Of a stretch of 58,845 nucleotides of DNA, positions 1 through 58,845 are shown piece by piece. The notes under the pieces were generated by a model. That model did not search any database. It worked only from the letters and a program-made list of their open reading frames with translations, and was not told where the DNA came from. Location of the stretch: positions 1 to 58,845 of the forward strand of contig CAJYNG010000012.1 of the NCBI GenBank assembly GCA_913775725.1, given 5' to 3'. The stretch comes from an uncultured Stenotrophomonas sp. (GTDB lineage: Bacteria > Pseudomonadota > Gammaproteobacteria > Xanthomonadales > Xanthomonadaceae). The translations under genes and the position numbers were made by a program. Positions within the stretch are counted from its first letter, which is position 1. Each line of letters starts with the position of its first letter.

Positions 1-280
1 CTGGCAGCGAAGCCACCTCGACGGCTTCGCTGCCAGCCTCGACGGCTTCGATCAGGATGTCGTAGGCGTCCAGGTCGGCCTTGAAGAGATGATCCAGGGC
101 GGCATCGATCAAGCCCTGCTGGCCGGCCCGCAGCAGCTTGTTGAGCAGGGCGTCCAGGGGTTTCAGCCAGGCGCGCTCTTCGAGCCGGCTGGAGGCCTGC
201 GCGATGGCTTGCGCAAAAGTCACCAGATGCTGGCTGTCGGCAGAAAGCTTGGAGGAGGAACGTTTGGCGGGACGACGCAT
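1..280 (-). CDS. DUF2863-like protein, N-terminal part (runs off the window)
   Basis: The ATG lies at 278-280 on the minus strand and the frame stays open to the window edge, giving the first 93 residues. It starts MRRPAKRSSSKLSADSQ and continues with a helical segment (LVTFAQAIAQASSRLEERAW) and ALDHLFKADLDAYDIL. From memory this resembles the N-terminus of DUF2863 proteins of beta- and gammaproteobacteria, whose function is unknown. No signal peptide is visible. Two near-identical stretches, each reading roughly GGCAGCGAAGCC on one strand, sit at the window edge within the coding sequence. The family assignment is from recall only. Confidence 0.55.
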   Translation of the reverse strand, partial: MRRPAKRSSSKLSADSQHLVTFAQAIAQASSRLEERAWLKPLDALLNKLLRAGQQGLIDAALDHLFKADLDAYDILIEAVEAGSEAVEVASLP

Positions 281-373
281 GTAGGCTATCTGTATCAGTG
301 GAAACGAAACCGCCTATTGTAGATGATTTGTCAGTCCTGTCAGCCGCCGCGGCCTTTGCTCAGCGCCAAGGGG

Positions 374-404
374 CAATAAAAAACGCCGGACGAATCCGGC
401 GTTT
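374..404 (-). terminator. Rho-independent terminator of acnA
   Basis: A perfect 10-bp stem (AAACGCCGGA / TCCGGCGTTT) with a 4-nt loop is followed on the minus strand by a run of T residues. It sits 29 bases after the acnA stop codon. Confidence 0.85.
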
Positions 405-432
405 CTGTACTGCAGGGGACTACGGACGCTGC

Positions 433-3198
<2,766 letters not shown>

Positions 3199-3448
3199 GC
3201 GGGGTAACTCCTTCTTGCGGATGGCTTGCTCTGGCCCGTGGGTTGACGGGCCTGCTTGCGGTCGCCGCGGGCCTGGCGGCCCCGGTGGTCCCAGTATGAA
3301 CCCCAGACTGAATGGATTCATCCGGGCCGGGTTCCGGCCTGCAGCATCGGTTCCAGACTACAGGGGAAGGTGTATGGCGTATGTCACGTTTGTGGCCGAT
3401 CCTTTGCGAGGCAAGGGCTGGCGGGGTGCCGGTCCTGTTCAGGGTGGA
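3199..3448. other. Intergenic region upstream of acnA
   Basis: This is the divergent spacer between acnA (leftward) and the antitoxin gene (rightward). It should contain the acnA promoter, but I see no convincing -35/-10 pair, no operator and no credible small gene. The reading frames crossing it are extensions or shadows of acnA. Confidence 0.5.
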
Positions 3449-3493
3449 AGTATGCCCGGGGAAGTATGTATAATTTGTGCATACTCTGGAGGG
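3449..3493 (+). promoter_or_regulatory. Promoter and likely operator of the toxin-antitoxin pair
   Basis: A TATAAT box at 3469-3474 is embedded in repeated AGTATG (3449-3454, 3463-3468) and its inverse CATACT (3480-3485). A strong ribosome site, GGAGGG, lies at 3488-3493, seven bases before the antitoxin ATG. Inverted repeats over the -10 box are typical of autoregulated toxin-antitoxin operons. The regulatory role is inferred. Confidence 0.6.
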
Positions 3494-3500
3494 CCTACCG

Positions 3501-3725
3501 ATGGAAGCCACTGTTGCAGAACGCGGACAGATCACCCTGCCCAAGGCGGTGCGTGATGCCCTCGGCCTGACCAAGGGCACGCTGCTGAAGGTCGAGCTGG
3601 ACGGCAGCCGCATCATCCTGCGCAAGAGTGTTGACGATGCCATTTCACGGGCGCGCGGCAAGTTCGCGCTGGACGGCTTCGAATCGTCCGACGCAGCGGT
3701 ACGCGCGGTGCGTGACGAGGAATAA
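3501..3725 (+). CDS. AbrB/MazE-fold antitoxin (VapB-type)
   Basis: This 74-residue protein begins MEATVAERGQITLPKAVRDALGL, the classic swapped-hairpin AbrB DNA-binding fold. It contains the family's GQITLPKxVR strand and GTLLKVE, and ends in a short acidic tail likely to bind the toxin. The ATG at 3501 follows GGAGGG; the frame is open earlier but the extension lacks a ribosome site. A PIN-domain gene starts three bases after its stop, so the two form a toxin-antitoxin operon. It should neutralise the toxin and repress its own promoter at the repeats around 3449-3485. Confidence 0.88.
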   Translation: MEATVAERGQITLPKAVRDALGLTKGTLLKVELDGSRIILRKSVDDAISRARGKFALDGFESSDAAVRAVRDEE

Positions 3726-3728
3726 GCC

Positions 3729-4130
3729 GTGATGATCGCCGTCGATTCACCGGTGCTGGTCGAACTGCTCAGCAATGGTCCGCAGGCCGACGCCGTGGAA
3801 GCCATCCTGCGGCAGAGCCTGGTTGGCGGCCGCGTGGTGGTCTGTGGCGCGACCCTGGCCGAAGTCTGCGCATCGCTGCGCGGCGGCGCCGAGGTGCTCG
3901 AAGCGCTGGAAGAGATGGGCGTGCACTTCAATTCGATGGAAGCCAAGTCGGCACTGCGCGCCGGTGAGATGCACCGCCGTCATCGCCAGCGCAGCGGCAG
4001 CCGCCGCAGCCTGGACGAATTCATGGTCGGCGCCCACGCACTGCTGCAGTGCGACGGCCTGATCACCTGGAACGATACGTTTTACCGCGACTACTTCAAG
4101 GGCCTGAAGCTGATCGTGCCGCAAGCCTGA
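3729..4130 (+). CDS. PIN-domain ribonuclease toxin (VapC-type)
   Basis: This 133-residue protein carries the PIN acidic set: D6 (IAVDSPV), E45 (TLAEVCA), D96 ([12 protein letters not shown]) and D116 ([11 protein letters not shown]). In the VapC family these residues bind Mg2+ or Mn2+ for single-strand RNA cleavage. Translation may begin at the GTG at 3729 or the adjacent ATG at 3732. The gene is coupled to the antitoxin and ends 40 bases before acnB, so acnB may also receive read-through from this operon. All four acidic residues are present, so the toxin looks intact. Its RNA target cannot be read from sequence. Confidence 0.88.
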
Positions 4131-4170
4131 GCCCACTTTTTTTCAACCTACGCATTACCCGGGAGTTGTC

Positions 4171-6762
4171 ATGTTGGAAGCCTACCGCCACCACGTCGCC
4201 GAGCGCGCTGCGCTTGGCATCCCGCCGCTGCCGCTGAGCGCGCAGCAGACGGCCGATGTCATCGAACTGCTGAAGAACCCGCCGCAGGGCGAGGCCGAGT
4301 TCCTGCTCGACCTGCTGACCCACCGCGTGCCGGCCGGCGTCGACGATGCTGCCAAAGTCAAAGCCTCGTACCTGGCGGCGATCGCCCTGGGCAGCGAGCA
4401 GAACCCGCTGATCAGCCGTGAGCGCGCCACCGAACTGCTGGGCACCATGCTCGGCGGTTACAACGTTGCCCCGCTGGTACAGCTGCTGGACGACGCCAGC
4501 GTCGGCACCATCGCCGCCAACGGTCTGAAGAAGACCCTGCTGGTGTTCGATGCCTTCCATGACGTGCAGGAAAAGGCCAAGGCCGGCAATGCCAACGCCC
4601 AGTCCGTGCTGCAGAGCTGGGCCGATGCCGAGTGGTTCACCAGCAACCCGGAAGTGCCGCAGAGCCTGACCGTCACCGTGTTCAAGGTGCCGGGCGAGAC
4701 CAACACCGACGACCTGTCGCCGGCGCCGGACGCGACCACCCGCCCGGACATTCCGATGCACGCCCTGGCGATGCTGAAGAACAAGCGCGACGATGCGCCG
4801 TTCACCCCGGAAGAAGACGGCAAGCGCGGTCCGATCCAGCAGATCCTCGACCTGAAGGACAAGGGCCACCTGGTTGCCTACGTGGGCGACGTGGTCGGTA
4901 CCGGTTCCTCGCGCAAGTCGGCCACCAACAGCGTGCTGTGGTGGACCGGTGATGACATTCCGTTCATCCCGAACAAGCGCGCCGGTGGCGTCTGCCTGGG
5001 TTCGAAGATCGCCCCGATCTTCTACAACACCATGGAAGATGCCGGCGCCCTGCCGATCGAGCTGGACGTGTCGAAGATGGAGCACGGCGATGTGGTCGAG
5101 CTGCGTCCGTACGACGGCAAGGCGCTGAAGAACGGCGAAGTGATCGCCGAGTTCCAGGTCAAGTCCGAAGTGCTGTTCGACGAAGTGCGCGCCGGTGGCC
5201 GCATTCCGCTGATCATCGGCCGTGGCCTGACCGGCAAGGCGCGCGAAGCGCTGGGCCTGGCCCCGACCGACCTGTTCCGCCTGCCGGTGCAGCCGGTCGA
5301 CACTGGCAAGGGCTTCTCGCTGGCGCAGAAGATGGTCGGCCGCGCCTGTGGCCTGGCCGAAGGCCAGGGCATGCGCCCGGGCACCTACTGCGAACCGAAG
5401 ATGACCTCGGTCGGCTCGCAGGACACCACCGGCCCGATGACCCGTGACGAGCTGAAGGACCTGGCCTGCCTGGGCTTCTCGGCCGACCTGGTGATGCAGT
5501 CGTTCTGCCACACCGCCGCTTACCCGAAGCCGGTGGACGTGAAGACCCATCACACCCTGCCGGAGTTCATCTCCACCCGTGGCGGCGTTTCGCTGCGTCC
5601 GGGCGACGGCGTGATCCACAGCTGGCTCAACCGCATGCTGCTGCCGGACACCGTCGGTACCGGTGGCGACTCGCACACCCGTTTCCCGGTGGGCATTTCG
5701 TTCCCGGCCGGTTCGGGCCTGGTCGCCTTCGCTGCTGCCACCGGCGTGATGCCGCTGGACATGCCGGAGTCGGTGCTGGTGCGCTTCAAGGGCAAGATGC
5801 AGCCGGGCGTGACCCTGCGTGACCTGGTCAACGCGATTCCGCTGTACGCGATCAAGTCGGGCCTGCTGACCGTGGCCAAGGCTGGCAAGAAGAACATCTT
5901 CTCCGGCCGTATCCTGGAAATCGAAGGCCTGCCGGAGCTGAAGGTCGAGCAGGCGTTCGAACTGTCCGATGCCTCGGCCGAGCGTTCGGCCGCCGGCTGC
6001 TCGGTGCGCCTGAACAAGGAACCGATCATCGAATACCTGACCAGCAACATCACCCTGCTGAAGTGGATGATTGCCGAGGGCTACCAGGATCCGCGTTCGC
6101 TGCAGCGCCGTATCGAGAAGATGGAAGCGTGGCTGGCCAACCCGGAGCTGCTGGAGCCGGATGCCGACGCCGAGTACGCCGCCGTCATCGAGATCGACCT
6201 GGCCGACATCCACGAGCCGATCGTGGCCTGCCCGAACGATCCGGACGACGTGAAGACCCTGTCCGAAGTGGCCGGCGCCAAGATCGACGAAGTGTTCATC
6301 GGTTCGTGCATGACCAACATCGGTCACTTCCGTGCGGCGGCCAAGCTGCTGGAAGGCAAGCGTGACCTGCCGACCCGCCTGTGGGTGGCCCCGCCGACCA
6401 AGATGGATGCTTCGGAGCTGACCAAGGAAGGCGTGTACGGCACCTTCGGCGCCACCGGCGCACGCATGGAAATGCCGGGCTGCTCGCTGTGCATGGGCAA
6501 CCAGGCGCAGATCCGTGAAGGCTCCACCGCGATGTCGACCTCGACCCGCAACTTCCCGAACCGTCTGGGCCGCAACACGAACGTGTACCTGGGTTCGGCG
6601 GAACTGGCGGCAATCTGCTCGCGCCTGGGCCGCATCCCGACCAAGGAAGAGTACATGGCTGATGTGGGCGTGATCGCCGCCAGCGGCGCGGAGATCTACC
6701 GCTACATGAACTTCGACCAGATCGAGGAATACCAGGACGTGGCCAAGACGGTCGCTGCCTGA
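4171..6762 (+). CDS. acnB: Aconitate hydratase B
   Basis: AcnB is the main housekeeping aconitase (citrate/isocitrate; 2-methylisocitrate in some species). The 863-residue product has the AcnB-specific order: N-terminal HEAT-like domain ([19 protein letters not shown]), swivel domain ([16 protein letters not shown]), then catalytic domains. The iron-sulphur ligands are C713 ([10 protein letters not shown]), C771 and C774 ([11 protein letters not shown]). CCGGGAG precedes the ATG. It lies 40 bases after the toxin gene in the same direction, and a strong terminator follows. Length and motifs are complete. Confidence 0.98.
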
Positions 6763-6764
6763 GG

Positions 6765-6787
6765 GTAGTGCCGGCCGCTGGCCGGCA
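6765..6787 (+). repeat. SMAG-type GTAG palindrome
   Basis: A GTAG head is followed by the near-perfect hairpin TGCCGGCC-GC-TGGCCGGCA, two bases after the acnB stop. It matches the short palindromes described in S. maltophilia genomes (recalled knowledge). Confidence 0.8.
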
Positions 6788-6803
6788 TCCCGTTGAAACG
6801 AAG

Positions 6804-6830
6804 AACCCCCGGTGAAAGCCGGGGGTTTTT
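6804..6830 (+). terminator. Rho-independent terminator of acnB
   Basis: A 9-bp stem (AACCCCCGG / CCGGGGGTT) with loop TGAAAG is followed by a T run on the plus strand. On the minus strand it is followed by a T-rich stretch and may also stop the convergent small gene. Confidence 0.9.
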
Positions 6831-6844
6831 GTCTGCTGCATCCG

Positions 6845-7216
6845 CTATTGCACGGTCCAGTCTGCGTTGCCCTGCAACCGACGGCCGCCGATCAGCACGT
6901 TGCCGCGCTTACCGGAGACATCCATCTCGAACCAGGGCAGTCCATCACGGTCAAGTGGACGCACGTAGGCCTGGCGCTTTGCACGGTTGAATTCGATGTA
7001 GTAGCGGCGATGCACGTTGGGGTACGGCGGGATCGACGCGCCTTTCCAGCTGACGCTTACCGCGCCGGGGTCTTCGCGACCCACCAGCATCAGCATGAAG
7101 AACACATCACCCTGCTTGGCCTCGAAGTAGAACAGATCGCCACTGGCGCTGGCGGGTGCCAGTGGCAATGAAAGCAGTACGGCCGCCAGGGCGGCCTTCC
7201 ATATGCCTTTGATCAT
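6845..7216 (-). CDS. Small exported protein of unknown function
   Basis: This 123-residue protein has a clear Sec signal peptide (MIKGIWKAALAAVLLSLPLAPASASG, cleavage probably after ASA). The mature part is basic and aromatic-rich (RRYYIEFNRAKRQAYVRPLDRDGLPWFEMDVSG), probably a small beta-rich domain. I do not recognise a family. The ATG at 7214-7216 is preferred over one three codons upstream because AAGGA sits nine bases before it. It converges on acnB and is bracketed by two copies of a terminator-like direct repeat (6791-6835 and 7268-7313). Confidence 0.7.
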   Translation of the reverse strand: MIKGIWKAALAAVLLSLPLAPASASGDLFYFEAKQGDVFFMLMLVGREDPGAVSVSWKGASIPPYPNVHRRYYIEFNRAKRQAYVRPLDRDGLPWFEMDVSGKRGNVLIGGRRLQGNADWTVQ

Positions 7217-7267
7217 GTGCAGCATTCCTTGTGCAATACCGCTATCAAAGCACACATGCGGGTAGCG

Positions 7268-7313
7268 CGTTGAAACGAAGAGCCCCGGTGAAAGCCGGCG
7301 CCTTTTTTTGTTG
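7268..7313 (+). repeat. Degenerate copy of the acnB terminator region
   Basis: CGTTGAAACGAAGA, then a near copy of the CCCCGG-TGAAAG-CCGG hairpin and a T run, repeats the sequence at 6791-6835. The stem here has one mismatch. No plus-strand gene precedes it. Confidence 0.7.
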
Positions 7314-7324
7314 CCTGATGGCCT

Positions 7325-7393
7325 GTAGCGCCGAGTCCGTGCTTGGCTGCTGTTCGCGCGATGCGCGATGAGTCGAGCGTGGCTCGACTCTAC
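7325..7393. repeat. SMAG head-to-head dimer
   Basis: It starts with GTAG (7325) and ends with CTAC (7390-7393), two GTAG palindromes in opposite orientation. A related CCACGCATGGCGTGG palindrome follows at about 7401-7415. It occupies the gap just after the cheB stop. Confidence 0.7.
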
Positions 7394-7429
7394 AGAGGGC
7401 ATCCACGCATGGCGTGGGTCTGCTTTGCG

Positions 7430-8503
7430 TCAGTTGCGGGCGAGGGCGAGCAGGCGTTCGGCAATGCGTTCCAGCGGTACCTGCTCCTCGGCGGCGCCGA
7501 GCTTGAACGCGGCGCCGGGCATGCCCCAGACCACGCTGGTGGCCTCGTCCTGTACCAGCGTCGGTGCGCCGGCCTGGCGCATTTCCAGCAGGCCGCGTGC
7601 ACCGTCGTCGCCCATGCCGGTAAGGATGGCGCCGATGGCGTTGCCGCCGGCGTTCTGCGCGACCGAACGGAACAGCACGTCCACTGCCGGCTTGTGGCGG
7701 TTCACTGCCGGGCCGTCGTCGACGCGGCAACGCCAGCGCGCACCGTCACGGATGATCCGCAGGTGCTTGCCGCCCGGCGGCAGGTAGGCATGGCCGGGCA
7801 GCACCGCTTCGCCGTCGCTGGCCTCGCGCACGGCCATCGCCGAGTGGCGGTCCAGGCGTTCGGCGAAGGCGCTGCTGAAGCTGGCCGGCAGGTGCTGGGT
7901 CATCACCACGGCTGGGCCATCGGCGGGCATGCCTTCCAGCACCACACGCAGGGCTTCGGTGCCACCGGCTGACGAGCCGATCGCGATCAGACGGTCGGTG
8001 GTACGGAACTGCGGCGCGGCGGGGCGCATCGCAGGAGCGGCTTCCAGCAGGAGCTTCGGTGCGGCAGCGCGCACCAGCGGACGCACCCGCGAGCGCGCCG
8101 CCATCTTGACCTTGGCGATGATTTCATCGGCATAGCCCTGCAGGCCGCGCGCCACGTCCAGCTTCGGCTTGGAGACGAAATCCACCGCACCCAGTGCCAG
8201 TGCCTGCAGGGTGGTGTCGGCGCCGCGCTCGGTCAACGAGGAGATCATCACCACCGGCAGCGGGTGCAGGCGCATCAGGTTTTCCAGGAACGCCAGGCCG
8301 TCCATGCGCGGCATTTCCACGTCCAGGGTGATCACGTCCGGGGCCAGGCGCTTGATCTTCTCGCGCGCCAGCAGCGGGTCGGCGGCGGTGCCAACCACGT
8401 CGATGGACGGATCGCCGGACAGGATCTCGGTGAGCATCTGGCGCACGACGGCGGAGTCGTCGACGATCAGGACCCGGCAGGGGGCGTTGCCGGTCAAGGT
8501 CAT
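7430..8503 (-). CDS. cheB: Chemotaxis protein-glutamate methylesterase/deamidase
   Basis: CheB removes methyl groups from chemoreceptor glutamates and so resets adaptation. The 357-residue protein has an N-terminal receiver (acidic pair D15/D16 in VDDSAVVRQ, phospho-acceptor D61 in [11 protein letters not shown]) and a C-terminal esterase domain with the Ser-His-Asp elements [12 protein letters not shown] and GMGDDG. Its ATG overlaps the cheD stop (ATGA), so cheR-cheD-cheB are translationally coupled. The C-terminus is complete. The nearby receptors carry DWQEF tails that can tether CheB and CheR. Confidence 0.96.
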
Positions 8504-9096
8504 TCGAACAGCTCCACGCCGCCGGTGACCGGGGCCTTGGACAGGCGTGCACGTACGGCCGATTCGGTCGCGGCCACCTCGGCCTCGTGTGCGTGCGGCA
8601 GGCGTTGCACGACCACGCGGCCGGTATCGGCGAAGAACCAGATCTTGCGCGGATGGATGCCGCACAGGTCCTCGGCGATGATCGGGATGTGCTCGGCCTG
8701 CAGGTACTGGCGCACGAATTCGGCGTTGCGGGTGCCGACCGGGTTGCTGGTGAAGCCCTTGAGCACGTTGGCGCCGCCGAACACCTTGGCCTCGATGCGC
8801 TTGCGGTGTGCGCCGCGCTTGAGCATGTCGTTGATCAGCAGTTCCATCGCGTAGCTGCCGTAACGCGCGGGCGCGCCGTCGCCGGCGTTGCCCTCGGGCA
8901 GCAGGAAGTGGTTCATGCCGCCGATCTTCAGCACCGGGTCGCGCAGGCAGGCCGCTACGCACGAACCGAGCGTGGTGGTCAGCGCGGTGGTGTCATCGAC
9001 CACCAGATACTGGGTCGGCAGCAGCTTGGCGGCGATGGTCTGGAAGCGCGCATCCTGGTAGCGCATCACATCGTCGGTACGCAGTGAGGCGTTCAT
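8500..9096 (-). CDS. cheD: Chemoreceptor glutamine deamidase
   Basis: CheD deamidates receptor glutamines and in some species works with CheC. This 198-residue protein has the catalytic cysteine C46 in LGSCVAACL and H63 in GGMNHFLLP, matching the cysteine-hydrolase fold of the family. The ATG at 9094-9096 overlaps the cheR stop and its stop overlaps the cheB start, both in four-base overlaps. There is no cheC in the window, so its activity is probably on the three linked MCPs. Confidence 0.95.
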
Positions 9097-9962
9097 GCGC
9101 CGGCCTTTGCCGCGCGGCGGTACAGCGTACGGCCGCAGGGCTGGATCAGGTCGGCGGCGTGCAGGTAGTTCTCCGAGTGGCCGGTGTAGAGCAGCCCGTC
9201 GTCGGCCAGGTGCTGCACCAGGCGACCGAGGATCGCGCGCTGGGTTGGCTTGTCGAAATAGATCATCACGTTGCGGCAGAACAGCGCGTCGAATGGTCCG
9301 CCGACGTCGTAGCGCGGGGCGAGCAGATTCAATGGGCGGAACTCGATCAGCTCGCGCAGCGCTGGCAGCACGCGGCACTGGCCCTCGTTGGGGCCGCTGC
9401 CGCGCTGGAAGTAGCGCCGGCGCAGATCCGGATCGAGGCTGGTGACGCGATCGATGTTGTAGACGCCACGGCCGGCGGTGCCCAGCACCTGGGTATCGAC
9501 GTCGGTGGCGATGATGCGTACCGGTGGCTTGAGGGTACCGAAGGCCTCGCAGGCGGTGATCGCCATCGAGTAGGGCTCTTCGCCGGTAGACGCTGCGCAC
9601 GACCACAGCAGCAGCGGCGTGCGGCTGGAGCGCTGCTGCAGCTCCTCGCGCAGCTTGTCGAAGTGGTGCGGTTCGCGGAAGAACGAGGTCAGGTTGGTGG
9701 TCAGCGCGTTGGTGAACGCCTGCCACTCGTCGCCGTCTTCCTGCTCCAGATGGTCCAGATACTGCTGGAAGCTGCGCATGCCCAGCGTGCGCAGGCGGCG
9801 CGACAGGCGGCCATAGACCATGTCGCGCTTTGCCGGGGCAAGGGCGATGCCCACGCGCTGATAGATCAGGTCGCAGACGCGGCGGAAATCACGGTCGGCG
9901 AACTCGAATTCGCGCGGGCCGGTGACGATGGGAGTAGGACTTTGCACGGGGGACGTGTCCAT
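9093..9962 (-). CDS. cheR: Chemotaxis protein methyltransferase
   Basis: CheR methylates receptor glutamates with S-adenosylmethionine. The 289-residue protein has the N-terminal all-alpha domain and the SAM-binding domain with the STGEEPYS signature ([15 protein letters not shown]) and [10 protein letters not shown]. The frame extends upstream, but starting at the ATG at 9960-9962 ([13 protein letters not shown]) avoids overlapping the preceding MCP. It is first in the coupled cheR-cheD-cheB set, 37 bases after an MCP ending DWQEF, the pentapeptide that docks CheR. Confidence 0.95.
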
Positions 9963-9999
9963 CGGCAGAGGCGGCGGCCGAAGCCGCCGCGGGTGGGTC

Positions 10000-12270
10000 T
10001 CAGAATTCCTGCCAGTCGCTGTCGCTGGCGACGAAGGTGCTGGCGTTGCTGCTGCGGCGGACCGGAGCGGGCGCGCTGGTCGGCTGTGGACGTGCCACGG
10101 TGGTAACACGGGCCGGTTCCACGCGAGCGGCCACGGCCTTCACGGCGGCCGAGACCTGGTTGTCCAGGCGGAAGATCGCCACGGCATCGGCCAGCTGGCC
10201 AGCCTGTTCTTCCATCGCACGTGCTGCAGCGGTGGCTTCCTCCACCAGCGCGGCGTTCTGCTGGGTGGTTTCGTCCATCTGCACCACGGTCTGGTTGACC
10301 TGCTCGATGCCGGCGCTCTGTTCCTGCGAGGCCGCAGAGATCTCGGCCATGATGTCGGTCACACGCTGCACCGAGGCGACGATCTCGCCCATGGTGCTGC
10401 CGGCCTGATGGACCAGACTGGAGCCTTCGGCGACCTTGCCGACCGAATCATCGATCAGGCCCTTGATCTCCTTGGCGGCAGCGGCCGAGCGCTGGGCGAG
10501 GGTACGCACCTCGCTGGCGACCACGGCGAAGCCACGGCCCTGTTCACCGGCACGCGCGGCTTCCACTGCGGCGTTCAGCGCCAGGATGTTGGTCTGGAAG
10601 GCGATGCCGTCGATGACCGAGATGATCTCGGCGATCTTCTTCGACGAGGCTTCGATGGCCGACATGGTGTTGACCACCTGGCCGACCACGCTGCCGCCCT
10701 GCGATGCCACCCCCTGCGCGCCGATCGCGAGCTGGTTGGCCTGGCGGGCATGCTCTGCGTTCTGGCGCACTGTGGAGGTCAGCTCCTCCATCGACGCGGC
10801 GGTTTCTTCCAGGTTCGCAGCCTGCTGCTCGGTACGGCGCGACAGATCACTGTTGCCCGAAGCAATCTCACCGGCGGCCAGGGTGATGCTGGAAGCACTG
10901 GCCTGGATCTGGCCGACGATCTGGGTCAGCTGGGCGACGGTGGTGTTGGCGTCGTCCCGCATGCGCGCGAACACGCCCTGGTAGTCGCCGTGCATGCGCG
11001 CGGTCAGGTCGCCTTCGGCGATGGCCGACAGCAGCTGCGAGAGCTTGCCGAGGTTGTCATCGCTGACCGCCATCATTGCGTTGAGGTTTTCCAGCATCAG
11101 GCGGAAATCGTGATCGAAGCGCTGTGCATCGCCACGACGGCTGAAGTCGCCGGCGGCGGCGGCAATGGCCAGCTGCTTGATCTCGGCATTGATGCGGCCG
11201 AGGTTGGCCTTGACTGTGTCGACCGTGGTGGTCATTGCGGCCTTCTCGCCGGGATAGCGCGCGATGTCGCGGCTGAGATCACCGACCGCGTATTGCTGCA
11301 CCACGTCCAGCACGTCGTGCAGGGTCTGTACGTGGCCGCCGACCAGGGCGTTGGTTTCCTGCACCATCAGCCCGTACTCGCCGGGGAAGGCGCTGGCGTC
11401 GATGCGGTAGCTCAGTTCGCCGCCGTCGTGGCGGCGCGCCATTTCGCGCTGCCCGCTGATTACTGCGTGCAGCTGCTGCTGCATGCCGGACATGGCGTCC
11501 AGCAGGCGGCCGGTTTCGTCATGCGGCTGCGGGCCGATGTGGCTGTCCAGCTTGCCGCGGGCGATGCCCTCGGCGACGGCCGTTGCCTGCTTCAGCGGCA
11601 CGGCGATGCGGTTGCCGATGAGCCAGCTCAGGGCCAGCACGATCAGCACCAGCACGCCACCGGAGACCGCCATGATGGCGGTGAACACCAGCGCCTGCTT
11701 CTGCACGTCGTCCATGTAGACGCCACTGCTGACCACCCAGTTCCACGGCGCGAACAGGCCGGCGTAGGCCACCTTTTCGACCTCGCCCTTGCTGCCCGGC
11801 TTGGCCCAGCGGTAGTTGACGAAGCCGCCACCGGCCTTGGCTGCTTCGACCTGGTCGTAGTAGATGCGCACGCCGTCGTCGGTGCGGAAGTCCTTCATGT
11901 CCTTGCCCACCAGGTCCTTGCGGAACGGGTGCATCAGCAGGCGGTAGCCGGTGTCGTAGATGTTGAAGTAGTAGGCATCGTTCTCGGCACGCATCACTTC
12001 CAGCGCCTGCAGCGCGGCGCTCTTGGCAGCCTCTTCGCTGAGTTCGCCGGTACCGGCCAGGCGGTGGTAGTGCTGCAGGATGCCGTAGCTCAGTTCGACC
12101 TGGGTCTTCAGCGCGGTCTTGCGGGTCTCGGTGAGATCCAGGTACTGCATGCGGGCGGCGATCACCGAGAGCGCGATCACACCGAGCGCGATGAGCAGCG
12201 TCAGCAGGTTGAGCTTGCGCCGGACGGAAAGATTGCTGAAGTAGTGTTGCCAGCGATGCAGGAGATTCAT
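10000..12270 (-). CDS. Methyl-accepting chemotaxis protein, Cache-type sensor
   Basis: A 756-residue transmembrane receptor: TM1 at about 20-40, a periplasmic single-Cache-like domain at about 45-190 ([17 protein letters not shown]...[20 protein letters not shown]), TM2 at about 194-216, HAMP, and the signalling coiled coil with the hairpin tip [20 protein letters not shown] near residue 555. It ends DWQEF, a tether for CheR and CheB. The YxFNIYD/P-W-N-W pattern suggests small organic acid or amino acid ligands, but the ligand is unknown. A sigma-28-like promoter lies at 12343-12369. Its signalling domain is nearly identical to those of the two other MCPs here. Confidence 0.93.
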
Positions 12271-12342
12271 CGAGCAGGACCAGGTCGAAGCGGGCGGGCG
12301 GCGCCGAGCCGGTCAGCGGCGGGACAAGCCGTGACAACCCCG

Positions 12343-12369
12343 TTATCGGCCGATGGGGCGGGGGATTGA
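12343..12369 (-). promoter_or_regulatory. Sigma-28 (FliA)-like promoter of the Cache MCP
   Basis: On the minus strand TCAATCCC, 11 bases, then GCCGATAA. The -10 is a perfect match to the FliA consensus and the -35 is weaker. It lies about 73 bases before the start codon. Confidence 0.6.
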
Positions 12370-12440
12370 GGCGCAGTGTCCGAACGTATTCAGGTTTCCT
12401 TGCAGCGGCGGCTGCGGCGCTGCCTGCGGCAGGCTTTGGA

Positions 12441-12476
<36 letters not shown>

Positions 12477-12508
12477 GGCAATTGGTCGGCTCTGAATTGT
12501 CAGTGGCT

Positions 12509-12614
12509 GGCTGGGCCGGGGTGGGCTGGCGGGACACGCCGTAAACCCGTCCTTGGGGGCTCGATGGCGCCATCCATGGCGCCAACGGTCCCGCCAGCCC
12601 ACCCCGACCCAGCC
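12509..12614 (+). repeat. Cruciform element A (27-nt arms, 52-nt core)
   Basis: The left arm 12509-12535 and right arm 12588-12614 are inverted repeats with one mismatch. The 52-nt core (12536-12587) begins ACGCCGTAAACCCGTCCTTG and contains its own hairpin TGGCGCCA-TCCA-TGGCGCCA. The same core recurs in elements B and C with different arms. Confidence 0.85.
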
Positions 12615-12668
12615 TTCTCGGCATTCCCGTGACGGACGGAAAGAGCGTTGGGTTTCCAGGTGGAAAGA

Positions 12669-12709
12669 GGGGTCAGATCCGTTTTCCTGCGGAAAACGGA
12701 TCTGACCCC
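12669..12709. repeat. GGGGTCAGATCC palindrome, copy 1
   Basis: A 41-nt near-perfect palindrome with GGGGTCAGATCC arms and a short loop. It is one of six copies in the window, all outside intact genes. Confidence 0.85.
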
Positions 12710-12723
12710 GGAAGCGATGCAGC

Positions 12724-12747
12724 TGTTGCTGTTGCTGTTGCTCTTGC
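12724..12747. repeat. Hexanucleotide microsatellite (GTTGCT)n
   Basis: Three exact GTTGCT units plus one CTTGCT variant, the reverse complement of the AGCAAC unit. It lies 45 bases left of cruciform element B. Confidence 0.85.
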
Positions 12748-12791
12748 TCTTCCTTCTTCAATCCGGGGTGGACGCGCACGGAAATTTTCCG

Positions 12792-12897
12792 TGGCCGGGA
12801 GGGTGGGCTGCGCAGGGGCGTGAGCCGCATGGATGCGGCGACCGAGCCTACAAGGACGTATTCACGGCGTCCCCTGCGCAGCCCACCCTCTCGGCCA
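12792..12897 (-). repeat. Cruciform element B (27-nt arms, 52-nt core)
   Basis: The arms 12792-12818 and 12871-12897 are inverted repeats with one mismatch. The 52-nt core (12819-12870), read on the minus strand, begins ACGCCGTGAATACGTCCTTG and ends with a CCGCATCCATGCGG hairpin. It aligns without gaps to the cores of elements A and C. Confidence 0.85.
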
Positions 12898-12973
12898 ACC
12901 CTCAGTAACCCAGCGCTTCGACCGACCACCCCGAGGGGCTTCGCCGTTGGCTGGATATCCAGATACCCCGTAA

Positions 12974-13005
12974 ACGAAAACGCCCCAGCGCAGGGCCAGG
13001 GCGTT
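12974..13005 (-). terminator. Rho-independent terminator of the PAS-containing MCP
   Basis: On the minus strand an AACGCCC / GGGCGTT stem is followed by TTTTCGTTT, 25 bases after the stop codon. Confidence 0.75.
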
Positions 13006-13029
13006 CTCGTACCTCAGGTCAGGCAGGCA

Positions 13030-15408
13030 TCAGAATTCCTGCCAGTCTCCGTCGGCCAGTTCGGTGGCCATCGGGCGACCACCCGCCATGCGGCGGGCCG
13101 GCGGTGCGACCGGTGCCGGGGCGATCGGCGCAGTGGCTCGCGGGGCCGGGGCAGCGGCGACGCGCGGGGTGGCCACAACCTCGGCTTCGTCGACCACGAA
13201 GATCGACACAGCCTCGCTGAGATGGCCGGCCTGTTCTTCCATTGCACGTGCGGCGGCGGTGGCTTCCTCCACCAGCGCGGCGTTCTGCTGGGTGGTCTCG
13301 TCCATCTGCACCACGGTCTGGTTGACCTGTTCGATGCCGGCGCTCTGTTCCTGAGAAGCCGCAGAGATCTCGGCCATGATGTCGGTTACGCGCTGCACCG
13401 AGGCGACGATCTCGCCCATGGTCGCGCCGGCCTTGTGCACCAGCGCCGAGCCGTCATTGACCTTGCCGACGGAGTCGTCGATCAGGCCCTTGATCTCCTT
13501 GGCGGCGGCCGCCGAGCGCTGGGCGAGGGTGCGCACTTCGCTGGCAACCACGGCAAAGCCACGGCCCTGTTCACCGGCACGGGCGGCTTCCACCGCGGCG
13601 TTCAGCGCCAGGATGTTGGTCTGGAAGGCGATGCCGTCGATGACCGAGATGATCTCGGCGATCTTCTTCGACGAGGCCTGGATGGCCGACATGGTGGTGA
13701 CCACCTGGCCGACCACCTCGCCACCCTGCGAGGCGACACCGTGCGCGCCGATGGCGAGCTGGTTGGCCTGGCGGGCGTGCTCGGCGTTCTGGCGCACGGT
13801 GGAGGTCAGTTCCTCCATAGAGGCGGCGGTCTCTTCCAGGTTGGCGGCCTGCTGCTCGGTGCGGCGTGACAGGTCGCTGTTGCCGGAGGCGATTTCGCCG
13901 GCGGCCGAGCTGATCGCGCGGCTGGACTGCTTGATGCGGGTGACGATCTCGCTGAGCTGCGCGGCGGTGGCGTTGGCGTCGTCGCGCATGCGGGCGAACA
14001 CGCCCTGGTAGTCGCCATGCATGCGCACGGTCAGGTCGCCCTGCGACAGCGCGGCGAGCAGGCCGGAGATCTGTTCGATGCTGCCAGCGTTGGCGTCGAG
14101 CAGGCCATTGATCTGCTGGGCCAGCTGCAGGAAGAAGCCTTCCTTGTCGCTGGAATCGATACGGCCGGACAGGTCGCCGGCGGCTGCCTGGGCGATCACG
14201 CGTGCCACTTCGGCTTCCACCTGCGCTTCCTGGGTGCGGTCGCGCCATTCCACCACGTAGCCGACGGTGTCGCCGCCTTCATTGCGGATGGTCGAGACGA
14301 CCTGGGCGAACTGGGCGTCGCCGTACTGCATCGGGCGACGGGCCACGCCGTGTGCCTTCAGGTTGCCCAGCAGGGTCTGGTCCATCTCGCCGCGGTGTTC
14401 AAGCACGGTGACCGGCTTGCCGATCAGCGAAGCCTGCGCATCGAAGTCCGGCAGGTCGCGGCGCACGTCGTCCTGGTACTGGCTCAGGGTCTGCTGCAGG
14501 GCGCGGTTGCTGTAGACGATGGTGTTGCTGGTGTCGGTCAGGTACACGCCGGTGGAGCTGTAATCCAGTGCCGTGCGGATGCGCAGGTTCTCGCGCGCCA
14601 CGGCCTGGTCGGTTTCGATGCGCTCGCGCAGGTCGCGCTGCATGCGCTGCATGGCCTGCATCAGTTCGCCCACTTCATCCTGGCGGCTGACGTCGATGTG
14701 GCCATCGAGCTTGCCGCCGGCCACGTCGTTGGCAACCGACACGGCGCCGCGCACGCTGCCGACAAGGGCGCGGGCGAACAGCCAGACCAGCACCAGGCCG
14801 AGCGCGGCGCCGCCCAGCAGGGCGATCACGGTCAGTACGGCCGAGGCGGAATAGGTGGATTCGGCCTCTTCGCGCGAGGCGCGGGCGAGGCGGTTGTCTT
14901 CGGCGATGAGGGCTTCCAGCGCCGAGGCAGCCTTGCGGTGCTTGGTACGGGTCTCGCCGACGAAGGTATCGATGGCGTCGTCCGGCAGGTCCAGTTCCAG
15001 CATCTCGGTGACGCTGTCATAGGAGGCCAGAGCGTCCTTCCACTCCTTGGCGAAGGTGTCGAACAGCTTCTTCTGCTGTGCGTTGTCGACCAATGCCGGG
15101 TAGCCCTTGATCGACTTGTCCATGCTCTCGCGCAGCTCGACGGTCTGCTTGCGTGCATCAGCCTTGACGTCGTCGCTGGCGCGGATCAGCTGCTGGTAGG
15201 CGGCGTTGCGGTATTCACCCAGCATGCCGCGCATCTCGCCGGCCATGCGGATGCTCTCCATGCGCGAACCGGCCAACTCGGTGGTGACATTGTTCAGCGA
15301 GTGCAGGCCGCGATAGGCGACGATGCCCTGCAGCAGCATCACCAGCAGGAGGACGCCGAAGGTCAGCAGCAGCTTCGGCATCAGTTTTAGGTTGTTGATC
15401 CACGGCAT
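13030..15408 (-). CDS. Methyl-accepting chemotaxis protein with four-helix-bundle sensor and PAS domain
   Basis: A 792-residue receptor: TM1 at about 10-30, a helical periplasmic domain (4HB type) at about 35-185, TM2 at about 190-212, HAMP, then a cytoplasmic PAS-like domain at about 285-385 ([21 protein letters not shown]...[11 protein letters not shown]), a second HAMP-like linker, and the signalling hairpin. It ends GDWQEF, a CheR/CheB tether. The extra PAS suggests a second, intracellular input such as redox or a small ligand, which is inferred. No convincing FliA promoter precedes it, and a terminator separates it from the upstream exported-protein gene. Confidence 0.92.
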
Positions 15409-15464
15409 GGGCGTTGCGAGCTCCTAAGGCAGACGCGCCCGGGCATCGGGCCCGGTTGCAGCAG

Positions 15465-15496
15465 AAACCACGCCGGCGCGAAGTCCGGCGTGGTTC
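15465..15496 (-). terminator. Terminator of the exported-protein gene
   Basis: An AACCACGCCGG / CCGGCGTGGTT stem (15466-15476 and 15485-15495) lies 14 bases after the stop of the gene at 15510. The T tract on the minus strand is short. Confidence 0.65.
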
Positions 15497-15509
15497 GACG
15501 GACGGCGGA

Positions 15510-15893
15510 TTACTTGATGTTGGCCAGCTTCAGGCCAGCCGGCGAGCTGACTTCGATTTCCGCACGCGAGGCGTCGCGCTGGATCTTGCCGATCACGCAC
15601 ACGGTCTTGCCTTCCAGGGTTTCCAGCGGGAAGGAGAACTTGCCGCGGTTCTCGCCGGCGATGCGGGCCGAGAAGGTGTGGCGCGGGAAGGCGCCGCCCA
15701 TGTACAGGAAGGTCGGCTGGCCTTCGGAACCTTCTGCGTAGCGGGCCTTTTCAACCTTGCCGCAGACCATGCCGTCCTTGCCGACCGAGCGCGGGGCCAG
15801 TTCCGGCGGGATCATGTCGGCCGACTGGGCGAACGCGGCGGAAGCGGTGGTGGCCAGGACAGCGGCCGAAACGAACGCAAGCAGGGACTTCAT
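15510..15893 (-). CDS. Exported protein of unknown function, FliA-linked
   Basis: A 127-residue protein with a signal peptide (MKSLLAFVSAAVLATTASAAFA, cleaved near residue 23). The mature part has two cysteines, C44 (GMVCGKVEKA) and C99 (KTVCVIGKIQ), which could form a disulphide. The pattern VCGKVxxA...GKTVCVIGKI suggests an OB-fold-like periplasmic domain, an inference from pattern only. It sits between cheW and two MCPs and has its own sigma-28-like promoter and terminator, so it is probably expressed with the motility regulon. I cannot name a family. Confidence 0.75.
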   Translation of the reverse strand: MKSLLAFVSAAVLATTASAAFAQSADMIPPELAPRSVGKDGMVCGKVEKARYAEGSEGQPTFLYMGGAFPRHTFSARIAGENRGKFSFPLETLEGKTVCVIGKIQRDASRAEIEVSSPAGLKLANIK

Positions 15894-15965
15894 CGAGGTG
15901 TATCTCCGGGGATGGTGATGGTCGTTCCGGTTCTGCGCGCTCCTGCGCGACCGGCTTCTGTCCCC

Positions 15966-15992
15966 CTATCGGCACTGCCGGAGGGAACTGAA
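15966..15992 (-). promoter_or_regulatory. Sigma-28-like promoter of the exported-protein gene
   Basis: On the minus strand TTCAGTTC, 11 bases, then GCCGATAG: one mismatch from the -10 consensus, with a moderate -35. It lies 73 bases before the ATG. Confidence 0.55.
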
Positions 15993-16029
15993 GGGTTTTG
16001 TGACCAGAACGTGAAGCAGGTCCGTTCGA

Positions 16030-16521
16030 TCAGGCAGCGGCGTCTTCAACGACGTTGGCCTGGCCCATGTCGGCGCTGTCCAGCAGGGTCTCGATGTCGA
16101 GCAGGATCAGCATGCGATCGTCCTGGGTGCCGATGCCGGAGATGAAGCGGGTATCGACGGCGGCGCCGAATTCCGGGGTCGGGCGGATCTGCTCGGCCGA
16201 CAGCGGGATCACGTCCGAGACGCTGTCGACCACGATGCCGACCACGCGGTCTTCCACGTTCAGCACGATCATCACGGTGAAGGCGTCGTAGCGGGCATCG
16301 TCCAGGCGCAGCTTCAGGCGCAGGTCGATGACCGGGACGATGGTACCGCGCAGGTTGATCACACCCTTGATGTAGTCCGGCGCATCCGGCACCCGGGTGA
16401 CCGCGTCATAGCCGCGGATTTCCTGCACCTTGAGGATGTCCACGCCGTAGTGCTCGGCACCGAGGGTGAAGCTGAGGAATTCGCCACCGGCGTTGGCGGT
16501 GGAGCTGGTCTTGTCGTTCAT
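16030..16521 (-). CDS. cheW: Chemotaxis coupling protein
   Basis: CheW bridges MCP tips and CheA in the signalling array. The 163-residue single-domain protein has the usual landmarks: [21 protein letters not shown], the [13 protein letters not shown] strand and DSVSDVI. It is monocistronic with an excellent FliA-like promoter at 16564-16590. A SMAG repeat and a GGGGTCAG palindrome lie between it and ycgR. It probably serves the adjacent MCPs and either or both CheA proteins. Confidence 0.95.
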
Positions 16522-16563
16522 CGAGGGGTCCTGGTTCTGCCGGAAGTCCCGGTGTCAGGCTCG

Positions 16564-16590
16564 ATATCGGCCCCTTGGTGGGGGACTTTA
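16564..16590 (-). promoter_or_regulatory. Sigma-28 promoter of cheW
   Basis: On the minus strand TAAAGTCC, 11 bases, then GCCGATAT. Both boxes match the FliA consensus closely, 43 bases before the cheW ATG. Confidence 0.8.
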
Positions 16591-16616
16591 GGTGTGGCGC
16601 CCGGGGCATCGTGGAT

Positions 16617-16655
16617 GGGGTCAGATCCCTTTTCAGGGAAGAGGGATCTGACCCC
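16617..16655. repeat. GGGGTCAGATCC palindrome, copy 2
   Basis: A 39-nt palindrome with GGGGTCAGATCCCT arms, between ycgR and the cheW promoter. Confidence 0.85.
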
Positions 16656-16672
16656 GGCATGCGTTCCAGGGT

Positions 16673-16695
16673 TGCCGGCCAGCGGCCGGCACTAC
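16673..16695 (-). repeat. SMAG-type GTAG palindrome
   Basis: On the minus strand GTAG precedes TGCCGGCC-GC-TGGCCGGCA, the same sequence as the copy after acnB. It lies 14 bases after the ycgR stop. Confidence 0.8.
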
Positions 16696-16708
16696 CGGCC
16701 GGGCGGCC

Positions 16709-17482
16709 CTACAGCTCGCCGTTGCGGCGCGCCTTGCGCTGGCGGTCGATGCGGAAGATGTAGCGCTGGATGGCACTGTCGGCGCCACGGGGCAGGGTGT
16801 CGAAGCGCATGCCCACGCGCTTGATCTCGATGCCGTTGGGTTGGCGCTGCGGCAGCAGGTTGCAGACGACCAGCTCGATCTCCAGATCCGGGCCGTCGGG
16901 CAGGGACAGCACCGCCGGGTAGCGCTTCTGCAGGCTGAACACCGCGCAGTCGGTTGGCACGGCCACCGCCAGTCCGCCGCCACTGATGTCCACCACCCGC
17001 ATCGACAGCGCCTCGGCGCGGCTCTCGCGGGCGGGGATCAGCAGCTGGGGCGAATCGGTGACTGGCGTCTCCAGCCGGTACATCTCACGTCGTTGCAGAT
17101 GGACCAGCTCGTCCGGCAAAGAGGCGCGGAAGGCGACGTGGCCGTCGTTGTCCACACGCTGCAGTGCCTGCAGGCGGAACCGCACCAGCACGCGTTCGAG
17201 CTGGGCGAAGCACAGCAGATGGTCGGCCTGCTCGGCGGCGCGGTTGGACGCTTCCTGCGGGCTGCCATCGAGCAGCAGGGTGTCTTCGTCGTCGTCGAGC
17301 TCCAGCAGCGCGGTCGGGAATGAACGGTCGCGGCCGTCAATATGCGCATTGATCAGTGATCGCTGGTCGATCAGCGACCGCAGCAGCTGCCGCAGCTGGC
17401 GCGGATTTCGGACCAGGAAACGTTCGTCAGCGGCATCAGCCGCGTGGACATCATGCACTGCAGTGTCGTTGCCGTCGGACAT
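16709..17482 (-). CDS. ycgR: c-di-GMP-responsive flagellar brake protein
   Basis: YcgR slows flagellar motors when c-di-GMP is high. This 257-residue protein has an N-terminal YcgR domain ([19 protein letters not shown]...[17 protein letters not shown]) and a C-terminal PilZ domain with both ligand motifs intact: RxxxR in REMYR and D-x-S-x-x-G in DISGGG. The ATG at 17480-17482 (MSDGNDTAV) is chosen; a GTG at 17548 would add 22 residues, and neither has a strong ribosome site. It lies among chemotaxis genes beside an MCP. Confidence 0.88.
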
Positions 17483-17605
17483 GGAATCTACGGTCAGGGG
17501 CGGGCGCCAGCACGCGTTGGCGCGAGGCTCGATGGGGATATCGGCCACTGTGCCGGATTATGAAGTGAGAATTGCATCACTTTCCATGCGTCCGGGGTCG
17601 CGTAA

Positions 17606-17645
17606 GGGGTCAGATCCCTCTCCCGCGGGAAAGGGATCTGACCCC
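17606..17645. repeat. GGGGTCAGATCC palindrome, copy 3
   Basis: A 40-nt palindrome between ycgR and the third MCP gene, 31 bases beyond that MCP's stop codon. Confidence 0.85.
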
Positions 17646-17676
17646 GTGGTTCTGCGCGGATGCCTTCCGCGTGGGG

Positions 17677-19926
17677 TCAGAACTCCTGCCAGTCGCCGTC
17701 CGCAGCCAGCGCGGGCTGCGCCGCCGATGCACGCAGCGGGCGTTTGGGGGCGGGTCTGGCAGCCGGCGCGGCGGCCGCCACCTGGCGCGGTAGCGGAGCA
17801 GTGGTCAGGCGTGCCGGCGCGACGGTGGCGCCCTGTGACGCCAGCTGGAAGCGGGCCACGGCTTCACCCAGCTGCACGGCCTGGTCTTCCATTGCACGCG
17901 CGGCAGCTGTGGCTTCCTCCACCAGCGCGGCGTTCTGCTGGGTGGTTTCGTCCATCTGCACCACGGTCTGGTTGACCTGCTCGATGCCGGCGCTCTGTTC
18001 CTGCGAGGCCGCAGAGATCTCAGCCATGATGTCGGTCACGCGCTGCACCGAGGCGACGATCTCGCCCATGGTGCTGCCGGCCTGATGGACCAGGCTCGAG
18101 CCCTCGGCGACCTTGCCGACCGAATCATCGATCAGACCCTTGATTTCCTTGGCGGCAGCGGCCGAGCGCTGGGCGAGGGTACGCACTTCGCTGGCGACCA
18201 CGGCGAAGCCGCGGCCCTGTTCACCGGCACGCGCGGCTTCCACCGCGGCGTTCAGCGCCAGGATGTTGGTCTGGAACGCGATGCCGTCGATGACCGAGAT
18301 GATCTCGGCGATCTTCTTCGACGAGGCTTCGATGGCCGACATGGTGCTGACCACCTGGCCGACCACTTCACCGCCCTGCGAGGCCACGCCATGCGCGCCG
18401 ATGGCGAGCTGGTTGGCCTGGCGGGCGTGTTCGGCGTTCTGGCGCACGGTGGAGGTCAGTTCCTCCATCGAGGCGGCGGTTTCTTCCAGATTGGCGGCCT
18501 GCTGTTCGGTGCGGCGTGACAGGTCGCTGTTGCCCGAAGCAATCTCACCGGCAGCCAGGGTGATGCTGCCGGCACTGGCCTGGATCTGGCCGACGATCTG
18601 GGTCAGCTGGGTGACGGTGGTGTTGGCATCGTCACGCATGCGTGCGAACACGCCGTTGAACTGGCCGTCCATGCGTGCGGTCAGGTCGCCGGCGGCGATC
18701 GACTGCAGCAGCTGCGAGAGCTGGCCGAGGTTGCCATCGGCCACCTGCATCATGCTGTTGAGCTGCTCGATCATCACGCGGAAGTCGTGATCGAAACGCT
18801 GCGCATCCCCGCGCTGGCTGAAGTCGCCGGCGGCGGCGGCCGAGGCCAGCTGCTGGATCTGCGTGTTGATGGCCAGCAGGCTGGCCTTGGCCGCATCCAT
18901 CGACTCGTGCAGGATTGCGCGGCTGCCCGGCAGGCGGCGTGCGTCCGGGGTGAGGTTGCCGGTGGCGTACTGGTTGAGCACGTCGATGGCGTCGCGGATT
19001 GCGTCCAGGTGCTCGAAGATCACGGTATTGATGCCGCCGGCCAGCTGGCCATAGACGCCCGGGAAGTCTTCCGGGATGCGGTGGCTGATGTCCGGGCCAG
19101 CGTGCATCTGTGCCATCAGCTGGGTCTGTTCGCTGAAACGGCGAAGCATTGCGGTCATCTCGGCCGTGGCGGCCAGCATCTTGCCGGCTTCGTCCTTGCT
19201 GGTGGCCTGGGTGCTGACGCTGAGGTCGCCGCGGGCAACCGCCTGGATGGCATGCACGGCCTTGCCCAGCGGGCCAGTGACGGCGCGCGAGATGACCACG
19301 GCCAGCGTAGCGGCCACCAGCGACAGCAGCACGATGCAGCCGATGATGGCAATCATGCTGGTGCGGTGGGTGGCATTGGCAGCGGCGATCTTGCCGTCCA
19401 TCAGGCCGGCGATGTGGGTGCCGAGGGTCTTCATCGCGGCGAACAGGTCACGACGGGCCGGGCGCGACTGTTCGTCGGAGATCTGTTGTGCCAAGGCACC
19501 GTCGCCGGCGGCCACGGCCTCGCGCATCGCCTTGTTGGCGGCGAAATAGCGTTCCAGCTGCACGTTGGCCGCGCGATAGAGTTCGCGCTCCTTGTCCAGT
19601 GCCGGCAGCGCCGAGTACGCGGCCAGCTCGTCATGCACGGCCTTGGCGGTGTCGTCCATGCGCTTGTTGTAGTCGATGACCTTCTCCGGCTGATCGAGCA
19701 TGCTCAGCAGGGCCAGTTCGTAGGTGCGGAACTCGCCCAGCTGCGAGCGTGCTTCGCCCAGATGCTGGACCGACGGAATATCGTTGCTGGCCATCTCGCC
19801 CAACTGACTGTTGGCCTCGCTCAGGCGGACCAGGGCGAAGGCGCCGAGGACCAGGGTCATCAACGTGGTGAGGGTGAACCCCACGGCCAGCTTGCGGGCG
19901 ATGGGCAGATCTTGGAACCACTTCAT
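17677..19926 (-). CDS. Methyl-accepting chemotaxis protein with four-helix-bundle sensor
   Basis: A 749-residue receptor: TM1 at about 10-30, a helical periplasmic domain at about 35-188 (4HB type), TM2 at about 190-212 ([21 protein letters not shown]), HAMP, a second HAMP-like region, and the conserved signalling hairpin [20 protein letters not shown]. It ends DGDWQEF. The ATG at 19924-19926 ([13 protein letters not shown]) has GGAG upstream; the longer frame is rejected. A FliA-like promoter lies at 20035-20061. The DNA of the signalling part is almost the same as in the two other MCPs. Confidence 0.93.
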
Positions 19927-20034
19927 GCAGGGTGCTCCAGGTGGGCAGGGTGCCGACGTCGGTGCGTCGGCTGGGGGTGGTTGCAGAGCGAACGGGGGTG
20001 CCCGGTGGGGTTCGGTGACGGCCGTCAAAGCGAG

Positions 20035-20061
20035 ATAGCGGCGTGCTGCGGGCGGACTTTA
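20035..20061 (-). promoter_or_regulatory. Sigma-28-like promoter of the third MCP
   Basis: On the minus strand TAAAGTCC, 11 bases, then GCCGCTAT. The -35 is strong and the -10 has mismatches. The leader would be about 100 bases. Confidence 0.6.
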
Positions 20062-20198
20062 TGGACGCAGATCACATTCGGTTGCGTAGGGAAGACGACG
20101 CGAAAGTGCTGCAGTGGCGGGGCTTGCGCTTGGGTGACGTGGCTGCGCCCGAAACCATCGCGTCGACGGAGTTCACGGAATGCGGAGCGCTGTGGGTC

Positions 20199-20237
20199 GG
20201 GGTCAGATCCCTGTCCGCAGGAAAGGGATCTGACCCC
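20199..20237. repeat. GGGGTCAGATCC palindrome, copy 4
   Basis: A 39-nt palindrome with GGGGTCAGATCCCT arms in the cheA-MCP gap. Confidence 0.85.
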
Positions 20238-20255
20238 TTGGCAGGGAGCACGCAA

Positions 20256-20285
20256 ACAAAAACCGCCGCCCCGAAGGGCAGCGGT
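20256..20285 (-). terminator. Rho-independent terminator after cheA
   Basis: On the minus strand ACCGCTGCCC-TTCG-GGGCGGCGGT is followed by TTTTTG: a UUCG-type loop with one T-G pair. It lies 23 bases past the cheA stop. Confidence 0.88.
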
Positions 20286-20308
20286 CCAATACACGCATGC
20301 GGTGTGAA

Positions 20309-22300
20309 TCAGGCGGCCTGCGGCATCCGCAGCGAGCGCACCAGCCCGCCGATGTCGACGATCAGGGCCACGCGGCCGTCGCCGAGGATGGTGGCACCGG
20401 ACACCCCGCCGATGCGGCGGTAGTTGTTCTCGATGTTCTTCACCACCACCTGTTGCTGACCGACCAGCTCGTCCACTTCCAATGCGATCTTCTGGCCATC
20501 GCCTTCGACCACCACCACCAGCGATTCACTGCCCGGCGCACGGTTGCCGTAGCCGTAGTACTCGCTCAGCGACAGGATCGGCAGGTACTCGCCACGCACA
20601 CGCAGTACGCGGCCTTCGCCGGCCATGCTGCGGATGTCCTCGGCCTGCGGCTGCAACGCCTCAAGCACATAAGCCAGCGGCAGGATCAGGGTTTCGCCCG
20701 CCACTGCCACGGTCATGCCATCGAGGATGGCCAGGGTCAGCGGCAGACGGATCAGCGTGCGCGTACCAGCACCAAGGCTGCTTTCGATCTGCACCTCGCC
20801 ACCCAGCGCCTGGATGTTGCGGCGGACCACGTCCATGCCGACGCCGCGGCCTGACAGATCGGTGACTGCATCGGCGGTGGAGAAGCCAGGCTGGAAGATC
20901 AGGTCCCAGACCTGCGAATCGGTCGGGTTGTCCGGCACGGCCAGGCCGCGTTCGTGGGCCTTGGCCAGGATCTTGGCGCGGTCGAGGCCGCGACCGTCGT
21001 CGCTGACTTCGATGACGATGTGGCCGCCCTGATGCGAGGCGGCCAGGGTGATCGTGCCGGTCTCGTCCTTGCCTGCGCCGCGACGCACGTCGGGCATTTC
21101 CAGGCCATGGTCGATCGAGTTGCGCACCAGATGCACCAGCGGGTCGGCGATCTTCTCGATCAGGCCCTTGTCCAGTTCCGTGCCTTCGCCGACGGTGCGC
21201 AGGCGGACCTGCTTGCCGAGGCGGCTGGACAGGTCGCGGACCAGGCGCGGGAAGCGGCGGAACACCGCATCGACCGGCAGCATGCGCACGCCGATCACTG
21301 CTTCCTGCAGGTCGCGGGTGTTGCGTTCAAGCTGGTCCAGGCCGGCGAACAGGCTCTCGGCGTGGACCGGGTCCAGTGCATGCGAGACCTGCTTGAGCAT
21401 GGCCTGGGTGATGACCAGTTCGCCGACCAGATTGATCAGCGCATCGACCTTGTCGACGCTGACGCGGATCGAGGTTTCGGCTTCCTGGCCGCCACCGCTG
21501 CTGGCAGCGGCGGCAGGTGCCGCCGGTACAACGGCAGCCGGTGTGGAAGGGGCGGATGTAGCAGCAGGTGCCTCGGTGGCCAGGCTCGGCGGCGCGGCCG
21601 GACGGATGTCCAGTTCGCAGTCGTCCAGCACCCACGCAAAGGTGTCTTCGATCTTGCTGCGCGGCACCTTGCCGACCAGGCCCAGATCCCACGCCAGATG
21701 GGCCTCGAGCGGGTCGAGCTGGGCGAAACCCGGCAGGCGTTCCATGCGCGCGGCGACCTGCAGCGAACCGAGGTGTTCCAGTTCGCGGATGATGCGCAGC
21801 GGGTCGTTGCCGCTCATGAACAGCGACGGTGCTGGGGTGAAGCCGATCTGCCAGGCTTCCGGCGTGTCGTCCACCTTGGCCGTGACGGCAGCGGGGGCGC
21901 TGGGTGCGGCCTGGCCGGAAAGCACTGCTTCCAGGCGCGCCTTCACCGCAGCGACCGCAGCGGGATCGGCGGCCTGGCCGTGTTCGGCTTCGCGCAGCAG
22001 GGCGCGCAGCACGTCCACCGAGGACAGCATGGCGTCGACGGCGTGGCCTTCCAATGCCCGCTTGCCGGCACGCAGCTCATCGAGCAGCGTTTCCAGCACG
22101 TGGGTCAGGCCGGCGATGGCATCGAAGCCGAAGGTGCCGGCGCCGCCCTTGATCGAGTGGGCGGCGCGGAACACCGAATTGATGATCTCCGCGTCCTGCT
22201 GCCCCGATTCCAGGGCCAGCAGGCCAGCCTCCATCGCGTCGAGGCCTTCGCGGCTCTCCTCGAAGAAGGTGGCGTGGAAGCGTTGCAGGTCCATGCTCAT
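20309..22300 (-). CDS. cheA: Chemotaxis histidine kinase CheA, second copy
   Basis: A 663-residue kinase. The N-terminal HPt has the phosphorylated H48 in AAHSIKGGAGTFGF. A linker and P2-like region follow, then dimerisation and ATPase domains with N box HLVRNSIDHG, G boxes DDGRGLD and GRGVGMDV, and a CheW-like P5 (VGQQQVVVKNIE...ATILGDGRVALIVDI). It is the last gene of a STAS-cheY-cheA operon and lies next to MCPs, cheW and cheRDB, so it is likely the kinase of a second array or a co-kinase of the flagellar array. An alternative ATG two codons in is possible. Confidence 0.93.
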   Translation of the reverse strand: MSMDLQRFHATFFEESREGLDAMEAGLLALESGQQDAEIINSVFRAAHSIKGGAGTFGFDAIAGLTHVLETLLDELRAGKRALEGHAVDAMLSSVDVLRALLREAEHGQAADPAAVAAVKARLEAVLSGQAAPSAPAAVTAKVDDTPEAWQIGFTPAPSLFMSGNDPLRIIRELEHLGSLQVAARMERLPGFAQLDPLEAHLAWDLGLVGKVPRSKIEDTFAWVLDDCELDIRPAAPPSLATEAPAATSAPSTPAAVVPAAPAAAASSGGGQEAETSIRVSVDKVDALINLVGELVITQAMLKQVSHALDPVHAESLFAGLDQLERNTRDLQEAVIGVRMLPVDAVFRRFPRLVRDLSSRLGKQVRLRTVGEGTELDKGLIEKIADPLVHLVRNSIDHGLEMPDVRRGAGKDETGTITLAASHQGGHIVIEVSDDGRGLDRAKILAKAHERGLAVPDNPTDSQVWDLIFQPGFSTADAVTDLSGRGVGMDVVRRNIQALGGEVQIESSLGAGTRTLIRLPLTLAILDGMTVAVAGETLILPLAYVLEALQPQAEDIRSMAGEGRVLRVRGEYLPILSLSEYYGYGNRAPGSESLVVVVEGDGQKIALEVDELVGQQQVVVKNIENNYRRIGGVSGATILGDGRVALIVDIGGLVRSLRMPQAA

Positions 22301-22345
22301 GGCAGTGGTGGTCCGGAAGCGAAGAGGGGGAGCGGTGGCGGGCGA

Positions 22346-22711
22346 TCAGCCCAGCACTTTCTGCACGGTGGCGACCAGCTGTTCCGGATTGAACGGCTTG
22401 ACCAGCCAGCCGGTGGCGCCGGCGGCCTTGCCTTCGGACTTCTTGTCGGCGGCCGATTCGGTGGTCAGCATCAGCAGCGGGGTGAACTTGTAGTCCGGCA
22501 GCTGGCGCAGTTCGCGGATCAGCGCGATGCCGTCCATGTTCGGCATGTTGACGTCGGTGACCACCGCATTGAAGCGCTGGCCCTTGGCGCGACCGAGCGC
22601 GACCGCGCCGTCTTCAGCTTCTTCGACGGCAAAACCGGCCGAGGTGAGGGCGAAGGACACCATCTGGCGCATTGACGCCGAATCGTCCACCACCAAGATA
22701 CGTGCGCTCAT
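22346..22711 (-). CDS. cheY: CheY-like single-domain response regulator
   Basis: A 121-residue receiver: acidic pair D9/D10 (VVDDSASMRQM), phospho-acceptor D53 (VTDVNMPNMDG), the T in LTTES and the lysine in WLVKPF. There is no output domain. Its ATG overlaps the stop of the STAS gene and it lies 45 bases upstream of the second cheA, so it should be phosphorylated by that kinase. Whether it binds FliM is uncertain, as a second, more classical CheY sits with cheZ. Confidence 0.92.
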   Translation of the reverse strand: MSARILVVDDSASMRQMVSFALTSAGFAVEEAEDGAVALGRAKGQRFNAVVTDVNMPNMDGIALIRELRQLPDYKFTPLLMLTTESAADKKSEGKAAGATGWLVKPFNPEQLVATVQKVLG

Positions 22712-23016
22712 GCAGCGTTCTCCACAGATTTCAGGTTGTCATGGGTTACGTCCAGGCCCAGGGCCTGGGTGACGCCCAGCAGGCGCGCGGCGTCACGGAA
22801 GGTTGCGGTGCAACCGTGGAAGCCGGTGCCCAGGCCTGCCTCGCGGCGGGCCTGCACGAACGCACACAGCACCTGTACGGCGGCCGTGTGGATGCGGGCG
22901 ACCTGGCTTGCATCCAAGGTCAGCTCGCCTGCCTGCGCCACCAATGGGGCGAGGCGGTTCTTGAGCTCGGTGCTGCTCTCGATGCCGAGATCCTCACCCA
23001 GTTCGACAGTGCTCAT
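22708..23016 (-). CDS. STAS-domain protein of the chemotaxis operon
   Basis: A 102-residue STAS (anti-sigma antagonist-like) domain: MSTVELGEDLGIESSTELKNRLAPL...ELTLDASQVARIHTAAVQVLCAFV. Where phosphorylatable antagonists have a serine in DxSG, this protein has IHTAAVQ, so regulation by Ser phosphorylation is not assured. A TTG upstream would add five residues, but the ATG at 23014-23016 has GGAG six bases before it. It is first in the operon with cheY and cheA, behind a FliA-like promoter. STAS proteins in che operons are known, but their role here is not established. Confidence 0.85.
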   Translation of the reverse strand: MSTVELGEDLGIESSTELKNRLAPLVAQAGELTLDASQVARIHTAAVQVLCAFVQARREAGLGTGFHGCTATFRDAARLLGVTQALGLDVTHDNLKSVENAA

Positions 23017-23046
23017 CGTTGCTCCGGACAAACGGTTCCGTGATCC

Positions 23047-23073
23047 ATAACGGCACCCCGGCGGGGTTCTTTA
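23047..23073 (-). promoter_or_regulatory. Sigma-28-like promoter of the STAS-cheY-cheA operon
   Basis: On the minus strand TAAAGAAC, 11 bases, then GCCGTTAT, 31 bases before the STAS start codon. Confidence 0.65.
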
Positions 23074-23110
23074 GAAGAATCGACGCGGTGCGTCGATGCG
23101 GTCGCTGTTG

Positions 23111-23246
23111 AAAAGGGGACGGAGGGGATTAAGTCGCAATCGACCTGGCTCTACTGCAGCCGCCCTCGGCAACGGCGCCCCCGACAGGCACCGCGTCGGC
23201 GCAAAGCGCCGAGCCACTTGCGACTTAATCCCCTCCGTCCCCTTTT
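23111..23246. repeat. Long inverted repeat with 29-bp perfect arms
   Basis: The arms 23111-23139 and 23218-23246 are exact inverted repeats starting AAAAGGGGACGGAGGGGATT. The 78-nt centre is GC-rich with its own short hairpins. The right arm ends in a T run 7 bases from the parP stop. It differs from the GGGGTCAG family but has the same style. Confidence 0.88.
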
Positions 23247-23253
23247 TCCCCGC

Positions 23254-24492
23254 TCAGCTCAACAGCCGGGTGGCATCAAGCAGGATCATCGGGCGCTGGC
23301 TGACCCGGGCGACGCCACGGAACAGGTCGTTGGAGATCTGGCAGATGCGCGCGGTATCGGGCGGTTCGATCTGCGAATCGGTGAGGTTGGCGACATCTTC
23401 CACCGCCGACACGCGCAGGCCGATGGTCTCGCCGTCTTCTTCCAGAACCACGATGCGGGTCTGTGCGTCGTCCTCGGCGGCGGCTGCACCCAGGTGCAGG
23501 CCCAGATCCATCACCGGGACCACCTGGCCGCGCAGGTTCATGATGCCCAGCATGGCTGCGGCGGTGCCACGCAACGGCAGCAGCGGCACCGGCAGCACGA
23601 CCTCCTGAACCTTCAGCAGTTCCAGTGCATAGGCCTGGGTGCCGCAGCGCAGGCGCAGCCAGCGCGAGGTACGCTCGCCGGCGCGTCGGTTCTGCGGGTG
23701 TGGGCTGCGGGCAGGCTGGTGAGCCTGCGCCTGCAGTTCCTGCCAGGTGCCGGGGCGGCTGCTGGCCGGAGCATCCACGGGCACGCGCGGTGGCGGCGCG
23801 GCGGCAGCGCGTGCGGCAGCGCGTGCGGCAGGGGCAGCGCGCGGGGCCGATGACGAAACCGATGCTGCAACCACGGCGGGCGGCGGCGTGGCAACGTCCT
23901 CGCCACCGGCAGCGGCTTCGAACGCTGCCTGCAGGCCGGGGCTATCGGTGTGCGCGAGTCGATGGCTGTCGGCCGTATCGGTCTCGTAGATCACTTCGTC
24001 CGGCAGATCGTCCCAGGTGGGTTCCGGGCCTGCCTTGGCGGCGGCTGGAGCAGGGGTCGTCTCGTGGATCACCTCGTCAGGCAGGTCATCCCAGGTCGGT
24101 TCGCGCTCGGGGGCGGGGACAGGCATTGCGGCGGCCTCGAAGGCGGCCTCCAGTGCGGCGTCGTCCTCTGCCGGGACCGCCGCAACAGCCTCCGTTTCGT
24201 AGATCACTTCGGCGGGCAGATCGTCCCAGGTGGGCTCGCGCTCGGCCGTTGCAGCCGCCTCGAAGGCGGCTTCGAGCGCGGCGTTGTCCACGGCAGGCGC
24301 AGCGGCGACGGTCTCGGTTTCGTAGATCACCTCGGCCGGCAGGTCATCCCAGGTCGGCTCGCGTTCCGGCTCCGATGCGCTGGCCGAAGCCGGGGCGGCG
24401 CTGTCCGCCGTCGGCAGTACGACGGCTGCCGGGGCGATCGCTTCGCCCAGCAGTTCGTCCAGATAGTCGTCCAGTACGCCGGTGCTGTTCAT
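23254..24492 (-). CDS. parP: CheW-domain array-localisation protein (ParP-like) with four WDDLP repeats
   Basis: A 412-residue protein: an Ala/Pro/Glu-rich N-terminal 250 residues and a C-terminal CheW domain (WLRLRCGTQAYALELLKVQEV...IMNLRGQVVPVMDLGL). The N-terminus carries EPTWDDLPxEVIxET four times, at about residues 45-59, 86-100, 131-145 and 157-171, interleaved with AxEAAFEAAA. It begins with an acidic LDDYLDELL helix. It overlaps a ParA-type gene by four bases and follows motC-motD, the arrangement of parC-parP in Vibrio and Pseudomonas, where ParP joins ParC and CheA to hold receptor arrays at the pole. The repeat function is unknown. Confidence 0.85.
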   Translation of the reverse strand: MNSTGVLDDYLDELLGEAIAPAAVVLPTADSAAPASASASEPEREPTWDDLPAEVIYETETVAAAPAVDNAALEAAFEAAATAEREPTWDDLPAEVIYETEAVAAVPAEDDAALEAAFEAAAMPVPAPEREPTWDDLPDEVIHETTPAPAAAKAGPEPTWDDLPDEVIYETDTADSHRLAHTDSPGLQAAFEAAAGGEDVATPPPAVVAASVSSSAPRAAPAARAAARAAAAPPPRVPVDAPASSRPGTWQELQAQAHQPARSPHPQNRRAGERTSRWLRLRCGTQAYALELLKVQEVVLPVPLLPLRGTAAAMLGIMNLRGQVVPVMDLGLHLGAAAAEDDAQTRIVVLEEDGETIGLRVSAVEDVANLTDSQIEPPDTARICQISNDLFRGVARVSQRPMILLDATRLLS

Positions 24493-25271
24493 GCGGCCTG
24501 CTCCAGGGCACGGGCGTCCTCGCCGAGAATCCAGTTCAGGGCGCGGCGGTAGGCAGCCAGGCCGCGGCCCGGGTAGTCCTCGCCGACGCTCGGCAGGGTC
24601 AGGCCGGCGGCGTTGCTGATGCGGGTATCAATCGGAATGGCGTCTTCCCACACGCGGCTGCCGTGACGATCCTGCATCGTGCGCAGCGACTCGTTGCCTG
24701 CGCGCGTGCGGCGGTCGAACAGGGTCGGCAGGATCGAGATCGGCAGCGGGCGGCGGCGCGAACGCTCGACCATCTCACCGGTGCGGACCATGCCATCCAG
24801 CCCGTGCAGGGCCAGGGGTTCGGCCTGGGTCGGGATGATCAGGCGGTCGGCCGCGGCCAGTGCGTTGATCATCAGCAGGCCGAGGGTGGGTGCGCAGTCC
24901 AGCAGGATGTAGTCGTGCTGTCCCTGATGGCGGGCAAGCGCGTTCTGCAGGGCCAGGCCGAGGCCGGGCTGGTTGGCGCTGCGGCGCTCCAGTGTGGCCA
25001 GTGCGGACTGTGCACAGACAAAGTCCAGGCCGTGGATGTTGCTGGCATGGCACAGGCTGGAAAGATCGGCCGGCGGTGCGCCGAACAGCTCCAGCACGCC
25101 GGCCGGCGGTGGATCCACCGGCACGCCGAAGGCGCGGCTGAGCGAGGCATGCGGATCGAGATCGATCAGCAGCACGCGATGGCCAAGTGCGGCCAGGCCG
25201 CGACCGAGGGCGAGGGTGGTGGTGGTCTTGCCGACTCCGCCCTTCTGGTTGGCGACTGCCCAGATGCGCAT
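24489..25271 (-). CDS. parC: ParA-family ATPase for polar chemotaxis-array placement
   Basis: A 260-residue MinD/ParA ATPase: deviant Walker A at the N-terminus (NQKGGVGKTTTT), Walker A' in LLIDLDPHASLS, and Walker B in YILLDCAPTLGLL. In Vibrio and Pseudomonas the ParC paralogue linked to motCD and a CheW-like gene recruits chemoreceptor arrays to the old pole (family knowledge). AAGGAG precedes the ATG. It is four bases after motD and overlaps parP. It is not a chromosomal segregation ParA, as no parB is present. Confidence 0.88.
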   Translation of the reverse strand: MRIWAVANQKGGVGKTTTTLALGRGLAALGHRVLLIDLDPHASLSRAFGVPVDPPPAGVLELFGAPPADLSSLCHASNIHGLDFVCAQSALATLERRSANQPGLGLALQNALARHQGQHDYILLDCAPTLGLLMINALAAADRLIIPTQAEPLALHGLDGMVRTGEMVERSRRRPLPISILPTLFDRRTRAGNESLRTMQDRHGSRVWEDAIPIDTRISNAAGLTLPSVGEDYPGRGLAAYRRALNWILGEDARALEQAA

Positions 25272-25275
25272 CGGA

Positions 25276-26292
25276 TTACTCCTTCATTGCCGGGGGAACG
25301 GCGGCGCCGACGCGGCTGCCAGCCGGCACCGGCGGCAACTTCACCGGTGCGATGGGGGAGGTGGGGGCGCTGGCCGGAGTTGCGGCGGCCTGTTCGGTAG
25401 CGGTGCTGTCGGTGGCGCCGGTGGCTGCGTTCAGGCGCTGGCCGAGCGGGTCCACCGAGTGCGAAGTGTCGGCCAGGATGATGACCATCACCCGACGGTT
25501 GCGGTTGCGGCCCTGCGCGCTGTCGTTCTCTTCGCGCGGGCGGAACTGGCCGTAGCCGACCATCGCCAGCCGCGACGGCTGCACGCCTTGGTCGGCGAAC
25601 AGGTGCACCACGCTGGCGGCGCGCCCGGCCGACAGTTCCCAGTTCGACGGGAAGGTGGAAGTGGCGATCGGCACGTTGTCGGTGTGGCCTTCCACGCGCA
25701 CGCTGTTGGGTACATCGCGCAGTACGTCAGCCAGGCTGGCCAGGGTCTGTCGCGCGTGCACGTCCAGCGCGGCCGAGCCGGTTGGGAACAGGATGTCGCT
25801 GTTGATCTCGACTTCGATCCACAGCTCGGTGCGGCGCACGCTGATCATGCCGCGGTCGATCAGCGGTGCGAGTGCGGCGGTGAGGCGGTCGGCGATGCTG
25901 TTGAGCTGGCGCTCGGCGCGCGCGATCTGTTCCTGGTTGTGCACCGAAACAGGCATGCGCATCTGCGAGGCCATCGACGGCAGCAGGGTCGGGTCGTGCG
26001 ACGGTGCCGGCGCGGACGGGCCGATCTTGGTGCCGGACTTGATCACCGACGGGCTGTCCCAGCCGCCGCCCTGCACCTGCTTGTTGCCGACCTGCACTGG
26101 ATTGATCGTGCGCGGCGCACCACCGAAGGCGTCGGTGAGTGCGTCGGCCATGATCCGATACTTGCCCTCGTTGACCGAGGAAATCGCGTACATGACCACG
26201 AAAAAGGCGAGCAGCAGCGTCATCAGGTCGGCATAGGGAATCGCCCATGCTTCGTGGTTGGCGTGCTCTTCGTGGTGCTTGCGGCGGGCCAT
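25276..26292 (-). CDS. motD: Flagellar stator protein MotD (MotB family)
   Basis: A 338-residue stator subunit: a short cytoplasmic part rich in His and Glu (MARRKHHEEHANHEAWAIPYADLMTLLLAFFVVMYAIS) with one TM segment containing the proton-binding aspartate D22 in YADLMT, then a periplasmic OmpA/MotB peptidoglycan-binding domain with VEGHTDNVPI and the FPSNWELSAGRAASV motif. The C-terminal Ala/Pro tail is variable. It is one base after motC. The MotCD pair is a known second stator in Pseudomonas; motA and motB are not in this window. Confidence 0.93.
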   Translation of the reverse strand: MARRKHHEEHANHEAWAIPYADLMTLLLAFFVVMYAISSVNEGKYRIMADALTDAFGGAPRTINPVQVGNKQVQGGGWDSPSVIKSGTKIGPSAPAPSHDPTLLPSMASQMRMPVSVHNQEQIARAERQLNSIADRLTAALAPLIDRGMISVRRTELWIEVEINSDILFPTGSAALDVHARQTLASLADVLRDVPNSVRVEGHTDNVPIATSTFPSNWELSAGRAASVVHLFADQGVQPSRLAMVGYGQFRPREENDSAQGRNRNRRVMVIILADTSHSVDPLGQRLNAATGATDSTATEQAAATPASAPTSPIAPVKLPPVPAGSRVGAAVPPAMKE

Positions 26293-26293
26293 G

Positions 26294-27034
26294 TCAGTGC
26301 AGGAAGCCGGAGAGGTTGGTTTCGATGTTGCGCGGGTTCTCGCCTTGTGCGATCGAGATAAGGCCTTCGATGACCATCTCGCGGTCGCGCGTGTTGTGCG
26401 AGATCACACTCTTGAGCTTGGCCGAGATCGGCAGGAACAGCAGGTTGGCCGAAGCGATGCCGTAGATGGTGGCGGTGAACGCTGCGGCGATGCCGTGGCC
26501 GAGCTTGCTCGGGTCAGCCAGGTTCTTCATCACTGCGATCAGGCCCAGCACGGCGCCGATGATGCCCAGCGTCGGTGCATAGATGCCCATCGCCTCGAAG
26601 ACCTTGGCGCCGGCCTGGTCCTGGTGTTCCTGGCTGCCCAGTTCGATTTCCAGCATGTGCCGCATCGATTCGGGCTCAACGCCATCCACCAGCAGCTGCA
26701 GGCCCTTGCGCAGGAACGGGTCCTGCTGCGCTTCCACCTGCGACTCCAGGCCCAGCAGGCCCTGGCGGCGGGCGATGTTGCTCCACTCGACGATCTGCTG
26801 GATCAGTTCGCGGCGATCGCTGTGCGGCGGGCGCACGACCCAGCGCACGATCTTGAACGCATGCTTGAACACCGCCGGCGAGGTATGCAGCAGGATCGCG
26901 GCGATGGTGCCAACGATGACGATCACGAATGCCGCAGGCGACCACAACGACGCCAGGCCGGCGCCCTTGAGGATGCTGCCACCGACCAGCGAGGCCAGGG
27001 CGAGAAAGAGTCCAATGAGGCTGAGTCTATCCAT
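26294..27034 (-). CDS. motC: Flagellar stator protein MotC (MotA family)
   Basis: A 246-residue MotA-type stator with four predicted TM helices, two N-terminal (MDRLSLIGLFLALASLVGG; SLWSPAAFVIVIVGTIAAIL) and two C-terminal (GAVLGLIAVM...; FTATIYGIASANLLFLPI), with a cytoplasmic loop between. The start MDRLSLIG matches MotC homologues; the longer frame from a GTG at 27073 is rejected. A FliA-like promoter ends just upstream (27042-27068), so a transcript from it would have almost no leader. It heads motC-motD-parC-parP. Confidence 0.92.
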   Translation of the reverse strand: MDRLSLIGLFLALASLVGGSILKGAGLASLWSPAAFVIVIVGTIAAILLHTSPAVFKHAFKIVRWVVRPPHSDRRELIQQIVEWSNIARRQGLLGLESQVEAQQDPFLRKGLQLLVDGVEPESMRHMLEIELGSQEHQDQAGAKVFEAMGIYAPTLGIIGAVLGLIAVMKNLADPSKLGHGIAAAFTATIYGIASANLLFLPISAKLKSVISHNTRDREMVIEGLISIAQGENPRNIETNLSGFLH

Positions 27035-27041
27035 GGATCCG

Positions 27042-27068
27042 GTATCGGCTTGTATGAATGGGACTTGA
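27042..27068 (-). promoter_or_regulatory. Sigma-28 promoter abutting the motC start codon
   Basis: On the minus strand TCAAGTCC, 11 bases, then GCCGATAC, followed by seven bases and the motC ATG. Both boxes are strong. Confidence 0.75.
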
Positions 27069-27124
27069 GACACCGGTACGGTCTACTGGTGCGACTTCAC
27101 AGTTTTACGGGTTCAGCAAGCGGG

Positions 27125-28963
27125 TCAGTCGTGCGGGCTGCGCAGGCCGTCCACATCCAGGATCAGCGCCATGCGACCATCGCCGATCAAGGTTGCACCG
27201 GCGTAACCACGCAGGCCGCGCAGGGCTTTCGGCAGCGGCTTGATGACCACTTCCTCGCGCCCGCGCACCTGGTCCACGACCAGGCCGAAGCGTGCTTCAC
27301 CGGCCTGCAGCACTACGATGGTCAGCAGGGTCGACGCGGCGGGCGTCACATCCAGCCACTGGCGCAGATCGACCAGTGGCAGCGTGTGCGAACGGCGGTC
27401 GAGCACGGCGCGGCCATCGAACCAGCCCAGCGAGGTGCGTGGCGCGTGCAGCACCTCCATCACGCGCGCCAGCGGCAGTGCATACACATCCTCACCGGCC
27501 TGCACCAGCAGGGTTGGCAGGATGGCCAGGGTCAGCGGCACGCGGATCATGAAGCGGCTGCCACGGCCCAGTTCCGACTGGATCTGGATCTGGCCGCTCA
27601 GTTCGCGGATGCGTGACTGCACCACGTCCATGCCGACGCCGCGGCCGGAGATGTCGGTGACCTGCTGCTTGGTCGAGAAGCCGGGCAGGAACACCAGGTG
27701 CAGGCACTCCTCGCTGCTCAGGCGGGCAGCGGCTTCCGGATCGATCAGGCCCTTCTCGCGTGCCTTCGCACGCAGCTTTTCCGGGTCGATGCCGGCGCCA
27801 TCGTCCTGCACCTCGATGCTGACGTAGTCGCCTTCCTGCTGCGCCGACAGGCGTACATGGCCCATCCGCGGCTTGCCCTGTGCTTCGCGCAGGTCGGGCA
27901 TTTCCACGCCATGGTCGATGGCGTTGCGGACCAGGTGTACCAGCGGGTCGGCCAGCGCTTCGACCAGGTTGCGGTCGAGCTCGGTCTCGGCGCCGATCAG
28001 CTCCAGGTCCACTTCCTTCTTCAGCGAGCGGGCGACGTCGCGGGCGACCTTGGGGAAGCGCGAGAACACCTTGCCCACCGGCTGCATGCGGGTGCGCATC
28101 ACTGCCGACTGCAGGCGGGCCGTGGCGATGTCCAGAGTGGACACCGCGCGATCCAGCTCCTCGTCGCGCAGGCGCGCACGCAGGGTCTTGAGCCGATTGC
28201 GTGACAGCACCAGTTCGCCGATCAGGTTGACGATCGCATCCAGACGCTTGGTGTCCACGCGCACGGTGTGTTCGGCCTCGGCCAGCGGCTTGGCGGCCGG
28301 TTTGGCAGCGGGGGCGGGTGCGGCCGCCGGGCGCGGGGCGGCGGCCGGCGCCACTACGGCAGCAGGCTTCGCGCCCGGTGCGGCGCCGCCGTGCAGCTGG
28401 TCGAGCAGGGCTTCGAATTCGTCTTCGCTGATCAGTCCGTCGTCGGCTTTTCTTGCCGGCGCGACGGCGGTCGGTGCATTGCCGCCGTGCAGCTGGTCGA
28501 GCAGGGCCTCGAATTCGTCGTCGGTGATCAGGTCGCTGCCGCCTGCGGCGGGCGCTGCTGCGGCGGCGGGTGCAGCCACGGCGCTGCCATATACGTCGAA
28601 CTGGGCGATCAGGTCCGGCGGCGCATAGCCTGGCTCGGTGCCGGAAGACACGGCATCCAGCATCGACTGCAGGTAATCCAGCGATTGCTGGGCCGCGTCG
28701 AAGTGGTGGGCCTGCAGCGCCGCCTGTCCGGCACGGGCGGCGCCCAGCGCTTCTTCAGCGGCGTGGCACAGCTCGACCATGGCGGTGACGCCGAGGAAGC
28801 CGGCACCGCCCTTGAGCGTGTGGTAACCGCGGAACACCGCGTTGAGCTGATCGCTGTCCTGCGGTGCCTGCTCCAGCGACACCAGCTGTTCGCCGAGGCG
28901 ATCCAGGATCTCCTGCGCCTCGATGATGAAATCGGCAGTGATGTCGTCGGATACCGCGCTCAT
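27125..28963 (-). CDS. cheA: Chemotaxis histidine kinase CheA (flagellar system)
   Basis: A 612-residue kinase. The HPt has H48 in GYHTLKGGAGFLG. A proline- and alanine-rich linker carries two copies of DEFEALLDQLHGG (about residues 142-158 and 176-193). Dimerisation and ATPase domains (HLVRNAIDHG, DDGAGID, GRGVGMDV) and a CheW-like P5 follow. There is no obvious P2 domain; the linker takes its place. In Vibrio a linker domain of CheA binds ParP, so the repeats may be such a site (inference). The ATG at 28961-28963 gives MSAVSDDIT; an upstream extension overlaps cheZ and is rejected. It forms fliA-cheY-cheZ-cheA with its neighbours. Confidence 0.94.
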   Translation of the reverse strand: MSAVSDDITADFIIEAQEILDRLGEQLVSLEQAPQDSDQLNAVFRGYHTLKGGAGFLGVTAMVELCHAAEEALGAARAGQAALQAHHFDAAQQSLDYLQSMLDAVSSGTEPGYAPPDLIAQFDVYGSAVAAPAAAAAPAAGGSDLITDDEFEALLDQLHGGNAPTAVAPARKADDGLISEDEFEALLDQLHGGAAPGAKPAAVVAPAAAPRPAAAPAPAAKPAAKPLAEAEHTVRVDTKRLDAIVNLIGELVLSRNRLKTLRARLRDEELDRAVSTLDIATARLQSAVMRTRMQPVGKVFSRFPKVARDVARSLKKEVDLELIGAETELDRNLVEALADPLVHLVRNAIDHGVEMPDLREAQGKPRMGHVRLSAQQEGDYVSIEVQDDGAGIDPEKLRAKAREKGLIDPEAAARLSSEECLHLVFLPGFSTKQQVTDISGRGVGMDVVQSRIRELSGQIQIQSELGRGSRFMIRVPLTLAILPTLLVQAGEDVYALPLARVMEVLHAPRTSLGWFDGRAVLDRRSHTLPLVDLRQWLDVTPAASTLLTIVVLQAGEARFGLVVDQVRGREEVVIKPLPKALRGLRGYAGATLIGDGRMALILDVDGLRSPHD

Positions 28964-28965
28964 GC

Positions 28966-29571
28966 TTACAGCCCCAGATCCGACAACAGGTCGTCGGCGT
29001 CGTTCTGCGAGACCGCGTGGCGGTCCAGTCCCTTCAGTGCCGGCCCGGCCAGTTCCGGGTCGGTGCGATGCTGTTCCGGCGGCAGGCCGAGTGCGCCGAA
29101 GCCTTCGTGCACGCGGCGGACGATGCCGACCACGCGGCGGATGATCTGCCCGGTCAGGTCCTGGTAGCTCTGGGTCAGGGCGATCTCGGTCAGGTTGTGG
29201 CGGATGCGCTCGAGCTGCGCGTCCTGGCCAGGCTGCAGGCCTTCGGCGCGCAGCTGTTCGGTCAGGCTGCGGCATTCCTCGGCCAGGTCCAGGGTGCGGT
29301 GCGTGGCCTGTTCGGTCATTGCCACCACGTGGTCCAGGCGCGCGCAGGCATCGTCCAGTTCGCCGGCTTCGCTGGGTACGGTCGGCAGTTCACCCAGCGC
29401 CTGTCCCAGTTCGCGGGCCAGCCGCGAGAGGCCGCTCATCATCGGCTGCGTGCGCAGCGCGACCAGTCCGTCGATGCGCTGCCGCCAGGCGGCCTCGTCA
29501 CCGGACTCCAGTGCGTCCAGGGCTTCCTGCAGGCGCAGGGCGAGGGCGTTCTTGTCGACCGTGGTATCCAT
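28966..29571 (-). CDS. cheZ: CheY-P phosphatase
   Basis: CheZ dephosphorylates CheY-P. This 201-residue, mostly helical protein has the catalytic motif YQDLTGQ with D138 and Q142, and a C-terminal CheY-binding peptide (NDADDLLSDLGL). Its ATG overlaps the cheY stop by one base (TGATG) and it is two bases upstream of cheA. Its presence marks this CheY/CheA pair as the flagellar motor system. Confidence 0.95.
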   Translation of the reverse strand: MDTTVDKNALALRLQEALDALESGDEAAWRQRIDGLVALRTQPMMSGLSRLARELGQALGELPTVPSEAGELDDACARLDHVVAMTEQATHRTLDLAEECRSLTEQLRAEGLQPGQDAQLERIRHNLTEIALTQSYQDLTGQIIRRVVGIVRRVHEGFGALGLPPEQHRTDPELAGPALKGLDRHAVSQNDADDLLSDLGL

Positions 29572-29963
29572 CAGGCGCTGGCCGCCAGACGTTCGAAGAT
29601 CTTGCCGAGCTTCTCTTCCAGCGTCTGTGCGGTGAACGGCTTGATGATGTAGCCGTTCACGCCGCTCTGGGCGGCTTCGATGATCTGCTCGCGCTTGGCT
29701 TCCGCGGTGACCATCAGCACCGGCAGGGTCTTCAGCTTGGCATCGGCACGGATCGCCTTCAGCAGCTCGATGCCGGTCATCACCGGCATGTTCCAGTCGG
29801 TGACCACGAAATCGAACGGCTGGCTCTGCAGCAGCGACAGCGCGGCATGCCCGTCCTCGGCTTCGGCGGTGTTGGTGAAGCCCAGATCGCCCAGCAGGTT
29901 CTTGACGATTCGACGCATGGTCGAGAAGTCGTCGACGATCAGGATGCGCATGTTCTTGTTCAA
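29571..29963 (-). CDS. cheY: Chemotaxis response regulator controlling the motor
   Basis: A 130-residue CheY: D11/D12 ([10 protein letters not shown]), phospho-site D56 ([12 protein letters not shown]), the T in MVTAEA, and K in [19 protein letters not shown] is nearly identical to enteric CheY. Phospho-CheY should bind FliM and FliN to switch rotation. It lies 57 bases after fliA and overlaps cheZ. It is closer to classical CheY than the receiver at 22346. Confidence 0.97.
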
Positions 29964-30020
29964 AGCAGAATTCCTTTGTTGTTCATTCCGGACGGCCGGG
30001 GGCAGCCGCCTCGGGGATGT

Positions 30021-30764
30021 TCATTCTTCGAGGCCGGCGTCGGCAGCCTCGAACAGCTTCAGCCGGCCACGCAGGCGCAGTACGGCCTGGCCGTGAATCT
30101 GGCAGACCCGCGACTCGCTCACGCCGAGCACCGCGCCGATCTCCTTCAGGTTCAGTTCCTGCTCGTAGTACAGCGAGAGCACCAGCTGTTCGCGCTCGGG
30201 CAGGTGGCCGATGGCCTTGCCCAGCTCGCGGCCGAACTCACCGCGCTCCAGCACCTGCTGCGGGGTCGGGCCGCCCTGGGCCACGGTGTCCAGCTCGCCC
30301 TGGTCCTCGATGCGCGATTCAAGGCTCAGCACCTGGCCACGGGCAGCGTCTTCCATCAGCCGCAGGTACTCGGGCAGCGGCATCTCCATTGCGGCGGCCA
30401 CTTCGGTGGCGCTCGCGGCACGGCCACTGCTCTGTTCCAGGCGGCGGATGGTGGCGGCGGCATCACGTGCACGGCGGTGCACCGAGCGCGGCACCCAGTC
30501 GCCACGGCGGATCTCATCGATCATCGAACCGCGGATGCGGATCGAGGCATAGGTCTCGAACGAAGCACCCTGGTCGGCGTCATAGCTGCGCGAGGCCTCG
30601 ATCAATCCCATCATGCCGGCCTGGATCAGGTCGTCGACCTCGACGCTCGCCGGCAGGCGTGCGGCCAGGTGGTGGGCGATGCGCCGCACCAGGTCCGAGT
30701 GCTGGGCGATGACCTCGTTGGCTGCCGTGCGCTGGACTTCCCTGTACTGGGCTGCGCCTTTCAT
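30021..30764 (-). CDS. fliA: RNA polymerase sigma-28 factor for late flagellar genes
   Basis: A 247-residue sigma-28. Region 2 (DLIQAGMMGLIEASRSYD; FETYASIRIRGSMIDEIRRGDWVPRSVHRRAR) and region 4 (LPEREQLVLSLYYEQELNLKEIGAVLGVSESRVCQIHGQAV) are intact. It recognises promoters like TAAAGTTT-N11-GCCGATAA, several of which are present in the window. Its ATG overlaps the flhG stop by four bases, placing it at the end of flhA-flhF-flhG-fliA. FlgM, its anti-sigma factor, is not in the window. Confidence 0.96.
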   Translation of the reverse strand: MKGAAQYREVQRTAANEVIAQHSDLVRRIAHHLAARLPASVEVDDLIQAGMMGLIEASRSYDADQGASFETYASIRIRGSMIDEIRRGDWVPRSVHRRARDAAATIRRLEQSSGRAASATEVAAAMEMPLPEYLRLMEDAARGQVLSLESRIEDQGELDTVAQGGPTPQQVLERGEFGRELGKAIGHLPEREQLVLSLYYEQELNLKEIGAVLGVSESRVCQIHGQAVLRLRGRLKLFEAADAGLEE

Positions 30765-31648
30765 GCGGCCACCCCTCGCTGCTTGAGAATGCGTTCGAGG
30801 AAGAACTCAACGCCGCCACGCGGTTCGGTCGGCGCCTGCCAGCGTGCGGTACGGCGCGCGATCTCGGTGATCGCCAGTGCCGCCGGGCTGGACGGATAGG
30901 CCTTCACCACCGGCTGCTGACGCTGCACCGACAGGCGCAGCCAGTCATCCTGCGGCACGCAGCCCAGGTAGTTCAGCGAGACATCGGCGAGGAACTTCTC
31001 GCAGACGCGGGTCAACTTTTCGTACAGCACGCGGCCCTCGTTCGGGTCGCGCACCATGTTGGCCACCACCTGGATGCGGTCCACGCCACGTTCGCGCGAC
31101 AGCACCTTGATCAGCGCATAGGCGTCGGTGATCGAGGCTGGCTCGTCACAGACCACCACCACGGTGTCCTGCGCGGCCTGGCAGAAGGTCAGCACGCCGT
31201 CGGTGATGCCGGCGGCGGTGTCCACCACCATGATGTCCAGTTCGCGTTCCAGCTCGGAGAACACGTTGACCAGGCCTACGTGCTCCGCCGGGGCCAGTTC
31301 GGCCATGTGGCGGCGGCCAGATGCGGCCGGCACCACCAGCACGCCGTTCGGGCCTTCGACGATGACGTCATCCAGCGTGCAGCGGCCAGCGACCAGGTCT
31401 GCCAGGGTAAAGGTGGGGTTCAGGCCCAGGATCACGTCGATGTTGGCCAGGCCGAGGTCGGCGTCCAGCAGCAGGGTGCGCTTGCCCATGCCGGCCAGCG
31501 CCACGGCCAGGTTGGCCGAAACGTTGGTTTTGCCCACGCCGCCCTTGCCGCCAGTGACGGCAATGGTGCGCACAGGGCCGAGCGGCTCGCTGCGGGTGGC
31601 CGACAGCGGGAAGGTCTTGGTCAGCTTGGCGTACTCACGCGACGGCAT
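30761..31648 (-). CDS. flhG: Flagellar number regulator, MinD-like ATPase
   Basis: FlhG (FleN) limits flagellar number and antagonises FleQ and FlhF in polar flagellates. This 295-residue MinD-type ATPase has the deviant Walker A VTGGKGGVGKTNVS, the aspartate strand LLLDADLGLANID and Walker B IMVVDTAAGI. The C-terminal region includes LGCVPQDDWLRLSVQRQQPVV, typical of FlhG. The start overlaps the end of flhF by 14 bases. The presence of flhF and flhG predicts polar flagellation. Confidence 0.95.
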   Translation of the reverse strand: MPSREYAKLTKTFPLSATRSEPLGPVRTIAVTGGKGGVGKTNVSANLAVALAGMGKRTLLLDADLGLANIDVILGLNPTFTLADLVAGRCTLDDVIVEGPNGVLVVPAASGRRHMAELAPAEHVGLVNVFSELERELDIMVVDTAAGITDGVLTFCQAAQDTVVVVCDEPASITDAYALIKVLSRERGVDRIQVVANMVRDPNEGRVLYEKLTRVCEKFLADVSLNYLGCVPQDDWLRLSVQRQQPVVKAYPSSPAALAITEIARRTARWQAPTEPRGGVEFFLERILKQRGVAA

Positions 31649-33257
31649 GGTTCAACTCCGGGTTGCAGGGCATATCGGCCGCGCGGCGCAAATCTTCAAG
31701 GCGAAGTACGAGATTGGCTGCACTGGCCCGGTGCAGGTCCTCCGGAACGTCCTGTCCATCGGTCACCCAGGTGATCGGCAGGGCGTGGTCCACGGCCACC
31801 GACAGGGCATTGCCGAAGCGGCCGGTCTCGTCCAGCTTGCTCAGTACCAGGCCCTGCAGGTTGGCAGCGCCGAAACGGCGGACCACCTCGTCCATGTCGC
31901 CGAAACTGGTGTTGGCCGGCAGCACCAGCAGCGTGCGGACCTGGCGGGCGGCGCGCAGCCACTGCAGCTGGGCGGCCAGTGCGCGGTCGCGCGGGCCCAG
32001 GCCGGCGGTGTCGATCAGTACCAGCTTGTAGTCCTTCAGGCGTTCCAGCAGCTGGTCCAGGTCGGTGCCGCTGTTGGCCTCGTGCACCGCGATGCCGAGC
32101 TGGCGGCCGTAGCCGTACAGCTGCTCGCGGGCACCGATGCGGGTGGTATCGGTGGTGACCAGGGCCACGTCACGCGGCGCGTGCTTCTCGGCGAAGCGGG
32201 AGGCCAGCTTGGCGATGGTGGTGGTCTTGCCGGCGCCGGTCGGGCCCACCAGGGCGATCACGCCGCCTTTTTCCAGCGGGTCGACCGGGGCGATCGGCAG
32301 CTTGCGCGAAATCAGCCCCAGCATCAGGCCGCGGCCGCGGTGGGCCTCGGTTTCCAGTGGGATCTGCATGGCCACGTCGCGGGCCAGGCCGGCGTCGAAG
32401 CCGTACTCGTCCATCAGGTCCAGCGCAGTGGCGCGCACCGGGCAGCCGCGCAGGCGCTCGTCGGTGAAGCGGTTCATTTCGCGCTCGATCACCTGGCGCA
32501 TGCCGGCCACTTCCTGGCGCAGCTGGCGGATCTCGGCGTCGTCCTGGGTAACCACGGTCAGCGTCGGTGCCGGGGCCAGTACCGGTGCCGGGCTGGTTTC
32601 GTCATTGGCTTCAGCCGGTGCCGGTCCGCTGGCGGTGATCCCGGGTTGCACATCAGCCACAGCAGCGGTCGGCAGCGGTGGCGGCTGCACAGCCGGTGCC
32701 GGGCTTTCGTGATGCGCCTCGTGCGGCGGGTCGATCTGGAAGCGGGCGCGGTTGGCCGGCGTGGCGCTGCCGGGTGCCGGTGCGACGATGGCTTCGGCGA
32801 ACGGAGCGAAGATCTGTTCCGGCAGCGCCGGTTCGTTGACGGCGGCACGCGCCAGGGTGGCGGCGAAGCCGGTGCTGCCACGGGTCGGCACGATCTCGTC
32901 GGCACTGTCCAGGGTGCGGCCAGTGGCGCCGACCGCAGCGCGGGCGAGGGCGGCCACAGCCGAGGTGGTGGCGGCGACCGGTTCCGGCGCCGGGGTGCTG
33001 CTGCGGCGGCGGGTGACGGCGGCGATCACCGCGTCGGCGGCGGTGCGCGGCTTGGGCGCCGGCGGCGGAGCGATGTCGCGACGCGAGGCTTCCAGCGCAC
33101 GCTGCACGGCGCTCTCATCGTAATTGGCGGCGGCGACGATCTCGATGCCTTCCTCGATCCGGCGGTTGGACAGGATCACGGCGTCAGGACCATGTTCCTT
33201 GCGCACCAGGTTCATGGCCGAGCGCATGTCGGCGGCGACGAATCGTTTGATTTTCAT
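31635..33257 (-). CDS. flhF: Flagellar placement GTPase, SRP family
   Basis: FlhF positions the flagellum at the pole. The 540-residue protein has an N-terminal basic B domain (MKIKRFVAADMRSAMNLVRKEHGPDAVILSNRRI), a long Ala/Pro-rich linker (about 65-245), and a C-terminal NG GTPase domain with G1 VGPTGAGKTTTIAKLA, DTTRIGAREQL and the G3-like DTAGLGPRD. The ATG at 33255-33257 is chosen from homology; a GTG at 33323 would extend it. It lies between flhA and flhG. Confidence 0.95.
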   Translation of the reverse strand: MKIKRFVAADMRSAMNLVRKEHGPDAVILSNRRIEEGIEIVAAANYDESAVQRALEASRRDIAPPPAPKPRTAADAVIAAVTRRRSSTPAPEPVAATTSAVAALARAAVGATGRTLDSADEIVPTRGSTGFAATLARAAVNEPALPEQIFAPFAEAIVAPAPGSATPANRARFQIDPPHEAHHESPAPAVQPPPLPTAAVADVQPGITASGPAPAEANDETSPAPVLAPAPTLTVVTQDDAEIRQLRQEVAGMRQVIEREMNRFTDERLRGCPVRATALDLMDEYGFDAGLARDVAMQIPLETEAHRGRGLMLGLISRKLPIAPVDPLEKGGVIALVGPTGAGKTTTIAKLASRFAEKHAPRDVALVTTDTTRIGAREQLYGYGRQLGIAVHEANSGTDLDQLLERLKDYKLVLIDTAGLGPRDRALAAQLQWLRAARQVRTLLVLPANTSFGDMDEVVRRFGAANLQGLVLSKLDETGRFGNALSVAVDHALPITWVTDGQDVPEDLHRASAANLVLRLEDLRRAADMPCNPELNHAVA

Positions 33258-33402
33258 GCTGTGGTCACGGGACGAAGACGGCGGGGTGGCGGTCGGAGAA
33301 CTCGGGTAGTCGGTGGTCTGCACGGTGCGGGTTCCCCTTGGTATCTGTCTGTTGCGTTGGTTCGAAAGTGGTGTCTGTTTTCTGGCGCATCGGAGAGCGG
33401 CG

Positions 33403-35511
33403 TCAGCTGATCGTTCCGACCAGCTTCAGGCGCTTGTCCTCCGGCACCTCGCTGTAGGCCAGGACCGACAGCGACGGAACGCTGTGGCGGACCAGGCGCG
33501 CCAGCGCGGCGCGCACCGGGCCCGGTACCAGCACGACCGCCGGCTCGTTTCGCGCTTCCTGCTTGCTGACACATTCGGCCAGGCTCTGGTGCAGTCGCTC
33601 AGCGAGTCCGGGTTCCAGCGCGGCGCCGTTGCCCTGCGTGGACTCCTGCAAGACACGTTCCAATTGCGGGTTGAGGGTGAACACCGGCAGCTCCGCCGAC
33701 ATTCCGGCGATCTCCTGCACGATGAAGCGGCCCAGTGCGGTGCGCACGGCGGCGGTCAGCACGGCCGGGTCCTGGCTGTTCGGAGCGTGTTCGACCAGTG
33801 CTTCGGCGATCTTGCGCAGCTGGCGGATCGGAATGCGCTCGACCAGCAGGTTCTGCAGCACGCGCACCACCGCCGACAGCGGCAGCGCCTTCGGCGTCAG
33901 ATCTTCGACGAGCTTGGGCGCGCTCTTGGCCAGGTTGGCCAGCAGGTGCTGCACTTCCTCGTGGCCGAGCAGTTCCGGCGCGTGTTCGCGGATCAGGTGC
34001 GAGAGGTGGGTGGCGACCACGGTGGCCGGGTCGACCACGGTGTAGCCCAGCGTTTCAGCCTGGGCGCGCTGGTGCGGTTGGATCCAGGTGGCATCCAGGC
34101 CGAACGCGGGGTCCTTGCCGGCGATGCCTTCCAGCGCGCCGAGGGCGCTGCCCGGGTCCAGGGCCAGCTCGCGGTCGGGGTGGATCTCGGCGGTGGCCAC
34201 CGGCACGCCGTGCACCAGTACGCGGTAGCCGTTGGCGGGCAGTTCCAGGTTGTCGCGGATATGCACCGACGGGATCAGGAAGCCGACGTCCTGGGTCAGC
34301 TTGCGGCGAACGCCCTTGATGCGCGCCATCAGTTCGCCCCCCTGGTTGGCGTCCACCAGCGGGATCAACCGGTAGCCGACCTCCAGGCCCAGCGGATCGA
34401 CCGGACGCAGCTCGTCCCAGCTCAGTTCGGCGGTGGGTGCCGGCGCGGCCGGGCGGCCCAATGCGTTGAGCGCAGCGGCGTCGTTGCCTGCAGCTCCCGG
34501 ATCGGTGGTGGCAGCCTTGCCCTTGCGATAGACCTTCCACGCGATGAAGCCGAGGATCGCGGACAGCGTCAGGAAAGCGACGTTGGGCATGCCCGGCACC
34601 AGGCCGACCACGCCGATGATGCCGGCAGTGATCGCCAGCGCACGGTACTGGCCGAACACCTGGCCGGTCATGGCCTGGGCCATGTCCTGCGAACGCGAAG
34701 CGCGGGTGACCAGCATCGCGACCGCGCTGGACACCAGCAGCGCCGGCAGTTGCGCCACCAGACCGTCACCGATGGAGAGCAGGGTGTAGGTGGCAGCGGC
34801 GTCGCCGAACGGCATGCCATGCTGCAGCACGCCCACGGCCAGGCCGCCGAGCATGTTGATGAACAGGATCAGGATGCCGGCGATGGCGTCGCCGCGGATG
34901 AACTTGCTGGCACCGTCCATCGCGCCGTAGAAGTCGGCTTCCTCGCGGACCTCTTCACGGCGCAGCTTGGCTTCTTCACGCGTCAGCAAACCGGCGTTGA
35001 GGTCGGCATCGATCGCCATCTGCTTGCCGGGCATCGCGTCCAGGATGAAGCGCGCGGTCACTTCGGAGACGCGGCCTGCGCCCTTGGTGATGACCACGAA
35101 GTTGATGATGGTCAGGATCGCGAAGACCACGATGCCGACCGCGTAGTTGCCGCCGATCACGAATTCGCCGAAGGCGGCGATGACCTTGCCCGCGGCGTCG
35201 TGGCCGTTCTGGCCGTTGAGCAGGATCACGCGGGTGGACGCCACGTTCAGCGCCAGCCGCAGCATGGTGGTGATCAGCAGCACGATCGGGAAGATGGTGA
35301 AGTCCAGCGGGCGCTTCACGTAGACCACCGCCAGCAGCACCATCAGCGAGATGGCGATGTTGAAGGTGAACAGCGCATCGAGCACCGGCGCGGCCAGCGG
35401 CACCACGACCATGGCCAGCAGGGCCAGCACGATGAGCGGTGCGCCAAGGCCCTGGCGGATCATTTCCAGGGCGCGGCGGGTGTTGAATCCGGCGGAGGGC
35501 TGGGCGCTCAC
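33403..35511 (-). CDS. flhA: Flagellar export-gate protein FlhA
   Basis: A 702-residue component of the flagellar type III secretion gate: eight TM helices in the first half, the highly conserved cytoplasmic loop with LRREEVREEADFYGAMDGASKFIRGDAIAG, and a C-terminal cytosolic domain that docks chaperone-substrate complexes. The length is normal. Its ATG overlaps the flhB stop by four bases. It forms part of flhB-flhA-flhF-flhG-fliA. Confidence 0.97.
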   Translation of the reverse strand: MSAQPSAGFNTRRALEMIRQGLGAPLIVLALLAMVVVPLAAPVLDALFTFNIAISLMVLLAVVYVKRPLDFTIFPIVLLITTMLRLALNVASTRVILLNGQNGHDAAGKVIAAFGEFVIGGNYAVGIVVFAILTIINFVVITKGAGRVSEVTARFILDAMPGKQMAIDADLNAGLLTREEAKLRREEVREEADFYGAMDGASKFIRGDAIAGILILFINMLGGLAVGVLQHGMPFGDAAATYTLLSIGDGLVAQLPALLVSSAVAMLVTRASRSQDMAQAMTGQVFGQYRALAITAGIIGVVGLVPGMPNVAFLTLSAILGFIAWKVYRKGKAATTDPGAAGNDAAALNALGRPAAPAPTAELSWDELRPVDPLGLEVGYRLIPLVDANQGGELMARIKGVRRKLTQDVGFLIPSVHIRDNLELPANGYRVLVHGVPVATAEIHPDRELALDPGSALGALEGIAGKDPAFGLDATWIQPHQRAQAETLGYTVVDPATVVATHLSHLIREHAPELLGHEEVQHLLANLAKSAPKLVEDLTPKALPLSAVVRVLQNLLVERIPIRQLRKIAEALVEHAPNSQDPAVLTAAVRTALGRFIVQEIAGMSAELPVFTLNPQLERVLQESTQGNGAALEPGLAERLHQSLAECVSKQEARNEPAVVLVPGPVRAALARLVRHSVPSLSVLAYSEVPEDKRLKLVGTIS

Positions 35512-36638
35512 GGGCGGCCTCCCTTGCCGAATTCATCCACCTGGATGTGCGGGGCGTCCGGCATCGGGCCAGTGCGCCAGGCGCGCAGCTGGTAGACGTA
35601 GGACAGGACCTGGGCGACGGCCGAATACAGTCTCACGGGGATTTCCTTTCCGAGTTGGCCTTCCCGATACAAGGCGCGTGCCAAAGGCGGGGCAGAGACA
35701 ATCGCGACCTTGTTGCCGTCGGCCACTTCACGGATGCGCAGGGCAGTCTCGTCCACGCCCAGGGCGATCACGGTGGGGGCGTTCATGGCGCCGCCCTCGT
35801 ACTTCAGGGCCACCGCGTAGTGGGTGGGGTTGACCACCACTACGTCGGCAGTGGGTACCGCTTCCATCATCCGGCGGTTGGCCATCTGCTGCTGCAGCTG
35901 GCGGATGCGGCCCTTCACCTCGGGGCTGCCCTCGCTCTCCTTCATTTCCCGGCGCAGCTCTTCACGGGTCATCTTCAGCTTGCGCATCCAGTTCCAGCGC
36001 TGGTACGGGGCATCGATGGCGGCCAGCACCAGCATGGCGCCGGCGGTGGCCAGCAGCAGACGCAGGGTGAAGCCGAGGCCGTCGGTGATGGCGGTCTCCA
36101 GCGGGTGGTGGATCAGCCCGCGCAGGGTGTCGAAGCCGGTCCAGACCACCAGGCCAGCGGCGACGCCGACGAAGGCCACGCGCAGCAGCGATTTGGTGAA
36201 CTCGGCGATGGCCTCCGGGCCATACAGGCGCTTGAGCCCGCTCATCGGATTCATGCGGTTGAAGTCGGGCATCATCGCCTTCTGCGACCAGCGCAGGCCG
36301 CCCATCACCAGCGGGGCGACGAAACTGGCCAGCAGGCAGACCAGCACCAGCGGTGCGATCACCAGCATGAACTGCAGCAGCAGGTCGCCGAAGTGGCCGA
36401 ACAGTTCCTTCGGGTTCTGCCGCAGGCTCTGTTCGGGGCTGAGCGCGTGCTTCATCCAGGCGCTTGCACCACGGCCGATCGAGCCGCTCATGGCCATCAC
36501 CGCCAGTACGCCGGCGCCGAACACGGCGGCGGTGCCGAGTTCGCGCGAGCGCGGCAGGTTGCCCTGTTCACGGGCGTCGCGCAGGCGTTTTTCGGTAGGT
36601 TGTTCGGTCTTTTCGCCGGCGGATTCGTTCTCGGACAT
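35508..36638 (-). CDS. flhB: Flagellar export-gate protein FlhB
   Basis: A 376-residue substrate-specificity switch of the flagellar secretion system. The cytoplasmic tail contains the self-cleavage site NPTH with N270 (VVVNPTHYAVALKY). Four TM helices precede it, after a charged N-terminus (MSENESAGEKTEQPTEKRLRDAREQGNLPRSRE). The ATG at 36636-36638 matches homologues; the longer frame is rejected. A possible sigma-54 promoter lies at 36672-36687. It starts the flhB-flhA-flhF-flhG-fliA run and is separated from fliR by a c-di-GMP enzyme gene. Confidence 0.97.
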   Translation of the reverse strand: MSENESAGEKTEQPTEKRLRDAREQGNLPRSRELGTAAVFGAGVLAVMAMSGSIGRGASAWMKHALSPEQSLRQNPKELFGHFGDLLLQFMLVIAPLVLVCLLASFVAPLVMGGLRWSQKAMMPDFNRMNPMSGLKRLYGPEAIAEFTKSLLRVAFVGVAAGLVVWTGFDTLRGLIHHPLETAITDGLGFTLRLLLATAGAMLVLAAIDAPYQRWNWMRKLKMTREELRREMKESEGSPEVKGRIRQLQQQMANRRMMEAVPTADVVVVNPTHYAVALKYEGGAMNAPTVIALGVDETALRIREVADGNKVAIVSAPPLARALYREGQLGKEIPVRLYSAVAQVLSYVYQLRAWRTGPMPDAPHIQVDEFGKGGRP

Positions 36639-36671
36639 CACGGGCACTGCGGCAGGAGTTGCCGGGGTGCG

Positions 36672-36687
36672 TGCAAGAACTGTTCCA
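36672..36687 (-). promoter_or_regulatory. Possible sigma-54 promoter of flhB
   Basis: On the minus strand TGGAACA-GTTC-TTGCA. It keeps the -24 GG and a perfect -12 TTGCA, but the -24 box is off consensus and overlaps a SMAG-type palindrome (36684-36705). The predicted start lies about 23 bases before the ATG. Confidence 0.45.
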
Positions 36688-36705
36688 CGCATGGCGTGGA
36701 TCTAC
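36684..36705 (-). repeat. SMAG-type GTAG palindrome
   Basis: On the minus strand GTAG is followed by ATCCACGC-CAT-GCGTGGA, upstream of flhB. Confidence 0.7.
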
Positions 36706-36719
36706 CGTCGGCCCGTCTT

Positions 36720-36792
36720 GTAGAGCCGAGCCCACGCTCGGCTGCGGTTGGGCCCAGGCGCGAAGCGCAGCCGAGCGTAGGCTCGGCTCTAC
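36720..36792. repeat. SMAG head-to-head dimer
   Basis: GTAGAGCCGAGCC at the left is inverted at the right (GGCTCGGCTCTAC). The 27-nt arms have one mismatch. It lies between flhB and the GGDEF-EAL gene. Confidence 0.85.
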
Positions 36793-36846
36793 AGGAGGGT
36801 GCCGCAGGAATCGTTCCGTGATGGCGGGCAGGCGCACCGCGCGGCG

Positions 36847-38979
36847 TTATCCGGGCGGGTGTTGCGGCGGTGGGCTCTGCGCCAGTTCCACCCGCGGCCG
36901 GGGCAGGTCGTGCAGTTGCATGAAGCGCGCCGCATCGACCGGGCGGCCGAGCAGGTAGCCCTGCAGGTAATCGCATCCCAGCCGCTCCAGGTAGGCGCGC
37001 TGGGCGGCGGTTTCCACGCCTTCGGCGACGATGTCCATGTCCAGCGCATGGCCCAGTGCCACGATGGCCGAGACGATCACCACATCCTCGGCGCTGTGCT
37101 CCAGATCGCGCACGAAGGCATGGTCGATCTTGATCTCGGTAGCCGGCAGCCGCTTCAGGTACAGCAGGCTGGAGTAGCCGGTGCCGAAGTCATCGATGGA
37201 GATGCCCACGCCCAGCGCCGAGAGCGCCTGCAGCAGGCGCAGGCTGGTATCGGTATCGCGCATCACCGTGCTTTCGGTGATCTCCAGCACCAGGTGGCGC
37301 GGGGCAATGTCGTAGCGTTCGATCACTTCACGCACATCCTGCAGCAGGTGCGGCGAACTGAACTGTACCGGCGACAGGTTCACCGACATCGACCAGCCTT
37401 CGTGACCGGCGTCATGCCAGCGGCGCAGCTGCAGGCAGGCCTGGTCCAGCGCCCAGCGCCCGATGTCGTTGATCGCGCCGCTGCGCTCGGCCAGCCGGAT
37501 GAAGCGGTCCGGCGGGATCAGGCCATGCTCCGGATGGCGCCAGCGGATCAACGCTTCGGCACCGGCCACCTTCTGCGTGGCTACCTGGATCTTCGGTTGG
37601 TAGTGCAGGAACAGCTGCTCGCTGCCAATGGCCCGGCGCAGGTCGGCCAGCAGCCGGAACTGTTGTTCGGCGCTGTCATTCATCCAGTCGGCGAACAACA
37701 CGAAGGCGTTGCGTCCGGATTCCTTGGCCTGGTACATCGCTGCATCGGCAAAGGCCATCAGCTGCCGCTCGCTGGCAGCGTGGTCGGGACAGATCGCCAC
37801 GCCGATGCTGGCGGTCACCTGCAGTTCGTTGTCCGGCAGCAGGGGCCCGCTGCCGACCGCCTGCAGGATGCGCCGGGCCAGGGTTGGAAGATCCTCGTCA
37901 TGCTCGATGCGTACCACCAATACGAATTCGTCACCGCCCAGACGGGCCAGCATGTCGTTGGGCCGAAGCAGCTGGCGCGTGCGTTCGGCCACCGCCACCA
38001 GCAGTGCATCACCGGCCTGATGGCCATAGGCATCGTTGACCTGCTTGAAGCCATCCAGGTCCATGAACATCACCGCGAAACGGCTGCCGCCCTGTTCGGC
38101 CTCTGCCAGTGCCTGCACGATCCGACGCTGCAGCAGCAGGCGGTTGGGCAAGCGGGTGAGCGGGTCGTGCAGTGCGGCCTGGGTCAGTTCCTGCTGCGCG
38201 TCGGTCAGCGAGGTGCTCAACAGGGAGTTGCGCAGGCGCAGCAGCTGCGCCTCCACCCGCTGGTCCAGCCAGGACACCACCAGCACCACGGCCAGGATCG
38301 CCACGGTGAGCATCACCACCAGCATGGCCAGCCATTCGCTCTGCAGTCCATCGCCGACGGCTGCGCCGCAGATGCTGCCTTCCGGGAAGCGCGCGGCGGC
38401 CATGCCGGTGTAGTGCATGCCGACGATGGCCAGCCCGAGCAGGCCAGCGGCTGCCAGCCGGTCGCCGACACGGGTGCGCTGCGCACGCAGGCGGAACGCA
38501 ACATACAGGGCCGTCCACGAAGCAGCGACTGCCACCATCAGCGAAAACAGCAGCCAGCCCGGGTCGTAGTCGATGCCCGGCTGCATGCGCATTGCGGACA
38601 TGCCAACGTAATGCATGCCGGCGATACCGGTGCCCATCAGCAGGGCGCCGCCGGCCAGTCTCGGGTGCGGCAGGGTACGCAGCGAGACCAGCCACAGTGC
38701 GAACACCGACGAGGCGATGGCCAAGGCCAGGGAGAGCAGGGTGATCGGCAGGTCGTAGCCGAGCGGAATGGGCAGGTCGAAGGCGAGCATGCCGATGAAG
38801 TGCATCGACCAGATGCCCAGGCCCATGGCGAAGCCGCCACCGAGGCGCCACCACCACGCCGCGCCCTTGCCGGGTGCGGTGACCGTGCGCCCGGCCATTG
38901 CCAGCGCGGTGTACGAAGCCATCACGGCAACCAGCAGCGAGATCGCCACCAGCCACGGGTTGTACGTGCCTACCAGCAT
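36847..38979 (-). CDS. Membrane c-di-GMP enzyme with MHYT, GGDEF and EAL domains
   Basis: A 710-residue protein: seven predicted TM helices forming a MHYT sensor with three motifs (MHFIGM near 59, MHYVGM near 123, MHYTGM near 187), thought to bind metal or diatomic gases. A GGDEF domain follows (LGGDEF near 347, intact), then an EAL domain (AEALIRWRHPEHG near 473; EITES; DDFGTGYSS; KIDHAFV). All signature residues are present, so both cyclase and phosphodiesterase activity are possible. It sits between fliR and flhB, flanked by SMAG repeats. Its product would act on FleQ, YcgR and the PilZ-like protein (inference). Confidence 0.93.
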   Translation of the reverse strand: MLVGTYNPWLVAISLLVAVMASYTALAMAGRTVTAPGKGAAWWWRLGGGFAMGLGIWSMHFIGMLAFDLPIPLGYDLPITLLSLALAIASSVFALWLVSLRTLPHPRLAGGALLMGTGIAGMHYVGMSAMRMQPGIDYDPGWLLFSLMVAVAASWTALYVAFRLRAQRTRVGDRLAAAGLLGLAIVGMHYTGMAAARFPEGSICGAAVGDGLQSEWLAMLVVMLTVAILAVVLVVSWLDQRVEAQLLRLRNSLLSTSLTDAQQELTQAALHDPLTRLPNRLLLQRRIVQALAEAEQGGSRFAVMFMDLDGFKQVNDAYGHQAGDALLVAVAERTRQLLRPNDMLARLGGDEFVLVVRIEHDEDLPTLARRILQAVGSGPLLPDNELQVTASIGVAICPDHAASERQLMAFADAAMYQAKESGRNAFVLFADWMNDSAEQQFRLLADLRRAIGSEQLFLHYQPKIQVATQKVAGAEALIRWRHPEHGLIPPDRFIRLAERSGAINDIGRWALDQACLQLRRWHDAGHEGWSMSVNLSPVQFSSPHLLQDVREVIERYDIAPRHLVLEITESTVMRDTDTSLRLLQALSALGVGISIDDFGTGYSSLLYLKRLPATEIKIDHAFVRDLEHSAEDVVIVSAIVALGHALDMDIVAEGVETAAQRAYLERLGCDYLQGYLLGRPVDAARFMQLHDLPRPRVELAQSPPPQHPPG

Positions 38980-39254
38980 TCGTCAGTCTCCCGGACCTGC
39001 CTGTCGACGGAAACCACGGTGGGGCATGCATGAGGCAGGCCGACGCAGGGCGGCGGCCACGTGCGGCATCCCCCCGGTTGCCGCGCATTCACTCTAACGC
39101 GCAGACCCGGGGGAAGGGCAAGCAGTAAAACGTGAAATTGCGCCCCTGTAGAGCCGAGCCCATGCCCGGCTGCCGCTCCTGCCGAAGACAGCCGAGCATG
39201 GGCTCGGCTCTACAGAAACAAAGGCATGGCACGCAGTAAAACGTGATGATCAGG
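38980..39254. other. 275-bp intergenic region between fliR and the MHYT-GGDEF-EAL gene
   Basis: It contains a SMAG dimer (39148-39213) flanked by near-identical direct repeats (39122-39135 and 39233-39246). No gene or clear terminator is seen. Confidence 0.6.
39148..39213. repeat. SMAG head-to-head dimer flanked by direct repeats
   Basis: GTAGAGCCGAGCCCATG...CATGGGCTCGGCTCTAC forms a long inverted repeat. GCAGTAAAACGTGA occurs on both sides (39122-39135 and 39233-39246), with GGCA before each copy. Confidence 0.85.
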
Positions 39255-40046
39255 TCAGTGTGTGACCGCGTCCGCAGCCTGGAAGGCGGCATCGAACAGG
39301 CGCTGTACCGGCGGACCCATTTCCCCGGCCAGTAACGCCAGCAGGAACAGGCCCAGCAACAGCGAGACCGGCAGGCCCAGCTGGATCGGGTTCAGCGCCG
39401 GGGCCGCACGGGCCAGCACGCCGAACGCCAGATTCACTGCCAGCATCGCCACGGTCAGCGGGATCGCCAGGGTCAGTGCGCCGCGCAGCACGGTCAGCAG
39501 GAAGGTCGGGGCGATGCTGAAGAAGGCGTGCGGGTCCGGCAGCGGTGCGCCGATCGGCAGCGCCCGGTAGCTGTCCACCACCAGTGAGATCAGCGCCAGA
39601 TGGCCGTTGGCGGTGAAGAACAGCAGGCCGAACAGCAGATAGAACCACTGGCCGATCACGCCCGAGGTACCGCCACGCAGTGGATCACTCATCTGCGCGA
39701 AGGCCAGGCCGGTTCCCTGGGCAATCAGCTCGCCGGCCATCGCGCCGGCCTCGAACACCAGCCGCAGCAGGAAGCCGATGGATACGCCGATGGCCAGTTC
39801 GCGGGCGATGGTCAGGACGGTAGCGGCATCGAAGCCGGTCCAGTCCGGTACTGGCGGCAGCAACGGCGCCAATGCGATGGCCAGGGTGCCGGCCAGGATC
39901 ACACGGATCCGTGCCGGCACCGCGCGGGTGCCGACCATCGGCATGGCCATGGCCACGGCACCGATGCGCAGCATGGTCCACAGCACGGTGCCGATCATGC
40001 CGAAGGCCTGCAGGCCGTCGGCAGCCATCTGGGTGGCGGCGTCCAT
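39255..40046 (-). CDS. fliR: Flagellar export-gate protein FliR
   Basis: A 263-residue inner-membrane export-gate subunit with about six TM helices and the family motifs LLRLVFEAGAMAGELIAQGTGLAFA and the MSDP segment (FAQMSDPLRGG). Its length is normal. It is 13 bases after fliQ and ends the fliL-fliR run. In many species flhB follows directly; here a c-di-GMP enzyme gene and repeats intervene. Confidence 0.96.
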   Translation of the reverse strand: MDAATQMAADGLQAFGMIGTVLWTMLRIGAVAMAMPMVGTRAVPARIRVILAGTLAIALAPLLPPVPDWTGFDAATVLTIARELAIGVSIGFLLRLVFEAGAMAGELIAQGTGLAFAQMSDPLRGGTSGVIGQWFYLLFGLLFFTANGHLALISLVVDSYRALPIGAPLPDPHAFFSIAPTFLLTVLRGALTLAIPLTVAMLAVNLAFGVLARAAPALNPIQLGLPVSLLLGLFLLALLAGEMGPPVQRLFDAAFQAADAVTH

Positions 40047-40059
40047 CGAAGCGCGTGTC

Positions 40060-40329
40060 CTAGCCGATCAGGTGTGGGATGCGCTGGAACAGCAGCGTGG
40101 TGAATTCAACCAGGTGGCCGATCAACAGGCTGCCCAACGCGAACAGCACTGCGGTCAGTGCCGCCGCCTTGGCGACGAAGGCGATGGTCGGTTCGTTCAA
40201 CTGGGTCGCAGCCTGCACGACACCGACCACCACGCCCACCACCAGCACGGTGAGCAGCAGCGGGCCGGCCACCCACAGCACGGTGATCAGGCCACCACGC
40301 AGTTCGGTCAAGGCAAGTTCGGGAGTCAT
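40060..40329 (-). CDS. fliQ: Flagellar export-gate protein FliQ
   Basis: An 89-residue protein with two TM helices (LITVLWVAGPLLLTVLVVGVVVGVVQA and AALTAVLFALGSLLIGHL) and the FliQ motif TQLNEPTIAFVAK between them. Four copies assemble with FliP and FliR in the export gate. A SMAG palindrome sits between it and fliP. Confidence 0.97.
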   Translation of the reverse strand: MTPELALTELRGGLITVLWVAGPLLLTVLVVGVVVGVVQAATQLNEPTIAFVAKAAALTAVLFALGSLLIGHLVEFTTLLFQRIPHLIG

Positions 40330-40348
40330 TCGGGTTCCATCTGCTTAT

Positions 40349-40371
40349 GTAGAGTCGAGCCATGCTCGACT
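40349..40371 (+). repeat. SMAG-type GTAG palindrome in the fliP-fliQ gap
   Basis: GTAG then AGTCGAGC-CAT-GCTCGACT. It fills almost half of a 51-base gap within a secretion operon. Confidence 0.8.
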
Positions 40372-40380
40372 GCCTCTAAA

Positions 40381-41160
40381 TCACGCCGGATTGAAGCTCG
40401 CCGCCAACGTACCCACGGTCAGCACCCAGCCATCCACCAGCACGAACAGCAGGATCTTGAACGGTGCCGACACCAGCATCGGCGACAGCATCATCATGCC
40501 CATCGACATCAGCACGCTGGCCACGACCAGGTCGATGATCACGAACGGGATGAAGATCAGGAAGCCGATCTCGAAGGCGGTCTTCAGTTCGCTGGTGACA
40601 AACGATGCGACCAGTACCGGGAACGGGATCGCGTCGGGGCTGGCGTAGGTGCCGTGCCCGGCGATGCCGGCGAAGGTCATCAGGTCGGTCTCTCGGATCT
40701 GCGCGAGCATGAAGCCGCGCAACGGCGTGGTGGTCAGCGTCCAGGCGGTCTGGAAGTCGATCTCGCCATTGAGGTACGGCGCCATGCCGGCGCTCCAGGC
40801 CTTGTCCCAGGTCGGCATCATCACCATCGCGGTGAGGAACAGCGCCAGGCCCAGCAGCACCTGGTTGGACGGTGTCTGCCCGGTACCCAGCGCCTGGCGC
40901 AGCAGGCCCAGCACGATGATGATGCGGGTGAACGAAGTCAGTACCAGCAGCATCGACGGGATCAGGGTGATCGCCGTCATCAGCAGCAGGGTCTGCAGCG
41001 GCAGGCTGACCGGCGCGCCACCGATCTTGCCGACGTTGATGTCCGGCAGCGGGGTGGTCGGTGCGCCGGGTGCGGCGAACGCCAGTGCCGGCAACAGGCA
41101 CAGGGCGAGCATCAACAGCCACGGCATCAGGGTGGCAAGACGGGTACGGGTGACACGCAT
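40381..41160 (-). CDS. fliP: Flagellar export-gate protein FliP
   Basis: A 259-residue export-gate subunit with a signal-peptide-like N-terminus (MRVTRTRLATLMPWLLMLALCLLPALAFAAP) and four TM helices. The FliP signature runs through FTRIIIVLGLLRQALGTGQTPSNQVL. It lies one base after fliO. FliP5Q4R1 forms the pore core (family knowledge). Confidence 0.97.
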   Translation of the reverse strand: MRVTRTRLATLMPWLLMLALCLLPALAFAAPGAPTTPLPDINVGKIGGAPVSLPLQTLLLMTAITLIPSMLLVLTSFTRIIIVLGLLRQALGTGQTPSNQVLLGLALFLTAMVMMPTWDKAWSAGMAPYLNGEIDFQTAWTLTTTPLRGFMLAQIRETDLMTFAGIAGHGTYASPDAIPFPVLVASFVTSELKTAFEIGFLIFIPFVIIDLVVASVLMSMGMMMLSPMLVSAPFKILLFVLVDGWVLTVGTLAASFNPA

Positions 41161-41161
41161 G

Positions 41162-41581
41162 TCAGGGGTCCTTGCGCAGCCGCTGCTGCAGCAGCTGGGC
41201 GAAATTCGGAAGATTCTTGAAATCCGGCACGCGCACCGGTGCCGGGGGGGGCAGCGGTTCGGGCAGGGTGTGCAGGGTGTTGATGCCGCCGGCGGTAACG
41301 CCCAGCAGCAGCTGCTGGCCGTTGACCTCGATCACCACCACGCGCTCCTTGGCACCGACACTCAGGCTGGCCACCACCTTCATGCCTTCGGCAGGGCGGA
41401 AACCACTGCCGGGCAGGCGCTTGAGCAGCCAGCCGAGGCCGATGACCAGCGCGAGCACTGCCAGCAGCGCCAGCACCGCGCCGAACAGGCTCGGTGCGGC
41501 GGCTGCGTGCTGGCCGATCTGCGGGCCGACCGGAGCGGTGGTCTTGCCGACCGCGAGCAGGGTGGAAGCCAGCAGGCTCAA
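41162..41581 (-). CDS. fliO: Flagellar protein FliO
   Basis: A 139-residue single-pass membrane protein: TM at about 34-55 (FGAVLALLAVLALVIGLGWLL), a cytoplasmic domain with VVASLSVGAKERVVVIEVNGQQLLLGVTAGGINTLHTL, and a basic C-terminus. FliO helps assemble FliP rings. Its ATG overlaps the fliN stop by four bases. Confidence 0.92.
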   Translation of the reverse strand: MSLLASTLLAVGKTTAPVGPQIGQHAAAAPSLFGAVLALLAVLALVIGLGWLLKRLPGSGFRPAEGMKVVASLSVGAKERVVVIEVNGQQLLLGVTAGGINTLHTLPEPLPPPAPVRVPDFKNLPNFAQLLQQRLRKDP

Positions 41582-41913
41582 CGCAGTCTCCGGATCCGCT
41601 CGCTCGGGCTGACCACATCGGTCAGGCGCACGCCGAAGCGGTCATTGATCACCACGACTTCGCCATGGGCGATCAGGGTGCCGTTGACGAAGACATCCAG
41701 CGATTCGCCGGCGCCGCGCTCCAGTTCCACCACCGAACCCTGGTTGAGCTGCAGCAGGTTGCGGATCGGCAGGCGGGCGCGACCGACCTCCAGCGACAGG
41801 GTCACCGGCACGTCCAGGATCACGTCCAGGTTCAGGTCCGGACCGTTCGCCTCATCGGCCTGCAGGCTGCTGAACTGGGCCGGGGTGGGTTCGAGGGCGT
41901 CGATATCGTTCAT
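41578..41913 (-). CDS. fliN: Flagellar motor switch protein FliN
   Basis: A 111-residue C-ring protein with the SpoA domain (LDVILDVPVTLSLEVGRARLPIRNLLQLNQGSVVELERGAGESLDVFVNGTLIAHGEVVVINDRFGVRLTDVV). It binds FliH and phospho-CheY near the rotor. The ATG at 41911-41913 overlaps the fliM stop. Confidence 0.97.
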   Translation of the reverse strand: MNDIDALEPTPAQFSSLQADEANGPDLNLDVILDVPVTLSLEVGRARLPIRNLLQLNQGSVVELERGAGESLDVFVNGTLIAHGEVVVINDRFGVRLTDVVSPSERIRRLR

Positions 41914-42914
41914 TGCGGGTCTTCCTGGATGACGGGTACGCGCGGACGGGTGCCCGGCGGATGGGTAGCGGTGATCTTCACGGCGTTCATGCCGTTGGCG
42001 ATGCCGAACTCGCCGGTGAACACCGGAATGTTCTCCACGCACAGCGGCACCTGCGGGCTGAGCTCGATCGGCAGGATGTCGCCGACCTTCAGCTGGGTCA
42101 GGTCGCGCAGGGTCATGCGCTTGCTGGCCAGCACGCTGGACAGGGTCACCTCGGCGATGTTGAGCTGTTCGCGCAGGGTCTGGCCCCAGCTCTCGTCGCG
42201 ATCGTTGCGGTCGCTCTGGATGCCGGCGTCGAGCAGTTCGCGGATCGGCTCCAGCATCGAGTACGGCAGGGTCACGTGGATGTCGCCGCCACCGCCGTCG
42301 AGCTCGACGTGCAGGCGGCACACCACCACGTACTCGCGCGGCGTCACGATGTTGGCGAAGTGCGGGTTGATTTCCGAGTTGATGTACTCGAAGTCGACAT
42401 CCATCACCGGTGCCCAGGCTTCGCGAAGGTCGGCGAAGGTCTGCTTCAGCAGCAGGTGGATCACCCGCATTTCGGTGGCGGTGAACTCGCGGCCTTCGAT
42501 GCGGGTGGGGTAGCGCCCGTCACCACCGAAGAAGTTGTCGACGATGGCGAACACCAGGGTCGGTTCGAACACGATCAGGCCGGTGCCGCGCAGCGGCTTG
42601 AAGCGGATCAGGTTCAGGTTTGTCGGCACATACAGCGAGTGCATGTAGTCGTTGAACTTGATCAGCTCGATGCCGCGCACCGACAGTTCGGCCGAACGGC
42701 GGATCAGATTGAACAGGCCGATCCGCCACAGCCGCGCGAAGCGCTCGTGGACCATTTCCAGGGTCGGCATGCGACCGCGGATGATGCGGTCCTGGCTGGC
42801 GAAGTCGTACGAACGCGCCTCGCCTGATGGCGGTTCCGGATCGGTCTCGACCGCACCACTGTCCACGCCGTGGAGCAGGGCATCAATCTCGTCCTGGGAC
42901 AGCAGGTCATTCAT
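41910..42914 (-). CDS. fliM: Flagellar motor switch protein FliM
   Basis: A 334-residue switch protein. The N-terminal CheY-P-binding peptide MNDLLSQDEIDALLHGV is intact. A middle CheC-like domain (VHERFARLWRIGLFNLIRRSAEL...) and a C-terminal SpoA domain (LPIELSPQVPLCVENIPVFTGEFG) follow. It lies 10 bases after fliL and overlaps fliN by four bases. Confidence 0.97.
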   Translation of the reverse strand: MNDLLSQDEIDALLHGVDSGAVETDPEPPSGEARSYDFASQDRIIRGRMPTLEMVHERFARLWRIGLFNLIRRSAELSVRGIELIKFNDYMHSLYVPTNLNLIRFKPLRGTGLIVFEPTLVFAIVDNFFGGDGRYPTRIEGREFTATEMRVIHLLLKQTFADLREAWAPVMDVDFEYINSEINPHFANIVTPREYVVVCRLHVELDGGGGDIHVTLPYSMLEPIRELLDAGIQSDRNDRDESWGQTLREQLNIAEVTLSSVLASKRMTLRDLTQLKVGDILPIELSPQVPLCVENIPVFTGEFGIANGMNAVKITATHPPGTRPRVPVIQEDPQ

Positions 42915-42924
42915 CGGTGGGCCC

Positions 42925-43440
42925 TTACTGGGTCACGAAGCTGGTGAACAGCAGATCGTCGGCGCCGTTGCTGCCGGTCTCGGCCTTGAGCACTTTCTGC
43001 ACTTCGGCCAGCGAAGCGGCCTGCAGCTTCTGCTTGCCGGCGACATCGGCGATCTGGTCCGGGCTGACCTGCGAGAACAGCATCAGCAGGCGTGCGCGGA
43101 TGGCGGGGGCATGGGTCTTGATCGCTTCCAGCGCGGCCGGATCGCGGGTCATCAGCTGCACTTCCAGCTGCAGGTAGCGCGGGCCATCGACCGGGCCGTT
43201 GAGGTTGACCACAAACGCGGGGTCCAGCGCGAAGTACTGCGCCGGTGCCGGAGTGCTGGCCTTCTTCGGGGCCTGTGCGGTCTTCTCTTCGTGCTTGGAC
43301 TGGGTGAAGAACCAGACGCCGCCACCGGCGGCAGCGGCGGCCAGTACGGCCACCAGTGCGGTGATCAGGATCGGACTACGCGGCTTGGCGGCCTTGTCCT
43401 TCTCGGCGGTCTTCTTGGTTTTGTCAGCGGCTGCGGCCAC
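42925..43440 (-). CDS. fliL: Flagellar basal-body protein FliL
   Basis: A 171-residue single-pass membrane protein: a lysine-rich cytoplasmic N-terminus, TM at about 24-46 (ILITALVAVLAAAAAGGGVWFF) and a periplasmic stomatin-like domain (YFALDPAFVVNLNGPVDGPRYLQLEVQLMTRDPAALEAIKTHAPAIRARLLMLFS). It surrounds stators and supports high torque. The start is GTG at 43438-43440 with AGGAG nine bases before it. A sigma-54-like promoter lies at 43476-43491, making fliL the first gene of the fliL-fliR operon. Confidence 0.94.
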   Translation of the reverse strand: MAAAADKTKKTAEKDKAAKPRSPILITALVAVLAAAAAGGGVWFFTQSKHEEKTAQAPKKASTPAPAQYFALDPAFVVNLNGPVDGPRYLQLEVQLMTRDPAALEAIKTHAPAIRARLLMLFSQVSPDQIADVAGKQKLQAASLAEVQKVLKAETGSNGADDLLFTSFVTQ

Positions 43441-43442
43441 GG

Positions 43443-43469
43443 GGTGAAGCTCCTGAGGGTTGCTTCACC
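43443..43469 (-). promoter_or_regulatory. Hairpin around the fliL ribosome-binding site
   Basis: GGTGAAGC (43443-43450) and its inverse GCTTCACC (43462-43469) form an 8-bp perfect stem. On the minus strand the AGGAG of fliL starts in the loop. It is only fully formed in read-through RNA, because the predicted sigma-54 start (about 43465) lies within one arm. Confidence 0.45.
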
Positions 43470-43475
43470 GGGATA

Positions 43476-43491
43476 TGCAAGGGGTGTGCCG
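43476..43491 (-). promoter_or_regulatory. Sigma-54-like promoter of the fliL operon
   Basis: On the minus strand CGGCACA-CCCC-TTGCA. The -12 box is perfect and the -24 keeps GG and GCAC. The fliE promoter has the same form. Confidence 0.65.
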
Positions 43492-43576
43492 GAGCCGGGG
43501 CAGAGGGGGGCGACGGAATTCCGTCGGGGTGCCGGTGGGGCCGTGCGGAGCAAGCTCCGCACCCACCAACGCGATA

Positions 43577-43650
43577 CTGGCAGGTGCCAACCGCCGCGCT
43601 CTGGTGGGTGCCAACCGCTCAGCTCTGGTGGGTGCCAACCTTGGTTGGCA
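43577..43650 (+). repeat. 24-bp tandem repeat ending in a SMAG-like palindrome
   Basis: Three units of CTGGTGGGTGCCAACC plus 8 variable bases run in tandem. The last unit contains TGCCAACC-TT-GGTTGGCA. It lies in the 216-bp fliL-fliK gap, where I see no gene. Confidence 0.75.
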
Positions 43651-43656
43651 CGCCTG

Positions 43657-44808
43657 TCAGGCGTATGCGTCCAACAATCCGCGCTGGCGGATCAACTGCG
43701 CGGACGACACGCTGGCGTCGCCCGGCGACGGTTCTCCGTCACCTGCCGTGCCGCCACCAACGGTCTGGCCCGACGCATTGCCGTCACCACCGGGCGCCTG
43801 GTGGCCGACATCGGCATGAGCCAGCTGGAAGCCCTGCTCGCCGAGAAGTTCGCGCAGGCGCGGCAGGCTGCTTTCCAGTGCCTGGCGCACATCCACGTGC
43901 GGGCTGCTGAAGCTGGCATGCACCTTGTCGCCGTTCAACTGCAGGCGCACGTCGACCGGGCCCATATCGTCCGGACTCAGCCGGATATGGGCATGGCCGA
44001 TCTTCTGGTCGGCCAGCCAGCCAAGGCGCGCGCCGATGGCCTGGTCGAAACCATCGTCACCGAGCACTGGCTTCGGTGTCGGTTCGCCATTGAAGATGGC
44101 ATTACCCGTGGCCAGCGCGGCCTTCAGATCCTGCACAGCCGCGTTGCCCGGTGCATGGAGCAGCGGCGACGTGGCACGGTCGCCGATGAGGGTTGCGTCG
44201 CTGCCTTCACCGCGCTCGCTGCGCTTGCCGGGTAGTACCGACTCAGGCAGCGGCAGTGGTGTCGCCTGGTCGGCGCCACCGGTGGCGTCGCCTTCGGCGG
44301 TGGCCGTAGCGGTCGCCGCCGCTGTGGATGGCAGCGCTGCTGCGACCGGTAGTGCGGCGGGGGCGGGGAGTGCGTTGCCGTCTGCGTCGGCGGCCGTTGC
44401 TGTCACTGCTGGCAGAGCGGCGGCAGGATCGGCAGGTGTCGGTATCGCCAGTACCAGTCCTGCCAGGCCGAGCGGCGGCCAAGGCGCTTCCTCGGCCGCC
44501 GCCGGGGCGTCCTTTTCGGCAGCGGGCCTGGCTTGCGCTGTGGGCACCGTGGCTGCGGTCTCTTCGGGTGCGGCAGCGCTGTCCGGCCTGCGTTCGGCGC
44601 CGGCCTGGCCATTGCTGTCGGATGCCGGCCCCTGCGTGGACGGCGTGGGCGTGTTCAAGGGTTTCGAGGGTGCATCGGCACCCGGTGAGCCACCCTGCAG
44701 CAGTTGGCTGAACGCCTTGCTGCCATCACCGCGTGGCGCGCGCGTTGCGCTGCTGCCGGAATTCTGCGGCTGCGCGTTGGCGCTGCTGGCCAATGGCGCG
44801 GGCATCAC
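43657..44808 (-). CDS. fliK: Flagellar hook-length control protein FliK
   Basis: A 383-residue ruler protein: a long Ala/Pro-rich disordered N-terminal part (about 1-265) and a conserved C-terminal domain (LGWLADQKIGHAHIRLSPDDMGPVDVRLQLNGDKVHASFSSPHVDVRQALESSLPRLRELL) that interacts with FlhB to switch export. It may begin at the GTG at 44808 or the adjacent ATG at 44805; GGAGG lies six or nine bases upstream. It overlaps the fliJ stop. Confidence 0.93.
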   Translation of the reverse strand: MMPAPLASSANAQPQNSGSSATRAPRGDGSKAFSQLLQGGSPGADAPSKPLNTPTPSTQGPASDSNGQAGAERRPDSAAAPEETAATVPTAQARPAAEKDAPAAAEEAPWPPLGLAGLVLAIPTPADPAAALPAVTATAADADGNALPAPAALPVAAALPSTAAATATATAEGDATGGADQATPLPLPESVLPGKRSERGEGSDATLIGDRATSPLLHAPGNAAVQDLKAALATGNAIFNGEPTPKPVLGDDGFDQAIGARLGWLADQKIGHAHIRLSPDDMGPVDVRLQLNGDKVHASFSSPHVDVRQALESSLPRLRELLGEQGFQLAHADVGHQAPGGDGNASGQTVGGGTAGDGEPSPGDASVSSAQLIRQRGLLDAYA

Positions 44809-45272
44809 GAGCGGCCTCCCTGCTCGGCGCCGTCCTGGTCTTCGGTCTGTACCAGGCGAGCGCGGCGGGCACCGATGTCGTCCATTTCGCGCTGGTCGCG
44901 GCGGTCCGTCACCACCTTCTCCTGTGCGCGGTAGCTGGCGGCCAGCTGTTCCAGCACGGCCTTGTCACGGCTGGCCAGGATCAGGCGGGCGCGCTCAGCC
45001 TCCACCTTCTCGCGGTTGCCATTGACCGTGGCCTGCTGCTGTTCGACCGCACTGTCGAGGCGGTCGAGAAACGCACGCCGGTTCAGCAGCTGCGCCGGGC
45101 TGGTCGCCGCCATCTGGGCATTCGCATACTCCTCGGCGTAGCGGCGTAGTTCGTCCAGTCGCGATAGATGGGTATCGAGCACGCGCTGGCGTTCGGCCAG
45201 GTCGCGAGCGACCGCGTCCTCGTGTTCCTGGGCCCGCTTGAGCAGGGGATCGATGCGCTTGGACTGGTTCAT
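44805..45272 (-). CDS. fliJ: Flagellar export protein FliJ
   Basis: A 155-residue coiled-coil protein, almost entirely helical and rich in Arg, Glu and Gln (RIDPLLKRAQEHEDAVARDLAERQRVLDTHLSRLDELRRYAEEY). FliJ sits in the FliI hexamer and couples ATPase to the FlhA gate. It lies three bases after fliI and before fliK, the standard order. Confidence 0.93.
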   Translation of the reverse strand: MNQSKRIDPLLKRAQEHEDAVARDLAERQRVLDTHLSRLDELRRYAEEYANAQMAATSPAQLLNRRAFLDRLDSAVEQQQATVNGNREKVEAERARLILASRDKAVLEQLAASYRAQEKVVTDRRDQREMDDIGARRARLVQTEDQDGAEQGGRS

Positions 45273-45275
45273 GGC

Positions 45276-46661
45276 TTAACTCTCTTGTTCCACCAGGCGC
45301 TGCAGCGCCGCCTGGCTGTGCGGGAGATCTGCGGCCTTGGCAACGTCCTGGCCGAGGAACTCCATGATTTCCGGCCAGCGTTCCAGGGCTTCGTCGGTGG
45401 CCGCGTCGTTGCCGCGCTGGTAAGCACCGATGGCGATCAGATCACGGTTGGCCGAGTAGGCCGAGACCAGTCGCTTCAACTTGCGGATGCGCAGGCGCCA
45501 CGGCTCGTCGGCGATTTCCGTGACCACGCGGCTGACCGACGATTCAACGTCGATGGCCGGGTACAGGCCACTGTCGGCCACGCGCCGCGAGAGCAGGATG
45601 TGACCGTCGAGGATCGCGCGCGCTGCATCGGCGATCGGATCCTGCGGATCATCGCCTTCGGTGAGCACCGTGTAGAACGCGGTGATCGAGCCACGGCCCT
45701 TGGCGCCATTGCCGGCGCGTTCGACCAGTGCCGGCAGCTTGGCGAACACCGACGGCGGGTAGCCGCGGGTGGTCGGCGGCTCACCCACCGACAGGCCGAT
45801 CTCGCGCTGCGCCTGGGCGAAGCGGGTCAGCGAGTCCATCAGCAGCAGCACGTTCAGGCCCTGGTCGCGGAACCACTCGGCAATGGCGGTGGCGCGGTAG
45901 GCACCGTGCAGGCGTGCCAGCGGCGGCCGGTCGGCGGGACTGGCCACCACCACGGCACGACGCAGGCCTTCCTCGCCCAGCGTGGTCTCGACGAAATCAC
46001 GTACTTCGCGGCCGCGTTCACCGATCAGGCCGACCACGATCACGTCGGCGGCGGTGTAGCGGGTCATCATGCCCAGCAGGGTCGACTTGCCGACGCCGGA
46101 GCCGGCGAACAGGCCGACACGCTGGCCACGGCCGATCGGCAGCAACGCGTTGATCGCGCGCACGCCCACATCCAGCGGTTGGGTGATCGGCTCGCGCGCC
46201 AGCGGATTGATCGAGACACCCGCCATGCCGACATGGCCCTCGGCGCGGATCGGGCCCTTGCCGTCCAGCGGTACGCCGTCGCTGTCGATGACGCGGCCGA
46301 GCAGGCCTTCGCCTACTTCAACGCCGCCACGGCGCGCGGACGGCACCACCCGTGCGTTGGGCAGCAGACCGTGCAGTTCCGCACTGGGCATCAGGTAGGT
46401 GCGCTCGCCGGCGAAGCCGACCACTTCGGCATCGACCCAGCCACCATCGATCACTTCCACCTTGCAGCTGGCGCCCAGCGGCGCCTCGCAGCCGACGGCT
46501 TCCAGGGTCAGTCCGACCGCGCGGCGCAGCACGCCTTCGCGGATCAGGCCACGGCCATGGGCGGTATCCACGCGCAGGCCGTCGAGCCGACGGGCCAGGC
46601 GCAGGTTGCGGGCCATGGCCCAGTCGGCCGGTGGCGGCGTCGGTTGCGGATCGGGGTTCAT
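45276..46661 (-). CDS. fliI: Flagellar export ATPase FliI
   Basis: A 461-residue F1-beta-like ATPase: Walker A GLFAGSGVGKSTLLGMM, IVVGLIGERGREV, Walker B VLLLMDSLTRFAQAQREI, and the PPTTRGYPPSVFAKLPALVERAGN segment. The length and motifs are normal. Its ATG overlaps the fliH stop by four bases. Confidence 0.97.
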   Translation of the reverse strand: MNPDPQPTPPPADWAMARNLRLARRLDGLRVDTAHGRGLIREGVLRRAVGLTLEAVGCEAPLGASCKVEVIDGGWVDAEVVGFAGERTYLMPSAELHGLLPNARVVPSARRGGVEVGEGLLGRVIDSDGVPLDGKGPIRAEGHVGMAGVSINPLAREPITQPLDVGVRAINALLPIGRGQRVGLFAGSGVGKSTLLGMMTRYTAADVIVVGLIGERGREVRDFVETTLGEEGLRRAVVVASPADRPPLARLHGAYRATAIAEWFRDQGLNVLLLMDSLTRFAQAQREIGLSVGEPPTTRGYPPSVFAKLPALVERAGNGAKGRGSITAFYTVLTEGDDPQDPIADAARAILDGHILLSRRVADSGLYPAIDVESSVSRVVTEIADEPWRLRIRKLKRLVSAYSANRDLIAIGAYQRGNDAATDEALERWPEIMEFLGQDVAKAADLPHSQAALQRLVEQES

Positions 46662-47299
46662 GCATTGGCTCCGGTCTGGCGGATCACCGCGTCCAGCGCG
46701 CCTCGCAGGCGGGCTTCCAGGGTGCCGTCGATGCGCACGGCTTCGGCGTGCACGCGAAGATCGCCGCGGCTCAGGCTGGTGTCTGGCACCAGGCGCTGTT
46801 GTGGCGGCAGGCTCAACAGCGGGGCGAGGGCGGCGATGTCGTCCGGGTGCAGTCGCACTTCAACCTCGCGGGTGCTGCCACCCACCGCGTCGATGGCCTC
46901 ACCGACCAGCTGTGCCAGCAGTGCCGGGTCAGCTTCGTAAGCGCGGCCGACCAGTGCGCCAGCGATGCGTACCGCCAGCTCGCCCAGTGCGCCGACCACT
47001 TCGTTCTCCAGCCGCACCAGCGGTCGGCTGAAGTTGTCGAGGATGCCTTCGATCTGCGCGGCGAGGCGACGCACCTCCGCCTGACCCTGGCCGTAACCTT
47101 CGGTATGGCCGTGCTGGAAGCCTTCCTTCTCGGCGCTGTCCTGGATGGCCTGGATTTCCTCCAGGGTCGGCAGCTGCAGCGGCGGCTCCGGCTCGTGCTC
47201 CGGGTCCGGCTCGGTGAGTTCGAACGCATCCTCCTGATCCAGCACCGGTTCGGGCTGGGCCAGCAGGTCCGGGGCAAGCCAGCGCACGACGTTGCTCAC
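46658..47299 (-). CDS. fliH: Flagellar export ATPase stator FliH
   Basis: A 213-residue FliH: an acidic N-terminal region (EDAFELTEPDPEHEPEPPLQLP), a GxxxG-like helix (FQHGHTEGYGQGQAEVRR) and a C-terminal domain like the vacuolar ATPase E subunit (VRLHPDDIAAL...GDLRVHAEAVRIDGTLEARLRGAL). It starts at a GTG (47297-47299) overlapping the fliG stop. It inhibits FliI and docks it to FliN. Confidence 0.93.
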   Translation of the reverse strand: MSNVVRWLAPDLLAQPEPVLDQEDAFELTEPDPEHEPEPPLQLPTLEEIQAIQDSAEKEGFQHGHTEGYGQGQAEVRRLAAQIEGILDNFSRPLVRLENEVVGALGELAVRIAGALVGRAYEADPALLAQLVGEAIDAVGGSTREVEVRLHPDDIAALAPLLSLPPQQRLVPDTSLSRGDLRVHAEAVRIDGTLEARLRGALDAVIRQTGANA

Positions 47300-48297
47300 A
47301 GCATGGCCTCCGCGCTGCCACCAATGGTGACGGTGCCTTCATCGGCCATGCGCTTGACGATGGCCAGGATCTCGCGCTGTGCGCCTTCCACGTCGGACAG
47401 GCGCACCGGACCGCGAGCTTCCATGTCTTCCAGCAGGATTTCGGCCGCGCGCTGCGACATGTTGCGGGTGATCTTGTCGCGCACCTTGATGTCGGCACCG
47501 CGCAGGGCCAGGCCCAGGCGCTCGCCGCTCACTTCGCGCAGCACCAGCTGCATCTCGCGATCGTCCAGGTCCACCAGGTCGTCGAACACGAACATCAGAT
47601 CCTGGATGCGGTTGCTCAACGGCGCATCGATGCGGGCGATTTCGCCCAGGATCGCCTGGTCCTGGCCGCTGTCCATGAAGTTCAGGATGTTGGCCGCGCA
47701 CTGCACGCCGCCGATGTTGGACGACTTCAGGTTCTGGTTGCCGGCGAACTGGCGCTCCATGATCTCGTTGAGTTCATTGAGTGCGTTCGGCGGAATGCCG
47801 TCGAGCGTGGCGATGCGCAGCAGCACGTCCACGCGGGTACGGTCCGGCAGCAGCTTCAGCGCGTCGGCGGCCTGGTCGGTTTCCAGGTGCGCCATCACGA
47901 TGGCGATGATCTGCGGGTGCTCGTTGCGCACCAGGTCGGCCACCGCACGCGGGTCCATCCACTTCAGTGCGTCCAGGCCGGTGGTGTTGCGGCCGAGCAG
48001 GATGCGGTCGATCAGGTTGCCGGCCTTCTCGCTGCCCAGCGCCTGCACCAGCATGTTGCGGATGTAGTCGTCCGAGCCCACGCCCAGCGAGGTCTTCGAG
48101 CCCAGTTCCTGGCCGAACTGGTCCATCACCCGTTCCACCTGTTCGCGGGTGATGTCGGTCATGGTGGCCATGGCGATGCCGATCTTCTGCACCTCCTTGG
48201 GTTCCATGTGGCGCAGCACTTCGGCTGCATCCAGCTCACCCAAGGACAGCAGCAGCACGGCCGCGCGCTGCACGCCGGTCAGTTGTGCCTCAGTCAT
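47296..48297 (-). CDS. fliG: Flagellar motor switch protein FliG
   Basis: A 333-residue rotor protein with three armadillo-like domains. The middle domain has EHPQIIAIVMAHLE. The torque helix near the C-terminus carries the charged set LVDLDDREMQLVLREVSGERLGLALRGADIKVRDKITRNMSQRAAEIL. It overlaps the end of fliF by eight bases. Confidence 0.97.
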   Translation of the reverse strand: MTEAQLTGVQRAAVLLLSLGELDAAEVLRHMEPKEVQKIGIAMATMTDITREQVERVMDQFGQELGSKTSLGVGSDDYIRNMLVQALGSEKAGNLIDRILLGRNTTGLDALKWMDPRAVADLVRNEHPQIIAIVMAHLETDQAADALKLLPDRTRVDVLLRIATLDGIPPNALNELNEIMERQFAGNQNLKSSNIGGVQCAANILNFMDSGQDQAILGEIARIDAPLSNRIQDLMFVFDDLVDLDDREMQLVLREVSGERLGLALRGADIKVRDKITRNMSQRAAEILLEDMEARGPVRLSDVEGAQREILAIVKRMADEGTVTIGGSAEAML

Positions 48298-49936
48298 TGG
48301 CCACCCAGCCCTTGACCACCTGGGCCACGCGCTTGGAGTCGGTCTTCACGGCTTCACGCGCCATCCGCAGTCGTTCCTCATATGAATCCACCGGCAGGGC
48401 CAGTGCATCCGGCCCGCCCAGGCTGGCCCGGTCGGCGCCCAGCGCCGGCAGCGGCATGCCATCGTCATCGACCAGCTGCACGTCCGCGGTGTGCGGTTCC
48501 AGTGCCTGTTCGTCGTTCTTCTTGTTCTGGCCGGTGATCGCGCGCAATGCCGGGCGCAGCACGCCGAACAGCAATGCCAGCACCACCACGGCGCCCAGCA
48601 GCATGCGGCCGGCGTCGTGCACCCACGGCAGCTCCCACCAGGCCGGGCCTTCGACCGGCGTGGTATCACGCACGAACGGGGCGTTCATCACCGACACGGT
48701 GTCGCCGCGTTCGGCATTGAAACCGACGGCCTGCTTGACCAGTGCCTCGACGCGGGTCAGTTCGGCGGCCGACAGCGGCTGCGGGCTGACCTTGCCGTTG
48801 GCGCCGGCGCGCGGCACGTTGTCCACCAGTACCGCCACCGAGACGCGCTTGATGCGGCCAGCCGGCTGGCGGGTGTGCTGCAGGGTGCGGTCCAGCTCGT
48901 AGTTGCGCGTCGCGTTCTTGCTGCTTTCGGTCGGGGTCTGTGCGGTGGCGGGTGCAGCCTGCTGGCCCGGCGGGCTGTTGCTGGTCGCGCCCGGCACGCC
49001 CTGCGGGCCGGGGGTGCTGGTGGTGTTCTCGCTCATCTGCTCGCTGCGCAGCTTCTGCGGTTCACCGTTGTAGAGCTCACGGGCTTCCTCGGTTACCGAG
49101 AAATCCATGTCCACGCTCACTTCCGGATTGACCCGACCGGGGCCGGTCATCGGCTCCAGCAGCTCGCGGATGCGCTGGTTGAACGAGGTTTCCTGGCGAC
49201 GCACCTGCTCGAACTGGGCAGCGTTGACCGCCGCTTCGCTGTTCGGGTCGGTGATGCTGAGCATGCGCCCGCTCTGGTCGACCACGGTCACCCGTTCCGG
49301 AGCGAGGTCCGGAATGCTGGCCGCGACCATGTGCACGATGGCATCGACCTGGCTGCGTTCCAGCTGCTGGCCACCACGCAGTTCCAGGGTGACCGAGGCA
49401 CTGGCCACGTCGCGCTGGCGGGTGAAGGCGCTGGGCTTGGGAATGGCCAGGTGCACGCGCGAATCGCGCACCGGGCGCAGCGTGTTGATGGTGCGCGACA
49501 GCTCGGTTTCCAGCGCATGCTGGTAGCGTGCGCTTTCCACGAACTGGCTGACGCCGAAGCCCGGATCGCGCTCCATCAGCTCGAAGCCGAGCTTGCCGCT
49601 GTCGGTCAGGCCGGAGCCGGCCAGCTTCAGGCGGGCATCATGCAGGTTCTTTTCCGGCACGGTGATGCCACCGGTGGCCAGGTCGAGCGCGAACGGAATC
49701 TGCGCGGCGCGCAGGAGGTCGGTCGCTTCAGCGGTCGCCTTCTGGTCCAGGCCGGTGTACAGCGGGACCATGCCCGGCTTCTGCGACCAGAAGAACACGG
49801 ACAGGCCTGCCGCCACCGCCACCGCGATCATCGCCATCAGGCCCAGCCGACGGGTGATCTGCAGACTCTGCAGGCGGTCGAACCATTGCCCGGCCTTTTC
49901 GGCGTTCAGGCTGTCCTTGGAGAGCGTCAGTGCCAT
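48290..49936 (-). CDS. fliF: Flagellar MS-ring protein FliF
   Basis: A 548-residue MS-ring subunit with TM1 near 30-50 (LGLMAMIAVAVAAGLSVFFW), periplasmic ring-building domains (VPLYTGLDQKATAEATDLLRAAQIPF; DSRVHLAIPKPSAFTRQRDVASASVTLELRGG) and TM2 near 446-465 (MLLGAVVVLALLFGVL), then a cytosolic tail that binds FliG. It lies 13 bases after fliE. Confidence 0.96.
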   Translation of the reverse strand: MALTLSKDSLNAEKAGQWFDRLQSLQITRRLGLMAMIAVAVAAGLSVFFWSQKPGMVPLYTGLDQKATAEATDLLRAAQIPFALDLATGGITVPEKNLHDARLKLAGSGLTDSGKLGFELMERDPGFGVSQFVESARYQHALETELSRTINTLRPVRDSRVHLAIPKPSAFTRQRDVASASVTLELRGGQQLERSQVDAIVHMVAASIPDLAPERVTVVDQSGRMLSITDPNSEAAVNAAQFEQVRRQETSFNQRIRELLEPMTGPGRVNPEVSVDMDFSVTEEARELYNGEPQKLRSEQMSENTTSTPGPQGVPGATSNSPPGQQAAPATAQTPTESSKNATRNYELDRTLQHTRQPAGRIKRVSVAVLVDNVPRAGANGKVSPQPLSAAELTRVEALVKQAVGFNAERGDTVSVMNAPFVRDTTPVEGPAWWELPWVHDAGRMLLGAVVVLALLFGVLRPALRAITGQNKKNDEQALEPHTADVQLVDDDGMPLPALGADRASLGGPDALALPVDSYEERLRMAREAVKTDSKRVAQVVKGWVAND

Positions 49937-49949
49937 GCGTCTCTATTCC

Positions 49950-50315
49950 TTACAGCGGCATGTTCATCACGTCCTGGTAAGCCTGGACGAGACGGTTGCG
50001 GACTTCCACGGTGGCGCGGAAGGCGATCTGGGACTGCTGCGAGGCGACCATCACCTTGGCGAGGTCGGCGCTGGGGTCACCCATTTCGAAGGCCTTGGCG
50101 AGGGCGCCGGACTTCTGTTGTGCATCGTTGACGCCGGCAATCGCACCACGCAGGGTCTCGGTGAAGCTGGCCGGCTGCACCTGCGGTGCATCCAGCACCG
50201 TGCCCGGAAGGGCGTTGCTGCGCGGCATTTCGCCCAGCGGGTTGAGCGCCGGCTGTCCCATCTGGGTCTGATAGGAGCGGATCTGCGAAAGGATCGAAGT
50301 GACGGAGTGGGACAT
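49950..50315 (-). CDS. fliE: Flagellar hook-basal body protein FliE
   Basis: A 121-residue rod-MS-ring adaptor. The C-terminal part is typical: SFTETLRGAIAGVNDAQQKSGALAKAFEMGDPSADLAKVMVASQQSQIAFRATVEVRNRLVQAYQDVMNMPL. The ATG at 50313-50315 (MSHSVTSIL) is chosen over a TTG two codons earlier. A sigma-54-like promoter lies 48-63 bases upstream. It starts the fliE-fliK run. Confidence 0.96.
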   Translation of the reverse strand: MSHSVTSILSQIRSYQTQMGQPALNPLGEMPRSNALPGTVLDAPQVQPASFTETLRGAIAGVNDAQQKSGALAKAFEMGDPSADLAKVMVASQQSQIAFRATVEVRNRLVQAYQDVMNMPL

Positions 50316-50362
50316 CTGCAACGGTTCCAGAAACAGGGGATGGGGTTGTCTGCTGGAGCAGG

Positions 50363-50378
50363 TGCAAGTGCCGTGCCG
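50363..50378 (-). promoter_or_regulatory. Sigma-54 promoter of the fliE operon
   Basis: On the minus strand CGGCACG-GCAC-TTGCA, one mismatch from the TGGCACG-N4-TTGCA consensus. The predicted start is about 37 bases before the fliE ATG. Confidence 0.75.
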
Positions 50379-50449
50379 AAACCGGGTTTCGATTCAGTGA
50401 AGTGAGGGTTGGGGTGCGCTGGCAGGGCTGCGCCCTGCACCCGCCGAAG

Positions 50450-50470
50450 CAACGTCAACGTCAACGTCAA
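50450..50470. repeat. Hexanucleotide microsatellite (CAACGT)3
   Basis: Three CAACGT units plus CAA, 20 bases before the left arm of cruciform element C. Confidence 0.85.
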
Positions 50471-50490
50471 AGGCGGGTCATCTGTGGGTT

Positions 50491-50592
50491 GGCGGGGTGG
50501 GTCCGGTTGCGGGGGACGCCGTAAACCCGTCCTTGGGGGCTTGGCCGCGGCATCCATGCCGGGGACACCCCCGCAACCGGACCCACCCCGCC
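50491..50592 (+). repeat. Cruciform element C (25-nt perfect arms, 52-nt core)
   Basis: The arms 50491-50515 and 50568-50592 are exact inverted repeats. The 52-nt core (50516-50567) begins ACGCCGTAAACCCGTCCTTG, identical to element A for the first 31 bases, and contains a CGGCATCCATGCCG hairpin. Confidence 0.88.
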
Positions 50593-50632
50593 TTCGACAG
50601 TGGGCCGCGATCTGTTGGAACCTGCTGCTGTT

Positions 50633-50657
50633 GGTGGGTGCCGACCGTTGGTCGGCA
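50633..50657 (+). repeat. SMAG-like palindrome (GTGG variant)
   Basis: GGTGGGTGCCGACC-GTT-GGTCGGCA, a GTGG-headed relative of the GTAG palindromes, close to the units at 43577-43650. Confidence 0.65.
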
Positions 50658-50743
50658 CTAATCGGATGGGGCCATATCCCGTTGCAACGCAACAGGCTCT
50701 GACTCCGGTCGTGGCGCCATTTAACCGGCGTCGGTTTTCTGGC

Positions 50744-50985
50744 CTACGGCTGCAGGGTCCAGCGGCCGGAATTCTGGCGCTGGCGCGGGGCGATGGGGCC
50801 GTCGTTCTGGGTGTAGATGAAACGGCCCTGGAGGTCGCTCTGGCAGGTCAGCAGCAGGCTGTAGTGGGCGGGGCCGGGTGGGCCTCGGTCATCTGGATTT
50901 CCGCGATATGCGGGGCCAGGCGCTGGTAGCGGTAGCTACCGCCGATGCGGAGGTCGGTGCCCAGGTGGCGGGCAGGGTGCAGTTC
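50744..50985 (-). pseudogene. Frameshifted remnant of an unidentified protein gene
   Basis: On the minus strand one frame reads LHPARHLGTDLRIGGSYRYQ then RLAPHIAEIQMTEAH (about 50985-50880). An adjacent frame continues HYSLLLTCQSDLQGRFIYTQ then NDGPIAPRQRQNSGRWTLQP and a stop (about 50873-50744). Joining them needs a one-base shift within the GC run near 50868-50880. Both halves have protein-like composition. The N-terminal side runs into a GGGGTCAG palindrome. No family is recognised. A sequencing error in the GC run is an alternative for the frameshift. Confidence 0.55.
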
Positions 50986-50994
50986 TAATGCAGT

Positions 50995-51033
50995 GGGGTC
51001 AGATCCCTTTGCTGCGGAAAGGGATCTGACCCC
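50995..51033. repeat. GGGGTCAGATCC palindrome, copy 5
   Basis: A 39-nt palindrome lying just past the fleQ terminator, at the broken edge of the coding remnant. Confidence 0.85.
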
Positions 51034-51040
51034 GGGCGCC

Positions 51041-51073
51041 AAAAACACCAACGCCCGGGCAAGCCCAGGCGTT
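51041..51073 (-). terminator. Rho-independent terminator of rpoN2-vemR-fleQ
   Basis: On the minus strand AACGCCTGGGC-TT-GCCCGGGCGTT (one internal mismatch) is followed by TGTTTTTG, 29 bases after the fleQ stop. Confidence 0.85.
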
Positions 51074-51101
51074 CGTGCCCCCTTCATGCTGGCAATGCGT
51101 G

Positions 51102-52607
51102 TCAGCTGGCCAGTTCGGCCGGCTCGCGTTCGATGCCGTACTTGCGCAGCTTTTCCACCAGGGTGGTGCGGCGCAGGCCGAGCAGCTGGGCGGCATGGGC
51201 GACAACGCCCTGGGTGCGTTCCAGTGCTTCGTTGATCAGGCCCAGTTCGATGTTGGCCATGTGGTTGCGCAGGTCCAGGCCGTCGTCGGGCAGGGCTGCC
51301 GGGGCTGCGGCGCGATTGACGGCAATGCCGTGCTCCAGTGCCGGTTGGCTGCCGCCGCCCGGGGTGTGGAACGAGAAGCTGCGCAGGTCCAGGCGTTCTT
51401 CGCTGGCAGCCGGCTGTGCCGGTGCAGGTGTGGCGACGGCGGCCAGTGCCGCATCGCCGCGGTAGCGGGCCGGCAGGTCCTGCACGCGCACCGAACCGCC
51501 CGGATGCAGCACCGCCAGGCGCTCGACCAGGTTGGTCAGTTCACGCACGTTGCCCGGCCAGTCGTAGCCGGCCAGTGCCTGCAGGGCTTCCGGGGTGAAG
51601 CGCACTTCGCCACGGCCGGTGCGTGCCAGCTGTGCGGCGATGGTTTCCACCAGCGCCGGCAGGTCTTCGCGACGCTCGCGCAGGGCGGGCACGTCGATCG
51701 GGAACACGTTGAGGCGGTAGAACAGATCCTCGCGGAACTTGCCTTCGGCGATGCGCGTTTCCAGATCGCGGTGGGTCGCGGCCACGACGCGCACGTTGCA
51801 GCGAATGGTCTGGTTGCCACCGACGCGCTCGAAACTGCGTTCCTGCAGCACGCGCAGCAGCTTCACCTGCATCGGCAGGCTCATGTCGCCGATTTCGTCG
51901 AGCAGCAGGGTGCCGCCCTCGGCCATTTCGAATCTGCCCTTGCGCGCGGTCAGTGCGCCAGTGAAGGCACCTTTTTCGTGGCCGAACAGTTCGCTTTCCA
52001 GCAGATCGGCCGGAATGGCGCCGCAGTTGATCGCCACGAACGGGCCATCACGGCGCGGTGAGCGCTGGTGGATCGCACGCGACACGACTTCCTTGCCGGT
52101 ACCGGATTCGCCCAGCACCAGTACGGTGGTATCGAACGCGGCCACCTGCTCGATCATGGTGCGCAGCGCAGTCACCGCCGGGCCGTTGCCGGTCGGGCCT
52201 TGATCCTGCGCGGCACCGGCCTGGTGCTCGGCGTCCAGGCGCTTGAGGCTGGCGCGGCGCAGCAGGGCTTCCATCTGCGCATGGCGCAGCGGCGATTCCA
52301 GCGGCCAGATGTTGGCTTCGTGCAGCCCGTGCTGCTGGGCAAACGCAGTGGCATCACCATCGGCCAGCAGTACCGGTGGCGGCAGGCTGCTGCCGCCCAG
52401 CCAGTCGTACAGCGCGGTGCTGGCAGCCGTGTCGTCCAGGCTGCCGACGATCACAGCCATCCAGTCGTTCTGGCGCTGGCGGCCCAGGTCGAAGTCGGCT
52501 GCGTCGGACACCCAGCGCGGGTTGAAATCCATGAATTCCAGCAGGGCAACGGTGCGCTCCGCGCGCACGGCGTCGTTGTCCAGCACCAGGATGCGCGATT
52601 CGCTCAC
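51102..52607 (-). CDS. fleQ: Flagellar master regulator FleQ (sigma-54 activator)
   Basis: A 501-residue enhancer-binding protein: an N-terminal FleQ-type receiver-like domain without a full acidic pocket ([20 protein letters not shown]), an AAA+ domain with Walker A GESGTGKE near 168, the sigma-54-contacting GAFTGA loop and Walker [13 protein letters not shown], then a Fis-type helix-turn-helix at the C-terminus ([26 protein letters not shown]). FleQ activates flagellar promoters with RpoN and responds to c-di-GMP in Pseudomonas and Xanthomonas. Its ATG overlaps the vemR stop. Confidence 0.95.
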
Positions 52608-52981
52608 GATCGATCCTCCCTGAGGCCTTCCAGGATCGGCATGACTTCCTGGATGTAGGACAGCTTGCTGACAAAATTGTCGGCGCCAGCGCGCAGCGCG
52701 TGTTCGCGGTGCTCGGCGTCGTCGAAGTGGCTGGCGATCACGATGTACGGTGCATCGTCCTGCGACTTGATCAGGCGGGTGGCCTGCAGGCCACCCATTT
52801 CCGGCATGGCCAGGTCCATCAGCACCACCTGCGGGCGCAGCGTTTCCGAACGCTCGATCGCTTCCAGGCCGTTGCCGGCGCTGCCGACGATCTGCAGCCA
52901 GTCGATCTTGCGGAAATGGCGCATCGCCGCATTGATGAAGCCCTCGTGGTCATCGACCAACAGGACCGTGAGCTTGTTCAT
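52604..52981 (-). CDS. vemR: Atypical single-domain response regulator VemR
   Basis: A 125-residue receiver: D10/D11 (LLVDDHEGF), phospho-acceptor D56 ([11 protein letters not shown]), ASHFDD, and the lysine in FVSKLSY. In Xanthomonas campestris VemR lies between rpoN2 and fleQ and controls motility, exopolysaccharide and virulence through FleQ; D56 is its key residue (recalled knowledge). The ATG at 52979-52981 has AGGA eight bases upstream, favouring it over an ATG three codons earlier. It lies 14 bases after rpoN2 and overlaps fleQ. Confidence 0.92.
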
Positions 52982-52995
52982 GTCCAACATCCTTT

Positions 52996-54405
52996 TCAGC
53001 CCACCCGGGCCAGCTGCGGTTGCCTGGCGCCAAGCCGGCGCCGTTCACGGGCCGGGGCGATGTCCAGTTGTTCTCGGTATTTTGCGACGGTTCGGCGGGC
53101 AATGTTCACCCCTTGGCGCGACAGCAGGCCGGCGATGGCCTCGTCGGCCAGCGGGCGGCCGGCCGGCTCGGCGTCGATCAGGCGGCGGACCATGGCCTTC
53201 ACGGCCTGGCCGGAGACGCTGGCGCCTTCCAGGCGCACGGCGAAGAAGTGCTTCAGTTCGAAGGTGCCGCGCGGGGTCTGCAGGAACTTGCCGGTGGTGA
53301 TGCGCGAGACAGTGGACTCGTGCATGCCGATTTCCTCGGCCACTTCCTTCAGTGTCAGCGGCGCCATGGCCTCTTCGCCACGCACCAGGAACGCGGCCTG
53401 ACGCTCGACGATCACCCGCGCGGTGCGCAGCAGGGTGTCATAGCGCATCGACAGGCCGCGGCTGAACCAGCGCGCTTCCTGCAGCATTTCGCGCAGTGCC
53501 GGTGCGGCCTCGCTGGTCTCGGCCAGGGCCTGTTCGTACTGGCTGTTGATCGAGACGCGGCGGCTGGTGGCCGGGTTCAGCGCCACCTTCCACTGGTCGT
53601 CGGCGTGCCAGGCGACCACATCCGGCACCACCACGGCATTGCGTTCGGGCAGCAGGCTGTCACCCGGGCGCGGCTGCAGCGAGAGGATCAGGCGCACGGC
53701 TTCGCGCACGTCGTCGATCTCGGCGTCGTGCAGGCGGGCGAGGGCGGGGTAGTCGTGTGCGGCCAGCGCTTCGAGTGCGCCGTCGAGAATGCGGGTGGCC
53801 AGGTGGCGGGCGGGAACCGCGCCATGCAGGCTGCGCAGCTGCGCCTGCAGGCCTTCGCGCAGGTCCTGCGCGGCCATGCCGGCGGGCTCACCGTGCAGCA
53901 GCTGCTGGCGGATGGCTTCGACGCCGTCGGCGGCGATGTCGAACTGGGCGCTGGCCAGCAGCTGCAGCTGGTCCAGTGGCGCCTGCAGGTAGCCGGCCTC
54001 GTCGCAGTGATCGAGCCAGAAGGCTGCGACGGCCAGCTGGCGGTCGTCCATGTCCAGCGACAGGCGCTGCAGCACGCGCAACTGCGGGTCGGTCGATTCG
54101 CCGGCAGCGATACGTGCCATGCGGTCGTCGTCGCCGTCCTGCCAGCTGGCGCCGGCCACGTCCCACATCGACGACTCCGGCAGCTCGTCGAAGGCGGCGG
54201 TGTCCATCGTGGTGGCACTGGCCTCGGTGGCATCGGCCGCGGGCACTTCGGCTTCTTCGATCTCCAGCAGCGGGTTGGAGTCCAGCAGGCGCTGGATTTC
54301 CTGTTCCAGGTGCAGGCCATCGAGCTGCAGCAGCCGGATCGACTGCAGCAGCTGCGGGGTGAGGTGAAGTTGTTGGCCCAGCTGGGTCGAGAGTGCAGCC
54401 TTCAT
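52996..54405 (-). CDS. rpoN2: RNA polymerase sigma-54 factor, flagellar copy
   Basis: A 469-residue sigma-54. Region I is Gln/Leu-rich (QLGQQLHLTPQLLQSIRLLQLDGLHLEQEIQRLLDSNPLLE), followed by an acidic region II, a core-binding domain and a DNA-binding domain with the helix-turn-helix LTLKEVAEEIGMHESTVSR and the RpoN box ARRTVAKYRE. Xanthomonads carry two rpoN genes, and the one in the flagellar locus with vemR and fleQ is rpoN2. It should read the TGGCAC-N5-TTGC promoters in this window. A LuxR-like dyad lies about 112-130 bases upstream of the ATG. Confidence 0.95.
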   Translation of the reverse strand: MKAALSTQLGQQLHLTPQLLQSIRLLQLDGLHLEQEIQRLLDSNPLLEIEEAEVPAADATEASATTMDTAAFDELPESSMWDVAGASWQDGDDDRMARIAAGESTDPQLRVLQRLSLDMDDRQLAVAAFWLDHCDEAGYLQAPLDQLQLLASAQFDIAADGVEAIRQQLLHGEPAGMAAQDLREGLQAQLRSLHGAVPARHLATRILDGALEALAAHDYPALARLHDAEIDDVREAVRLILSLQPRPGDSLLPERNAVVVPDVVAWHADDQWKVALNPATSRRVSINSQYEQALAETSEAAPALREMLQEARWFSRGLSMRYDTLLRTARVIVERQAAFLVRGEEAMAPLTLKEVAEEIGMHESTVSRITTGKFLQTPRGTFELKHFFAVRLEGASVSGQAVKAMVRRLIDAEPAGRPLADEAIAGLLSRQGVNIARRTVAKYREQLDIAPARERRRLGARQPQLARVG

Positions 54406-54516
54406 CGTGGTTCCCCGGCACCGCTCCCCGGCGCCTTGTGGAACGCATCTTGCTTTTGATCCGGCGGGGGCGGAATCAGGGGGTTCCTGAGGGGCTTCGT
54501 GAATGTCCTGACAGGG

Positions 54517-54535
54517 TGTAGGGGTATTCCCTACA
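54517..54535. promoter_or_regulatory. Perfect dyad operator upstream of rpoN2
   Basis: TGTAGGG-GTATT-CCCTACA: 7-bp perfect half-sites with a 5-bp spacer. The TAGGG/CCCTA form resembles binding sites of LuxR/FixJ-type response regulators, and such a regulator is the next gene upstream. Confidence 0.65.
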
Positions 54536-54677
54536 TTGGCGCGGAATGTTGACGATGGTCGCCGCTAAGTTGCTGATTTCAGGTGTGAGTGCAGGGCTGA
54601 TCGGGCTGCGCCGTGTACGGATTCCTGTCGGGGCGTGTCAGGGTGACGGGAATTCGTCACCGGTGCAGTGCCAGGCA

Positions 54678-54716
54678 GGGGTCAGAGCCCTTTCCTGTGG
54701 AAAGGGATCTGACCCC
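54678..54716. repeat. GGGGTCAGA palindrome, copy 6
   Basis: A 39-nt palindrome; the left arm is GGGGTCAGAGCC, a variant of the other five copies. It lies 12 bases past the LuxR-type gene's stop and may aid termination. Confidence 0.8.
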
Positions 54717-54728
54717 ATTCGCAGGCAA

Positions 54729-55367
54729 TCATTCCAGCTCGTGCTGGTGGCGCGCGGCCAGCAGCAGCAGATCGTTGGCGCGGCGGCAGCCGAGCGATTC
54801 CATCATGCGTGCGCGGTGGGTCTCCACCGTCTTGACGCTGATGCCGAGGTCGGCGGCGATTTCCTTGTTGCTCTCACCCTTGCCGATGCGGCGCAGGATC
54901 TCGCGCTGGCGCGGCGACAGTGCGGCGATGCCGGTAGGTTTCTCGCGACCGAGCATCGGTGCCAGCATCTTGGCGGAGATCTGCGGGCTCAGGAACACCT
55001 GGCCGGCGTGCGCGGCGCGGAGGGCCAGCTCAAGCTCCTGCGGTGCGGCATCCTTGACCAGGAACCCGACCGCGCCGCGATCGAGTGCATCGCGCACGTG
55101 TGCGGCGTCGTCGTGCATGGTCATCATCACCACCCGCGTGCCGGGGGCGCGCAGGCGGATGTCACTGAGTGCTTCCAGACCGGTGCGGCCGGGGAGTGAC
55201 AGGTCCATCAGGACCACGTCCGGGGCGTGCTGCAGGGCCAGCTGCAGTGCCTGCTCGGCATTGCTGGCCTCGGCGACGAGCTGCACGTCGGCAAACCCCT
55301 GCAGCAGCCGCGCCAGGCCGGCGCGGACCAGGGTGTGATCGTCGACGATGAGAACTCGCACAGGCAC
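54729..55367 (-). CDS. LuxR/FixJ-family response regulator
   Basis: A 212-residue regulator: receiver with D9/D10 (IVDDHTLVRAG), phospho-site D55 (LMDLSLPGRTG), MTMHDD and the lysine in FLVKDAAPQEL, then a C-terminal LuxR helix-turn-helix (LSPRQREILRRIGKGESNKEIAADLGISVKTVETHRARMMESLG). It probably starts at a GTG (55365-55367), or the next GTG two codons in. No partner histidine kinase is in the window. The adjacent dyad at 54517-54535 fits this regulator family, so it may control rpoN2 (inference). Confidence 0.93.
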   Translation of the reverse strand: MPVRVLIVDDHTLVRAGLARLLQGFADVQLVAEASNAEQALQLALQHAPDVVLMDLSLPGRTGLEALSDIRLRAPGTRVVMMTMHDDAAHVRDALDRGAVGFLVKDAAPQELELALRAAHAGQVFLSPQISAKMLAPMLGREKPTGIAALSPRQREILRRIGKGESNKEIAADLGISVKTVETHRARMMESLGCRRANDLLLLAARHQHELE

Positions 55368-55452
55368 GTTGGAGGTCCGTGAGGGGAGTCCACCTTAACT
55401 TAGCTGAACGGGCGCGCCAAGGCTTGCCCATCCGGCGCCATGGTGGCAGGTT

Positions 55453-56031
55453 TCAGCGGGCGCGGCGCGCCTCGGCCACCTGGCGACGATGCAGGCGGAA
55501 CAGATGCCGCTCCATTGCCATTTCCAGGCCATCGCCAAGACGCTGGAAACGCAGCCACAGGTAGTGACCGCCGCCACCGTCCGCTGCTTCGGCGATCACT
55601 TCCACGGGCAGGTCGATATGGTCGGGCAGCCAGTCGCTGGGCTGCAGGCGCACCAGGCCGGCCTGGCCGGCACTGGCGCCGCTGCGCGGGCCCAGCTGCA
55701 GGCGGATACCGCGGCGTGACCAGCGCACCGGGCGCAGGGTCAGCTCCTGGCCCTGCTGGCGTACCAGCCGGCCGAGCAGCACCATCGCCAGATCCAGCTT
55801 GGCCTCCAGCCGCTGCAGTTGCAGGCTGGCTTCGTTGCGGTCGTCGTGCTCGTCAACGCGACTATCTTCAACCAGCGCCAGGCTGCGCAGCAGGCCTTCG
55901 GCACTGCTGGTACGACCGGCAGCGCTGCCTGCCTGGAACTCGGCCGGCAGAGCCAGCTCGCAGCTGAGCGTTTCGTCGAACAGCTCGCTTTCGGCCGGGT
56001 GATGCAGCGACGTGGTCGGTAGTTGGGTCAT
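55453..56031 (-). CDS. Atypical PilZ-like protein of the fliS operon
   Basis: A 192-residue protein. The N-terminal half has a helix (EASLQLQRLEAKLDLAMVLLGRLVRQ), and the C-terminal half resembles a PilZ beta barrel (LRPVRWSRRGIRLQLG...GLVRLQPSDWLPDHIDLPVEVIAEA...HYLWLRFQRLGDGLEMAMERHLFRLHRRQV). The RxxxR and D/NxSxxG ligand motifs are not in their usual form, so c-di-GMP binding is doubtful. Xanthomonads have such PilZ variants near fliS. Its ATG overlaps the stop of the small gene upstream. Confidence 0.75.
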   Translation of the reverse strand: MTQLPTTSLHHPAESELFDETLSCELALPAEFQAGSAAGRTSSAEGLLRSLALVEDSRVDEHDDRNEASLQLQRLEAKLDLAMVLLGRLVRQQGQELTLRPVRWSRRGIRLQLGPRSGASAGQAGLVRLQPSDWLPDHIDLPVEVIAEAADGGGGHYLWLRFQRLGDGLEMAMERHLFRLHRRQVAEARRAR

Positions 56032-56321
56032 GCCAGCGATTCTGCCTGCAGGTAGGCATGCGCCGCGCGAAGGGAGCGCTGGCCATCGTTCATCAGTGCG
56101 GCTACTGCATCACGGCGCTGGCGGAGCAGGCCGAGCAGATTCTGCTGGCGTTCGAACAGTGCGCTGAGCGGCGCGTGGTCGGCCGTGGTCAGCGGCTGGC
56201 TGAGCAGGGCGTGCAGGGTGCTGTCGTGGCCATCGAGCAGGCTGTCAGCCTGGTCCAGGGCGTCTTCGCCCAGGGCCTTCTCGAAGGCGTCCAGCTGGGC
56301 GTGCAGTTCGTGCAGGCTCAT
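56028..56321 (-). CDS. Small helical protein, possible FliT-like chaperone
   Basis: A 97-residue, wholly helical, acidic protein: MSLHELHAQLDAFEKALGED...ALLSQPLTTADHAPLSALFERQQNLLGLLRQRRDAVAALM. Its size, its helices and its place directly after fliS, overlapping by four bases, are those of FliT, the FliD chaperone. Sequence identity to FliT is not evident to me, so the name is not assigned. It overlaps the PilZ-like gene downstream by four bases. Confidence 0.75.
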   Translation of the reverse strand: MSLHELHAQLDAFEKALGEDALDQADSLLDGHDSTLHALLSQPLTTADHAPLSALFERQQNLLGLLRQRRDAVAALMNDGQRSLRAAHAYLQAESLA

Positions 56322-56734
56322 GGTGCCACCGCCGCCGGGCGGCGCCGTTCCTGCGGGATCGCATTCCAGGCACTGTCGATCTCGCCCAGCAGCTGCAGGG
56401 ACTCATCGAGGGCGGCGCGGTCGTTGTGCAGGTTGGCTTCGGTCAGGCGCTGCAGCACGTAGTCGTAGAGGGCCGACAGATTTCCGGCGATCTCGCCGCC
56501 GGCCTCATGATCCAGTGAGCCGTTGAGGTGGCCGACGATCGCACAGACCTCGCCGATCGCCTTGCCCTTGCCGGCCTGGTCGCCACGCTCAAGGCTGGCC
56601 TGGGCGCGCCGCACGCGCTCCAGCGCGCCGGCCAGCAGCATCGCCACCAGCTTGTGCGGATCGGCATCGGCGACCGCACTGGTCACTCCCACCTGGCGGT
56701 ACTGCTCGGCATACTGACGGCTGGAACCGTACAT
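56318..56734 (-). CDS. fliS: Flagellin export chaperone FliS
   Basis: A 138-residue helical chaperone: MYGSSRQYAEQYRQVGVTSAVADADPHKLVAMLLAGALERVRRAQASLERGD...VGHLNGSLDHEAGGEIAGNLSALYDYVLQRLTEANLHND. It binds the FliC C-terminus to prevent premature polymerisation. The ATG at 56732-56734 follows AAGGAG; the upstream extension is rejected. A FliA-like promoter lies in the fliD-fliS gap, so fliS is expressed as a late gene. Confidence 0.96.
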   Translation of the reverse strand: MYGSSRQYAEQYRQVGVTSAVADADPHKLVAMLLAGALERVRRAQASLERGDQAGKGKAIGEVCAIVGHLNGSLDHEAGGEIAGNLSALYDYVLQRLTEANLHNDRAALDESLQLLGEIDSAWNAIPQERRRPAAVAP

Positions 56735-56817
56735 TCGTGATTCTCCTTGCGCGGGGTGCCGCCGGACGGTCGTGGGGACCGCTGCCGGCGGTGCGGCGTT
56801 GATTGCTGTTGCGTCCG

Positions 56818-56845
56818 TTATCGGTGCGTTACACGCCAAACTTGA
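56818..56845 (-). promoter_or_regulatory. Sigma-28 promoter of the fliS operon
   Basis: On the minus strand TCAAGTTT, 12 bases, then ACCGATAA. The spacing is one base longer than the 11-base form but fits the Pseudomonas version. The leader would be about 77 bases. Confidence 0.65.
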
Positions 56846-56862
56846 GCGTTGCACGCAGTCCT

Positions 56863-58281
56863 TTAGCGGTTCAGCTGTGCCAACTGCTGCTGCAATGCGG
56901 TGTTGCTCTGCTGCAGTTTGCCCATCAGGCTGTCCAGCGCCAGGAACTGCTTCTTGTAGCGTTCCTCGACGTTCTTCATGCGGACGTCAAGGTCCTTGCG
57001 TCGCTTGTCGATGTTGTCCAGCGTGGTGTTCAGGCCCTTGGTACGGGCGACGAAGGCGCCTTCCTTGCCCGTGGTCGTACTGACGTAACCGTCGACCATC
57101 GTGTAGAGCTTGCCGGCGCCGCCGGTATCACCGGTGATCGCCGAGCGGATCTTCTCCGGCTGGCTGGCAAGCGCCGCTGCGAATTTGGTCGCGTCCAGCA
57201 CCAGGCTGCCGTCGGCATTGGGATAGCCACGGGTCTGCAGGCCGAGCTTCTTCGGATCCAATCCATCCGCGGACAGGTCCTTCAGTACAGCGCCCATCAT
57301 CGAACGCAGCTGACTGGATGCGCCGCGCATCTGCGCATCGCCCGTCAGCGTCGCCGCTTCCTTGGTCTTGGCGTCGTACTTCGTCTCGGTATTGATGGCG
57401 GCGATCGCATCGTTGTAGGCCTTGACGAAGTCCTGCATCACCTTGGTGGCTGCAGTGGTGTCGGTACTGATCACGACCGTGCTCTTGCCCTTGACCTTGA
57501 GGTTCAGGGTCAGGCCTGGTACGGCATCGGTCACGGTGTTGCTGTCGCTGATCACCGTGACGCCATCGATGGTCAGCTCGGCATCGGCGGCCGCGGTGTT
57601 CTCCTGAAGGCTGCCAACCAGTGCGCTCAACTTCGGGTCGCTGCCACCGTATTCGAGCTTGATTGCATTGGCGGCGCCGGTCTTCTCCTGGGCGATCGAC
57701 AGGTACTGGTTGTCGCCCGAAGCGATCAGGGTCGCCTGCACGCCTTCCTTGCGGCCTGCGGCGTCGATCTTGTTGCGCACGGTGGTCAGCGTATCGCCGG
57801 CTTCCACCTCGACCTTCATCGTCTTTGCCTTGTCGCCCACACCAACGGTCAGCGTCAAGGTTCCGGCACCGAAGGTGTCAGTCTTCGGCACCGAGGCGTT
57901 GGCAATCAGCTTGTGTGCCGTGGCGAGGGATTTCACCTCTACCTGGTGCGTGCCATTGGCGGCTGCCGCCTTGGTCAAACCCTGGTCGTACAGTGCCACC
58001 GATGCCGACAGCACGTCATCGGCATTGTTGGGGCCGGCCTTGCCGGTGGCGGTTACGGTGCGGGTGTCGAAGGCTGTGGTGGCCTTCAGTGCGGTCAAGG
58101 CGGTCTTCAGCTTGTCGAAGGCCGAGGTGACGGTGCCGATCGACGACAGCTGCATCTTGGCCTTGGACTGCTGCAGGTTCAGCGCATTGTCGGCGGGCTT
58201 GCGGTCGGCCGCCACCAGCTGGCTGACGATGTCTGAAATGTTCAGGCCCGAGCCGATGCCACCGTATCCAAAGCTTGCCAT
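56863..58281 (-). CDS. fliD: Flagellar filament cap protein FliD
   Basis: A 472-residue cap and adhesin protein: N-terminal helical domain (MASFGYGGIGSGLNISDIVSQLVAADRKPADNALNLQQSKAKMQLSSIGTVTSAFDKLKTAL), variable surface domains, and a C-terminal coiled coil (VDGYVSTTTGKEGAFVARTKGLNTTLDNIDKRRKDLDVRMKNVEERYKKQFLALDSLMGKLQQSN). The ATG at 58279-58281 has AGGAG upstream; the longer frame is rejected. A sigma-54-like promoter is at 58376-58391. Confidence 0.96.
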   Translation of the reverse strand: MASFGYGGIGSGLNISDIVSQLVAADRKPADNALNLQQSKAKMQLSSIGTVTSAFDKLKTALTALKATTAFDTRTVTATGKAGPNNADDVLSASVALYDQGLTKAAAANGTHQVEVKSLATAHKLIANASVPKTDTFGAGTLTLTVGVGDKAKTMKVEVEAGDTLTTVRNKIDAAGRKEGVQATLIASGDNQYLSIAQEKTGAANAIKLEYGGSDPKLSALVGSLQENTAAADAELTIDGVTVISDSNTVTDAVPGLTLNLKVKGKSTVVISTDTTAATKVMQDFVKAYNDAIAAINTETKYDAKTKEAATLTGDAQMRGASSQLRSMMGAVLKDLSADGLDPKKLGLQTRGYPNADGSLVLDATKFAAALASQPEKIRSAITGDTGGAGKLYTMVDGYVSTTTGKEGAFVARTKGLNTTLDNIDKRRKDLDVRMKNVEERYKKQFLALDSLMGKLQQSNTALQQQLAQLNR

Positions 58282-58375
58282 GTGATTCTCCTGGTATCGG
58301 GCCTGGCCGCTAGGCGCTGGCCCGTCGTCAACGAAAATAGCGGCCTGCGCCGCTGGGTCTTGAGGACTTCGTTGA

Positions 58376-58391
58376 TGCATGCGCCGTGCCA
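58376..58391 (-). promoter_or_regulatory. Sigma-54-like promoter of fliD
   Basis: On the minus strand TGGCACG-GCGC-ATGCA. The -24 box is perfect and the -12 has one mismatch. The predicted start is about 85 bases before the fliD ATG. Confidence 0.65.
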
Positions 58392-58409
58392 ATGGTCTGG
58401 CGCAGGTTC

Positions 58410-58425
58410 TGGCACGCAGGTTGCA
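58410..58425 (+). promoter_or_regulatory. Consensus-perfect sigma-54 promoter on the plus strand
   Basis: TGGCACG-CAGG-TTGCA matches the sigma-54 consensus at every conserved position. It faces away from fliD and reads toward, and antisense to, the end of fliC. No annotated-size gene lies downstream on this strand. Confidence 0.75.
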
Positions 58426-58484
58426 GGAGGGTTGGGGCAGGGTGCGGGGACATTCACCGCGGGCTGCCGGGGGTCTGCAAAAGA

Positions 58485-58507
58485 CCCTCCCCCAATGCAG
58501 GGGAGGG
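58485..58507 (-). terminator. Likely terminator of the fliC transcript
   Basis: CCCTCCCC-loop-GGGGAGGG is an 8-bp GC stem followed on the minus strand by TCTTTT. It lies about 215 bases after the fliC stop and before the fliD promoter. Confidence 0.55.
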
Positions 58508-58598
58508 ATCAGGCTACTGACAATCGGGGGGAGACGAAGCCGCCCGGTACGTACAGTCAAAGGTACAGCGCTGAAAGAGAGGTCCGCAGGAGCGGGCG

Positions 58599-58700
58599 AT
58601 GCCAAGCCGGTTCGGGAGTGTTCCCGGGCCGGGCATGGCCCGCGCCTTCGTGCATCGTGGCTTCCGGGTTGCTGCTACCGTCGGCTTGACCCGACGGTAG
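58599..58700 (+). CDS. Candidate 33-residue small ORF behind the plus-strand sigma-54 promoter
   Basis: The ATG at 58599 follows AGGAG (58588-58592) with a six-base spacer. The ORF encodes MPSRFGSVPGPGMARAFVHR then GFRVAATVGLTRR, a basic peptide, and stops within the hairpin at 58675-58700. It has no homologue I recognise. The only support is the ribosome site and the perfect promoter about 160 bases upstream. It may simply be part of a non-coding RNA or chance. Confidence 0.2.
   Translation: MPSRFGSVPGPGMARAFVHRGFRVAATVGLTRR
58675..58700. repeat. 10-bp perfect hairpin after fliC
   Basis: CTACCGTCGG / CCGACGGTAG with a six-base loop, 21 bases after the fliC stop. No T run follows on either strand, so it may be an RNA-stabilising or SMAG-type element rather than a terminator. 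Confidence 0.65.
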
Positions 58701-58720
58701 CGGCACCTTCTTGCCGTGGA

Positions 58721-58845
58721 TCAGCGCAGCAGGCTGAGCACGCCCTGCGGCACCTGGTTGGCCTGGGCCAGCATGGCCGTACCGGCCTGCTGCAGGATCT
58801 GGGTGCGGGTCAGCTCGGCGGTTTCCTTGGCGAAATCGGTATCCT
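58721..58845 (-). CDS. fliC: Flagellin, C-terminal end (runs off the window)
   Basis: The last 40 codons of a flagellin: [20 protein letters not shown] followed by [20 protein letters not shown] and a stop. This is the conserved C-terminal D0 helix that polymerises and binds FliS. The rest lies beyond the window. Polar flagellates often have several flagellin genes, so this may be the nearest of a set. Confidence 0.93.

Follow-up and report, generated by a model that had tools for sequence, protein, structure and literature searches.

An orphan sigma-54 promoter conserved in one Stenotrophomonas lineage faces the flagellin 3' end and may drive an antisense RNA

Introduction

What is the role of a sigma-54 promoter that faces no known gene? 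The question is raised by the fliD-fliC gap at one end of a 58,845-nucleotide stretch of DNA from an uncultured Stenotrophomonas sp. (the window, by which we mean the whole stretch analyzed). Accounts of flagellar timing usually invoke sigma factors, FlgM, and FleQ. The initial annotation of this DNA pointed to a plus-strand sigma-54 site, back-to-back with the fliD promoter, and suggested that it could drive an undescribed small RNA, a small protein, or an antisense regulator of flagellin mRNA. Here, we assess these proposals by comparative sequence analysis; the features of the locus are collected in Table 1.

Table 1. Features of the fliD-fliC gap and its surroundings, with similar promoter pairs elsewhere.
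Feature	Positions or loci	Strand	Evidence
fliD	56863..58281	-	Pfam FliD_C 7.1e-50, FliD_N 8.1e-16
Inverted repeat TCAACGAA / TTCGTTGA	58328-58335 / 58368-58375		candidate activator site
Sigma-28 (FliA)-like fliD promoter, TCAAG-N14-GCCGCTA	58338..58363	-	sequence; conserved block
fliD sigma-54 promoter, 1 mismatch, TGGCACGGCGCATGCA	58376..58391	-	genome scan; conserved
Spacer between the two -24 boxes	58392..58409		sequence drifts; 17-20 bp over the 43 loci parsed
Orphan sigma-54 promoter, TGGCACG-N4-TTGCA	58410..58425	+	perfect consensus; group-1 conservation
Predicted transcription start (+1 about 58436), first bases GGC.GG	58436..58441	+	sigma-54 spacing
Conserved structured core of fliC 3'UTR	58472..58575	-	alignments, model R1 (built on the plus reading)
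Intrinsic terminator of fliC operon	58479..58507	-	hairpin 58507-58485 plus T-tract
CAGUA linker between hairpin and terminator	58515..58519	-	CAG invariant, UA at least 90%, 30 sequences
fliC 3'UTR hairpin, CGGG.GG-CUUCGUCU-CC.CCCG	58525..58546	-	family pattern scan
Long hairpin in fliC 3'UTR	58585..58650	- (tentative)	G-U columns: 4 plus, 2 minus
33-codon ORF, AGGAG before start	58599..58700	+	judged non-coding
Hairpin just after fliC stop codon	58670..58705	- (tentative)	G-U columns: 4 versus 4
Last fliC, 3' end, cut by window end	58721..58845	-	Flagellin_C 2.7e-13 (Pfam)
Unrelated back-to-back pairs (21)	L134, L136, L139, L141, L144, L146, L148-L151, L154, L156, L160, L162, L165, L166, L169, L173, L176-L178

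Results

A perfect sigma-54 site is conserved base by base in one lineage

The sequence TGGCACG-CAGG-TTGCA can be read from the window exactly at positions 58410-58425 of the plus strand, with GG and GC ten bases apart within TGGCACG-N4-TTGCW. It is the sole perfect sigma-54 match of the window, the other listed sites, that of fliD included, having 1 mismatch each, so its initial ranking as the best such site was correct. It also faces the gap and the antisense side of fliC as described, with FliD and Flagellin_C both recovered by Pfam. A scan of the whole genome (4.56 Mb) found 4 perfect matches to TGGCACGNNNNTTGCW, this one included, whereas base composition predicts about 0.014 perfect sites per window and 1.06 per genome. 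Sites with at most 1 mismatch number 67 genome-wide (the 4 perfect ones counted), versus 54 for the reversed control, and most of the 1-mismatch sites of the genome look like chance. With chance alone predicting roughly one such site per genome, the perfect match is weak evidence at the genome scale, and the real evidence is conservation.

The gap DNA was matched in 52 of the 91 genomes of the genus, and all 52 loci (L001-L050, L126, and L127; group 1) were inspected. The plus site is present in every one of them, in 48 without a mismatch and in 4 with a single one. Among the 43 loci that could be parsed at once, TGGC, G, and TTGCA are invariant, the A is kept in 42 and the C in 41, and three of the four N4 positions vary freely. 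A looser expression recovered the divergent promoter pair in 51 of the 52 loci; in L031, the plus site has 1 mismatch (TGGCATGCAGGTTGCA) and the fliD site is changed.

Identity along the gap was measured in an alignment of 51 group-1 sequences (L050 left out) with the window as reference. Mean identity is 0.99 in the -24 box and 1.00 in the -12 box, compared with 0.69 for N4, 0.62 for the inter-promoter spacer, and 0.74 for 58451-58476; for the 15 far sequences, both boxes stand at 1.00, N4 at 0.38, the spacer at 0.35, and 58451-58476 at 0.47. From the fliD -24 box to the terminator (58392-58477, 86 columns), 29 columns are conserved in at least 94% of the 51 sequences, and these include all 12 sigma-54 consensus positions (hypergeometric P of 3e-7, a value that ignores relatedness). 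Outside the consensus, 17 of 74 columns are conserved, mostly the GG after TTGCA, the +1 region, and a GTCTG block; at the predicted start, columns 58436-58438, 58440, and 58441 also reach this 94% level.

It might be argued that the site is inert, or that it is kept as the binding site of another protein, and the chance expectation of about one perfect site per genome leaves some room for this. Against it stands base-specific conservation, with the N4 gap left free, over 52 genomes, and we consider this reading very improbable. We therefore regard the plus site, on the pattern of its conservation, as a selected, lineage-specific promoter lying back-to-back with that of fliD, and we strongly infer promoter function for 58410-58425; its presence in all 52 group-1 genomes bears out the proposal of a genuine orphan sigma-54 promoter.

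The plus site is missing from the fetched second-group gaps and from loci of two other genera

FliD was found in 89 of the 91 genus genomes and falls into two groups, 52 at 68-100% identity and 37 at 35-40% (one fragment at 45%). The plus site is absent from all 28 second-group gaps fetched from these 37 genomes, where the best candidates have 3-5 mismatches (for one of them, L104, fliC was out of reach and a 400-base stretch was used). It is likewise absent from all 19 loci of two other genera that keep the tail of fliC, the best candidates in the 330 bases beside the 3'UTR element described below having 3-5 mismatches (in one of these loci, L088, a run of N falls within the 330 bases). These absences make the plus promoter a feature of one lineage.

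The initial annotation took loss of the promoter in close relatives that keep fliD and fliC as a sign against its reading. The absences fulfill this only in part, as FliD identity is only 35-40% in the second group and 49-57% in the other-genus loci, against 67-70% in the far loci of group 1, and neither set consists of very close relatives at the fliD-fliC locus.

Two further features of these loci deserve mention. Group-1 FliD is nearer to that of another genus (49-57%; L081-L099) than to that of the second group of its own genus (35-40%), which may reflect either a horizontally exchanged locus or a genus of mixed composition. Furthermore, in L084, L088, L091, and L093-L096, all from another genus, the gap upstream of the core appears by eye to consist of variable short-repeat runs in an inverted arrangement, with repeats such as GAGTGAG or ATTGGTG.

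Layout of the back-to-back promoters

The two -24 boxes, which had been placed about 20 bases apart, are separated by 18 bp in the window. A sequence resembling a sigma-28 promoter lies between the fliD sigma-54 site and the gene, apparently a second promoter of fliD, of the FliA type; some second-group gaps have TAAAG-N15-GCCGATA at the corresponding position (L101). The inverted repeat formed by TCAACGAA and TTCGTTGA beside both promoters might be the site of a common activator. The first arm is kept in the group-1 alignment, and the second is reduced to CGTTGA or less in far loci. No shared activator motif was seen by eye near the other sigma-54-like sites of the window. The sigma-54 gene (52999-54405, minus strand) and a LuxR-type response regulator (54732-55367, minus strand), which we presume to be FsnR-like, are both identified in the window by Pfam. 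Binding of FsnR to the fliD promoter is documented by EMSA and chromatin precipitation in one report (PMC9600515). Control of both promoters by a shared FleQ-bound region, as initially suggested, would be plausible.

A scan of a collection of 84,980 species for the divergent pattern yielded 49 stretches. Twenty-eight are Stenotrophomonas or Stenotrophomonas-like (L145 and L158 carry other names) and include S. maltophilia D457, S. rhizophila, S. humi, S. pavanii, and S. nematodicola; 26 of them also contain the fliC 3'UTR hairpin, and the remaining two, L145 and L152, end just past the promoter. The L145 contig is titled Bacillus subtilis SK7B5 and holds a Stenotrophomonas pair, and the title looks wrong. 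The other 21 stretches come from unrelated bacteria (Roseovarius, Chloroflexi, Rhodobacter, and others). We rejected the notion that these are palindromes or chance matches, the arms agreeing at only 13-21 of 24-35 positions, and they look like genuine back-to-back sigma-54 pairs. In one, L154 (Herbaspirillum), the plus side faces an ORF resembling an aldehyde dehydrogenase. Given such pairs in other bacteria, the back-to-back arrangement as such is not specific to flagellin.

The main rival of an antisense RNA is that the plus site acts through occupancy. Sigma-54 RNA polymerase bound there would block or insulate the region behind the fliC terminator, or the plus site would draw polymerase and activator away from the weaker fliD site, 17-20 bp off, the transcript itself being idle. 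In favor of this, the spacing between the promoters is held while the spacer sequence drifts, and the group-1 plus site has 0-1 mismatches versus 1-2 for the fliD site (the two are equal in L030 and L035). In the 28 second-group gaps, the fliD site has 0-1 mismatches in 25 and 2 in 3, which also agrees with competition. However, the bases around the predicted +1 are conserved, and occupancy alone has no need of them; roadblocking by closed sigma-54 complexes is itself conjecture. On balance, occupancy is rather unlikely.

The structured core belongs to the minus strand

The strong hairpins reported downstream of the plus promoter are present, and the question is which RNA they belong to. In minus-strand order, the conserved core consists of the hairpin CGGG.GG-CUUCGUCU-CC.CCCG, the CAGUA linker, and a terminator with its T-tract. 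The poly-A that precedes the first hairpin on the plus strand is this T-tract, and the terminator-like 10-pair hairpin, CCCTCCCCTGCATTGGGGGAGGG-TCTTTT, is on the minus strand. Terminator-like sites number 4, versus 0.3 in shuffled sequences; three are on the minus strand, and the sole plus-strand one lies inside fliC. Terminator stem and T-tract occur in all 30 aligned sequences, which represent three genera.

The element extends well beyond the promoter. The hairpin pattern CGGNGGGAGACGAANCC matched 42 of 395 family genomes in 3 of 54 genera, with 0 matches for the reversed control, and the covariance model of the core matched 43 of 395 in 4 of 54 genera, 21 of them in the own genus and 22 in others (the match in L100 being, by eye, to the terminator only). 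A class-wide search with this model returned the own genome only (1 of 274). In the 19 other-genus matches fetched, the element lies just after fliC, and FliD is encoded in the same stretch in all 19 (2.3 kb away in L098). The element, at 58479-58546 of the minus strand in the window and present in L081-L099, is conserved over three genera of the family and comprises a hairpin with the loop [A/C]UUCGUCU, CAGUA, and the terminator. The central hairpin is repeated in the fliC-fliC gaps of 7 loci; L050 (234-862) has three full tandem copies of the core, 180 bases apart, and one partial copy, each with a minus-strand terminator by eye. Within the genus, most far loci match the gap stretch at 74-77% identity along its length, L046 and L048 reach 85% over 58466-58604, and the hairpin columns of far loci have identities of 0.91-1.00. 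Conservation in other genera that lack the plus promoter indicates that the fliC 3'UTR does not depend on it.

Base pairing points the same way for the core. In the genus alignment, the core pairs comprise 582 Watson-Crick cells, 12 A-C on the plus strand (that is, G-U on the minus strand), no G-U on the plus strand, and 6 others; the 12 departures fall in 6 pair columns. Covariation is modest, with 3 of 25 pairs changed on both sides. A mixed alignment (A2) gave 40 G-U on the plus strand, 15 on the minus strand, and 38 others, and this count was set aside because its outer stem is not common to other genera and was forced by the model. For the two outer hairpins, cell counts on the plus versus minus strand are 80 versus 2 and 38 versus 5, figures inflated by the G-U pairs of the plus-folded reference itself. 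Counted by columns, neither of the two favors one strand (4 plus against 2 minus for the long hairpin, 4 against 4 for the other). The hairpin at the end of the ORF, 58670-58705, is real, with compensatory changes at 9 of 15 pairs among 36 near loci.

The minus reading of the core rests chiefly on the T-tract and on the genera without the promoter. A plus-strand small RNA gene coinciding with the core, the basis on which model R1 was built, was dropped in view of the minus-strand terminator, the promoterless genera, and the minus-type wobble pairs. The downstream hairpins are thus best explained chiefly as the end of the flagellin message, with the core best read on the minus strand; they had been seen correctly, but the initial downstream reading should largely be reversed.

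These data also bear on a trans-acting small RNA transcribed from the plus promoter and regulating other messages. The plus strand folds strongly (z of -4.2), but the minus strand does so alike (z of -4.6), and the 73-base minus-strand core alone is not unusual (z of -1.6). The long hairpin has no minus bias in its G-U columns, and the GTCTG block at 58473-58477, which lies beyond the terminator, is kept in group 1 and was not seen in other genera. On the other side, all wobble departures in the core are of the minus type, genera that lack the promoter still have the core hairpin and terminator, the leader unique to the plus RNA is mostly unconserved, and positions 56000-58845 have no Rfam match up to an E value of 1. 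We judge such a free-standing RNA to be quite improbable. The GTCTG block would suit an activator site equally well, lying about 110 bp before the start of fliD.

What remains on the minus strand is a conserved, structured fliC 3'UTR that ends in an intrinsic terminator, as expected of a FliX-like RNA, and it may itself be an undescribed FliX-like small RNA. Apart from the loop's own site, a genome-wide search for its 10-base complement returned 5 sites, of which one (L211) immediately precedes the ATG of a long ORF; nothing convincing as a seed target emerged.

The 33-codon ORF is not conserved as a gene

An ORF preceded by AGGAG is present, as noted initially, and the proposal of a small protein found no backing. 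A length of 33 codons is shared by 23 of 36 near loci, the start codon is lost in L017, L048, and L050, and the length of the ORF ranges from 16 to at least 100 codons across loci; residues are unrelated in far loci, so that start, frame, and residues all fail to be conserved, and its product has no Pfam match. Translation of a 33-residue protein from the sigma-54 transcript, for which the AGGAG shortly 5' of the ATG and the length kept in those 23 loci speak, is hard to credit for an ORF that also sits within hairpins.

A possible antisense RNA against the flagellin 3' end

The best explanation, which we put forward tentatively, is a sigma-54-dependent antisense RNA that would start at about 58436 and cross the flagellin terminator and 3'UTR. 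By sequence, the orientation is antisense: the plus promoter opposes the terminator, the 3'UTR, and the gene of fliC. Among the options first listed, antisense to flagellin fits best, the small protein being unsupported and the free-standing trans-acting RNA weakened. The region unique to the plus strand, 58451-58476, mostly drifts, so the useful part of the transcript, if any, would be the overlap, which favors cis-antisense action (or transcriptional interference) over action in trans. The search for a plus-strand terminator ahead of fliC gave nothing convincing, and the RNA could therefore be long, short-lived, or weak.

Under this explanation, 58410-58425 would be an active sigma-54 promoter divergent from that of fliD, and transcription from about 58436 would run into the end of the flagellin operon, producing RNA antisense to the fliC terminator and structured 3'UTR. 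The RNA, driven by RpoN, would be made when the middle flagellar genes come on, flagellin additionally needing FliA. It would then base-pair with fliC messages at their 3' ends, or RNA polymerases would collide there; as a result, flagellin output would be lowered or delayed, or the 3'UTR would be kept from acting as a small RNA. Sequence, conservation, and geometry of the site are observed, whereas the RNA and its length, timing, pairing, and effect are inferred only.

Published mutants touch on the timing. One study of S. maltophilia found that every flagellar gene assayed was lowered by mutation of rpoN, and fliC by mutation of fliA (PMC8229486), and these effects suggest that an RpoN-driven RNA would be made before or beside flagellin expression. 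The same source assigns fliD to class II and fliC1 to class IV, whereas another places fliC in class 3 and fliD in class 4 (PMC9600515); this disagreement weakens the timing argument and reduces our confidence in the antisense explanation.

A more elaborate version, which we find unlikely, is a two-RNA switch. In it, the flagellin message would end in a conserved 3'UTR small RNA (loop CUUCGUCUCCC), and a sigma-54 antisense RNA that one Stenotrophomonas lineage acquired would pair with this RNA end to end, so that the 3'UTR RNA or the message would be held back until FliA-driven flagellin outgrows the antisense RNA.

Discussion

Several known RNAs resemble parts of this arrangement. CJnc230 (FlmE) of Campylobacter jejuni is likewise an RpoN-dependent flagellar RNA at the middle-to-late switch, but it arises by processing of the flgE message, in the sense direction, and its target of repression is flgM (PMC11187230), whereas the putative RNA here would have its own promoter, facing the flagellin 3'UTR. 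FliX of Escherichia coli derives from downstream of fliC, like the minus-strand 3'UTR here (PMC10578931). No sequence relation between the two is known; the Rfam scan had no match. We know of no opposing sigma-54 promoter at the FliX locus. In Xanthomonas, of the same family, deletion of the small RNA sX13 changes fliC mRNA, but sX13 lies at another locus, next to polA, and is described as trans-encoded (PMC3771888). Between them, CJnc230 and FliX are precedents for RNAs of both kinds in flagellar cascades; neither is known to have the present layout.

Cis-antisense RNAs arise from an opposite-strand promoter at the 3' end of a gene. Compared with these RNAs in general, the promoter considered here is distinguished by its dependence on sigma-54, as predicted, and by lying back-to-back with another flagellar sigma-54 promoter. 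The segments upstream of fliC1, fliC2, and fliC3 were tested in a study of the three S. maltophilia flagellins (PMC8998449), and our searches of open-access papers found no description of the plus promoter or of the fliC 3'UTR element.

If the antisense explanation is right, an RpoN promoter would have been kept only to transcribe against the flagellin message, which would add an RNA step to the flagellar cascade. The fliC 3'UTR element, found in three genera and repeated between flagellin genes, is a second, separate candidate for RNA control of flagellin in the family.
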